Shown here: one piece after another, positions 1 to 64,000 of the stretch
Position numbering within the stretch: the first letter of the stretch is position 1
Layout: every line of letters begins with the position of its first letter
Assembly (NCBI GenBank): GCA_032158295.1
Contig: CM063258.1
Coordinates: 2,190,001-2,254,000, forward strand
Origin: Pycnopodia helianthoides
Lineage: Eukaryota; Echinodermata; Asteroidea; Forcipulatida; Asteriidae
Direction of reading: 5' to 3'
Length of the DNA: 64,000 nucleotides
Program-made: the position numbers and the translations under genes
The notes under the pieces: model-generated
The model's database searches: none
What the model saw: the letters and a program-made list of their open reading frames with translations, nothing else
Told to the model about the DNA's origin: nothing

Positions 1-185
1 ATGTTCCTTTAAGTAATAATACTATTTGGTTTTACCCGTACACCGATGTGTGTAAAGCACTGTATACTCAGTACTTTCTTTAAGTCCTGTGAAAAAATTC
101 ACAGGCATATTACTTGGATGGGATTCAAACCCACGATCTTTGCCATTCTAGAGCAGATGTCTTACAACTAGCCCACCGATATTTC
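1..185 (-). mobile_element. tRNA-derived SINE, minus strand
   Basis: Read on the minus strand, a tRNA-like head contains GTGGGTTTGAATCCC, close to the Pol III B box (GGTTCGANTCC). It is followed by a body with a small hairpin (CCTGTGAA, TTCACAGG) and GTACTGAGTATACAGTGC. The head begins near 185, and the body runs off the window edge or ends at TTTAAGTAATAAT. It lies outside the DOLPP1 coding exons. Confidence 0.7.
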
Positions 186-571
186 CCGGTAGCTAATCCT
201 AAATTTCAGCAGCGGGGAACCTCTATCAACATCTATTGAAATTATCTTAGCAAAGTATTTCTTGAGATTACATTTTTAGGGGCCATGTCACAGCAGGCAA
301 TTTACAGGCGACCATTTCAAGACTATCTCCAAGATTTAAGAAGTTAACTATACTTAGTAAACTCGCGGGTACAACCATGTGTAAAATCTCTTTCAGAGGG
401 GTGTTGGCTATGAAAAGAGCCGGTGTGGTCTGCAAGTTTACACATTATTTTTGTGCGACTGAAAGACACACAAACTGTATACCATTGAAAAGAGCATCTC
501 ATTCTCTTTAATGTGATATATATTTTGCCCTATTCCCTCATTCCTAACACTCGTAATGAGAGTATAAAGAT

Positions 572-830
572 ATATGGTTTTTGAGGCATTGTATGGTGAG
601 GTATCAATGTATATTCAGTTTGCGGTAACACCATGTGTATACCTACTTTGCTGTGTAGATTTTTGTTTTTTAGAGAACTTGTCATGTAATTTTGTTCTAC
701 TACGCGGAGAGAAGTCTCCCGAATTCCGAAAAATCTACTCCGTGGTAGTAGAACAAATAGCAAGACAAGTTCTCTAAAGAACAAAAATCTACACAGCAAA
801 GTAGATGTACACATGGTGTTACCGCAAACC
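572..830. mobile_element. Family D long fold-back element
   Basis: An almost perfect 255-bp hairpin. The arm runs from GGTTTTTGAGGCATTGTATG through TTTGCGGTAACACCATGTGT to TTAGAGAACTTGTC, and its complement returns on the other side. Arm fragments recur at about 8661-8780, 17597-17652, 38082-38136 and 50567-50690. Confidence 0.88.
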
Positions 831-967
831 GAATAGTGTAAGAATAAAGATAGACACTGACGTCTTGTTCATCTACTGGTTTTTCCGCAGTTAGGCGCTA
901 ACAGCGTTTGCGTGTTCTAAAGGAAATCCGCAGTAAGGCAGTATGGGTTAGAGGAAGCCTGATGAAT

Positions 968-3900
968 TACCTTGCTTCTGTTCTGGCGTTGGTATATTCA
1001 AACCAAAGCACATTAGGAATGAGAGTGGAGTCACGCAGCATTAACATCTCAGATACTCTCCAGGAGACGACTTGTGGGTAAAGAGGGGTGAGGAAAATCT
1101 GCAAATAAATCGCCAAGACAACAAAACACAAGTTAAATAAAGGTGAGCTTGCAGACTGTAACTCATCAGGCCTTGTAACTGCAGTCGAGCTGGTCTTCGT
1201 TCAGCAAGTCAACATCTTCTGACTGAACCGAGATCTTGTCGCTCCTGGGAAGATAGATCTTTCCGTATTGCTGCCTCTCATCGAGGTTCCCCAAGAAGCC
1301 CAAGGTTCTCCAAGGCTCCCCAAGGAACCAAAGGTTCCCAAAGGAGAGCCCAAGGTTCCCCAAGGTACCCAAGGCTCCTCAAGGAACCAAAAGTTCCCAA
1401 AGGAGACCCCAAGGTTCCCCAAGGTACCAAGGCTTCCCAAGGAACCAAAGGTTCCCATAGGAGAGCCCAAGGTTCCCCAATAGGAAAAGTCCAAAAAGGG
1501 TTCCCCAAGGTACCCAAGTCTCCCCAAGAACCAAAAGTTCCCAAAGGAGAGCCCAAGGTTCCCCAACGGTACCAAAAAAAGGTTCCCATAGGAGAGCCCA
1601 AGGTTCCCCAAGGTACCCAAGGCTCCCCAAGGAACCAAAAGTTCCCAAAGGAGAGCCCAAGGTTCCCCAAGGAACCGAAGGTTCCCAAAGGTACCAAGGC
1701 TTCTCACAATGTTTGAGAACATTTAACTTGCCCAGTCTGTTGCACACATAATGTAACTGATGATAAAGATGGCATGATACAGTTCAATACTGAACCAATT
1801 ATGAAAAGTCACAAACCAGCACCTAAGAACACACATCTGAAATATTGCATCAACCCAATACACCTGACATCACACCATCAATCTTGCTTTTGCCATTTTG
1901 GAGTCAAATTCCCTGTGTGTAAATATGTGCAATGTGCTTTTAAGCAGGGCTCAAATTTTACACTGGACCGCTGGCCCGAGGCCAGTGACTTTAGCACGGG
2001 CCAGTAAAACATGTCCGAACAAGTCCGGCAGTCTTGTGTTTGTGTTCAACTGTTGACTTGATGTTGATTATCGAAGACTACTAACCCACAATATACAAAT
2101 GAGATCAATCTTCTCTTAGTGCTTTTTCAAATTCAAACAGTTCAATTGTAACCTGTGTAGGCATTTTTTCTTCTCACTTCAATTCTGGTCTTGTACTCAA
2201 AATTCCGGTCCAGTGAATATTTTGAGCTACAAGCCCTGCGGTCTTGTGGGTTTTTCCCCCAAATTCTAGCCCTGTTAAGGCGAAACTCACACAATTAAAC
2301 GCGCATCATATCTTTACGTGCATTTTGACTGGGCAATGGACAGTGGGCAACGGGCAGTCTGAAGCCGCAAGTGATGTCTTAGACTGGTTGTTTCACTGAT
2401 TTAGTAATGATTACACTTGGAAGGTTTTTTACTCACCTCGTTAAAAGCAAACCAAGGCACTGCCAATATGGTCCCAAGTAATGCTCCGCATACCACCTGT
2501 CTAACAGTGTGGTAGGCAAGATACACTCTGCAATCACAACATCAAAGAAACTCGGTTATGTTGGTTTGACATCCATAAAAAGAAGTGCATATACTGTGTG
2601 TCTAATACAAACAAAACACTTTATATTCAAAAATCTCTAAAAACACCAGATAAGGTGTCTATGTTTGTTGATTTGGGGGCTTTGCATGGTGGGGAAAGAT
2701 ATTTTAAAATTACTTTCCAGTTCATCATGCCGTGTATTGATCTCCTCTCGAAAGAAGTATTGGCTCTGAAAAGAGCCATTTCTAAAGCAAAGCTGCAAAC
2801 ATTTGCATCTTGCAACCAGGGAGATTTTCTATAACAATCAGTGAGATAAGTGATGTTTTGCAAGACACGGAAAAAAGAAGTAACTATAAATAGTACAAAC
2901 CACAACAGAGATTTTCACACACGGTTGTACCCGCAAGTTTACTATTATTTACTGCTTAATCAGTTTGATATTTAGATTTACATTAATATAGACAAAGTTT
3001 CCATAATCAAGAAGATTCTCAAATTTGTTTATCAGAACATGGAAAGATTGGTTTTATTTTCAGGGCACTTTCTGCAGAATCAGGGAGAGTCTGTTGCAAT
3101 TGTCTAGCGTGCTGCCAGTCATCATCAGGAGACTTGAGACAGTGTAGAGAAGATTCTTCTGGGCCAAATTTCATAGAGCTACTTAAGCACAAAAAGTAGC
3201 TAAGCACAACCAAAATTATGCTTACCAGAATAAGATTTCCAGCAAAAATGCCACGTCACATTTGTGACTGGTATCCTGCTCATTTTTGCTAAGCTGAAAG
3301 TTGTTAGCAATGTTTTCTGCTTAAGAAGCTCTATGAAATTGGGCCCTGATCAAAAAGATTGGTCCCTTTATCTGAGGCGATAGTTGGATTAAAATTTGAT
3401 GGTCAGTTTACGGAGATAAACTTATGTAAGAAAACTTGTGATTGGGTAAAATCATGCAAATCTGATCACTAGTCTAACAGAAATGGCTGGAAATGGCTGA
3501 AAGAGCAGAAAATGTTCAAAATGACTGTCAGAAGGATCAACAGTTACGTCTACCATTTCAGGGACATGAAGGACTGAGACTCTGTGGGGAGGACTCGGAC
3601 TCAGACTCGGACAACAGGGACTTGACTACAGCACTGGTTCTTACCTGCTAAAACTAACAATCAATGCTAAAATTAATGCTCCAATGGCTAGGCAATGCTT
3701 CCAAGCTAACTCTAGTAGACTACTAGAGCTATGCTGCTGTAGTCCTAGCCTGAAATCAACAAGAATCACAAAGTGAGTACAATACACCGATCCAGTAGGC
3801 CACGCCCACCATAGCAACGACCAAACGTGCCGCGTGTCCCCCCGTCCGCCGTGCACGTTGTTTTTGTCGGACAAAATGGCAGCATTGTGATTGGTCAATT

Positions 3901-6900
3901 TGTCATGGGGCGTGGCCTACTGGATCGGTGTATTGTCAACTTTGAGGATAAATGCACAAAATTGTTAATGGCTAAAGGCTTTTTTAAGCCTTTGAGGAAG
4001 ACTCTGCTAGGGTCGAAACATGAGGCCATTGACAATTTTTGGCAATATAACCACAGGTTAATTTTGATAAAGCAGTTTGCAATCAGCTAATTCTATTTTC
4101 TCGTTGAGGATGAAGACTGGTTTTGTTATCGCTGATTCAATGACATAATAATAATAATATTTAAAATTTATATATATCACAGGGTAATACTGAACACACT
4201 CTTGGAGATCAATCATTTGTTGTTGCTGGTGTGCTCGTATAATTCTCTCATCATTCTATTGCACTGTGTGACACCAGCCAAAAGGTCAAAGTTGAATCAT
4301 TGAGGAGCTCAATGAAGAAGAGTCAGTAAGGCTTTGTCCACATTAGCGGCTGCAGCTTGACCGAAACATGCATTGAAGCATAGAATGCCCATAGCAACAC
4401 CCTTAGCAACAGCCGCAGCCATAGTCGCATCTGCTGATTTGAACATAGCCTAAGATGTTCAGACTGCTGTGTGAGTCACAAAGCCCAAACAATAGAGGGC
4501 AGTATACAAGATTAATGTACTCAATAAGGCTGTATCCGAATTAATGGCTTCAGCAGTGGCTAGGGAAGTCCTATTCTTCAACACTGTCGATGCAGCCAAG
4601 AGCCATAGCCGTAATCAATCAGAAGCTGATTGATTCAGACTCGGCGTTTTACTGTGAGCATAAATTGTTGGAATTGATGGCTTTAGGAATTCATCAATGC
4701 CGTCGTTACAGCCAATGGCTATAGCTGTAGCCAATGGCCATAGCCGTAGCCAAAAGCCATAGCAATAGCCGAAGCCACTTGATTCGGACAACGAATTTGA
4801 ACTACTCTGGGTAGCAATAAAAAATGGCTGAATTTGCGTTCAGTCAATTTACCTAATGTAAATAAAGAGTACAGTGTAGACTGCAAAGAACCACATAAAC
4901 TGGGAATGACTTGATGGCATGCCATACTCGGAGAAGAGTAACTCTTGATTACCTACAACAGAAAAATATCATATTTTATGGTAAAACTGACATTAAAACA
5001 TTCTTTAAACCATTGCAAGAACTTCAGTCTTGTAACAAAAAACCCGATGTTTGAAAACAGTGAAAGCACATAAAGGGGTTTTTAACTATTTTTTCTCATG
5101 ACTCCGAAGACCGATTGAGCTTAAACTTTCACAAGTTTGTTATTTCATGTATATGTTGGGTCACTTAAAGTGCGGATACAAGTCTTTGATAATTACTAAT
5201 GTTGTACATAATGTGCTTCAACTGTCTGCTTGCAATGTTACAATTATAAGTCATCCGTCTGTTTGACTATTCACAGGCATGCACAGGTCTGCAGTTTGTC
5301 ATAAAAAAGAGGAATGCACCTCCTGGCATAACAAGACTTTGTATCATGTTTTTTTGATTTCTAACGGCACAGCTCAGAAACAAAAAATGAGGAAATTGGC
5401 TTTGGGAAAGAAATTGGATTAGAACAATATGACTTGGTGATTGCATATATATAATACACATGGTACCATGGTACACCGTTCACAGATTTATGCATGGTTG
5501 TCCTACCGTATACAACCATGGATAGTAAGCTTGGGCGATACCACGATATTATCGAATATCGCGATACTAGTTCTGAAACGATTACGATATCGGGTCACGT
5601 TTTTTTTAATCGTGATATCGGTAAATCGCGATATCGTTAAGTATCGCGATGTATTTCCTAGCCGAGGCGATCTTGCAACAATAAATCTCCTTGTCGAGAC
5701 GATATTGCAACAATAAATCTCCTTGTCGAGATGATTTGCTGCAACAAAGAGTTGTAAGTCACAGACCGCAACCGCAAGATTCCCAAACAGATCCGATCCG
5801 ACGGGGTTTAGTCTTCGGAAAAAACCAACATCAAAGCCTTAGCGGTCAGGCGGTCCCACACAGACGGGTGTTATCACGTGCATTATCACGTGCGTATTGC
5901 GGATGTGCGAGTGGCGTGATCTAATTAGCTATGCACACATAAAGAACAGTCTGTCATGCGCAGTTAACACATTAAATGTGTGTAAGTAATAGGCCCAGGT
6001 TTTCATACCATAGGTTTAGAGTAAAACCAGAAGAATAGGTGATTGGAATAACGATAGAAATGATAAGTCAATCATAGCCACAACTCACACCGTGAGATTT
6101 GTAGTAGATTGACGTCATAAAACAATAATCGCGATTATATCGAATATCGCGATATATTCCCGACGATATATCGTGGCTGAGAAAAAGCGATATCGCCCAA
6201 GCTTAATGGATAGTTCTGATTAGCTGGTCGATTTACTGAAAGATATTTCTGAAATGAAGAGTTTTAACAAATTGAGAAGATGAGATTTACCTCTGGCCGG
6301 TCTTGGTTCCTTGATGATATGTTTAGTAATCCAGTTGACCATCTCATTAAATAAGATCCCACACAAGAATGTAACCTGATCCAGAAGAAAAATGCAACAG
6401 AAAATTGAAAATAATGCTTCGTGGCCATATCACCCAGGGCATTTTTACAGACTTGTTCAGCTGGCAATATTTTTTTTTAAAGAAGGAAAAAAATCATGTT
6501 TGAAAAAAATGTTCAGAAAGTAGTTAGGCTTTGTCTGAATTGGTCATTTTTTGGTGGCTACGGCTGTTGCTAAGGGCATTGCTATGGACTTCCCATGCTT
6601 TAACACTTGTTCATGATCAAGCCTCAGTCACAGCTGCTAATTTGGATACGGTTCTCGATTAATTTCTCTTTAGCTCTTAAAGGCAAAGTACACCTTTGGT
6701 TTTTGGAACCGTTCGATTGTTTTAATCCTATATAAACGTAGGTATAAAACAACCTGAGAAAATTTCTGTGGTAGCGTTTCTGAGATATCGCCGAAAATCT
6801 GGAGCAGTTATGTCCATGAATATTCTGTGATTGGAATACACGATCTGAGAAATGTTTCATGCATGAAACGTTTCTCAGATTGAAATGTTTTTGAATCCCT

Positions 6901-9900
6901 CTCTCTAAAGCCACATTCCTCAGAAGGGAATCGTTTCTCAACATGTTATACATTATCAATAGCTGCAGTGCTTCTTACCAACTAAGTTTTTATGATCATT
7001 AACTTTTGGAGTAACTACCAAAGGTATACACTCCCTGTAAACTTTCTATTTTGTATAGTTGGTTACCTTAAGGTTGCCTGTAAAAATTCCCCTTTGTGAT
7101 AAGACCTGTGTTTAGTATATCAAGTCTTATACACAGTGCTATTCTTGGGGGGGGGGGGTGGACAGACATACTTATATGAATGAATAAATAATGAATTCAT
7201 ACATTAGGAAAATAATGTTCTGTGACTGAATTCAGTTTCAGGGCTGATACTTCATGGAGGCAATCACCTCCAGGCTCCATGCCCGCTGGTCATTACCTCA
7301 GTGCCCCTTGAAATGTTTCATTAGAAACTGTCATTTCCTTGATAGATTTGCACTGTGATCCTTGGCCTTACTAAGGAAAAACTGCCTTGCCCTTAAAGGA
7401 ATGAAGTATCAGGCTTGCTGTTTTATTTGAAAAAAAAGAAACATTTACTAAGCGGAACTTGCGACCTCCGGACTAACCGGAGACCTACGGATTAACATGC
7501 CAGCGCTCTACTTTCTAGCCCTATGTTGGCAGTTTCCCTATTTTTTCAATATCTTTTTTCAGGGGTGCCATCTTATTTGTTTAATATACATTTAGATGTT
7601 ATACATTTGTGTACTGAGACAACTCAGTTAATAAAGACCAAACAAATCTTCTACTGTTTGCACTTTAAAGCAGAATGGTTTGACAATGCGGCATTGTTTA
7701 AAAGGAACTTATTTTGGAGAAATGACTTCGAAAATAATGCTGGAAATTTACTGAGAATCTTTTAGTTCTTGGGCCCCTTCTTCTTTCCATCCAAGTACAC
7801 GCTGCAGACAAACTAAGACAGTGATTCCGTTTTAGTGTGTCTTCATGAGCACTAACGCAATTCTTGTCTCTAGGTTTGGGTAACATTACGTACTTCATGT
7901 TTCCTGAATTCACATGAACGTCAGCAATTAGCATGTCATTTTGGGTCCGGCCAAATCAACATGACTGACATCACATCAACATTGTTCGACATAGCCTCAA
8001 GTCTGCTTCATACCCCCCCCCCCCCCCAAGAATCTCATTGCCTCAACGAGAAGAAAAAATCGCTCAACTTGACTACAAACGTCATCAAAGTCTCTTCGCT
8101 TTTTAAAAAAGATCAAAAGACGTTTCTCAAGATGTAATATAAGACTCGATTGAAGGCAATGACGGCAATTACCAGAGACTTTTACCGTCTTGGTGCCTAG
8201 AGAAATATTCCTGGCAGTTATTTAGATTCTCTAATGGGACTTTCCTCCTTGAGGACAGTTCATTCATTCAGCATTTTTACTTCCAGGGCCCAATTTCATA
8301 GAGCTGCTTAAGCAAAACATGTTGCTTAACAATTTTCTGCTAAGCAGAAATGAGCAGGATACCAGTCACAAGTATGTGGCATGGTAGATTGGCCGGTAAG
8401 CTTAATCTGGTAAGCATAATTTTGTTGTGCTTAGCTACTTTTTGTAGCTGAGCAGCTCTATGAAATTGGGCTCAGATTGTTACATCAGACATTAATAAGT
8501 TGAAATCTTACAGTATGCAGTTCCCTTCTGAAGAGAATCAAAGTTGCGAAACCAACAAGGATGATGACGGGTGACAGGCTGATGTACGCTAACGCCTTGC
8601 CGATGATGTCACCTGTAGAGTAACAAAAAGCAAAAAAGCAATTGAAAATTAGATAGATCTATATGGTTTTTGAGGCATTGCATGGTGAGGTTACACCATG
8701 TGTATAACTATCTATACTTTGCTGTGTAGACTTTGTTCTTTAGAGAAGTTGTCTTGCTATTTGTTCTACTACCGCGGAGTAGATTTTTCGGAATCTGGGA
8801 GACTTCTCAGTTCTGAAAAGAACTGTCCTGCTTATTAACTACTACCTGGGCGGGAGGTAGGAAATCGGCCTGGACTACTACTTTAGCTTTGTGGATCGGG
8901 GGGACTTCTCGTAATTAACTGCACTGCCCCGCAGTGAGTTCTTTTTGGTCTCTATAGATAGATCTAGTTTAAATAGAAATGACAAAATAATTTTATTTTG
9001 AGTCTATGGAATCCAAATTATTTTATAAAGCTGTTAAAAGCACTTAACTTGATAAACGCGCACAAAAAAACTTGCATCTCCAATGGGTTACCAGCCAAAA
9101 TACCATCAATTCAACAATGCTCGTGACTGGTTCCCCCGCGCATTCAACGCAATATTTTATGCTTGCTCAATGGTGAAACTGGGCCTACACTGGCTCTAGG
9201 GATGACAACCCCCACCTTAGCTCCTGAGGGGCTGTAAAAGGGGCAATCAATCCCGTTTCAGTTCTGTCAAGAAATAAGTGACGAGGCTCACTACAGCTGT
9301 CTTCGTTAGATTGTCCTCCTTGTATACTGCAGGGAAGACAACCTAAAAGATTTAGAATTTATGAAGGAAGACTGTACTTCTGGCCTACACACTAGTTGCT
9401 AGAATCCCCCTATGGGATGAAAGGTTAAGCTTACATCCTAATGGACTATGAAAGGGGTAACTCTAATTGGTTTTAAGTACCCTCATATCCCCCTCCCTCT
9501 CCCCTCACCCCCAACTTTAATCATAAATTGGGGTGAAGTACCCTCACCTCCCTTACCATGGTAATATTTGATTTGATTGACACTTGATTTGCTTAACAGC
9601 CATGGTTTCTCTTCCTTCCCCCATACATGTACATGTATGCATCATCAAGTTTGCTTAAAATGGTCAGTCTGTTTTAATTCAAAGAAATGTTTTCTCACAA
9701 GTATACCTTTCCACTACAAACTTTATAATCCAGCTGTGGATTTGTATTCATTTTATGTTTGAATATCAGCCATTCTAATGCTATGTACCAAAACATTATC
9801 AATTACTGAGTAAGAAGTGAAACAATGAGTCTTCGAATACATTTTGAAGACTATACTGAATTTCTATCTAAACCTCATGTGGAAACTCTGACTCATAAAA

Positions 9901-12900
9901 GAAGTGTATTTTTATACTCTTGGAACGAGTCTGCATGTGGTTTGGCATTTCTAGGCAATCATCAGGAACGCCTTGCAGACAATTTCAAGACAAGCGTGAC
10001 AGAATGAATACTACGGAGGATTGACACAAGTGTTTTGAAACATTACAAGCTTTTAGTGTATCTATCGCTTCTTACTCCAGAGATCAGAACCAGAATATTT
10101 TTATTTTCATCAAAATATACATATTTGGAAAAGGTTCAAAGTAAACAGCTTTCACCTGAAGAATTTTCATACATGTGTCATTGAAAATTTGAAATTGAAT
10201 CCCCCCAAAATGTGGCTTTTTACAGGTACAGTGCATTTAAAAAAATATGTAATTTCAATTAATTCTATATGGGTAAAACTAGAAATGTGAACAATTTGCT
10301 GAAACTTTTACAGTTTTTCATTTTTTATTTTATTTATTTTATTTTTTTGGGGGGGGGTCTAAATCTTTTGATTCTGATAAAGAAAGTGCATTTTTGACAT
10401 CGTGAACAGTGAGCCATCTTTTGAGAGTAATTTCATTAAAGAAAACGTATGGAATTGATTTCTTAAAAAAGAGTGTTTTCCTTCCCTTTTGTCTTGGGGA
10501 AAATCTTAGCAAAATTGCTTGCCATCCCAGTGACTACATGAAACCTTCAAATGATTCATCTGAATTTAGTACTCTCTAATGACGTGATCTGAGGCATCAT
10601 CCGACAGACAAGATCAATGTCCATTTGGACCAATTGCTAAGAGCTCCATCCAAGACATGGTAAACCGTAAATGCATGTTACCATCAGATGGTTGAAGATG
10701 AAGTAACTCAAGAAAAGGGCGTGTCTAAAATGGCTGACTTAGAGAGACGGAGGTAGAGATGGGGAAGATAAAGATGAGGAATTTACAATCATCTTAATAT
10801 GAAACATAATGAACACTATACGCCTTTCTTAATATCTATGCATGATGTCATTATTGTAATCCAAAACGAGGCTACCAGCGCAGCGCCAAATGTGATCACA
10901 GATGTCGCGGCTGTAATTGGTCAATGAAAAATGGGGCGGGGCTCACCGGTCACCGGTGAGGACTTCAAACCGGATGTGATTAACTTTATTCTGTCCACAC
11001 ACTGTGCTAAAAGATAAATTCATAGTGGTTTATTGTTGAACCACCCTCGCCAACTCATTTGACTCATTCGAGTTCAACTCGATTGGGTTAAATTTTAAAG
11101 ACACTGGACACCTTTGGTAATTGGCAAAGACCAGTCTTCTCACTTGGTGTATCTCAACATATGCACAAAATAACAAGCCTGTGAAAGTTTGAACTCAATT
11201 GGTCGTCGAAGTTGCGAGATAATAATGGAAGAAAAAACACCCTTGTCACACGAAGTTGTGTGCTTTCAGATGCTTGATTTCGAGACCTCACGCGTGAGGT
11301 CTCAAAATCATTTCAAATATTTTACTGAGAAATTACTTTTTCTCAAAAACTACGTTACTTCAGAGGGAGCCGTTTCTCACAATGTTTTTATACTATCAAC
11401 AGCTCTCCATTGCTCGTTACCAAGTAAGTTTTTTATGCTAACAATTATTTTGAGTAATTACCAATAGTGTCCAGTGCCTTTAAGAGCGTTCAGACACACA
11501 AAGTTAAACCCGAATGAATTAAAACTGCCTTAAAACTGACTTTAGTACTTTGTCTGAACGACCTCTATGTCTACCGCCCTCTGGATCAAACTTGTATTCT
11601 GTATATTGAGTGATCAATGCTTGCCATATTGGCTTTAAACCAATTAGTTCCAGAGAGATTTAAGCCGTTGCCAGAAGTTGCCGCTTGGTACTTTGTTAGA
11701 AGCTGCCGGGTTTCCTCAATGAAAAAAAAACATGTAACTGATTCGCCGCACAATGTACTGACTCCCATTTATTTATTTATCTGAATTGATTTGGTCATAA
11801 CTTCTGCTAAATGTTTCTTTGTTTCTAAACAAAAGTGAAAATGCGTACCCGATTTACACAAATTTATGGAATATGATTTACAAGCCTACTGATCATTATT
11901 ATTTATTTCTTTTTGCTTTTCACTTTCATAAGCCTGTTCTGTCTTCTTCAACAGAATCAAATCTCTCGTCTGCAACGACTGCAAAACACTGCAGCTCGGC
12001 TGGTCACTTTGTCCCCCAGGAGAACCCATATCACTCCGGTTTTGAATGTTCTTCACTGGCTCCCTGTTCAATATCGCATTCAATATAAATTACTTCTGCT
12101 TGTTTTTCATTCTTTACATGGTTCTGCTCCTCAGTATAATTGTCAATTAATTACCCGTTACAATCCTTCTAGATGTCTTAGATCATCCACTTCTTCGTTA
12201 CTGGTTGTTCCCCAAACCCACAACAATTGGGGGTGACAGGGCTTTTTCTCATGCTGGTCCTCTTCTTTGGAATAATCTGCCTCTTAGTATCCGTAACATG
12301 TCTTCTATTCATAAGTTCAAAGAGGCCCTCAAAACCCACTTTTTCACAGCTGCTTTTAATTAATTTTTGTGTTTCTTCCTTGCGCAATGAGCATCACTTG
12401 TGGTGGATACCGGCGCACTATAAGTGTTCTTATTAAATTATTATTATTATTATACAGAATACAATGCTTATGAAATGACACTAAGATTTTTCAAAACAGC
12501 GGGGCATTCTGGACCCAAATTTTGGAAGTTTGGCCAAATGGACGCTGGAATAGAATCAAGGTCTTTGGAATTTTTCTACTTGGTGTTTGTCTTGGTTTTA
12601 AAAGTCCGTACTGTGCAATCTGTATAGCATTCTTTTAGTTTTGTTTTACTTTTGTTATTTTTTAGGGCATATCAGCCAAAATTTGCACATATATCAGCAC
12701 GCAATTTGCCTGCATCATCCCGACATGCTACCTTGTGCATGGGGGAGAACCCTAAATACAAATATACATTCAAGCCGATAATGATCAAGGAATTATTTTC
12801 CGCATTATCCTTTTTATGAAAATTAAACACACTTTGTTACTAAAACAAACAAGTGAGGAAAACTGCCCGTCTATTTCCTAAGCTTATAAAAACACCAGCT

Positions 12901-15900
12901 GGCTAATGTATATGTTTTTAGGGTGAGGGGAAACAAAGAAGGAAATCGAATGACAGCATTTCTCAGCCTTTGCTACACGTCCAAGATTGAGGAAATTACA
13001 AATAGCTTCACAAAAAGAAAACATGTGAAATGTACATGTTGAATCAGGTGCCTTTTATAATGGGGAAAAAAGGTACATGTAAAGGGCCATATGACTCAAG
13101 CTTTTGGACATTTGTTTATTTGTTTAATTTTTTCATTTTTTATGAGACATCACCTAACCCACAAGGCCGAACAACCACTTCAAGGTGAGGGCTACACTTA
13201 ACTGATTTGGGCTGACGACCCAAATCACCTATCACCAGGGGAACGTTGTCACCTACATGTACAAGTACTCCTAGGGCTGAAACAGGGTTACCCCCTTCAA
13301 AGTCTGCAAGGATGTAGGCATGGGTATCATCCACTAGGAGTCTGGCTGGTAGAGCAGAATGCACTTACACCTTCCCAACATTAATAAAACGCTTGGTTAT
13401 TGACAAAATACACCCCCACTCCAGTTTTAGTCGAGTTTGTCATTATGACTTTTCCACATAAAACAAATGATGCACAGCAAATAAAAACGTAATGACTACA
13501 AAAGGTTAACCCTGTTGCTGTCTGACCATTCAATACCATTCAAGTGGTTTTGAATGATAGATAAACTATGCCAGCCTGAAATATGATACCATGAGGATGT
13601 ACACAGTACACAGTTAGTTCTGTGCACAGTTGTGCCACCATACACAACCTTGGCAGTCGAATAGTTTCAAATGGTTGGTCAACTCACTGGAAAATGTTGC
13701 CAAGAGTCACTGACAGTAGGAGGGTTAATGGTAAAGTAAAATAACTATGGTTTTTTTGCTCAAAGCTTTTGACAGTATCTATCCTCTAAAGGAACTGGTA
13801 ACTCTACAATCCCAGCCAAAATGCTAAGGGTCACTTGACAATAAACATACAGTACCCTCCCCGGTCCCCCAGTCAATTTGTCATTTTAGATTTATTTGTT
13901 TAGGATTCTTTTCCTATTTTGAGATTGGATTAATAGGCTTTCGAGTCACAGTGGTTTGGTTCATTTATCCTGGCCATTATTAGAATGTAATTTGTCTTGT
14001 CATGTGATTCCAGTGGTTACAATCCAGCAGTAACATTTATTAGTTTCTTGTAATTGTTACATTTCTGTTACTGTTCCAGGCCTTGCGCTTAAGTTTTTTG
14101 TAAAGTAGCCCACCGGGCTAGTAAACATTGCCTTTTGCTTGTCCCCAGGAAATTTTAGTAGCCAATATTTTAAACATGAAATGTCATTAATGTATCTTTC
14201 TGATCTCAGCCAGTATGGTCATAATGAAGTTACATTCACACACTCATAAATAAATAACCACATATTTAAAATGTAAATTAATAAACACCTTGAAGAGTTT
14301 ATGCACTCTGATTGGTCGAAGACTGGTCACGAGGGGGTGTATTAACATGTGATATAAAGACCGGCTCAATGAACTAGCGAACAAATGGCCCCTAAACAAG
14401 CACATTGTTGTGTAAAATCCATGCACTATGTGCTTGTTGCGCGGCAAACTACCGGTATCAAATCAACTCATTCATTTGTGCGTATTTATTTTTTTATTTG
14501 ACAGATGGTGCCACGTGCGGAAACATTCCACGCGTAGGCGCGAACGCGCAGACAGTGTATCAATTTTAGGGTAGCTGGTACGCGCATAAAGCCAACATAA
14601 TGCAAAGTCATGGTCTGGTTCTTGAAAATATGTATAAATAGTTGATTATGTGTAAGAGACTAGGTTCCACTCAAAAGTTGAACAGCCAAAGGATTGGCCC
14701 TTGAACATGAGTAGAACATTTCTAAAAATAACGGCGAAAGAAAAATCAGCTCGGTCCATTAACAGCGGCCAGCCACCAGCCCAGTCATTACCACGCAGTG
14801 AAGACTGGCTCAACGCACAGTTATTCCCTAATTATTTACATCTGAAAAAGGAACATTCTAAACAAGTAGGCTGCACAGTTTTTTAGTAGCCCACAGGGCA
14901 AGTTGAGAAGTGGTGTTTACTAGCCCATAGCATTTTTTACTAGACAATGTACGCCGGGCTAGTGTTAAGGTCGAGCCCTGTGTTCCATTCGTGCATCATC
15001 ATTAGTAACAAAACAGTCACTATATATATATCAGTTTCTTGTATTGTTGCATTTTAGTTTAAATCTTGGCAGAATAAATAATAATAATGATTACATTAAT
15101 GCTAATAATATGTAGTACATGTAACCACCCCAGCTGGAGCGCAGACCGTGCAATGAGAGAAAACATTGATTGGTGGTGGGGGGGGGGGGCAACGAGATTT
15201 AGGATTGTCGGCCAAGGCTTCAAATCAGCAGTGTTTTGTTCTGTTTTTTTGTTTAAAGTTTAGGCAAGTGATTTCCCAGCAAAAAAAGACCATGACTGTC
15301 ACTTTATTTCCCTCAAATTTCATAGTAGGTCAAGTTATATCCTTGCCTGCCCAGGAAGGTCGACAGCAAGTATACAGAGAGGAACGGGCACTGTGTTTGA
15401 ACGATTACAGAGTACTAAAATCATGAAAAATAAGCCATTTTCGGGTCTACAGTGAAAACACAAACTCAAAAAATGCCATTTCAGTTCTTTTGGGCGTGAG
15501 TGCACAAAGTTCCAACTTGAATTTTCAACCAAATCCTCAAGAGGAATATTTAATGAAGGAAAATAAAGCCCAACACCCATTAAGAAATCCCAAAAATCCC
15601 CTAGCAAGTTGCAGTCGGATACTGTTTGTAAATTTTTCCTGATGATAATTTGGGTAAGTTGTTGGCTAAGTGACTTTAGAAAATGGGTTTACAAATTATA
15701 CAACGAATGGAAAGTGAAAAGGTTAATATACTTGTGTAGCATGCCCTTTGTGGTTTTGCCCTTTGTTGATGGGTACTTGGACTTTAAATCTATGTGTTTA
15801 CAAATACAAAGATTGGTACATTGTAAGTGAAAAAGGTAAATATTTGCGGCATGCCCTTTGCTGCAATAAAAAAATACCTACTGTTCTTGTTAAAGGAACA

Positions 15901-17236
15901 TTACAGAATTGGTTTTTGCTAACAAAACAGTTGCTGGCAGTGTAAGCACTTTATGTAACCCACCATATACATAAACTGACAAACCTGTAGAAGTTTGAGA
16001 TTGATCGGCCATCTGGGTCACGAGAAAATAGTGAAAAACCGATTACACATTTGCATGAAATCATATAGATTCAACAAAAGAATAAAACGCTCACTGAGCG
16101 ATAAACTCCAATCGGAAAATGAGTTTATTCATTTCTCATCAAATATGGCATTTCAGACAGAAATATTTCAAGGGATGTTTTCTACTATCGTCATCATTAG
16201 ACCGTGTAAGTTTTTTGTAAATCTGTGATCAAAAAGTATATTTTACAAGTTTTTGTTCTTACCAATTCTGTAATGTTCCTTTAACCTTATTCCCCATAAT
16301 ACCCTACCTTCCCTCAAAGAAATAAAGATGAATACTTAAAACAGCAACCCCCTTCCCCTCTAGCCTGAACATTTGACGTCACACTTACTCTTAGTCTTAG
16401 AGGCTTGTGAATAATGCTAGATACTGGCCTTGAGCACCTTGCAGGATCCTGCCAGATACATGTACCTTTGACCTCGCGTCCCATTCACAAGACGGAGATT
16501 CGTAGTCTATACCCACGTTACATAGTGAATAAAACAACATTAACAAACAAACATTATGCACACGTGAATGCAGCCGACGATTGAAAGTGGGTAGCCGACA
16601 AACTACGTCACTTCGGAGCGGACCAATCGCAACACAGACGGAAAGCATACCTTACAATACTACCACTGGTGCCAGTTATTGCATGTTTATCCAATGAAAT
16701 CGTTGGGCCTGTGAGACCAGTGCCTGCCCTTATCCTTGCAGATACAGACAGGGGACCAGTCTACTTCCCTTCAAGTCTCCCCCTCATGCCCCTGCGACAA
16801 CTGTTGTACATTTTTGTGTGGGAAGGAACCTTCTGACCTTAGACTTAGTGCATGGCTAAGTAATGTGCAAGTAATCCATTTTAAAAAATTATTTGCCATA
16901 TTGTAACCTGCTGGTGTAGAATCTACCAAATTATGTAATTAATAAATATTCTAATTAGACAATTTATTAGCAACAAAACAGGCAATGTTTCCTCTTCCCT
17001 ACATGAGTAAGTACTACTAGTAAATTGTTGTATTGGATTACAAATATAGAGGGCGCCCTCCAGCATACAACCCCTAGTAATATTAACACAGGGTGTGTTT
17101 GCAGCAGAGGTAGAGAGGGGCGCTCTGTGTCTTTGAACACTCAATACTTACCTTCAGGATATTCAACAAAAGTAAGGGAAACTGGCCGCCATTTCACATC
17201 CATTTCGGCAGTGGGTTCTCTTCCTCCCTCCTCCAT
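968..17236 (-). CDS. DOLPP1: DOLPP1, dolichyldiphosphatase 1, seven coding exons
   Basis: ER-membrane enzyme that removes a phosphate from dolichyl pyrophosphate so that the lipid carrier can be reused in N-glycosylation. Coding exons in transcript order: 17152-17236, 8512-8612, 6291-6375, 4853-4952, 3645-3749, 2437-2527 and 968-1098. All phases match. The three PAP2 phosphatase motifs are present: K-x6-RP (KHIIKEPRP), PSSHSQ, and SR-x5-H (SRVYLAYHT). Other family blocks are [14 protein letters not shown] near the N-terminus, [11 protein letters not shown] (membrane), and [13 protein letters not shown] near the C-terminus. The start is the ATG at 17236, followed by [18 protein letters not shown]. 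The last exon reads EAR and then an in-frame TAA at 970-968, giving 232 residues against about 238 in human. The same GTAA could instead be a splice donor to a tiny last exon that I could not find. The 8.5-kb first intron is full of mobile elements. Confidence 0.93.
1258..1712. repeat. Minisatellite of about 10-bp units in DOLPP1 intron 6
   Basis: About 450 bp made of variants of CCAAGGTTCC / CCAAAGGAGAGCC, arranged in longer repeating blocks such as GGTTCCCCAAGGTACCC. It lacks stop codons in several frames, which produces long but meaningless open frames. Confidence 0.93.
1946..2274 (+). mobile_element. Family C repeat (GGCTC...GGCCAGTGACTTTAGCA...TAGCC)
   Basis: About 330 bp that recur at 44034-44383 (inverted) and 49621-49970. 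Shared blocks include CACTGGACCGC, GAGGCCAGTGA, GACTAC near the middle, and CAATTCTGGTCTTGTACT. Ends are AGGGCTC and CTAGCCCT. This copy is in DOLPP1 intron 6. Confidence 0.88.
3161..3346. mobile_element. Family B fold-back MITE (GGGCCCAATTTCATAGAGCT), copy 1
   Basis: About 185 bp with long inverted ends (GGGCC, ATTTCATAGAGC, TTAAGC and its complement), in DOLPP1 intron 5. Other copies are at 8286-8472, 23296-23416, 39683-40362, 44573-44766 and about 61909-62195. Confidence 0.9.
3779..3937. mobile_element. Short fold-back MITE (CACCGATCCAGTAGGCCACG)
   Basis: The left arm ACAATACACCGATCCAGTAG and its complement at the right end enclose about 100 bp. It ends 29 bp from the DOLPP1 exon at 3645-3749 on its acceptor side, so it crowds the polypyrimidine tract and branch site. 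Confidence 0.85.
5527..6204. mobile_element. Family E element with GATATCG-rich inverted ends
   Basis: About 680 bp bounded by AAGCTTGGGCGATACCACGA and CGATATCGCCCAAGCTT. Both ends are dense in overlapping ATATCG words. A TGACGTCA lies at 6110-6117. A left-end fragment recurs at about 50211-50310 in the PLPP6 intron. It lies in DOLPP1 intron 3. Confidence 0.88.
6678..7040 (+). mobile_element. Diverged MITE related to family H
   Basis: Ends read TTAAAGGCAAAGTACACCTT and AAAGGTATACACTCCCTGTA, in inverted orientation. The interior shares GTTTCTCAGATTG and AAGGGAATCGTTTCTCAACA with the other family H copies. It lies in DOLPP1 intron 2. Confidence 0.75.
8286..8472. mobile_element. Family B fold-back MITE, copy 2
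   Basis: Same inverted-end structure as at 3161-3346. It ends 40 bp before the DOLPP1 exon at 8512, close to that exon's splice donor on the minus strand. Confidence 0.9.
11095..11483 (+). mobile_element. TTAA-flanked MITE, family H
   Basis: About 390 bp in DOLPP1 intron 1, with ends AAAGACACTGGACACCTTTG and ATAGTGTCCAGTGCCTTT in inverted orientation and TTAA at each side. It contains a palindrome, GAGACCTCACGCGTGAGGTCTC, at its centre (about 11281-11302). Related, more diverged copies lie at about 6678-7040, 21891-22245, 52667-53020 and 54570-54942. Confidence 0.88.
11893..12455 (+). pseudogene. Dead 3' end of a CR1/L2-type LINE
   Basis: The translated sequence has the conserved tail seen after reverse transcriptase in CR1/L2-like retrotransposons. 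It reads [20 protein letters not shown], then [20 protein letters not shown], then [20 protein letters not shown], and [14 protein letters not shown] before TAA at about 12361. A one-base shift near 12225-12232 breaks the frame. The element ends in an ATT microsatellite (about 12434-12452), as is common for this group. It lies in DOLPP1 intron 1. Confidence 0.85.
13502..13731 (-). mobile_element. Repeat shared with 22761-22996, copy 1
   Basis: About 230 bp beginning GGTTAACCCTGTTGCTGTCTG and ending TAGGAGGGTTAATGG. The reverse complement matches 22761-22996, and a degraded piece lies at about 43865-44030. It is in DOLPP1 intron 1. Confidence 0.85.
15890..16284 (+). mobile_element. TTAA-flanked MITE, family A, copy 1
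   Basis: Full-length copy with the family A terminal inverted repeats and TTAA at both ends. It lies in intron 1 of DOLPP1. It has no coding capacity, so it would depend on a transposase supplied elsewhere. TTAA targets are typical of piggyBac-type transposases, which makes that the likely source. Confidence 0.92.
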
Positions 17237-18201
17237 GGTCTGTCAGTAGCTGTAATCACTCAATATTGTTCTTTTCTCAAGAAATTTGAACCCATTCCTT
17301 AAGTAAAGTTGCAGAATCAACCGTGTGTTTATGCACTGTTTCCGTAGCGCGCATGCAAGAGTGCGTGTGCAATGGCCGAAGTGAATGATTTTAGAACGTG
17401 TATTTCGTACAGGTAGCATAGCCAATTTTGATGGCACGCGAACAAACAGTAAATCTTTACTTTGAAATATAATTTTGTTAAACTTAACTCAAAAAGTACA
17501 GTATTATTTAAGAAATTGTACACTATTAAACACCATTATTTATTTTCTTTTGGGGTCTTGGTAATCAATTTATTGTCTTCACATTCCCCTAGAGGTGTAT
17601 GGTTTTTGAGGCATTGCATGGTGAGGTAATTATTCGGTTTGCGTAACACCTCAATTTTGGTTGTCAAAGTAATTAACTCACAACGAGAAAAATCTATTTC
17701 CAATTAATGCTGTTTCCAGCACCTCGATCGAGTCTACTATGAAAAAAATAAACAAAAGGAAAATCTTGCTCCTTGATCTGCTTCACTGCAATCCAAGTGA
17801 AAAAATAAGAATACAAATTATACAACAAGCGATGGTCATTTTTAGGGAAAATCTTTTCCATTTGTACAGCACTAAGCAATTTCAATACCTCTATTAACGT
17901 CAAGTGTATGTTTGAATTGATTATCATATTTTTTCTTGTTAGATCTCTCGACGCATTCAGTGAGCAAGCGGACTGTTCTATTTAGTAGGGGTGAACATAA
18001 TTTTGTAGTCAATTTAAAAACTATTTGTATAATAAACTATACTTTAAAATATTATTTTCTTTATTTGGTTTTTAAAATGTTCATTCTTGCTGCAAGAAAA
18101 TATGTTAATGCGCTCTTATGAACAAAGACGTGTTTGAAAAATAATTAATATATTTTTAGAACCCCTGTACACAAATAAAAACTTCATACCACGAATCCAA
18201 G
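17237..18201. promoter_or_regulatory. Shared intergenic region between divergent DOLPP1 and QTRT1
   Basis: These 965 bp separate the start codons of DOLPP1 (minus) and QTRT1 (plus), so both promoters should lie here. No TATA box stands out at a fixed spacing. The QTRT1 start codon sits in AAGATGGCAGC, which resembles a YY1 site (AAGATGGCGGC); this is a resemblance only. A 55-bp remnant of a fold-back element lies at about 17597-17652. The DOLPP1 side (17330-17370) is locally richer in CpG, with GTAGCGCGCATGC. Confidence 0.5.
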
Positions 18202-21200
18202 ATGGCAGCCCCCATAACAAAAACACCTCAAGCGCTTTCGTTGAAAGTTCTTGCCGAGTGTAGCACAACAAAAGCAAGAACATGCAAACTGAAACTTCCA
18301 CATTACACAGTAGATACTCCAGTATTCATGCCGGTTGGAACTCAGGGCACCATGAAGAGTTTAACGACGTCACAACTCGAAAATGTAGATGCTCAGTTGA
18401 TACTTGGAAATACCTACCATCTTGGGATGCGGCCGGTAAGTTTGCGGCTAAAATTCCGTATCCGGCAGCCACTTTATCTCCCTTAATTTCGGTCAAATTT
18501 TATCCTTACCTGTCCAGAAGGGTTGAGAGATTACAGAGAGGAACAGACACTTTTTGAAATTTGTATTACAAAGTGTCAAAATCATGAAAAATAAGCCATT
18601 TGGGGGTCTGCGAGGGTCTTGACAACGCTGCTCGCTACGCTCCATTTTATTTTTAGTTCCTTTTTGAATTTCCCCTTTTAAATGTCAAAGTTTAGCATTT
18701 TATTATCGATTCCTCCAGAGCAATTTTACTAAAAGGGAAATAAAGTCCAACATTCATTAAAAAAATCAAACAAATCCCTTAGCCTTAGTTAGGCCATGAG
18801 AATGAAAGTTATATATAGATTTGCGTCCACCGCCCGCATGCTCTGAAAGCTACCGCCGAAAAATTTCATTATTTTCACAAAATTTCATTATTTCCACAAA
18901 AAAGACTCTGCATCACAAATTTTCAGGCCAAACAATAAAAGGGTTCTGTTTCCGATTATATGTCATTAAAATTGGGTCGGTAGGTCGGAAAGTTTTTTTA
19001 TTTCGCGTTATTTTTTTATTCCGACACGATTGACGAATACATCCACGAGCGTTCATGTGTTGAGCGCAATTAACAGATTTGCACAACGAATTAGGCAAAA
19101 TTGCGCGCAAACTGCAGTTTGCGCTCTGCAGATTTGGCAGTTAATCTGCCCGACCTTGCAAATTGTGCGCAATCTTCAGTTTGCGCTCTTTATACTGACA
19201 GTTCAAGCGGCCGATTTTGCAAAAGTGTGCGCAATATGCAGATTGCGCAAACCCGTGGAATGCACTTCACACAGCGCCGTGTACACACGTGCGCGCATTG
19301 AATTGTAGGTCGTTGAAGAAGCTTCTTATACTACGAAAAAATAATGAATAATGAAAAATGAAAAAAGCCTCATGTCATTTCGAAAATGCCCGGACGCAAA
19401 TCTAAAACTTTCATTCTCTTGGCCTTAGGAAATGGCAGTCAGATACAATGGCCCCAACATTAGCCTACCTCCTCCCCGGCCTCCTTGACATGAGCGGGAG
19501 GATGGTGACACAACGAAATAGGGTGTATATTTGGCAATAATATCCCAAATCAGATCCATTGTCAAATTGTTACCAATGTTCTTGTTCCACACAGGGTCCA
19601 GAACTTTTGGAAAAAGCCGGAGGTCTTCACAAGTTTATGAACTGGAAACGAGCACTGCTCACGGTATGTGTAACCAAGGAGCTTATGGTGTAACTGTAAA
19701 TCAATCAAATGCAGAAGCTACTGACACCCCATCCTGCTGTACCCCAGTGTAGTTGTGACAAATATCCTATAAATAATATTGGGACTGTATTTAAATAATC
19801 TTCCATTTGGAAAAAAAGTAAAAGTGAAAGTGAAGTGAAAGAGTTACCTTAGAATTTGATTTTTAGAAAGATTAATAGTAATACTTTTTACTTAGTATTA
19901 TTCTTAACTAAATTTGTCTAAAAATCTAAGATCACTCTTGGTCTGTTGGTTCTATATATTCATGCTCTTCAATGTTACTATTGCCCAATGTGATTGAACT
20001 TTGCACAATTTATATTTTTAAGAGCTTCTCTGTAGCATTTCTCTTTCACCCTGACCCTGTAGGACAGTGGAGGATTCCAGATGGTCTCGCTTGTCAAGCT
20101 GGCAGAGATTACAGAAGAAGGGGTCAAGTTTCAGTCTCCATACACGAAGGAAGAACTTTTACTGACCCCTGAGAAGTCCGTTGAAATCCAGGCCAGCATC
20201 GGAGCTGACATCATCATGCAACTTGATGATGTTGTACATAGCTTGACCACAGGGCCCAGGGTTGAAGAAGCCATGTACAGGTAAGGTCAAAGGGTCTTGA
20301 TCATAGCAGCTCAAACCTTTTCACATTTAGAGTTTGCCCTTAACTTTTTCAGTGACTAGCAAGTAGGTTTTTATTCTCATGAAGGGACCTGATTTTACCT
20401 AGATTATCAACCCAGTCAACACATGGAAGTCGGATGAAATTGACGGAAAACAGGGACAGGGCCAGCTACGTGCTGGATGTTGGAAGGTCCATCACTTGGC
20501 TGAAGAAGAGTCATGGCTCTTAAGGCCATGTCACACGGAGCAATTTACAGGCAACAAATTCCAGACAAACTCCCAATAACAACATTTATTCACATTTAAG
20601 TTTTCTCATTATTTTCCTGGGGATAGTGAGTTACAGCTATAAGATTGTCTCTTGTGCTGCCGAAGTGTTCATTGTTTGTGCACTGCAGTTGGTTGCCTCC
20701 AAGTTGCCTGAAAAAATTGCCCTGTGTGACATGGCCTTTAAATACATTAATGGATGGAGTTAGTTCAGCTTCTCTCAGTAGTTTATTCCATACATCAATA
20801 ATACCTCGGGAAAAAAAATATATATTTACCAAAGTTGAGGCATGATTTTGTTTTATTTAGTACAACGAGGTGTATGCATTGTTGAATATGCATGTGTATA
20901 ATGCTCATTTGTACACATCAGATGCATTCATAATGATGACTATAACTGAATGATTTAAGCCTGCTGGTGTGAAGTGAAGCATGCCAGTTGGGTATGTGTT
21001 GTGTAGTTGTATCACTGTCTCAATTAGTAAATTATTAATAGCACAAACAATCATTTGTGATTTAAAGATCCCTTTTTTATGAATACTTTAAGAACTATTA
21101 ATGACAGAGGGATCATTAAACTAATGTTAAGTTTATATCTTTAGTGGTTTTTGTAGGATGTACGCTTGGAAAACAGAACATTTCACTTCAAGGGATATAG

Positions 21201-24200
21201 TGAAGGTCACAACAATTATCCTTATTTTACTTGTCCAACAGCTTTTTCACAAGTCCAATACTAAATAGGGATTTTTTTCAACACTGAATGATCCAGCCGG
21301 ACAACTTGGAGAGAATTTTGACTGGTCCTAGGGTGTTTCAACTGGTATTTGGCCAACAGACCACTGTTAAGGGAGAACGTTGACATTTGTCTCCATAATG
21401 GCATCCTTAAAATTAGAATCGAAACTGAAACATTGTGTCGGATCCGAATGATTACTTGACTTTCTGTTTTGATATGACAGGTCGATCCGCTGGTTAGATA
21501 GATGCATTGCTGCCCAGAAGCGCCCTCATGAACAGAATCTCTTCGCAATCATCCAAGGAGGTTTGGATTCTGATTTAAGGACTATTTGTGCTAAAGGTGA
21601 GTAAAACGCTCTTCATTTAAAATCAAGTGTATAGAGGGAGCGTCTCAAATTGGATTGGATAAGTATCCCAGTATCCCATGCTCATGGACAGTTCCGCGCG
21701 ACTGCCGGAACTTTCCATTGAAACTTTAAAATACTAATGCGCGTATTCACTGATGTAGGATTACTCCCATACTTGGGCACAATGATGCCGCTAGTGGAAC
21801 TTTCTGGCGGTCCAATAGATTGCGGGCGTGTGCCCACGAGAGCGTACGTTTGCATATGGAACGTGTCGACTTTTGAGATGCTCCCTTACCTAAAGGCAGG
21901 ATATACTCTTGGTAATTGTCAAAGACAATTATCCTCACTTGGTGTATCCCAACAAATGCATCAAATAACAAACCTGTTAGAACTTTGGCTGAATTGGTCA
22001 TTGAAGTTGCAAGAAAATGATGAAAGAAAAAAAGTAGCATAGAATTGTGTGCTTTCAGATGCCTGGGAAAGGCTTCACTCCTGAAGAATTTCTCAGATTT
22101 TTAGTGAAAGTTACCTCTTTTTCTAAAACTACATTACTTCAAAGGGAGTCGTTTCTCACAATGTTTTATACTATCAACAGCTAATCAGTGCTCCTTTCCA
22201 ACTAAGTTTTTATGGTCATAAACTTGTAGAGTAATTACCAAAAAATTAATTACATGTATAAATGTTGTTTTTTTTTAATTGGAGAGAAACACGTTTGATT
22301 TGCTGCTGCTGTCTTGCAGTTCAGCTTGTCTATGGTGTTTTTACCAGTGTGAAAGTTCAGTGCTTTGCAAGTTCCGTGTTGTTTTGTACCTTTTTGACCG
22401 CTTAGCTACAAGTGTGATTATTTACTCATCCCCAAAACGATATCAATTGCAGAAATGGTTAAAAGGGATACCCCTGGCTATGCTATAGGAGGACTGAGTG
22501 GAGGTGAAGAAAAAGAACAATTCTGGAAGATGGTGACATTGTCTACTGATCTTCTTCCGAGGGATAAACCTCGATACTGCATGGGAGTTGGGTAAGACAT
22601 TGATAAGATATCATAAGACCTAACTTGATTGATTCTTATCTTGGACAAAGTGGCTTGATGTTCATTTCATGGGTAAGGTTGTGAATGATGATGCCAGGGC
22701 CTGATTTTTCGTGGCGAGCCGCGAGGTGACCCGTTCTCCTTGAACTTGGAATTTCTCTTCCTTTAACCCTCCTACTGTCAGTGACTCTTGGCAACATTTT
22801 CCAGTGAGTTGACCAACCATTTGAAACCATTCGACTGCCAAGGTTGTGTACGGTGGCACAACTGTGCACAGAACTAACTGTGTACTGTGTACATGCATTC
22901 CCTCATGGTATCATATTGCAGGCTGGCATAGTTTATCTATCATTCAAAACCACAGTGAATGGTATTGAATGGTCAGACAGCAAGAGGGTTAAAATGTTCC
23001 CATATGCAATAAAATTTTATGTAAAAGTGAAAGAAATCCTTTTTCTTTGTTTTGTTTTTTAGATATGCTGTGGATTTGGTTGTGTGTTGTGCATTGGGAG
23101 TTGATATGTACGACTGTGTGTACCCCACAAGAACAGCTGTAAGTATTTAAGCTAGTTAATTTTATATAGAAAATTTAATAGGGACTCTGTGACTTTTGAA
23201 ATATTACTTCTGCCGCTGATTTCACGAAACTCTACGCAACTGCGTAAGTCCACTTGCGCAACATTTGTTGTATAAGTTGTGCACCACTAACACCAGGGCC
23301 AAATTTCATGGCTCTGCTTACCGCGGATTTCTGCGCTTATGTATCATAGAATTGTGTGCTACAAGGGCTCCGTAAGCGCAGAATTCCGCGGTGAGCAGAG
23401 CCATGAAATTGGGCCCAGAAGTCTTGCACAAGTGGACTTACGCATTCAGTTGTGTCAAGTTTCGTGAAATCTGGCTGCTGGCTTCACTTGAGGCTCTTCC
23501 ACTAATCTCAGAGGCCTCAAAGGGTACTGACCTAAGTCAAGGCAAATAAACAACAAAAGCAAAAGGCTTGGAACATTACTCCTGGTTCACACAAGCCCAC
23601 TTTCATTCTATTTCCCCCCTGCCCCCTCCCCTCTCCCAGAGATTTGGTTCAGCCCTTGTGAGATCCGGTCAGCTCCAATTACAACACAAGCAATACGCCA
23701 AAGACTTCCGACCAATTGATGAGAAATGTCGGTGTTCTACGTGCCTGAATTACACCAGGGCTTACCTCCACTCCATTGCCGGCCGAGAGACGGTGGCCTG
23801 CCAGATCATCAGTGTACACAACATCAAATTTCAGGTGGGACACATTTTTAAATTTCACCGCATGATTTATTTTTTAGCCGACAACAAAATTGTTTACACT
23901 TGGGCTGTGAAGATATTGAGTGAAGTCCAAATAGTATTTTAACAGTTCAACTGAAAAAAATATACCTTACGTAATGTGAAAATTCAAGATAGTCTCTGTC
24001 TCCAGATTGCCGATGTGTATTTTGCGGTTTTGCCATCAGCTAGCTAGACTTATCTCTGGTGCCAAGTCAGCCAAATTAATGACCTCCTTTTCCTGTCTTT
24101 CATCCAGATGGATCTTATGAGGGATATACGACAGGCCATCGTAGATGATCGCTACCCAGACTTCATCAAAGACTTCATGAAAGTCGTTTATCCTACTGGA

Positions 24201-24263
24201 AACTACCCTACATGGATTGTAGAATCATTAGCATCTGTTAATGTGGCTCTAGATACAAGCTGA
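18202..24263 (+). CDS. QTRT1: QTRT1, catalytic subunit of queuine tRNA-ribosyltransferase, eight coding exons
   Basis: Exchanges guanine-34 for queuine in the anticodons of Tyr, His, Asn and Asp tRNAs, acting as a heterodimer with QTRT2. Exons: 18202-18435, 19595-19663, 20063-20280, 21481-21596, 22453-22591, 23063-23138, 23640-23834 and 24108-24263. They join in phase to 400 codons plus TGA (human about 403). The TIM-barrel TGT signatures are all visible: [10 protein letters not shown] (exon 1), [10 protein letters not shown] with the conserved Asp at about 102, [22 protein letters not shown], and [14 protein letters not shown] with the nucleophile Asp at about 276. The zinc site is Cys314, Cys316 and Cys319 (CRCSTC) with His344 (SVHN). 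No active-site change is seen. The start follows CCAAG and is the only in-frame ATG before the conserved region. It is divergent from DOLPP1. Confidence 0.97.
18791..19428. mobile_element. Fold-back element with GCGCAAA-rich core in QTRT1 intron 1
   Basis: Arms read GGCCATGAGAATGAAAGTTA and ATTTGCGTCC, returning as GGACGCAAAT and CTTTCATTCTCTTGGCC. The core (about 19070-19260) contains imperfect repeats of a motif like TTGCGCGCAAACTGCAGTTTGCGCTC. The arms abut another repeat (about 18465-18790) that shares CATGAAAAATAAGCCATTT with about 15422-15441. Confidence 0.8.
20521..20742. mobile_element. Fold-back MITE (AAGGCCATGTCACACGGAGC)
   Basis: Inverted ends AAGGCCATGTCACACGGAGC and GCCCTGTGTGACATGGCCTT enclose about 180 bp in QTRT1 intron 3. 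A left-end fragment with GGCCATGTCACAGCAGGCAA lies at about 281-345. Confidence 0.85.
21891..22245 (+). mobile_element. Diverged family H MITE in QTRT1 intron 4
   Basis: Begins TAAAGGCAGGATATACTCTT and ends near GAGTAATTACC. The interior shares GGAGTCGTTTCTCACAATGT with the copy at 52667-53020. Confidence 0.75.
22761..22996 (+). mobile_element. Repeat shared with 13502-13731, copy 2
   Basis: Runs from TTAACCCTCCTACTGTCAGT to CAGACAGCAAGAGGGTTAA in QTRT1 intron 5. Terminal AACCCTC and GAGGGTT form a short inverted repeat. Confidence 0.85.
23218..23471. mobile_element. Fold-back element with a nested family B copy
   Basis: The outer inverted arms read GATTTCACGAAAC, then GTAAGTCCACTTGCGCAA, and return at the far end as TTGCACAAGTGGACTTACGC and GTTTCGTGAAATC. 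Between them, 23296-23416 is a short family B element with its own inverted ends. It lies in QTRT1 intron 6. Confidence 0.85.
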
Positions 24264-25830
24264 CCAAAAGACTCTCTGATGGTTGTCTAAATCTCGAGAA
24301 ACATCCCAATGTGTTTTAATATTTCTCAGTAACTCCGAACATGCTTCATTAGTGAGGTCATGCTTCATCGGAGAGGTCATGCTTCATCGGAGAGGTCATG
24401 GAATGAGACTAATCCAAAAAGACATCCAAGTTTCACCTTTTTCTTTGTCCAAAAGATAAACGTAAGTTGGTAACCTGATAGTAGAATATAACTCAAGATG
24501 ATCTTGTAAGACAGTGTACGCAAAGTTATGAAGAATGTTTGTCACTTTGTTATTCAATAGCATCAAAACTTTGTATTATGTGTTCTTTGGGGTCTGCTCT
24601 CTTTGAGGCCTAGTCTCTTTGGGGCCTAGTCCCTTTGGGGCCTAGTCTCTTTGGGGCCTAGTCTATTTGGGGCCTAGTCTCTTTGGGGCCTAGTCTATTT
24701 GGGGCCTAGTCCCTTTAGGGCCTAGTCTCTTTGGGGCCTAGTCTATTTGGGGTCTGCTCTCTTTGAGGCCTAGTCTCTTTGGGGCCTAGTCCCTTTTGGG
24801 CCTAGTCTATTTGGGGCCTAGTCTATTTCGGGCCTAGTCTCTTTGGGGCCTAGTCTATTTGGGGCCTAGTCTATTTGGGGTCTGCTCTCTTTGAGGCCTA
24901 GTCTCTTTGGGGCCTAGTCTATTTGGGGCCTAGTCTCTTTGGGGCCTAGTCATTTGGGGTCTGCTCTCTTTGAGGCCTAGTCTCTTTGGGGCCTAGTCCC
25001 TTTAGGGCCTAGTCTCTTTGGGGTATAGTCTCTTTGGGACCTAGTCTCTTTGGGGCCTTGTCCCTTTAGGGCCTAGTCTCTTTGGGGCCTAGTCTCTTCA
25101 GGGCCTAGTCTCTTTGGGGCCTAGTCCCTTTGGGACCTAGTCTCTTTGGGGCCTAGTCTCTTTGGGGCCTAGTCTATTTGGGGCCTAGTCTATTTGGGGT
25201 CTGCTCTCTTTGAGGCCTAGTCTCTTTGGGGCCTGCTCTATTTGGGGCCTGCTCTCTTTGGGGCCTGCTCTTTTGGGGCCTGCTCGCTGTGGGGCCTGCT
25301 CTCTTTGGGGCCTGCTCTCTGTGGGGCCTGCTCTCTTTGGGACCTAGTCTCTTTAGGGCCTGCTCTCTTTAGGGCCTAGTCTCTTAGGGGCCTAGTTTCT
25401 TTGGGGCCTAGTCTCTTTAGGGCCTAGTCTATTTTGGGTCTAGTCTCTTAGGGGCCTAGTCTCTTTAGGGCCTAGTCTCTTAGGGGCCTAGTCTCTTTGG
25501 GGCCTAGTCTCTTTAGGGCCTAGTCTCTTTGGGGTCTAGTCTCTTAGGGGCCTAGTCTCTTAGGGGCTTAGTCTATTTGGGGTCTAGTCTCTTAGGGGCC
25601 TAGTTTCTTTTGGACCTGCTTTCTTTGATCACGTCAGGCAACTGCCAAAGAGAGTTGAAGTGAATCGTCGCTCGCAAAGACCTCGAGAAATCCATTTTTA
25701 TAACATATTTTTTTAATATTAGATATTTTAGACAATACTTGTTTTAATGTTCTAATTTTCTGTCTTCGTAAGAAAAAGACATATTACCCAAATAAAAGAA
25801 ACTCTTTTTATATGCTGAAATAAATACGTC
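24264..25830 (+). other. Probable QTRT1 3' UTR with polyadenylation signals
   Basis: No coding exon is seen after the TGA at 24261-24263. The first AATAAA hexamers on the plus strand that look like transcript ends are at 25791-25796 and 25819-25824. If either is used, the 3' UTR is about 1.5 kb and contains the whole 16-bp minisatellite. A direct repeat of about 20 bp (GTCATGCTTCATCGGAGAG) lies at 24357-24398. The transcript end is inferred from sequence only. Confidence 0.4.
24585..25625. repeat. 16-bp minisatellite, about 65 copies
   Basis: Tandem copies of a unit close to CTTTGGGGCCTAGTCT run for just over 1 kb. Variants are ordered. A marker unit reading GGGGTCTGCTCTCTTTGAGG recurs at 24589, 24749, 24877, 24956 and 25196. 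The spacings are 160, 128, 79 and 240, which are multiples of 16 apart from one 1-base loss. A block at about 25225-25345 uses GCCTGCT in place of GCCTAGT. Homogenised blocks like these point to repeated local duplication. Confidence 0.95.
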
Positions 25831-27962
25831 ATTATACTAAAACAACCCGCTGATTGTGAATTAATTTGTGTGTTCTTTTTGAAAGCATTTCTACCACCTT
25901 GCAGAAGTACAAAAACAACTTTTTAAAGAGCATATCAAACATTTTTCATGTGCTTTTTCCTATCAAAGTTGTTTCAGGCAAAAATCCAGCCCGAAATCAC
26001 TCTTCTCTCATACAAAGTGGATAAGAGTGCATCAAGTGCATTTCGTTGTTAGTCAATAACATTTTGAGATAATAATTTTATAACCAGTGACTAACTCGTT
26101 TCAATAGCAGTCAGAAGAGTAGACCAAAAATATATGAAACCAAAACCTGTCGTATCAGAAGAGGACATGACAATCAATTCCTGATTGACCAGACTAGAAC
26201 AGATACATATATTAAAACTCCTTCAAAAGAACAATCAACGATTGGATAGAGGGCGGAAAATCACACCTTCAAGACTAGCGCCACTCTCTCACACCTCCAG
26301 TTAAAACGCCATTGGAGTGTTTAGGAGGGCTTCCTACCTCCATGGTTACACGCACCATGGAGGAAGGCACGCACCAACCAAGAACCAATGTGGAGATCTT
26401 GTCGCAGCAGGAGGCAACGATTGTATATAAATAAGATCAGAGGATTTAGCTGTAATCACTTATAAAAGACCTCTCCCACCTAATAAGATGGGATGCATTC
26501 ATCTGGCCCCTTAATCTGCTTACTCAATTCTAAGTGTATCTTCGGTTTCCATTTATTACCTTTAAATTATCTGTCTCGAATCAGAAAGGTTTATGTCTTC
26601 CAGTCATCATTCCCACTTCCATTCACAACAAAATACCAAAACAGAAAGGTTTTTCCCAATGTGTCCATCTTTTGTAATATCATTTCTCGGATTACGTTTA
26701 CATTTTTTTTTTTAACTTAATTAACAGAATGGGTACGTCCCCTTTGTAAACAAGAAGCTCCTCGCGCCAACATAATTAGTTATAACTTTATTAGAGTTGC
26801 CTGTTTGCATTCCACCTGGCTCTGCCCATTCGCTCCGATTGTACGCAGCAACGCCTGTAGCCCTATTATTGCATAATCTATTTTTTCCTTTCACGCCAAT
26901 TACCACCTGAGTGAGCAGTGCGCAACAACAATAGGTCCTCTTCGGTAATCCCGTGGGTCGATGCTCCAAAAGAGGTTACGAGATGAATAGACGGCTACGC
27001 ACTCAATGAAGACAAAAACCATTAGCCGGCTGTTGCTGAAAGGTTAAAGATAACACACCACATGCATGGCAACGTCTCTCCACTCAGAACGCACCTCCTT
27101 AATAACATTAAAACAATCGATTGGTGTTTAACGTTTAGAAGTAAACGACCGCGCAGACTGCGGAGTTCATCGAGAAACGGTGCTATCTACTATCGCCAAA
27201 GCTGTGGAGCTGTAGCCATTGTGAGCACGCGCTGGAATTTAGGTGTTACTGTTACCAAGCTATCAAACCTGATGTTATTTTAGCTTCAGAAGGTCACGTT
27301 TCTCAGATATCCTTTCAATCGAAGTGGTGACTAGTAAGTCAAACATTTGGATATGTATTGTACATAAACAATAACGTCCACGTGTTGATCTAAGACATTC
27401 ATTCATATTCAAAGGACTTCCGTTCACGACTTTGTTCTACACGATGTAATGACAGCATTTAGAGAGTAACATCACACCCTTCGGCAGCAGTTAACGGGTT
27501 TCAGTTTGGAGACTTTCTTGTTGTAGTCGCGGCTTGTGTATATTCTTTCCTCCATGTTTAGAAAAAGACAGTCCAGATCATCTTCGCTTGAACGCTTCAC
27601 TGTGTTGTTTGTGCATACACGATTCTAAAATCGGATCAACCCTTTGGGATTTAAGAATATCGCCCACCAACAGAACCACCTGAAGCAAGTAGTTCGTCTA
27701 GACTTTTTTATTGGATACTTGTGACGAGAACGTTTACAAGCGTATAATTTCAAAGCTCGCCAACTTTGGTGAGCAAGGAGACAGTATTTCTGAAATTGTT
27801 TCAACCCATTTTATTCAAGACATTCTCCTGAAGTTCGTAAGAAGGTACTTTATCAGGAACCGTTTGTGAGACAAGGGAAACTCTCAGCTTTTTAGCAACG
27901 ATTTCAATGGACTGTGAAGATGACTTTTTAAGACAAGAAAGACCCTAGGACAAACAGCAATC
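25831..27962. other. Intergenic interval and probable 5' UTR of the next gene
   Basis: No conserved coding exon was recognised on either strand. The stretch just before 27963 is probably the 5' leader of the unnamed plus-strand gene. A T-rich run is at about 26703-26716. Nothing else in this interval could be assigned. Confidence 0.4.
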
Positions 27963-30900
27963 ATGGGATCAGGCTCTTCTAAGAAACATGAGAAAGCCAA
28001 GAGGGTAACCGAGGTAGTCAAGTGAGTACATCTATTGTGATTTGTGTGTCTTATAATGTAATCATTGTTGTACAGCGGCGTAGACGGGGAGGGGGGGGGG
28101 CACACAAAAATCACGGTAGTGGAAAAGGAAAAAGAGGAAAATGCAAAGAACACAAGAGGATGGTGGGCCCCTGCGGTATCCCCCTTCCAAAATAAAAGAA
28201 CGACCCGACCACTGACAAACACATTCCCTCTCCCCCCCCCCACACACACACTTAAAAGCAACCCACCACCACCAACAACAACGAAAAAGTCCTGGCTATG
28301 CCGGTGTTGGTGTAGTGGTGACTTCAACTCTCATTTTTTGCAGTATACTAATAAAAAGAAATTATTAACGACATTGAACAGAAGTACAGACATTGATTCT
28401 TTCTTTTTTTCACTCTTGTATGAAACAGTGTGGTTCGAGCTTTTGAGGATGCAGGAAAAAGATCAGCAGAGAAGAAGACCCCTCAGACTGGAGAGAGGAA
28501 GGAAGAGGGAAGAGGAGGAGTAAACAATGGAGAGGCTGTCCATCAAGGAAATGAACAAGTAGAGGTTGTTCACCAAGGAGAGGTTGTTCACCAAGGAGAG
28601 GTTGTTCACCAAGGAGAGGTTGTTCAGAAAGGAGATTCAAATGGAAAAGGTTGGTTTATCTAAGATACAAACAATGGAATTACTAGGCATGGATATTATT
28701 TATGGGGAATTCCTTAAAGTTTTTTGAATACTTATGTGGTACTCAGCAGGGGCCCAATCGTCTTATATCTTATCAATATTTTCTTTCGTTGTTCTTTTAA
28801 AAAGAGTCCTCATTTTGACATTGCCAAGAGTAAATTGGTAAATTGTATTGCACTATTTATCCACTATCAGCAGAGCAACCGGCTCAGATGAACGGGGATG
28901 TCAGTCACGTGGCCCTACCGGACACACCAATAGAAAATGAAGTCGATGACGATGAAGATGAGCTGATGCTAAGCAACGCATCTGTCAAAATACAGAGGTA
29001 ACTGGAGCTGACTTTTGTTTTATCAGATGAAATAATTGCATCAGGGATAAAGAATATTTTCTTTCGTTTCAGGGATAAAGAATATTTTCTTTCGTTGAAA
29101 CAAGCATTGACATTTGTCATTATTCATTGGAGGATAAAACTCTCTCTTTTTTTAACTATGAGGGATCAGGCTTGCTCTGAAAAGTGGTTTCTTTTCCTGC
29201 CTTTCACCTCTGTGGACCTCCGTACGAATCCCACCTCAGAGCGGAGCCTTGCATGTGGATTGGGTTTTCAATTGCGTGGATTTTCCCCATTGAGGTTTTC
29301 CTCCCCCACATCTAAAACTGGACATGTCTCCTCATTTCCTATTCATCCTGTTATTGGCGATATTTGTGCTGTTGGATGAGTAATAAAATAAATACAATAA
29401 TGTTTAATCTATATCAGTTTGAGGAGGTCGATAGCAGACACTAAATGGGTTTATAAATCATTAATTAAAAATATATAGTGCAGTCAACCTGCAACACTTA
29501 TTCGATGACAAAGATTTCATTCTCATCTGCAAAAAGTGAAAGTCAGACGACCATATTGTCACAATGGACAGCATCAATAACTGCCACTTTGGGACAATAA
29601 GTTCACCACGTGAAAGGAAATTAACAATTAGGCGATTGCTATGGCCTATTGTGCCTTTAAGTGAAGCTAAATTGGAGATACCAAAACTTGGACGCACACA
29701 CAAATATTCATCATGAATCCAGTGGAAAGGCTGACACTATAGTAGTACTTGGAGGAGACTCTCTAACACGCAGAAGGTCCTCTTGATTTTGCGCAACAAT
29801 CATGAACAGAAATCTTAGTAACTGGGAGATTGATCTTTTCAGTGTGTTTCGTGGCTACCAAGAGAGAAGTCTACGAAGGAAAGAGACCGATATGGCAATT
29901 AAAATACAACGGTGAGTGGAACACAATGGCGACTTTAACACTCTTGCACACAATAAATATATGGAATAAAGTTTACAGATTGAAAGATACGGTATATATA
30001 CGTACCCAGAGTAATCTGACAGTTCAATCAGATCTTGTTTGGTTTTCATTAAAACAACTTACAAAGCTAGTTGGTGACAGTCATGTATTTAATTCTATTG
30101 ATGAAGAGACATTGGTTTTGAGGGATAAGAAAACACCGGTTGTGATAAATTTGGTCTCTCGTTAAAAACAATGTGCCCTATGTATTCTTCAGGATTTACC
30201 GACGTCACTCGTCTAAAAAGAAGGAACCTGCAGAAGCCGCCGTGCTGGATACGATAGAGGAGGCGACCCCTGTAGCCGAAGACGCACCGGCAACGGAAGA
30301 GCCAACACATGGTATTACAACTTACACTAGAATTTAACAAGGTGTAGCTACAGAAATTGAACACATTTTTCCGCGGGAAAAAACAAAATTGTGTTATTTT
30401 TTATTTGTATGTTGCAGATAAGGACGAGCCAGATCCAAGTAAAGCCACCAAGGAATGGCTCAACAAAACACCAACCAAGACTGACACTAAGAAACAGATC
30501 GTTGGAATTGGTAAGAAATGACTACCTTCCGATCTTACTTTTTTGTAATTGATTAAAATGTGTAATTAATAGGGGACTTGGCAAACTTGCAGACCTTGGT
30601 CTGGTAATGCTATATTTTGAGTTAACACAATAGTCTTTTTAAAAAAAGTACACAATACTATAAAGGGGAAATACAAACCAACACAGAGCATCTTGCAATC
30701 TGGGAGATTTTGTACAACAATTAGGGAATTGCTTAGAATTACATTCAACACCATAGGAAAAAGGTTTCCATAATCAGGGATATTTTCAAATTTATTCATA
30801 TGAACATGAAAGGATTGATTAATTTTCAGGGAACCTTCCTTCTGCAGAATCAGGGAGAGTTGGCAGCTCTGCCAACATGTTAGTACATTCGGCCCTTAGC

Positions 30901-31776
30901 TGCGATGGAATGTTTCCGATTCAATTAAATATTTCAACCAATGTAATTTGTTTTCTCTGACATGATAGGGCAGCAGACCAAAGAGGATTTCATTTCATTC
31001 CAAGACGAGATCACAGAATTGAAATGGTATGCTGAACAACAGTTAGAGAAAGCCATTTGTGGAAGTGAATTCGTGGGGCCGAGGGTTGTGGTGAGTTTAC
31101 GTCAATAATGTCAAAACAACTCTCAAAATGCTTTGCTTTTCAAATATGCCTACAAAACTAAACCTGTGATTGATATTTTTTACATTTTCAATCGTCATGT
31201 TTGCAATTATTTAAAGGAACATTACAGAATTGGTTTTTGCTAACAAAACAGTTGCTGAAAGTGTAAGCACTTTATGTAATCCACTATATACATAAACTGA
31301 CAAACCTGTAGAAGTTTGAGATCGATCGGCCATCTGGGTCACGAGAAAATAGTGAAAAACCGCTTACACATTTGTATGAAATCATATAGATTCAACAAAT
31401 GAATAAAACGCTCACTGAGCAATAAACTCCAATCGGAAAATTAGTTTATTCATTTCTCATCAAATATGGCATTTCAGACATAAATAATCCAAGGGATGTT
31501 TTCTACTATCATCCTCATTAGACCGTGTAAGTTTTATGTAAATCTGTGATCAAAAGGTATATTTTAAGTTTTTTTCTTACCAATTCTGTAATGTTCCTTT
31601 AACCATTTATGTGAAACACCCATCCAAACACTTTATCGCTTATTCTTTTTTTTCCGACGCAGTTGGTTTCGTCAAAGGTTCCAAAAGGTGATTTGTTGGC
31701 GCAGATTGTGAAAGACGATGTACTTTCATTTCACTATGTAAGTTGATTCTTTCATTTCAATAAACAATTACAAAAT

Positions 31777-31815
<39 letters not shown>

Positions 31816-34800
31816 TGGAAATTAAAACAAGCTGTTGTTTAAATCAACCTTTTCACAGTTGTTTGTCTAATTTCTTCACGTCATGCACCTGGTATAGAAT
31901 AGGTTATCACGAAGTAACAATGACTTACAAAATTTTGAAACAAATGTCAGTAACAATATATATTTAAATTTCTATTTTTTCCCCAGGATTTTAACAAGGA
32001 CACGTTTGATGATTTACTGGGTAAGAATTCTAGCTCGCCAAATATCAATTGTTAATAATTCGACACGCGATTGTGAATCAAGTGTTCCACAGATCACTTG
32101 TTAGCCTGTGATCAAAGTGTACTTTACATATTTGAAAATGTTTTTAATTTCAATTGATGTTTATTGATGTTGATCACCCATCCACAGAGAACATTCAAGT
32201 CAACCTTGAGGCTTTTAAGCCCGGAAGTAAAGCCAGATCGATCTGCATTTATTGTCAGGTAATTATCATAACAAATAAATGGTTTTCAGAAATAAATATA
32301 CTAAAAAGTTACAAAACAACAACTTGATTAATTCGATCGATGTGCAAGGTTTGTCTGAAGTTTCTCTCAGTGACTAGCCACTTAGCTATAGTTAGTTTTG
32401 TTGTTTGACAATTCTGCAAGAATTTCCCCCTGCAAGTATCTTAAGATTTCCTCCGAACACCTCATTTATATAAACACTTTAAAGGAACATTACAGAATTG
32501 GTAAGATAAAAAATTGTAAAATATACTTTTTGATCACAGATTTACATAAAACTTACACGGTCTAATGATGATGATAGTAGAAAACATCCTTTGAAATATT
32601 TCTGTCTGAAATGCCATATTTGATGAGAAATGAATAAACTAATTTTCGATTGGAGTTTATCGCTCAGTGAGCGTTTTATTCATCTGTTGAACCTATATGA
32701 TTTCATGCAAATGTGTGATCGGTTTTTCACTATTTTCTCGTGACCCAGATGGCCGATCGATCTCAAACTTCTACAGGTTTGTCAGTTTATGTATATGGTG
32801 GATTACATAAAGTGCTTACACTGCCAGCAACTGTTTTGTTAGCAAAAACCAATTCTGTAATGTTCCTTTAATTGGAAGATATATTATTGAACAGTGTATA
32901 GATAGATAGGCTTTTACACCTTGTGCTTTCTTGTGCAATATCTGCTCTTTGTAACTTTTAACTTCATTAATTTTTGTAGCTTGTTATCTTTTGTGCAATA
33001 TTTTGTCTTCCTTTTGGATATTAATTAAAGTTTTCTGATGTCTATTGTCTGTGCATTCAATGACTAACATGTAGCTTTAAGAATGAAGCAGTCTACTGGA
33101 CTATTAATAGAGAACGTACATGTACAATATTTTGACTTCATTCTCGGTAACTTTGTACAGTATTTCACCTTCATGCTTGACTAACTCTGCGCCATCTTTT
33201 TACTTTATGCTTGGTAAACTTTGTACAATCTTTTACCTATGCTTGGTCAACTTTGTCCCATATTTTACCTTTCTGCTTGGTTAACTTTGTAAAATCTTTT
33301 CTCTTTCTTCTTTGTTAACTTTCCACAGTCTTTTACATTTATGCTTGATTAACTTTGTACAATCTCTTGACTGTTTGCTTGGTTTCAGGGAGGTCCTGGT
33401 TTCATGTATATTCGCAGAGGAAAGGTTGTTACTGTTGCAAAATTGAAGAAAGAAAGAGAACAGGATCAAGTCAGGTACTATATATATAAAGAGCCAAGAT
33501 TAATTTTAACATCAATAATGGGTGAAGAAACTGTTCATATTTAGGTAAATATAAGTCGTCAATAAGCAGAGACTACATTGATAAAAGTGCGTGTTTTTTG
33601 TTTTTTTTAACTATGGGTTTTTTTTTAAGAAGAAAAAAAATAATTTCAGCCAAATTTATCACCGCTTTCAGAAAAAACTCTTCGAATTATGTGCGAAGTT
33701 GATAAAGCTTCTTTCGTGCCGTAGTGATTGGACAAGGTTGACCAACGTGTTGTCTTCATTTCTTGATTTCTTTTGACGATCTCCTCCTTCCCAGGTTCTT
33801 TAAGGAGATGGGAAAGACCATGTCGAAGAAAGAACCAGCGAAATCGGTCATACATGTGATGGGATGTAACATGCTCGGAAATGAAAAAGGGGAAAAGGTT
33901 TGTAAATCTAGCAAATTATTATATATTACTCATTTACATTTGAATACTAAACCATGAGTGTGTGAACAATAAACTCCACCCGTCCACGACGAAGTTAGTC
34001 TACCGTACAAAGATTCAAATTTACCGAGTATTTCAGTTAGTTTAGCTTTGCTTGCTTGGCTGTACCTACAAAACATCATCACAAATGAGTTCCAAAAAGA
34101 GGCCGATCGCCCATTTCATTGCATACATACGACATGATATATATATATATATTTTAATATTTGTTGCGTTATCACAGCATGACATAAATCTTGTGCTTTC
34201 CTCATTTTTTCTCCCGTCAAGCTCTTTACTCATCTTCAAGACATAATGAAACCGAATATCGTTCGCTTTGAGGCCCCTCTCGAACTTTCACCCGCAGGTA
34301 TGAATCTTTTGAATCTTATGAACATTAGACTTTCTAAAGGAACAAGTTGTTTCAAATTGTGGAGATAATAAAACCATAAATCTTTAATTTACGTAGTTTA
34401 ACAATATGGGATATAGACGATCTGACCTGTGACATCACATGTTTACAAAAGAGCCACAGAGCCTCGACTTCCGGCGGGCACATTTGTATACAGCTCAATG
34501 GAAGAATACAACAAATCTTATGTAGTGGAGATCGCACTGTCTGATTTTTCTCAACTTTTGATACGAAGAAAGGCTTTTGTAAATTTTGAATTTATGTGAA
34601 TATTATGACACAAAATATAAATTTTCCCATTGAGCCTGTGTAGCATCTTGCCCGTCAGGAATAGCATTATAATGTACGAGGTCACCACTCTGTAAACAAA
34701 TGTAACATGGTCTATAGGACATTTTGATATTACCGAGACAGGATGGTTCGATGATAATTTTACACAATTGGTTTGAATTTATCAAAGTTCTTTCAAGGGC

Positions 34801-34934
34801 ACCATACAACTGCTTGTCTTGACGCATTGTATTTCTCTTTAATAGGTGTGGAAATGATTGAGACATACTTTGATTTTGAGAAGTACAAGACATGGCGATC
34901 GAACAAGCATCTCAAGATAGACTTGGAATTATGA
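27963..34934 (+). CDS. Unnamed gene: myristoylation signal, hexapeptide repeat, IQ motif and DUF4347-like domain, 13 exons
   Basis: I do not recognise a named orthologue. Exons: 27963-28021, 28429-28649, 28874-28997 (or from 28871), 30193-30311, 30418-30510, 30969-31090, 31663-31737, 31987-32020, 32188-32258, 33389-33474, 33795-33897, 34222-34297 and 34846-34934. All phases fit, giving 423 codons plus TGA. MGSGSSKK at the start fits N-myristoylation (Gly2, Ser6, then basic residues). Residues about 65-88 hold EVVHQG repeats. Residues 115-122 are acidic. SVKIQRIYRRHSSKKK (about 131-146) is an IQ-type calmodulin-binding motif after an acidic stretch, as in neurogranin-like proteins. Residues about 240-395 resemble DUF4347. 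The pattern is a strand RVVLVSS, then ICIYCQGGPG, then GKVVT, then FFKEMGKTM, then a strand ending in VMGCNMLGNEKG. A membrane-tethered, calcium-responsive protein is inference from motifs. No transmembrane segment or signal peptide is seen. Confidence 0.82.
28549..28630 (+). repeat. 18-bp coding tandem repeat (hexapeptide EVVHQG)
   Basis: Inside exon 2 of the unnamed gene, an 18-bp unit (GAGGTTGTTCACCAAGGA) is repeated about four times and encodes EVVHQG. A degenerate earlier copy (EAVHQG) and a last divergent one (EVVQKG) flank it. The unit length is a multiple of three, so changes in copy number keep the frame. Confidence 0.95.
28871..28876 (+). promoter_or_regulatory. Tandem NAGNAG splice acceptor at exon 3
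   Basis: The intron ends ATCAGCAG, so either AG can serve as the acceptor. Use of the first adds one alanine codon and use of the second does not. Both keep the frame into EQPAQMNGDV. Confidence 0.7.
31211..31602 (+). mobile_element. TTAA-flanked MITE, family A, copy 2
   Basis: About 390 bp with terminal inverted repeats AAAGGAACATTACAGAATTG and its complement, bounded by TTAA on both sides. It lies in intron 6 of the unnamed gene. It is a close copy of the elements at 15890-16284 and 47722-48114. Confidence 0.92.
31782..31811. repeat. Poly-A run
   Basis: About 30 A residues in intron 7 of the unnamed gene. No retrogene or SINE body is recognisable just upstream. Confidence 0.9.
32479..32871 (-). 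mobile_element. TTAA-flanked MITE, family A, copy 3, inverted
   Basis: Same element as at 31211-31602 but in the opposite orientation, in intron 9 of the unnamed gene. The two copies bracket exons 7, 8 and 9. Confidence 0.92.
32925..33388. repeat. Degenerate tandem repeat of about 35-40 bp ending at an exon
   Basis: Repeats of a unit like ATGCTTGGTTAACTTTGTAC followed by AATCTTTTACC run up to the acceptor of exon 10 (33389) in the unnamed gene. The best copies are at 33116-33388, and weaker ones start near 32925. The last unit supplies the polypyrimidine tract and CAG. Confidence 0.8.
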
Positions 34935-35151
34935 GGCACGTGACCGCAACGGAAGTCATTCGTCTACTACACGTTTATGAAATGCCCCCTTTTGAACTAT
35001 GTGACGCATGATTTTAAAACGAATCGACGCCAAAGTTCCCCTCTGATGTACAGAATATCTGCTGATGATTGCAATGCCAGATGTTTTCTGTAAATATTAT
35101 TGTCAGAATGAATATTATTTATGTTAATATTTGTATGTAGGTAGTGAAAGG

Positions 35152-35461
35152 TGCACGCTGCCTTGGATCGGGCGAGTTGGTCTTTAAAAAGCGTTTGTAC
35201 CCGTTTGTTATAAAATGCATATGGTTAGAAAGATGTTTTAAAAGTAGAATACAATGATCCACACAAATATGCCTCGAAATTGCGTGGTTTTCCTTTTACA
35301 TCGTGAACTAACACGGTCGGCCATTTTGTGGGGTCAAATTTTTGACTCCACAAAATGTATCATTGCATTCTACTTTTAAAACATCTTTCTAACCATATGC
35401 ATTTATAACAAACGGCAACGCTTTTTAAAGACCAGCTCGCCCGATCCAAGGCAGCGTATAC
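35152..35461. mobile_element. Long inverted repeat downstream of the unnamed gene
   Basis: The arm CTGCCTTGGATCGGGCGAG, with about 80 bp beyond it, returns in reverse complement as CTCGCCCGATCCAAGGCAG. The centre carries CATTTTGTGG and CCACAAAATG. It starts about 220 bp after the stop codon, so it probably lies in the 3' UTR. Confidence 0.88.
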
Positions 35462-36732
35462 ATTTAATACATTCAATTTGTTCAAAGTTTTTCGACCATT
35501 TTTGACTGAAAATTATATGTTGTGAAATGCCTGTTGGTTTTGTGTGTCGTTGTGGTTTTAAAAATTTATGAAAATGAATATATTACTGCTAAAAGAATAT
35601 ACCTTTACATATTGAGCCGGTTTTAATTACCACAAATGATTTTATTATGGAACTTAAATTTGTACAAAAAAACCAAAATTGACTGCAATGTCATCAGCAC
35701 GCATAATATGTTGTGTTGTTATGAATGTCGTTTATAATGTAGATTTTGTATACAGTTTCGGAGAAAAAAATGAACAATACATGGAGTTGAAAGTATTGTC
35801 TTTCTATTTTAGCCTACGTGTGTAGTCTTATTTCATTCAAGGCGACCGGCAATTGGGTCTTTCTGTAATTATGCTTTGAATTATTCTAGATTCAGGAATT
35901 GAAATCCTTGCGGAAAAAAAAACGATTTCGTAAATTTGGTTGTACAAATTGTACACATGTAAAGAACCCAAACATACTTGGTGGGAATGACTATACTTTA
36001 ATTTCAGTTGTTTTGTTCTGATTGAGGGAATGTTTGAAAACAAATATACGAAGAGAACAAGTTGATTACCGTTTCTAGTCCAGTACCCCATTGCACGGTT
36101 GAATTATTTCCTCGCTATTTTTGTGGGCATTGAACCAACCATTCCGTTATTAAATTGTCATGAGAAAAAACATTGTCAAGTAGAGCATACATGCCGAAGA
36201 TCACCTTTTACAATTGTCAACAAACCACAAACAATCAACATAAACACCGATGTTCGAAATATTGGTGCTATACAACATTTGGTGCAACAGATCTTTGAAT
36301 CACGAATCTCCGACCAGGGTAAGATTGGTTTTTTCTCAACTAAAATAATCAAACAAGCAAGGGGTAGCAATTCTTTAAGAACATGCTCAGTTTATTGACG
36401 TTCATTCCAATATTTGAGCTAATGATAATTAAATCGGATGGTAGCTATAGCTTACATAGAGAAACAGAGAGTGAACTATTCCATTGTTTTAGTAAATACT
36501 TGATTCAAATCGTTCAGATGGGAAGAAGAATACCTTGTTATGAATTTACCATCAATCGAAGTGGTAATTAAAAAAAAACCTCATGCATAGCACTTTCTAA
36601 GCCCTGTGTTACAAACCCACGGCATGGTTTGCCTTTTAACCTTTTCAGTGTCTAGCCATGCGTGACCAGTTCTTTACTTCTTCATATTTTATTTTAACTG
36701 AGCCATATTTCATATTGATAATGTGATGATGT

Positions 36733-37075
36733 TTAAAGGCCCTGTACACTATTGGTAAGATCGAAAAAACACAATGTTCACAGATTCACACATAACTTAC
36801 ATGATTTAAAGTAAGTAATGGTAGAAAGGGTTCCTTAAAATATTTCTGCCTAAAATGCTATCGTTTCTGAGAAACGAGTAAAACGATAGTAACTATAGCG
36901 CGCGATAATTTGAAAAAACAGAAAACACATAAGATCTCTTTTCACTATTTTCTCGTGACCTCGATGACCAATTGAGCTCAAACTTTCACAGGTTTGTTTG
37001 TTCATGCATATGTTTAATCACACAAAATGTGGACACTGATGTTGAGCTGTTACCAAAAGTGTACAATACCTTTAA
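36733..37075 (+). mobile_element. TTAA-flanked MITE, family G, copy 1
   Basis: About 340 bp with ends AAAGGCCCTGTACACTATTG and CAAAAGTGTACAATACCTTT, flanked by TTAA. It lies between the unnamed gene and PRDX6. A near-identical inverted copy is at 40000-40340. Confidence 0.9.
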
Positions 37076-38146
37076 CACTGAGCTAGCCAGACAAACCATT
37101 ATGAATAAATCATGTCACACAGGTGCTTTGATTGGGTAGAGCTTATAAATTCATATGTTGATGCATGTATATTGTAGGTGTGTATGAAGTCTATTGATGC
37201 ATGCCAGTTATTATAGGTTTTCCAGATAATTTTCGGCAAATGGGCAGCCTATTTCACTTCCATGCATTCGTATTCAAGTGATCCTGCCTCTTCAGTTGAA
37301 ACTGTCTTTCAATTTCATTTTACCGCATGTGAATGTACATGTAATTCTTTTCAGTTTAATTGATAAGGTCGTCAGCGTTTTCACGAAGTAGCACGCTATG
37401 TGCTTAAGGATTTTTGTTTACATTTTATTTTTTTGTTTACATTTCTGTTGATAATGCATGAAGACCTACAATTCCATGAAGTTTCAATTAGCCATGTGAA
37501 ATCGGCATTCAATGTAGCACAGTACGCGAAACTGGAGATTTCTACAAAAAAAAATTACGTTTTCGTTTTGCACATTAAAGTGAATTTCAACGACTGTTTT
37601 GAGAAGCTTTCGATTTCGCGCGAAATAGACGTTTAAATTGGCCGCCTATTTGGCAAAAATGATCAGGGAAAAGCTATATAGTTCACGTGTGCAAAACTAA
37701 TGGGTATGTTGCAAGCTACATCCTAAGTGAACAATCATGCACATTGTTTTTGTGTATAATGAATAAGTCCTTTAAAACTGGGAAGTTTTTTTTTACATTT
37801 GGTCATGCGGCACGTCATACTTTTAATTCAGCCGAGCAGATAATGAAACTCTCACTAATAATTACTTTCCAAAGATTCCAATGAACTAAATTATCTTTAA
37901 AGGGAATATAGTTAGTTTGCTTTGTTTTTACAGATGCACTACCCTCATTTACCGTTCAGTAGCACCTGAAGGACTGTGAACAATCAACAATAAAAAATAT
38001 ATAATATAAAAATAATTACATCTAGTAAATAGAAAGAAGTTATAGTGTTAAGCTGCGCTGACATTAAAAGATAGTTTATGTGGGTTTTGAGGCATTGCAT
38101 GGTGAAGTATCAATGTACATTAAGTTTGCCGTAACACAATGTAAAG

Positions 38147-38393
38147 GTGCACAGCCACAATCATGGGTACAAATTTTTTTAGTTTCCATTTTATGAACAA
38201 CAGTTTGAAAACCAGTGATGTAACAGTTATCTCAATGTTGTTTGTAAAATTAATTAACCAGCGCTATGTGAATGAAGAGTAGAAAGTACTTGAGTTTGTC
38301 GAATACAAGATCTGCAAAGAGTTACTCAATATTTATGTGTTGTTCATTTGGTGTCTTTGTAACAAAAAGTGTACCCACGATTGTGGCTGTACA
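38147..38393. mobile_element. Family F MITE (CACAGCCACAATCATGGGTAC), copy 1
   Basis: About 247 bp with inverted ends ACAGCCACAATCATGGGTAC and GTACCCACGATTGTGGCTGT, just downstream of PRDX6 (38672). The copy at 42708-42957 is highly similar. Confidence 0.9.
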
Positions 38394-38671
38394 CAAAGAT
38401 ATAATACTATGGCATATCATTATCATTGTCTATGATATAACTTAAAGAAAAATGAGACAGAAGAACTTCTGGGAACCTTATTCCTTGACTAACTACTCAA
38501 ACATTCAAAGTTTCGCAAATTAAACACAATTAAAATAGTGTCAATCAAATCATACAAACCAATGTCGTTTTTTCGCAAAACATTTGGCGGGGACAATCTG
38601 ATTGGACACCCCCAGTGTCATGAATGCAGTGACCCACTCCATGACAACACGTGAAGAGTGACCGGTCTACT

Positions 38672-41600
38672 CTACTCTGGCTGAGGGGTGTAACGAAGGT
38701 AACTCTTCCCAGAGGGGACTGGTTTCATTGTCACTCCTTTGGGGAACAGCTTTGGAACGTCTTCCTGTTTGACTGAGGGCAGCACCATGCAATCTCCCCC
38801 TTGCTGCAAAAAAAAAAATCAAAGACATAACAGCTGTTATTTTTTAACTAAAATAGCAGAGGAAAACATAATCATGTTAAAAAGCAATCAACATAGTGTA
38901 CAAATAAGCAACTATATTGCAGGCCTGGAATTTCATCTTGGAGAGGGCAAGGCCATTTTCATTTTGTAAAGGGCACTTCCATTGGAAAATCTTATAAAGT
39001 ATAGGGGGAAGTTATGAAGGGGCACCAAGGCCAAGACCAGGGCAACAGACTCCATTAATTCGAGGCCTGATATTGTAATATAACAACCACAACGGCAAAA
39101 TAATAACACCCACAATTACACATAATTATAAAACACTAAGCATGACTTTTACAGTACAGAAACCAAACATATATATGCTTCTCATCAAGTTCTAGAACAT
39201 TATGGAGTGGACAGGAGTGGGTCAGGTTACTGCTTCCATAGCAACTGTAACCATAGCTTCCTGTTGAACTTCATTCTTGCTCTGACCTTAGCAATCAACC
39301 TTACTGACTAAAAAGCTAAATCTATTTACAGACCAGGGTCTGTTAGAATCACAGTCTATGTATGCCAAAGCGCAAAACAAGAAATTTATGGCAACAAGGA
39401 ACTTTTGTACATATAAATTTTTGTTCGGTTACCGACCAAGTTTGACTTTGTAAAGAATTTTAGTCAAGAATTCTTCTCTTTTCTATTTTGAGGTTTGGTT
39501 TTTAGAGCATGTCATTCCTTTCAAAATTGGGTATAAAGGGGGTTTAGGGACAGGGCAGTTTTGGCACAATACATGAAGGTGGGGTCTGGGGATAATGAAC
39601 TGTGTTCTAATACTGTATGAGATATGCTCAGTTGGCATCTAGTCATCATTCAACACATGTGAAATGAATGCCTTTAACACCTGGGCCCAATTTCATAGAG
39701 CTGCTTAAGCACAAAAAGCAGCCAAGCACAACAAAATTATGCTTACCAGGATAAGGTTACCAGCCGAAACTACCTTACCACATGTACAAAATTGTGACTG
39801 GTATCCTGCTCATTTCTGCTTAGCAGGCAATTGTTAAGCAATATTTCCTGCTTAAGCAGCTCTACAGACTACAACACTATACGATTTACACAATCAGAAG
39901 ATATCATATAATGGGATTAGTCAATATCTTATCTCAGCCATGAGTTAATCATTCTAAAATGCAAGATTAAAATGGCAATTGTTAAGCAATATTTTCTGCT
40001 TAAAGGTATTGTACACTTTTGGTAACAGCTCAAAATCAGTGTCCACATTTTGTGTGATTAAACATATGCATGAACAAACAAACCTGTGAAAGTTTGAGCT
40101 CAATTGGTCATCGAGGTCACGAGAAAATAGTGAAAAGAGATCTTATGTGTTTTCTGTTTTTTCAAATTATCGCGCGCGATAATTACTATTGTTTTACTCG
40201 TTTCTCAGAAATGATAGCATTTTAGGCAGAAATATTTTAAGGAACCCTTTCTACCATTACTTACTTTAAATCATGTAAGTTATGTGTGAATCTGTGAACA
40301 TTGTGTTTTTCGATTTACCAATAGTGTACAGGGCCTTTAAGCAGCTCTATGAAATTGGGCCCTGGGCTTAATGCACAGCTCTACCAAGTGGAAAATATTG
40401 CCTATGATCATTCGATTTGCCAAGCTAAAGTTAACAGGGAGCCAGTCCTGATAATGTGCATTTTACAACATGTGAAGTTTCGGCTGGTTACCAGTTCCTC
40501 CTTGGCAGTACCGTTTAGTGCTAAGCAAGTTGATGGGTTTACATGAGGTTAGAGACATGTCAACTTGACCTCTGGCGACCTATTTGGCTGCAATTCAACA
40601 TTCATGAGTAATGTTGTATCGAAACATACCAGTCTGGCCTCTTGCCAGGATGTCTGACATTACAGAATTCAATTTCTCAAAAAAACAGACACGATGGTGG
40701 AGGATTGACGTAGTTTTTTAAAGCTTGAAGCAAGATAAACTAAACCTTGTTTATATGCAACTTGTAAAATGCTTAAATTACCAAACTCATCTCAGAACAC
40801 GAATATGGGTAAGATCATAGTGTTAGCCAGAGGGGTGTCTGGGTGTCTTTTGGACACCCTGTTTTAAATTTGGACAACCTGTTTTATCTGTCATTTACAT
40901 GTAAATGTATTGCAAATGAACAATTTGGACACCCAGTTTTCAATTTCCAGCAAATTTGGACACCCTTTTACCAAATCCTGGCTAAAACCTTGGGTAAGAT
41001 GGTATGAAAGCTTCACATGGTGTAATTCCAAAATATGGACTTTGTTGAAAATTTTGCATTTTTAATCATGTTGCTCAAAATATGGGGGCAAATAGGTGGG
41101 GCTTCTTAATAAAAAATAGACAGTTTAGAATTGGCAAGGATTGCCTCACTATATTAACTTGATGAAAACCTTAAAATATGAAGAAGTCATCCACTCCTGT
41201 GCATGTACATTTACATAATAAATTGAAACCGTTAGCACAGAAATCAAAGGTCGACAGACTAACAACACATACAATTTACACAATCAGAAGATATCATGTA
41301 ATGGGATTAGTCAATATCTTATCTTAGCCATGCATTAATCATTCTAAAATGCAAGATTAAAATGAAAAAATAATGAGCAATATACTGGTCGCCATTCTTA
41401 TGTTGAAATCATCCACAGTTTGGTGTTGAAATAAAAATGTCCGATGAAAAGATAGCTTTGGTTTATTTTGCTGTGTCTTTTTTTAACAAATTGATTTTAT
41501 ATCAAATACTTCTCTTTGGCTTTCCAGTAAAAAGTGTCCCAAAGATCTAGACTTAAGCAAATTAGTCATAGCAAAAAGAAAAGAGGGAATTCCCTTAGAA

Positions 41601-44600
41601 GCACAGAAACCTTTCTCGTGTTTTTCAGTTTTCTATTCCACTTAAAGTAAAAGAAGAAAAAAGAGACAACCAGCTGAACAGCTGAAGATCATTTTAACAG
41701 CTAGTTTCTAAGAGGGTCGGAGGAATGAATTTTTTAACAGCAAGAAAAAGCAATAAGACATTTTAGGACCTGTCACATTCTTGTCATCGTTCTCAAAGCA
41801 CTTTCGGAAAGTCAAGAGAGAAAAACCATGACTGTAGAATACAAAAATTACAGAAATACAGAAAGAACCACAAAATGCATACAATGAAAAATGTAAGTTA
41901 TTTCACAAAAAGATATGTCTTCAAAAAAGACTTACACTGTTCTAGAGAGGAGCTTTCTTTTATACTATTGGGGAGTGAATTCCAGAGTGGTATCAAGTTT
42001 TTTTATAAAGTGAAGACAACCTTACCTTCCAGTTTGCAGGGGTTGCAACTTTCTTGGTAGCAGTCAACTGTAGGGAGTCCACCACACGCAAGATCTCACT
42101 ATGTGAAAAATAACGAACAGAAAATGAGTCTACTTTTTATGGTGTCAGGAAATTCATCTTTAAGAGGGCAAGGCCATTTTCTTTTTTTGCAGAGAACACA
42201 GTGCCTGATTCTTGGGTTTTGAGAGGGCAAGGGCAACAAGGCATGTTCTCCTTGGTAAAGGGCAACTCTATCAAGAGATTGTATGTTTCTATTGGAAAAT
42301 TTCAATGGGCACTGAGACAATGACCTGGGGCAACGGAGGCAATTACCTCCTGGGACACTTTCATTGGAAAATTTTTAACGTCTATGGGAACATTTTGAAA
42401 GGGCACCAAGGCCAAGACCAGAGGCCATATATCCATAAATTGTCACTGTTCTAGTCAATTGAAACACCGATAAAACCCATCACAATTTGTCTGAAAACCG
42501 AACTCCCCAAAAAACCCTTGTTGTCTTTTTAAGTGTGCCAAGTTGTCAAAAAATGGCAACCAATGGCTTCCTTTTTGGTTAGATCATACAGGATGTTGGA
42601 CATCCTTTGATTAACAATAGAATCGTATGTATGAACTAGATTTCTTGAGCTGTAGCACGCTCCTCATGACAGTGTGATGCCACAAGAACCAAGAGTAATA
42701 ACCCATGTGTGCACAGCCACAATCATGGGTACACATTTTGTTCGTGTCCATGTTATGAACAACAGTTTGAAAACCAGTGATGCAACAGTTATTTCAATGT
42801 TGTTTGTAAATTAATTAACCAGCGCTGTGTGAATGAAGAGTAGAAAGTACTTGAGTTTGTCAAAATACAAGATGTGCAAAGAGTTACTCAATATTTATGT
42901 GTCGTTCATTTGGTGTCTTTGTAACAAATAGTGTACCCATGATTGTGGCTGTGCACATTATGCAAGTCCCAATGTGCATAATCAGCGCGCAAACGATTCT
43001 GGGTAAAAACCGAGTCCAAGCAGCATTGGCACGCTGACTTTGAAGCAATGCACTACACAACTATTTAAAACCTGGCATTGTTACATGTAAACTACTGCAT
43101 GGCATCTATCTTTGCAGCTTGATTTTGTTTGACTGGACTCGGTTTCCCAAGATGCATTGCGGTATGTTTCTAAGAGGGCGCTCGTTCATATGGCCCATTA
43201 GCGCTGATTGTATTAAGGCAAAATGGGAATTTTGGTGTGACTACAACCAGAAACACAAAACAAGATCCTTACTCCCCCTCTAAACATATCATCTTATAAA
43301 TTAAACATTTGAAATGGAACTCCAGCAACAATCTCATGCAAGAAAAACTCTGTAGAAAACTTGTGAGTTCTCTTAATTTTGTTGTTCGTTCGTCAATAGA
43401 CTGATCCATTAAGCCCAACCCCTGTAACATATTGACCAATCACAGCATTGGCTGCATCATCTCTCCAATGCCTCACTCACGACATGAACGTGCGCGCTTT
43501 AAGTATGCGAGCATGAATGTTTACTTCTCTAACGGGATTTTAGCGTGTCAGACTTTTGTCTGAGTTTCGGTGGCGCAGCCAAGGTTGTGATTGGTCAACA
43601 CGTAAGGGGGGCGGAGCTTAATGGATCGGTCTATTGATCTTGACTTACTCAAAGTTCCTGCCAGTCGTTGCCGGGTACAGAAGTGACAATTTCAACTTCT
43701 TATCGGGGCCAACAATGAACACCTGGAAGAAAAGAAAGGAAAATTATTTAAGCCTAATAGCAATCTAAATATGAAAAACATACACAGCCAATTAAGAAAA
43801 AAATTAAAACATGGCAACTTAAGGGGTTTAGGGTTCAAGCCTGACAGCTGGGTATACAAGTAACCCTCCTTCTTTTGGTTAAGATTTTTCAGTGAGTTGA
43901 CCAACCATTTGATACCATTACTTTGCACTGAACTGTTTTGTGCACTGTGTGGATCATGTATTCACCACACAGTTGAATCTATCGTTCAAAACCACAGTGG
44001 ATGACATTGAATGGTCAGACAAGCTATAAAGCCCAGGCTAGAATTTGGGGAAAAACCCACAAGACCACAGGCTTGTAGCTCAAAATATTTACTGGACCAG
44101 AATTTTGAGTACAAGACCAGAATTTAAGTTAGAAGAAAAAAATGCCTACACAGGTTAATAATTGAACTGTTTTGAGATTGAAAAAGCACTAAGAGAAGAT
44201 TGATCTCATTTGTATATTATGGGTATGTAGTCTTTGATAATCAACAGAATTGTTTTTATCAGACTGAAAGTCAACATTTGAACACAAACACCAAGACCGC
44301 CGGACTTGTCTGGACATGAGTTTACTGGCCGATGCTAAAATCACTGGCCTCGGGCCAGCGGTCCAGTGTCAAATTCGAGCCCTGAAGCCCCCACGCCAAC
44401 AAATCGGACTGAGTAACTGTCCAGAAAATTAAAAACAAGGTTTCTCAAACAGACACAATTTTGGTGAAAATCATGCATGAATTAAATTAGCTACAACGAT
44501 CTTAACCCTTATATCTCCCGGCAGTCGTAGAACAGAGAGCTAATGGCTACTGACCAAATAATTTTAACACATGGGCCCAATTTCATGGAGCTGCTTAAGC

Positions 44601-46541
44601 GCAAAAAGTACCTCAGCACAACAAAATTATGTTTACCAGAATAAGTGTACCAGCCAAATTACCATTTCACTATGTACAATTTGTGCCTGGTATCCTGCTC
44701 ATTTTTGCTTAGCAGACAATTGCTTTAAGCAATATTTTGTGCTTAAAGCTGCTCTATGAAATTGGACGATGGTCTGTCGTAGCTTAGGTCTAAGGGACGT
44801 GGCCACGAGTTCCGATAAACACAGCTTGGGGTAACCTCGATCTACGAACAAGGGACTTATTACTAACCCTAACGAGGGACTTAATTACTTACGCAACGTG
44901 CTGTCAAGGGAAGGCCAGCTTTGTCCTTCTCATCTGGATCCAACATGCCAAACTTCACAGCCAGGTCACGGTTATCAGAAATGATTGGGAAAGGGAATTC
45001 CCCGGTGAGTTGACTATCAGCCTGGATGTCCTGATGACCAAGGGAACAATTAGAGATAAAAATAGTCAACCGCTCAAAAGTCTGACAGATTTTAGATTTG
45101 AAATAAAAAGTCACTTAAGGTGATCCCTCTGCTGCTGCTTCCCAGGTTGTATTATAAACTCTGGTGTGATCTCTGGCTATACGGCAGTTACAGGTTGAAT
45201 GGCTTCTGATTTGCCCCCCCCCCCCCGAACAAAATAGGGCAACTGCCAGCATCAAGGTTAGATAGTTCAGTTGGTAGATTGCCGGCATGCTTATCTGGAG
45301 GTTGCAGGTTCAAGTCCTGCACTAGCAAGTTTCCTTCGTTCCACCCCAAAAAGATTTGAATTGTCATCAAAATATTCAATGCTCTTAAACATACCTTAAT
45401 CCAACCATTGTGACTTTCTACATCATCAATGGACAGGGCAATGAGTTTGACATTTCTTTTCGCAAATTCTGGAACAAGTTTAGCAACAGCACCAAGCTCG
45501 GTCGTACACACTGGGGTGTAATCAGCAGGGTGGGAGAACAAGATCCCCCAGCTGAAAAAACAAAACGAAATTAGTCCTGCTTTTTTTCTCTCCTTTTTCT
45601 AAAAAGGCAAATGCAAGAGTCCGTACTTACAATGATAAATGCTGTTTAAGTTATAACTTAATATGATAAGCCATGTTAATTATAATTCTTGACAAATTAA
45701 CAAACAAAATCAACAAACATAAATTACTCTGGGATCAATTAACTAAACATCAACACCTTGTTCACATACAAAAACTTATTCCAAAGGTAAATCTGTTTTA
45801 ACAGAATATAAACATAGCTGTGATTTCAAAATATCAATTCTAGATTTTAAAAATATATCTGTCCTATTTGACTAAATAATACTTAAATTATTGTTTTTTG
45901 AGTGGAAATTTTGAAAATTTTACCATAGAGCAACATGTGGTAAACACCTTAAACATTTATATTGTCATTCTTTAATAAATAACAATGATTTAACTTGTAC
46001 CAAAGGTTTGGGGCCTATATAACCTTGACTGAGGGGTGGGTTGAGGGCCATGGAGGTAGCTACCTCAATGGTTGAGCCAAACTTGGCAAAAGTGACGAAG
46101 GAATATTATCCAGAAGAACGTGTTTGCATAACCTTAAAAAATTACATAATTATTGAGTGTCGACACATTCATACAAACAATGATAACACGCTCAATTTTT
46201 AGCAAAATCACATGAAAAAAAATGCATACTTTTTAATGTTGTTTTTTTGCTTACACACAGCTAGCATGGCTAGCCGGCCTTCGTACTCCTTTCACAAAGA
46301 AACAACAACCTGGGTTGCGCCGCGGTCCGCTGCACAACTGGAGCTGGCTTTGCCTCAAGGGCCCAATTTGCTCCGTGCTTTGCACAGAGCTGCTGAACAG
46401 AAGTACCACAGTAAAATTAAACCATTGATTTGTAAAACTTTGATTTGTAACTTACGCATCTCCCAGCCATTCGTAAAAGGTGATTTCACCGTTGCTCGTT
46501 GGAGCGATGAAATCGGGGAAGATTTCGCCGAGATTCACCAT
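38672..46541 (-). CDS. PRDX6: PRDX6, 1-Cys peroxiredoxin, six coding exons
   Basis: Reduces hydrogen peroxide and phospholipid hydroperoxides through a single peroxidatic cysteine. Exons in transcript order: 46456-46541, 45395-45551, 44893-45030, 43649-43722, 42026-42098 and 38672-38803. They join in phase to 219 codons plus TAG (human about 224). Cys44 lies in [15 protein letters not shown], the 1-Cys peroxiredoxin signature. The C-terminal dimerisation region ends [11 protein letters not shown]. In human PRDX6 the phospholipase A2 site is His26, Ser32 (GDSWG) and Asp140. Here the matching positions are Tyr23, Ala29 (GDAWG) and the Asp of VGPDKK, so two of the three are lost. Ala29 is coded across the exon 1-2 junction (GC|C). 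The start ATG at 46541 fits the family N-terminus. Introns are full of MITEs. Confidence 0.96.
39683..40362. mobile_element. Compound family B element with two insertions
   Basis: A family B copy runs from GGGCCCAATTTCATAGAGCT to about 39870. It is followed by about 105 bp that also occur at about 41269-41364, then by a second copy of the family B end (AATTGTTAAGCAATATTT). That second end is split by the family G MITE at 40000-40340. All of this lies in intron 5 of PRDX6. Confidence 0.85.
40000..40340 (-). mobile_element. TTAA-flanked MITE, family G, copy 2
   Basis: Inverted copy of the element at 36733-37075. It was inserted into the TTAA of a family B end reading GCTTAAGCAGCTCTATGAAA. Intact family B copies show the empty site, so the TTAA duplication is directly visible. 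Confidence 0.93.
42708..42957. mobile_element. Family F MITE, copy 2
   Basis: Near-identical to the copy at 38147-38393, including AACCAGCGCT and GTACTTGAGTTTGTC in the interior. It lies in PRDX6 intron 4. Confidence 0.9.
43395..43640. mobile_element. Short fold-back MITE (AGACTGATCCATTAAGC)
   Basis: Inverted ends AGACTGATCCATTAAGC and GCTTAATGGATCGGTCT, with GACCAATCACA and GATTGGTCAAC just inside. It resembles the 3779-3937 element in layout and ends beside PRDX6 exon 4 (43649). Confidence 0.8.
44034..44383 (-). mobile_element. Family C repeat, inverted copy
   Basis: Reverse-complement match to 1946-2274 and 49621-49970, inside PRDX6 intron 3 near exon 4. Confidence 0.88.
44573..44766. 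mobile_element. Family B fold-back MITE, copy 5
   Basis: Standard family B structure from GGGCCCAATTTCATGGAGCT to GCTCTATGAAATTGG, in PRDX6 intron 3, about 126 bp from exon 3. Confidence 0.88.
45249..45350 (+). mobile_element. tRNA-like SINE fragment in PRDX6 intron 2
   Basis: TAGTTCAGTTGGTAGATTG resembles an A box and GCAGGTTCAAGTCCTGC a B box. A tail with TTCCTTCGTTCCACCCCAA follows. The cloverleaf is incomplete and the tail is SINE-like, so this is a retroposed tRNA derivative rather than a working tRNA gene. Confidence 0.65.
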
Positions 46542-47721
46542 TTTGAAAAGTACGGATCAAGTTACGAAGCCCTCACGTCAATAAATCAAGCCGACTGGAG
46601 ACTGTAGAGTTTGGAGGCAAACTTTGTACTGCACGGTCCGTCGATCTACGTACTAGTAATGGGCAGGGCAATTTTGCATGTCATCCTACAATTGGTTCTT
46701 GGTTCTGCATGGGCGTACATACAAAACAAACACATGGTTTACCGTCTAACGACACCCAATGACCGATGTTACCTTCGCTTTACGCTGTTAGACTACATTT
46801 GAGTCTGGGTACCATACATTCTCTTTTCTAACACTTGACAATCGTTTTTAAAATACTGTTGCGCAACACAAATTCCTATTACTTCTCTTAAAATATCTCA
46901 CAGGGGGTCACCATTCTTTTATCCTATAAAGCACAATTTTCAAAGACTAGTATCCGCACTTTGTGTGCGCGCACGTACCCAACATATACATGTACATTAC
47001 ATAATAAACTTGTGCAATCGGTCTTCACCATGATATGTTTTCACTGTTTTCAAACATCGGGTTTTGGACACGCAAGATAAAAGACTTTTTTTAAATACTC
47101 ATTCCCTGAAAAACTAAAGCATTTCAAGGAAAAATATTTCAAGGGAAGTTTTTCACCATGTTCAAATCTATGAACATTTATATTTTCAGTCGTACTAATG
47201 TTGTGCACGCCCTTTAAAATCATATTCAGCAGTTTATTTAAGTGCAAATTTTCGACCCAGGAAGTTAACCTGTTACGCATCGTGAGCGGTTCAAATTTGG
47301 GGAAATCATTCAAACGCCAAGAATAAGAGTAAGACACGTTTAGAAACTTCTTCAACTCAAATTACCCTTACACAATGTTTTATTAACTTATTGTGGAATG
47401 TAAAGATTATTATTCAAAATATTATAATAGTGCAGGCAAAATTTAAAACAACACATTATTTTGTTTACACGTATTTCAAATTTATTAAGTAATTGAAAAT
47501 ATGGATATCTCGGGGTGTATAACTATAATGTGGTCACAATGATATTATTACGTAATAATTCATGAATATGACTCAATACAGTTTCCCACAAAAATACTTG
47601 CATAATTTTTTGTTTAAATCATAATGGTATGAACACTTTCTTGGAATGGTTCTATCTTGAAATGGCAAAGAAGGTTTCTCTTAGTCAAGATTTGTCAAAA
47701 CTAAAACTTAGCCCCACCACG

Positions 47722-48114
47722 TTAAAGGAACATTACAGAATTGGTTTTTGCTAACAAAACAGTTGCTGGCAGTGTAAGCACTTTATGTAATCCACCATAT
47801 ACATAAACTGACAAACCTGTAGAAGTTTGAGATCGATCGGCTATCTGGGTCGCAAGAAAATAGTGAAAAACCGATTACACATTTCCATGAAATCATATAG
47901 ATTCAACAAATGAATAAAACGCTCACTGAGCGATAAACTCCAATCGGAAAATTAGTTTATTCATTTCTCATCAAATATGGCATTTCAGACAGAAATATTT
48001 CATGGATTGTTTTCTACTATCATCATCATTAGACCGTGTAAGTTTTATGTAAATCTGTGATCAAAAGTATATTTTACAAGTATTTTTCTTACCAATTCTG
48101 TAATGTTCCTTTAA
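47722..48114 (+). mobile_element. TTAA-flanked MITE, family A, copy 4
   Basis: Full-length family A copy between PRDX6 and PLPP6, with terminal inverted repeats and flanking TTAA. It is very close in sequence to the copies at 15890 and 31211, which suggests recent activity. Confidence 0.92.
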
Positions 48115-48598
48115 AAACATGAGACCTTTCTTCCCAGTGGTTTATACAGTTAAACAAAGAGCATCAAACACGACCTCTTATTTACAAAAAAATCCCCAAA
48201 TCAATAAAGATAAAAAGTAACAAAATGGACACATCTATGAGGGAAATGTAAACTTTTACTGGAACATGTGAAAGAGGGAAGCCCTACCAAGGCAATGACC
48301 CTCTGTTGCCTCCATTGAGTATTAGGCCTTGAACATGTCAAGGGTCACCAAGGCAATGACCAGGGGCAGGGAGGCATTTGCCTCTGTTGCTTCCATGAAG
48401 TATCAGGCCTGGAACACTTCAAGGGGCACCAAGGTAAGACCAGGGGCATGAAGTCAAAGTGGTATTTGGCAAAACACTGACTGACAGAGATCTTTTGAAG
48501 TCTATGGTTTATAGAAACATTTGAGAAAATAGAATTAGCTGTTGCAAACTGCTTACCAACCAAAATGATAAAATTATGGTATAAATGCAAAAAATAGT

Positions 48599-48745
48599 AA
48601 ATGGCCTGACATTTCGACCCTAGCAGAGTCTTTCTTGGAGGCTAAATGGCAACACAACACACATATTAACAGGTAGACTGGTGTAACAGAAGCAGTCCAG
48701 TGGAAAGAAAGACTCTGCTAGGGTCGAAATGTCAGGCCATTAACT
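48599..48745. mobile_element. Small palindromic element (GACTCTGCTAGGGTCGAAAT)
   Basis: Arms ATGGCCTGACATTTCGACCC and GGGTCGAAATGTCAGGCCAT enclose about 80 bp. A related single arm with GACTCTGCTAGGGTCGAAAC lies at about 4000-4040. Confidence 0.82.
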
Positions 48746-49176
48746 ATTTTTGTACTACATGTATTTAAAAACATTTTACACTCCATGTTAAAACCAGGAA
48801 CTTCCTGACAAAACTCAAATCATTTGCTCACCAACTAGATCATGAGAAGTATAACACCACATAATAGTGTTTGTCAATATCATCACATCACATAAAATCC
48901 TAGCAAATGTTTCAGTTTTTTACTTTTAAAGCATTTCACTTTTTGAGTTTGTTTGTTTGTTTTTATTTGACAATCTCCACTGAATTCTTTAAAAAACAAC
49001 AAAGGACAAATACAAGGAAATTACATACATAATTTACATACAAGAATCATAAAAGACATTGGAAACTGAGGAATTGTAGAGTGAAGTGCCTGATATTGGC
49101 ACGGGGGCGTCACACGATCACAAAGAGTTACTGAGCTGTTCATCATTTCCTCACTGCTTAAGATTAAAATATCCTT

Positions 49177-51117
49177 TTAGATCTTCAAAGTTCTGAAGAG
49201 GCAACCAGTAAACTGGATGACTATTCCTTGTAGAAGACCAATGATGAGGCCACAGCTTACATCGGTGATGTAATGACGCCCCAAACAGATCCTCGATAAC
49301 GCAATCCCCGCAGTCCAACTAAGAGTAACGTAGCTTGGAGGACAGTTAAATTGATGTTGGCTACGAAGAAGAAGGCTAGCATTGCTGCTCGTGTACAGTG
49401 CCCTGAAGGGAAGGAATACAGGCTATCTACGGATGCAGTGAGGACCATATCATTCTGGTTGACATTGGGTCTTGGTCTTCGGACCAGAGATTTGATGTCA
49501 GGCTTATCAGCAGATCCAAAAATATTCCTGTCGAAAGGAGTGAACAAAGAAATAGGGTAAACATTTAAAAAATAATGGTTTTATATCATCTAAATAAAAA
49601 CTATGTGTACAATGGTATTCAGGGCTCGAATTTGACACTGGACCGCAGTCCCGAGGCCAGTGATTTTAGCATCGGGCCAGTAAACTCATGTCCCTACAAG
49701 TCCGGCGGTCTTGTGTTTGTGTTCATATGTTGACTTTCAGTCTGATAAATACAATTCTGTTGATTATCGAAGACTACATACCCATAATATACAAATGAGA
49801 TCAATCTTCTCTCAGTGCTTTTTCAAATTCAAACAGCTTTAAATATTAACCTGTTTAGGCTTTTTTCTTCTCACTTCAATTCTGGTCTTGTACTAAAAAT
49901 TCTGGTCCAGTAAATATTTTTAGCTACAAGCCCAACGGTCTTATGTGTTTTTCCCCAAAATTCTAGCCCTGGTATCAGACAGTAATTTCCATTCCATTCT
50001 ACAAGTAGATTTATCAAAACATAGAAGTATTAAAAGAATTGAGATCTAGATATAAATAGAGGAGAGATCTATGGTGAACACTGAATCTGATATAAATAAG
50101 AGAAATTGCCGTTTCCTACCTCGACTTGTTAAGACCATTATGTGAATTACCTCTTTAAAAATCGTTGTTTAGTGTTGGACTTTAATTTTTCTTTTTAAAG
50201 TATATAGTGAATAGGCTTGGGCGATACCACGATATTATCGAATATCGCGATACTAGTTCTGAAACGATTATGATATCGGGTCACATTTTTTTTAATCGTG
50301 ATATCGGTAATGGTGAACACTGAATCTGATTAAATTAAGAGAAAATTGCCGTTTCCTACCTCTACTTTTTAAGTCCATTATGTGAATCACCTCTTTCATT
50401 ATTTTCAAAATAGTTGATGAGCGTTGGACTTTAATTTTTCTTTTAAAAGTATATTAGTTAAAAATATGCTCTCCAACAACTAGCAGGAAGTTCTATAGCT
50501 ATTTACTTTTCAATCAATCTAATAATTTAAAGATAATAATATTAATATAATAAGAAATTCATTATATTGGTTTTGAGGTATTGCATGGTGAGGTATCAAT
50601 GCATATTATTATTATTCAGTTTGCGATAACACCAGCAATCAACACAGCAATTATAAAGTATATGCATATGGTGTTAAAGCAAACTGAAATTTCAAAGAAA
50701 TTAATCATTGTTAGTATGGAGATAATATTAGTAAATATTGGAGATCGGGAAAAAAAACTTGTCAATGTTTATTTTACCTGCCATAAGGTTGAGTAGAATT
50801 TCAAACAGCCACGGATCCTCAGTGAAATACATCAAAGTGACAGGGAATACTATCCATGGAACTCCATGACCGCCTAATTCAATCAATTTGAAAAATAACC
50901 TCAACCTAGCATGGCCTGAGGTTGGAGAAGCACAAATGCTACAAAGAAGGGACGATTTTTTATCCCAATCCAGAAGGCGTCGCCATACACTTCGACTTCC
51001 GCAGTCACCACCACCACCATCCCCACCACGGACATTTTCACTTTTCTGATCAAATTTCTCTCGTTTGTCCTGTTCCTCCGAAGAGGCAATTTTTCGTGAT
51101 CGTAATTCTGAAACCAT
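49177..51117 (-). CDS. PLPP6: PLPP6-like polyisoprenoid/presqualene diphosphate phosphatase, two exons, last exon frame-broken
   Basis: PAP2-family membrane phosphatase. Vertebrate PLPP6 acts on presqualene and other isoprenoid diphosphates. Exon 1 is 50778-51117 (113 codons plus 1 base) and includes LCSICASPTSGHARLRLFFK and LIELGGHGVPW. Exon 2 is 49177-49527, ending in TAA at 49179-49177. All three catalytic motifs are present: KSLVRRPRP, YSFPSGHCTRAA and SRICLGRHYITDV. They cannot be read in one frame. After GIFLDLLISLT one base is missing between 49496 and 49497, and a second is missing at the TT at 49318-49319 (before WTAGIALSR). With one base added at each place, the residue spacing equals that of human PLPP6. 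It is either a young pseudogene or the product of two assembly errors. Confidence 0.88.
49621..49970 (+). mobile_element. Family C repeat, third copy
   Basis: Fills about 350 bp of the single PLPP6 intron. It is closer to the copy at 44034-44383 than to the one at 1946-2274, because both carry the GTCTGATAA segment missing from the first. Confidence 0.88.
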
Positions 51118-51756
51118 GGTGCACTGTAAACTCGTATTAACCTAACAACAAGAGAATAGTTAACTTGTTTACCAATGCCAACCGTACCTACAGAAATGTT
51201 AACATGGTTGACGCCATCTTGGGGTTCAATCCACCAAGTGATGGCGCCCTTCAACTTAAATAACGGGGTGTTTGTTTGTTGGTGACGAGATTAAAATCAT
51301 TACAGCTAACTTTCCACCAGGCAGGCATACAGAATAGCGTCAGTTGAGAAGCTAGAGTCGTTGATTTCAATCAGGTTTTTGTATTTCGAGTAAAACTAAA
51401 AGCTGGCTCTTTTTTGTATGTGTAGATTTGGTTCCAAGTGGTTCCGATTGTGGTTTTTGTCTATCTAATAGCAAAATAAGTATTGCGTTCTCTTGTTGAT
51501 TACCGCCCCTCCGACATCAACCTTCGATCGCGAGTTAGAGCGTGTAATAGCCAATCTGCGGGAGGGGGGGGGGTGCATGGCTGATGCCGAGAAATAAACG
51601 CGGTCTCAGTTTTGAAATCAAGTCTAGGCTCTTTTGGCGGGCCTTCGCTTGCCAGCATTGAGAGCACGCACCACCATGCGCGTCTGCTGAGGAGCCGGTT
51701 GCGCGTAAAGTCACTCACAGCTAGCATCACAGAGCGTTCGATACCAAAAAGGTTTA

Positions 51757-51848
51757 TTTGTGACGTCATCATCTGCGTGGAAAGTTGCCCAGACTGCGCG
51801 TTCTGAGACGAACGCAATTGTGAGGTTTAGACTATGACGTCACAAGAC
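51757..51848. promoter_or_regulatory. Paired CRE-like TGACGTCA palindromes
   Basis: TGACGTCA at 51761-51768 and 51835-51842 is the full CREB/ATF consensus. Each is flanked by TTGTGACGTCAT-like sequence in opposite orientation, so they could also be the two ends of a small fold-back element. They lie about 650-720 bp upstream of the PLPP6 start. Confidence 0.4.
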
Positions 51849-52666
51849 AACCTCAGGGAACAATCATCTCAAATGACAATGGTTACTAATAATAATGCTC
51901 AACAATGAAACATTGTAAACAACAAAAAACAGAATAAAAAAACCATAAGGATTAGTAACTGGGTTAGAGTGTCTTCGAAAAAACCTATGGGAGAACGACC
52001 CCTTATTATTTCGAGCTGTATATAATAAGTGGGTATGTATCCCATTGGAAGAATAAAGATGACTGATGCACGAGGAGATGATCGACCCCGCCTACACCCA
52101 TCAGGAGAGCTAGTAAACGCTTGGTGTCCCCCTGGGAATGATGAAGTGTCCTTCCAACTTATGGATCTTGAAGAAAGTGATGGTAAGCGGCAGAACGTAA
52201 TGGTGATCCTTTTACGCCCCTCCGGACTGGGTGGGGATCCCATGGTGACCCTCCCAAACGCTCCGGACAGTGACCATCAAATTCCTTAAATATGGGGAAA
52301 CTTTGTTGAGGAAATCAATTTGAAGTTTGCTTGTTTTGAGAAAAGTTGTCACGAACATTGTTCAAACAGGCTACTCAATAATATGAAAAACTGAAAACTT
52401 TACGATGTAAGTTTACAACAGCGCCACCTTTTGTCAGTATACCTGATACTCACGGGTTGGCGATGGGATGTGGGATGTTCTCTGCAGCTCATGTAGAAGT
52501 TTGGATGCCGACACAAGACCATGACTTAAATCTTCTTAGATTTGGAGCAAACAAATTGTACAAACACTAAAAACATCGTGAGAAACAAGGTGGGCGAATG
52601 GTTACGGGCAAACTCATGTAATTATGTGTGAGGCGTGGGGTCCGTTTGTCATAGAAGTGTACTTTT

Positions 52667-53020
52667 TAAAGACAGAATATACTTTTGGTAATTGTGACAC
52701 TGGTATCCTACTTGGTTTGGCCCAACATAAGCATAAAATAATAAAACTGTGAAAATTTTGGCTCAAATAGTCCTCGAAGTTGCAAGAAAACAATGAAAGA
52801 ATTTGTGCTTTCAAAAATGCCTGAGAAAGGCTTCATGCCTGAGCCTTTCTCAGATTTAAATATTTTAGTGAGAAATTACCTCCTTCTAAAAAAACACATT
52901 ACTTCAGAGGGAGTCGTGTCTCACAATGTTTTACACTATCAGCAGCTCTCAGGTACTCTTTACGTATACGTTTTTTATGGTAATGTATTTCTTGAAAAAG
53001 TATCCACTGCCTTTAAAAAC
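52667..53020 (+). mobile_element. Diverged family H MITE
   Basis: Begins TTTAAAGACAGAATATACTT and ends near the ACTGCCTTTAA at about 53013. It carries the same internal GGGAGTCGTGTCTCACAATG block as the other copies. It lies between PLPP6 and FAM78. Confidence 0.75.
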
Positions 53021-54260
53021 GTATATTTTTTTTAATGATATGAATTCTTTAATCTCTCCTTTGTTTTAAGATTCTATTTTAAATCATTATTTGCAAAACT
53101 CCTCAGCACCAAATCTACGATGGTACATTCAGAAACAATATCCCCCTCGAAATAATGTTTTTGCCCCCCCCCCCCCAAGTATAGTTACGCCACTGGACCC
53201 AACCAAATTAGATTAAATTAGAAGACATAATAAATTCGATGAATGTATCGAACAATATGCACTTTCATTTATTTTTACGAGGGGGGTCCCTTCCCCCTTT
53301 GGTTACGTCACTAGGTTTATTTACTGGATTCCACTAGTCTAGTTGTTTTACATCCCGTTCCCTAGTATTCCTGCCAACTGATGGGTACAGAGAGATAACT
53401 GTTTCCAGATGAACTGATTACCAAGACAGAGTGAATTCAAGCTCCATAGTCACGCTATATGCAGAAAAAGAATAACACTAGATTGCCATAGGGTTGTACT
53501 ATAAGGAGCAATAACATTGGAACTGAAAAATTAAAATAACTCCACCTCCAGTTATTTCGAGATGCCGTCGCCCTCCACGAAAAAAAACACTGTTGGGATA
53601 CTGTAATGCGCCCTAGGGTGTGTGAAAGTCGACTCGCGCGCGCCGTCTCAAGATTTCAACGGAGATAAACTTAGCAGCTCTGACGATTTAAAATCAAGAT
53701 GTATAATCTGATATTCGAAGGAACTGGGTCCCTCATTTTAAAGGAGGTGTAAAGAGGACAGAGAGAGGGGGGAAAAGGACACTGTTCTCAAAAACTAGAC
53801 GAATTTATGATTTTATACCAATGTCAGATATCAGTTGTAAATGTCGTTCGTGTTATATTGTGTTCAAAGTTGCTCCAGGTTTTCGTAATAAATTCAATTA
53901 ATCTGGATTGGTTCGTGTATAAAACAAACAATTTCTTGGCTTTGCTATAGCTGACCTAGTGCTACAGTTCCTAAATTATAAATGTAATGTTTTAAATAGA
54001 ACCAAGATATAATTTTAAACTCAAAAGGCTGTTTTAAATTATTTTTTCCGGACGCATGAGAAACACAGTCCTCAACTCTGACAAATGTGGTTGTTCGGGT
54101 TGGAATAATTTCACGAATGTTTGTTGACTGGTTTGAATACCGTAACTCCTTTAACACATGTGGGCAACGCGAGCGGCACGGGCCGTGTTCATTCAATCAC
54201 GGACGGTTGTTGCGATCCTGTGGACACAGCATGGCAGGGGAGATGGTTGATTATCAACAG

Positions 54261-54309
54261 CTCTCTCTCTCTCTCTCTCTCTCCTCTCTCTCCTCTCTCT
54301 CTCTCTCTG
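54261..54309. repeat. CT dinucleotide microsatellite
   Basis: About 48 bp of CT repeats with two CTCCTCT interruptions. Confidence 0.95.
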
Positions 54310-54569
54310 TACTTGCACCAATTCCAACCGATAAACTAGTCTGCCAATACTAAGCGTACCATGCTATTTCTAAAAACACTCCAGCGGTGGGAGGTGGAAT
54401 GAGATCGAACGTCGTTAACTCCTTACTGACAAATTGATCAGGCGGATTCGTAATATGCGACATGTTGGGCGAATTTTCAACCGCATGTGACGTTTTTAAA
54501 TCCAATATTAGAGCATGAAGGCAAAACAGTCCAAAAATAAAGTGCGTTCTGTTGTGTAAAAACGTTTCC

Positions 54570-54942
54570 TTAAAGGGAGGGTGTACCTTCGGTAATTACT
54601 CCAAAAATGAATGGCCCTAAAAACTTACTTGGTAAAAAAGTACTGCAGCTGTTCATAATATATACAATTTTTTTTAACGATTCCCTATACTAAGGAATGT
54701 GGTTTCAGAGAAAGGGATTCAAAAAAATGTCCATCTGAGAAGCGTTTCATTCAATGTTTCTCAGATTGTGTATTCCAATTACGGATTTATCTTCCTGTGC
54801 GGACATAACCGCTCCAGATTTTCGGCGATATCTCAAAAACGCAACCACCTTTTGAAATTTTCACAGGTAATTTTCATTGTGTATGTACTATGACTAAAAC
54901 AATCGAACGGTTCCAAAAACCAAAGGTATATTTTGCCTTTAA
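54570..54942 (+). mobile_element. Diverged family H MITE
   Basis: Ends read TTAAAGGGAGGGTGTACCTT and AAAGGTATATTTTGCCTTTA. The right half (about 54760-54930) matches the reversed left half of the copy at 6678-7040, including ATATCTCAAAAACGC and the stretch preceding CAATCGAACGGTTCC. Confidence 0.75.
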
Positions 54943-55117
54943 AGCGAATTCAAACTTACCAAATTAGGCAAAGAATAAATTGTCTACAATGCATCGTTTA
55001 CTATCACTATACAAGTAAACCACACAAAACACGATGAATCTGCTGTGAGTTTGAATGTTCTTAAAAAGAAAGACCTGAACAAACAACAAAAGGATGGACA
55101 TTTTAGGTAATTTGGTG

Positions 55118-56275
55118 GAAACTGTTGATGGCGAACTATCATCAATCCACTACCATATCAACTAAACGCAATACATCATTTCCTATCCACACTGAACCAT
55201 CTTAGCTATGGAGGAGTCTGTTGATGACGAACTATCATCAATCCACTACCATACCAACTACATGTATACGCAAGATATAGTTTCCTATCCACACTGAACC
55301 ATCTCACCCTCATGACCCATCTTAGCTGTGGAGGAGTCTGTTGATGACGAACTATCATCAATCCACTACCATATCAACTATACGCAAAACATAGTTTCCT
55401 ATCCACACTGAACCATCTCATCCTCATGACCATCTTAGCTATGGAGGAGTCTGTTGATGACAAACTATCATCAATCCACTACCATATCAACTATACGCAA
55501 GACATTATTGCCTATCCACACTGAACCATCTCACCCTCATGACCCATCTTAGCTACGGAGGAGTCTGTTGATGACGAACTATCATAAATCCACACCACCA
55601 TATCAACATTTTTTATATCCACACTGAACCATCTCATCATCATGACCCATCTTAGCTATGGAGGAGTCTGTTGATGACGAACTATCATCAATCCACTACC
55701 ATATCAACTATACGCAAGACATTATTGCCTATCCACACTGAACCATATCTCACACTCACGACCCATCTTAGCTACGGAGGAGACTGTTGATGACGAACTA
55801 CCATCAATCCACTACCATATCAACTATAAGCAAACATAGTTTCCTATCCACACTGAACCATCTCACCTCTTGACCCATTTTAGCAATGGAGGAGTCTGTT
55901 GATGACGAAAATGTCATCAATCCACTACCATATCAACTACATGTATACGCAAGATATAGTTTCCTATACACACTGAACCATCTCATCCTCATGACCCATC
56001 TTAGCTATGGAGGAGTCTGTAGATGACGAACTATCATCAATCCACTACCATATCAACTATACGCAAGACATAGTTTCCTATCCACACTGAACCATCTCAC
56101 CCTCTTGACCCATTTTAGCAATGGAGGAGTCTGTTGATGACGAACTATTATCAATCCACTACCATATCAACTATACGCAAGACGATATCGAGACTGAACC
56201 ATCTCACCTTCATGACCAATCTTAGCCGGAGGAGTGTGTTGATGACGAACTATCATCAATCCACTACTATAAATT
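55118..56275. repeat. 112-bp satellite-like tandem array, about 10 copies
   Basis: The landmark GGAGGAGTCTGTTGATGACG recurs at about 55209, 55329, 55442, 55556, 55660, 55775, 55885, 56006, 56119 and 56225, with a mean spacing near 112 bp. Each unit also holds CAATCCACTACCATATCAAC and TATCCACACTGAACCATCTC. Most units contain TTGATGA, seven bases, then TCATCAA, a short dyad. Copies differ by point changes and small indels. Confidence 0.95.
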
Positions 56276-59229
56276 AATCGGCTCTACATACGATAAATTT
56301 GCTAAGCAGCATGTTCTGCTCAACATGTTTATGAAATTGGATCCAGATTTTATAGTTGCGTATCACGAGTAATAACGAAAGCCGAGCTATGGCTTTTAAT
56401 TGAACTCACTGCTGGGTGTATAAGGGTCGATTAAAGAAGATGGTCTTGCGGTAAAGGTCTGTAGGGCTTTTTAGAAGGTTAAACTTCTCCTGGTTTATAC
56501 AGTGGCGTGACGTCGGTATGTGAAACATCTAGGACCAGGATAATGACGATACCTTGGCCTGGCTCTCGTGTGCTCAAGACGCGTATCGCCGCTGCCTCGT
56601 GCGTAAACTGTCACACCATAAAGTGTTGGAGGATGAGCTGAGAAGTTTGTATATGAGGCTGTACTGATGTGTGAGGATCGCCCATTAGTATACTGCACAC
56701 TGGTTGTCTCTACGGTCAGTATATATACGATGTGTCCTCTTGTGATCACATGCGTCACATCATCACGCTAGAGGAGGTGGAGGAGATGGAGACGAGCTCC
56801 GTTCAGTATTAAGAATGCTCGGGTTTGTTTGTGTCGCCCTTCAACAAACATGAATGTTTAATACAACCAGCGTGAATTACGACTGTTTTTCTCGGCGTGG
56901 AGTCGGCGTAAACGCGGAGACTTCCATCCCCATCATACCAGGGAGCATCCTGATAGCTTCCCGAGTGGAGAGTTAATGAACGAATGGCCCACCAACAACA
57001 ATTCCGTCTGGTGATCAAGAAACTTCTTCTTATTGGAATGCATCGTTATAGTTTCTGCTCGGACTATCAACCCTTTTATCAATGGGGAAATCATTTTGCG
57101 CTTCGTGTAAAGACCAACCAGTGATGACAGATTTATCTGAGCAATTCGGTCAACCGGCTGTAAATAAAGATGCCGTGTGTTATTCTTAACTTACCTCGTG
57201 ACAGAGGATGCAGGTCGAATAGGATAATATTTGATATGACTTTGAGACAATCCAGGCCTGACTTACTACTAGTGTCGACGGTTGGGCTTAAATCCAAGGC
57301 TCTAAATCCAATTTTCAGCTCAAGAGATTAAGCAGGATTTAAGAGGGAGTGAAGACACGCATATATCGGATCCATGAATCTGTTTATAACATGACCGGAC
57401 AGGGAAGTGAAGCTTGGTCGGCCGTGTCGTCTTTTACTAGCGATCGAAACCGCGGGCCCCCCTACAGCGTTTGAAAATTAACCACAGAACTTACTCAGTC
57501 AACTCAGGTAGACATCAGGGAAAAAAACCTAACACCGTGAACTATTTACCCTGGAGTACACGGTTCTAAATGTGCATCGATAGTGCTCCAAACCAAACGG
57601 GTTCTACAGAGTGGAATTGTCTTCCCTCATGGTAAGTGGACGAATGGGTTATAACTTAGGATGTCAGGTAGAGGGATACGTGAATTCGCAATTGAAGGTT
57701 ACCTGTATAACTTTCTATATGCATGTTTTATACAGCCGTGTCTGTGGTTGTAAAAAAAAAAAAAAAAAACACACTTTGGTTTTTGAATGTCTTGTCATTG
57801 ACATGAACTTGACCCCGAGTTGAGTTCAGTTTCCACGCTGTCATTGTTGAGCTGCTTGAGCTGATGAACGAAGCGAGTGGTGTTGCGGTATATAGTGATT
57901 AGTACTGTGGAATACATAATGTGTTATTGATGCCTCGTTGGAACACGGGGGGGGGAGGAGTGGAGTTTGAAGGACGATAACTGTGTTATGTAATAAGTGA
58001 ATTGGTTCTGAGGTAATTAGTTCACATATTGCAGCAATTGATGTTTGCACGGCACACAGATCGAGTGGTAGTTGAATAACAGGTGAAATTTTATCGTGAA
58101 TGCCAGCTGATCGTTTATTCGTGTACGCATGACACCGTGCATGCTATCACGAACAGGAGGTCCCTATAGCTACCGAGTAGTTATAACACACAAAAAAATA
58201 CACAAAGCCAGGCTGCATAGCACAACCACACAGTACTTGGAATTTTACACAGAACCTCCATGTAACAAGTGTTTTCTTTCAGTGGTAATAGTATGTTGAG
58301 GCTATGCACTCTGTTGGTAGTTTCATCATAGAGCAAGGAGCAAGGTTTCATGGTTCATGTAATTACTACGTGAATAAATAACACAACTGCTGAGTAAACA
58401 ATGCAACGAGCAAGTTAATGCTGGTGGTACTGGTGTACAAGTGGTAGTTTAGGCTGTGCTGGGGTTTCATCCTGGTTTGTTATTGATACATGGAAGCATA
58501 TGGAATTGCAACCGGAATGCTTGGACTCCAAGAAGGCAAGCAGGACAACACCACTGAACAACCGATAATAATACTATACCAAAGCCTCAACTAATACAAA
58601 CAGAGATTCAACACAAGTAGGTGGAGGGTATAATATTCTGGAGCTCTCAGGGCTACCAATGTTGCAAACTACCAGCAGCCTTCCTGGTTAACACCCATGG
58701 GTCTATTGTTGCCATCATACGGGCTTCCATTGTTCCGTGACCAGCCGACCGATCGCTCTGCGTTGTTCGGCTCTCTCGGGGAAGGACCCACGTTATAATA
58801 GTCATAAAGATGGAGGACTGCTGCTCTAAATGGTATGTACATTTTGGGTTTAGAACTGGGAATATTGTTCGAGTGGAACACGGGGGTGGTTCGAAAGGGC
58901 AGTGGTCACAGTGTACCTTCCTATCTAGTAGTGGTACGTGTTGAACTGACGGGGATAACTTTCGAATAAAGTTGTACACTGAGAGATAATAATTCGTTGT
59001 TGTTTTTACTTCACTCAGACTCAGGACTGTGTTCTTGCACCGACGCACGTCGAATGACTGTATCTCTTGGCAACCCTCACAGTTGTTTTAAAAGAGAGTT
59101 TCCTGTCAGAACATTCTCAGGGAAAAACATGGCCTCCCTACATGGTCTGGTAGCCGATATAGACCGGATGCAGCAAGTTACAGTGACTCCAATCATCAGC
59201 ATTAGATCTTCTATTCCAGTCATGAGGCT
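56276..59229. other. Intergenic region and possible 5' leader of FAM78
   Basis: No conserved protein block was seen on either strand. An A run is at about 57752-57770. A weak family B remnant (TTTGCTAAGCAGC, then TTTATGAAATTGG) is at about 56289-56341. Untranslated exons of FAM78 could lie here but cannot be shown from sequence alone. Confidence 0.4.
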
Positions 59230-60255
59230 ATGGGGTCCGGGACCCTACTTGCTGGCTTCCTCTATGTGCCATTATCTCCAGATCCACTCGTTTCCCCATT
59301 AACGCCGGTGGAAATGACATCAGAGGAAAATCCAGACTGTGGCCCCGCCGTCAGTTGTTGTAGCTGTGCTCGTTTTTTCCACCGTCATAAGCTGCTGAAC
59401 CCCGGCCCGGATCTGAGCAGCCCACTCGCCAGACACGACCTAGTTGGTTGTTGGGACGACAGAGGGAGAGTTGAACTCCTCAGACCTGTTGAGTCAAAGA
59501 GTTGTGATTGCCACGACCAACCGTGTCCCCTGGATCCAAGCAGACCGGGGCTTAGTCAGTCCCAACGGACGATTCATCACCAGGATCATCAGCAAAAACT
59601 TCTCGAGTCTCCAGTAAGCCACAGTTTCAGGCCTGCTTCAACATTGAACCAGCTGATTCTGCCTCTGCTTATCTGTGCGCAGCTTTTGTACTTTGTGAAA
59701 GTGAACTGCTACCAAACTCATTTGGATTTTATACCCGGTCTTTTGATACGACTTTTGTTGCTGTGTTTACTACCCCCAAGAACGCCTCTTGAAATACTGG
59801 AACATGTTTGGAACCATGTACTAGCATCTGCACAATCTGTTCAGATTTCAAAGTTTTCAACTCGAGCTGAAACACTGACGTTGGTTCTACGTGAGCTTAA
59901 TACATTTTCTCAAACCTCCGCGTTGTTTACAAAGTTTTTCAACTTTTGTAAACATTGTCATTCGAGTAAGCAACTCGGTGCTGAGGTTAAAACACAGGTG
60001 ATTTATCCCTCTCCGCAAACTAATGCAGTTAAAGTCCCACAAACTTGTCATAAGTTGTTGGATGCAAAGCCCTATCGGAGTGGCATAACTCTCGAATCGC
60101 ACGTGTGTGGAACTAAACTTAGTGTGCGGATTTTCAAGCGCCTAGAATCTGGCGTGTTTTGCGGCAGGTTTGTGCCATTTCTGACTGCCCTCTTTCCTTT
60201 CGTCGCCACCCTAGGCCGAGCCAGTTACACCCCTCGACTCTTCCAGCACTTGCCG
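59230..60255 (+). other. Long open frame in phase with, and directly upstream of, FAM78
   Basis: From an ATG at 59230 the frame stays open for 342 codons and runs straight into the FAM78 start at 60256. I recognise no domain in it. It has a hydrophobic stretch (about residues 140-185, with LILPLLICAQLLYF and LLIRLLLLCLLPP) and several Cys/His-rich bits. Vertebrate FAM78 proteins begin at the equivalent of 60256, so this is most likely 5' UTR that happens to be open. An N-terminal extension is not excluded. Confidence 0.4.
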
Positions 60256-60518
60256 ATGGGGTGCATACTGCCAAAACGCCAGAAGAACCTCGGTCTTGAA
60301 GGTGATATCAAAGTGTACGACCTCCATGCGATCATCGACCCTCACCCGACGACTCTTATTGAGAATTCCCCAACGGTGCTGAAGTACCAGACGCCGCACT
60401 TCCGCGCCTCGGCCCGGGTTCGATTCCCACCGGTTAGCGGCAATGACACGTGGCAGATCGGATGGGTACAAGGTTGTAACAATATGGACTTCACCATCTC
60501 GTACGGCAATCTTGGAAC
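60256..60518 (+). CDS. FAM78A: FAM78 family, first coding exon (gene continues beyond the window)
   Basis: Encodes 87 residues plus two bases, ending at an AC|GTAAGT donor. The protein starts MGCILPKRQKNL and contains VYDLHAIIDPHPTTLIENSP, TVLKYQTPHFRASARVRFPP and WQIGWVQGCNNMDFTISYGN, which match the start of vertebrate FAM78A and FAM78B closely. MGC at the start suggests myristoylation of Gly2 and palmitoylation of Cys3, as vertebrate FAM78 also begins MGC. Function is unknown. A single invertebrate gene is probably co-orthologous to both vertebrate copies, so the symbol is approximate. The following exon (SSWELP region in vertebrates) was not found before 64000. Confidence 0.9.
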
Positions 60519-62051
60519 GTAAGTGAACTTTTACAATTTCTTTTTTTCCTTCTTCATCAAAACTAACCCTTTATTTTCCAGTGGAAGGCTCATGGAAACA
60601 ATCATCCGAACAACTTAAAGAGAAATTACGTCTGACGAATATTGTTTACCCTGAACTTATTAAAGAATCAGTGAATAGTGCAAAGTTCATTCCTCCATCA
60701 AGTATGTAGTAATAAAAACTAAAAAACTGCAACCAGAGTAAAAACCAACCCAACCGAAAGGGGTAGAAGAACACTTTGTGCCTGCAAATTGCATGTCTCA
60801 TGCAGTAGTCCCTGAAATATCAAAGCCTGACACCTACCAAATAAAATAGAATTAGAGTCAGGATACTACCATCCCTTCAGGTAACCTGACTGAAACCTTA
60901 GACCATTGTCTTTAAGATATTCAGTATATCTTCCCTCACTTCTGTAACGCATATACTTTATCTCGTTTCCAAATGATGTCACGCAAAGTCTTTACGAAAA
61001 GATAAAGCGCTCAAGCTCTCTGATAGGAAAAGTTTCATTCGCAAAAGTAGAATAAAAATAAAGGGTTCTTCTCATTTAACTTACTTTAAAATACAAATTG
61101 ATTAAATTATTTATGAATTTTTTTAAAGCACGGTGTGTCATAAGCGATGTATATATATATTTTTAGATCAGTGTATTTTATGGTGAAATATAACACCATG
61201 TACTTTGCGTGTACATGAACAGGTACCTTTAAATTTCACATTGTGTTTTTAATATGCCGTTATACCCTGGAAATGTGCGATGCCAGTGTTGTACTTCACT
61301 CGCATGGATTACCACTTGGATCGACTCGACAAAAACAACGGCTACAACAACAAAAGCAACACTAACAGCCGCAACAGCAACAAACAATATAACATAGAAC
61401 TTTCCTCACACTCTTATCTTTATAGTAAAGTTCAAAGTTCAAGCAGAGCGAGCCACTTTGCATTATTTAGATCCCATTATAAACGTTGGATATCACATCA
61501 TAATCAATTTAAATTCAGCATTTCCTCTTTCCTCTCTGTGGAACCATCACCATAACAAAATAATCCTCGGGCCGGATTGACCATAGTCCTCAACAGTAAA
61601 GCACACGAACTGTATGTTCGCATGCTATACGAGTGCATTCAGACTATTGGCAATTTTGGCGTGACATGAATTTTACGCTATAATTAATTGTTACACCTGT
61701 TCTAATTCAACGAGTGACAACACAAACACGCTATGTTTACGGTTGACTGCATTGATGAGCAGGTTTCATTGGCTGATTAGCAAAGAGGGAAAGTGAGTCA
61801 TTGTTTTTTTGATAGCGAGTTTACCCCGGTTGGTAATACAGGCATTTTTGTTTGCTGTTGAGAAGCTTGTGCGTGGTTCTCACTTGCCTAATATGGAATC
61901 ATGTCACCATGGCCTAAAATTAGAATAATGCTTAAAAACATTCTGCTAAGCACCAATAAAGCAGGGTACCAGTCACATATGCTAAATGTGAAATGGTATT
62001 TTAGTTGGTAACCTTTTTCTGGCAAGCATAATTTTGGTTGTGCTTAGTTCG

Positions 62052-62159
62052 TTTTTCTACTATCATCATCATTAGACAGTGTAAGTTTTATGTAAATCTG
62101 TGATCAAAAAGTATATTTTATAAGGTTTTCTTTCTTACCAATGCTATAATGTTCCTTTT
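62052..62159 (+). mobile_element. Truncated family A MITE inside a family B element
   Basis: Only the right third of family A is present (from TTTTTCTACTATCATCATC to AATGTTCC). It sits inside a family B fold-back element whose end (GAGCAGCTCTATGATG, then GGGGCCC) follows directly. Confidence 0.8.
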
Positions 62160-63848
62160 TATTTGAGCAGCTCTATGATGATGAAAATGGGGCCCATTAT
62201 TTTGATTATGGAAGACAATTAAGTGAAAATTCATCATATAGCAATGTCCAAAAATCGAAAACGAAACAAAACATCTTAACACGAAAAAACAAAACAAAAA
62301 ACACACACACAAACAAGGAATTTTTCCCCATTTGTCAATATAATTAATAGGCCCGTTGGGTTGTCAAAGCGCTGTCATTTCTCGCTTAACTAATAGATAT
62401 CCAAATATTACATTACTAAATTAAGAAGGAAATAAAACAAAATGCCTGCACAACCTACACACGAACAGGATGTGCTATTAGCATGATCACTGTAGTGGAA
62501 AATGAATGACAAAGGCTTTGTCATCGTTTCCCAAATGGAGGCTTTGAAACAAAATGGCGGCGCCCATGACACAAGATCACGGCTCAGTAAAGTTCTTGTA
62601 CATTTTCAGAAAAATTAATTCTATTAAACTTCTCATCTTTAAAGACCGGTGAGAGAAACCAAACGGACCATGTGTGTGGTGTTTTTTTAATATCAACAAT
62701 ATTCTATTTAGTTCCACGTTTTTAAAAAAGATGTACAAAGAATCAACATTGTCCCGGAATAATCTCGGCAGTTCCTCCACTTAAAACGTCAAGTCACGGT
62801 GTTAGTTATTTATGTGATCATACGCGCCGTGGTGGAAAAGACACTGCAATTAAAAAGTCACCTCAGACCTCCACGGGACAAGAACTTCATGTCAACCTTG
62901 TCCACAGTCCTTATACTTGATTACCACTTTAATCTGCCGATAGAACCACCCCCATCCCAGTCCACAACATGCTTTACGAGTCACATTACCGACTCGACAA
63001 GAAATACGATCTATTTACCCGACAGGTCGGTGGGGGTAAAAAATGTGTCACGAGCGTCACGAGCTGCTTCGATTCATAAGAAGTCAGATTTACAACAAAA
63101 TGAGCTGGTAGGCTCAAACCTCATTTTAAAAATTCTGTCACGGACACCCGAAGAAATAACTTAAGAGACGTGACGTGAATGAAAGAGATCTACATCCAGT
63201 GCTCCATGGTGATCGTTTTTTATTTGCGATTATCTGTGCTCGATATTCTAAATTCGATTAACAGATTGCGCTTATGATCAATACTTCACTTTTTGACCAC
63301 TTATGATTGATTCGTTTAATATTATGATCAACTTTTTTGGATATATGATCGATACTCTACTATGCTAAAGTTTGCAATTATGTTTAATTGGTACAGTCGA
63401 TAACTTTCAATCGGTTCGATCAATCCACTCTGCAAGGGCCTACTTCATCGTGGTCTGTGGTTAACTTAAAACCACGTACTATCGAACATTCTGAGATAAG
63501 AGAAGAAGTCTTGTCTGTTTGAACGAAACATGCATGAGGCCGGCACACGCGTGCCTTGGTTTGGCCAGAAGGTATTAATAGCTAGGGCCTACAGGTGTAA
63601 GGGATGGGGGTATAACCATGTATATCCGGTCACCCCGTGTTGTTTGATCACGAGAGAGTGGCAAACGACTTGACCTATAATTACACCTTAAGATGTGTTG
63701 CATGTCTGTGGCGCATTGATATTCAGAGATATAGTTACGCGGGTAAAACCCGGAGATTTTCACATTTCGTTGAACTTCTAAGTGCCGTGTGGCCGGCTGT
63801 CATCACACTTCATATTCATGGAGTTCTATTTTCTGGACTCTTTTTGGG

Positions 63849-63941
63849 ATGTGGGTCCATGAGGTCGAGTTGACTCAGTTTCGAACGAACCCAGGGATAT
63901 GGGTCCATGAGGTGAGTTGACTCAGTTTCGAACGAACCCAT
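63849..63941 (+). repeat. Two-copy direct repeat of about 47 bp
   Basis: The block from GTGGGTCCATGAGGT through GAGTTGACTCAGTTTCGAAC to GAACCCA occurs twice in a row, with a two-base difference in length. Confidence 0.9.
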
Positions 63942-64000
63942 GAACACATAATCAATGTGATCTATCCATTGTCAATAGTATAATAGCCCCCCCCCCCCCC

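Follow-up and report, generated by a model that had tools for sequence, protein, structure and literature searches.

A sea star ortholog of NSMF/Jacob with a probable DUF4347-type domain that lacks the catalytic histidine

The gene at 27963–34934 (+) of the window, i.e. the whole 64,000-nucleotide stretch of Pycnopodia helianthoides DNA analyzed here, is by sequence an ortholog of vertebrate NSMF/Jacob, a known gene in another species. In vertebrates, NSMF/Jacob carries signals from synapse to nucleus. We consider it probable, with roughly three chances in four, that the C-terminal third of the sea star protein is a folded DUF4347-type domain (a cysteine-peptidase-like α/β fold) which has lost its catalytic His, hence works as a binding module rather than a protease, and belongs to a protein that follows a Ca2+-controlled membrane-to-nucleus route. 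Orthology, architecture, the relation to DUF4347, loss of the His and the conserved 69-nt exon are the parts supported by sequence, while anchoring, Ca2+ control and shuttling of the sea star protein are suggested by analogy with vertebrate work.

Results

Orthology to NSMF/Jacob

A protein search with residues 130–446 returned 55 proteins, of which 49 are named NSMF or NELF, three are unnamed and three carry a generic name. The best match was from Asterias rubens (88%, E = 2.1e-185). Many vertebrate NSMF proteins matched at 37–38% over 97–99% of the query, and the other matches came from further sea stars, sea urchins, sea cucumbers, a crinoid, a hemichordate and vertebrates. In other searches, rows such as interleukin-23 receptor and adhesion GPCR B3 (E = 0.02–2) were dismissed as chance. 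When 25 of the 55 proteins were aligned, 30 columns proved invariant. Given the best match and the names of the relatives, we conclude that the gene is a sea star's ortholog of NSMF/Jacob; automatic annotation already gives its relatives that name. An NCBIfam scan of the protein gave no match. A DUF4347 search of the animal's own genome also gave none, missed this very gene and was silent in control genomes, and is uninformative on copy number.

The first-pass annotation had proposed an undescribed animal protein, which the orthology overturns: myristoylation and a caldendrin-binding IQ region of the vertebrate protein have been published, according to the accessible part of a 2021 review on Jacob (PMC8662305). 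There, Jacob is credited with no recognized domain, is described as mostly disordered with a putative zinc finger, and is said to have no ortholog among invertebrates. The last statement is contradicted by the echinoderm, hemichordate and amphioxus sequences, and we dispute the mostly disordered structure for the C-terminal third. A literature search that covered only a minority of subscription papers and no bioRxiv preprints found nothing on NSMF in amphioxus or sea urchin and, among texts partly available, no paper joining NSMF with DUF4347. Variants of NSMF have been reported in hypogonadotropic hypogonadism.

As to the spread among metazoans that the first-pass annotation had wished to see charted, NSMF occurs at least in echinoderms, a hemichordate, amphioxus and vertebrates. 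A profile search added the amphioxus proteins and one unnamed protein, and a third protein search, aimed at ECT2L and protostomes, gave 13 amphioxus proteins only; these two alignment searches scored no more than ~8,000 candidates. The several NSMF-like proteins of amphioxus differ in length (P0056–P0058, P0061–P0070), which may reflect duplication within that lineage or gene models that were split, and some have Lys in place of the Gln before GGPA.

Sea star and vertebrate proteins share an MGxxxSK-type N-terminal signal, an IQ region that keeps the Phe found in mammalian VFRGY, the 69-nt exon at the aligned place and the conserved C-terminal domain. They differ in that the region before the IQ motif is much shorter in the sea star, the CH-HC set discussed below is incomplete, and GCN stands where vertebrates have GCY.

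Gene structure

The predicted gene has an intact frame, with 14 coding exons, 446 codons, a single stop and introns that are all of the GT...AG type (Table 1). An earlier count of 13 exons and 423 codons corresponds to an in-frame version without the 69-nt exon; the full count replaces it.

Table 1. Predicted coding exons of the sea star NSMF gene (positions in the window)
Feature	Position	Strand	Remarks
Exon 1	27963..28021	+	Start codon; N-myristoylation-type signal MGSGSSKK
Exon 2	28429..28649	+	Fast-evolving linker; 24/73 residues identical to A. rubens, 27 gapped
Exon 3	28874..28997	+	Linker, then IQ motif 1 begins
Exon 4	29843..29911	+	69 nt, phase 2/2; holds the IQ motif 1 core, then IQ-like motif 2 begins
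Exon 5	30193..30311	+	IQ-like motif 2 ends (IKIQRIYRRHSSKKK); linker
Exon 6	30418..30510	+	Linker
Exon 7	30969..31090	+	Helix with Trp invariant in 25 aligned proteins; DUF4347-like domain starts ~31085
Exon 8	31663..31737	+	End of domain strand 1 (LVSSKVPKG), helix after
Exon 9	31987..32020	+	Domain
Exon 10	32188..32258	+	Domain strand 3; last residue Gln329 (codon 32256–32258), place of His in bacterial DUF4347
Exon 11	33389..33474	+	GGPG loop and region after
Exon 12	33795..33897	+	Strand 4; His378 (33853–33855); Cys382 (33865–33867), place of Cys in bacterial DUF4347; HVMGCN
Exon 13	34222..34297	+	Helix LFTHLQDIMK (34222–34251), aligned with rat Jacob nuclear export signal LFQNLRTLMT
Exon 14	34846..34934	+	C-terminal helices, stop codon

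The exon joins were predicted from genomic DNA alone, so that a wrong model, or a pseudogene, has to be considered. We judge the chance of either to be negligible, since the 14 exons join through GT...AG sites with one stop, and the protein from exons 7–14 is 80–100% identical to that of A. rubens.

Several repeats lie within the gene. In exon 2, an in-frame tandem repeat (28556–28635; 18-nt unit, 4.4 copies) codes for EVVHQG, of which A. rubens has ~1 copy. A ~390-bp element that looks like a small transposable element is present in two copies of opposite orientation, at 31211–31602 (intron 7) and 32479–32871 (intron 10), 89–96% complementary over three blocks; the inverted pair could form a large pre-mRNA hairpin around exons 8–10. 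A 34-bp tandem array (33121–33384, 7.9 copies) at the end of intron 10 stops just short of exon 11.

Elsewhere in the window, exon-like open reading frames match queuine tRNA-ribosyltransferase (23550–23942, +; PF01702, 3.4e-20) and AhpC/TSA peroxiredoxin (45188–45598, –; PF00578, 6.4e-14). The last part (~60250–60522, +) of an open frame of 438 aa (MGCILPKRQKNLG...) has no Pfam match and seems to resemble FAM78.

N-terminus, IQ region and the 69-nt exon

The protein begins with MGSGSS, by sequence an N-myristoylation-type start (MGxxxS). A permissive MG-start consensus fits all 48 of the NSMF proteins that start with MG, sea stars included; 22 of the 70 proteins gathered have no MG start. According to the accessible part of the 2021 review (PMC8662305), a functional myristoylation motif is limited to mammals.

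Pfam recognizes an IQ motif (PF00612, 1.1e-6), most of which, including its core, is carried by exon 4 (IQSVFRGYQERSLRRK). The VFRGY of A. rubens aligns with mammalian VFRGY, and the window protein has the same letters. Exon 4 is identical to A. rubens at 21 of 23 residues, and in length and aligned place it equals exon 6 of mammalian NSMF, a cassette exon within the IQ region. Two pairs of vertebrate proteins, each pair from one species (P0025/P0034 and P0015/P0035), differ here by exactly these 23 residues, and the junction without them is also seen in P0036, P0045, P0048 and P0049. Basic residues in and after exon 4 of the sea star protein form a candidate NLS-like stretch.

The C-terminal DUF4347-type domain

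Residues 268–405 match Pfam DUF4347 (PF14252) with an E value of 2.3e-5 and a score of 24.7 bits, marginally over the gathering cut-off of 24.6, and the last 43 of the 164 profile positions are unmatched. The match recurs in 14 of 17 NSMF proteins scanned, from 1.5e-6 (Patiria) to 0.02 (a ray), with five of the 17 passing the Pfam cut-off; the three amphioxus proteins in this set gave none. Some databases already apply the DUF4347 label to 6 of the 10 echinoderm proteins returned by the protein search and to one fish NSMF (P0049).

So as not to lean on Pfam alone, we gathered DUF4347 domains from 88 bacterial loci and left out one that was short. Profile–profile alignment with hhalign gave E values of 7.3e-6 for 17 NSMF versus 8 bacterial sequences and 8.4e-5 for 59 versus 87; controls for the latter gave 0.058 (reversed) and 0.13 or worse (20 column-shuffled). 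Both alignments place NSMF QGGPG on bacterial HGxxG and NSMF MGC on bacterial YGC. An HMM built from the 87 bacterial domains ranked 59 of 60 NSMF proteins, which are mutually related, above the best of 120 decoys, with a best E value of 0.049, not significant by itself. The single-sequence scores are thus marginal and the several methods consistent, and the relation between NSMF and DUF4347 is likely real and under-recognized. The two align over most of the domain, including both active-site motif positions; the bacterial domains often sit in very large proteins here, whereas in NSMF the domain belongs to an animal protein that also carries an IQ motif.

These data bear out the first-pass annotation in its DUF4347-like C-terminal third, its strand ending in GCN (HVMGCN) and its joining of such a domain to a myristoylation-type start and an IQ motif in one animal protein. 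The motif it had read as HG-x-PG-like is in fact QGGPG, with Gln at the His position.

Fold comparison and ECT2L

The C-terminal region is predicted to be part of a folded α/β domain. In a paper with AlphaFold, NSMF was modeled only to residue 229. In fold comparison, Tce1 (PA0256; PDB 9qpe) exceeded the next entry by 2.7 Z units; this is a putative cysteine protease with a DUF4347 domain, whose protease activity is proposed rather than demonstrated in the text consulted. Foldseek with both structure models gave no E value of 0.001 or less, and its top rows were varied α/β and other proteins.

Among PDB sequences, the nearest relative of the NSMF domain is ECT2L (PDB 11xu; NSMF profile, E = 1.4e-6), a chain of 904 residues and in this unlike NSMF. 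An ECT2L fragment, namely the part that had already aligned with NSMF, matched NSMF at 1.3e-10 and bacteria-only DUF4347 at 0.0065, and scored 31.0 bits against Pfam DUF4347, over the cut-off. Its motifs look degenerate (SDGD and LGAS in the alignment). Judged by these scores, NSMF and ECT2L seem to represent separate animal branches within a single lineage of degenerate DUF4347 domains. TAL-effector repeat proteins, which topped the PDB profile search, owed their rank to summed sub-threshold matches with no passing stretch and were set aside as spurious. A 24.7-kDa excretory-secretory protein of the snail Biomphalaria, annotated as DUF4347 domain-containing in the accessible part of its report (PMC6744689), is perhaps a further animal branch outside deuterostomes.

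The region could instead be a generic Rossmann-like α/β domain that resembles DUF4347 by convergence and has no peptidase ancestry. We regard this as unlikely: the profile–profile matches are far better than their controls and hold both active-site motifs in register, Tce1 stands clear in the fold comparison, and the ECT2L fragment, a stretch chosen for its alignment with NSMF, matches both NSMF and Pfam DUF4347.

Loss of the catalytic His

Among 70 aligned NSMF proteins, 67 cover the position of the catalytic His and none has His there (62 Q, 3 K, 1 S, 1 M). At the Cys position, 64 of the 66 proteins that reach it have Cys and two, Apostichopus P0008 and P0060, have Asn. The His–Cys dyad of a clan CD-type cysteine peptidase (caspase, CHAT, C80) is thus absent. 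The window protein has Gln at the His place, in contrast to bacterial DUF4347, and Cys at the Cys place. In the 87 bacterial domains, the His motif is present in 78 and the Cys motif in 85. Tce1 likewise retains both residues, whereas NSMF retains the Cys only. The two motifs are spaced 53 residues apart in the sea star, against 51 in most vertebrate proteins and 54 in Tce1.

A peptidase that is still active, with an unusual catalytic partner replacing the missing His, is very improbable. The retained Cys and a His four residues before it (67/67 NSMF proteins) would fit such an enzyme, but the His is missing from the catalytic place in every protein covering it, the Cys itself is lost in Apostichopus P0008 and in P0060, and positions i and i+4 of one strand would be too distant for a dyad. 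Of the suggestion that the protein is a relative of caspase-fold proteins, a likely relation to cysteine-protease-fold proteins survives; catalytic, caspase-like activity is unsupported because the aligned proteins lack the His. Residues around the site rank with the most conserved, with A. rubens G307, P309, G310, H355 and G358 invariant across the 25 aligned proteins. Such conservation without catalysis suggests that the old active-site region is now a binding pocket.

Zinc finger and export signal

A CH-HC zinc finger, the second of Jacob's fingers in the review, has been predicted in the mammalian protein at residues 413–465 (accessible part of PMC8662305, citing Xu et al.). It would start with the Cys of CQGGPGH and finish with that of HVMGC; in the pig protein (530 residues) these are positions 411 and 463, and a shift of two to the 532-residue rat numbering would give 413–465. 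We give hardly any credence to the C-terminal region being such a finger. In the vertebrate set (P0012–P0055), 41 of 44 proteins have all four residues (Cys and His of FCQGGPGH, His and Cys of HVMGC). Of 26 invertebrate proteins, three are without the region and just 1 has the complete quartet, which therefore is not what holds the fold family-wide. Moreover, the two lampreys lack it, the second position is Phe in the window protein, and the region is predicted to lie inside the folded α/β domain.

The export signal of rat Jacob (476–485, LFQNLRTLMT) loses CRM1 binding in the L476A mutant, according to the accessible part of PMC7802242. Its sea star counterpart lies within a predicted helix of the domain, and unfolding is a possible alternative cause of the L476A phenotype.

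Discussion

We propose that a DUF4347-type domain without its His acts in the following route. An N-terminal myristoyl group would anchor the protein at a membrane, and a Ca2+ sensor of the calmodulin/caldendrin type would bind the IQ pair, which overlaps the basic, NLS-like stretch. A change in Ca2+ would then free the protein, which could travel to the nucleus; there the C-terminal domain may dock partners and supply the export helix. The old active-site region (QGGPG...HxMGC) would now be a ligand or partner pocket, a step we infer here.

A further-reaching version, which we offer tentatively and hold somewhat doubtful, makes NSMF/Jacob a pseudopeptidase. An ancient cysteine peptidase domain of bacterial type, found among animals in ECT2L as well, would have been converted in deuterostomes into a Ca2+-gated membrane-to-nucleus messenger, with the former substrate groove (QGGPG...HxMGC) now reading a peptide that belongs to a nuclear partner or to Jacob itself. 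If so, the export signal would be one of the domain's core helices, mutants such as L476A may owe their effect to unfolding, and the IQ switch, under calcium and splice control, would be older than the vertebrates.

If its fold is of the DUF4347 type, the most conserved third of Jacob would gain a concrete structure and a testable pocket, and both the zinc finger and the export-signal mutant could be read differently. With the same architecture in echinoderms, a hemichordate and amphioxus, the pre-vertebrate role of NSMF is open to study in these animals.
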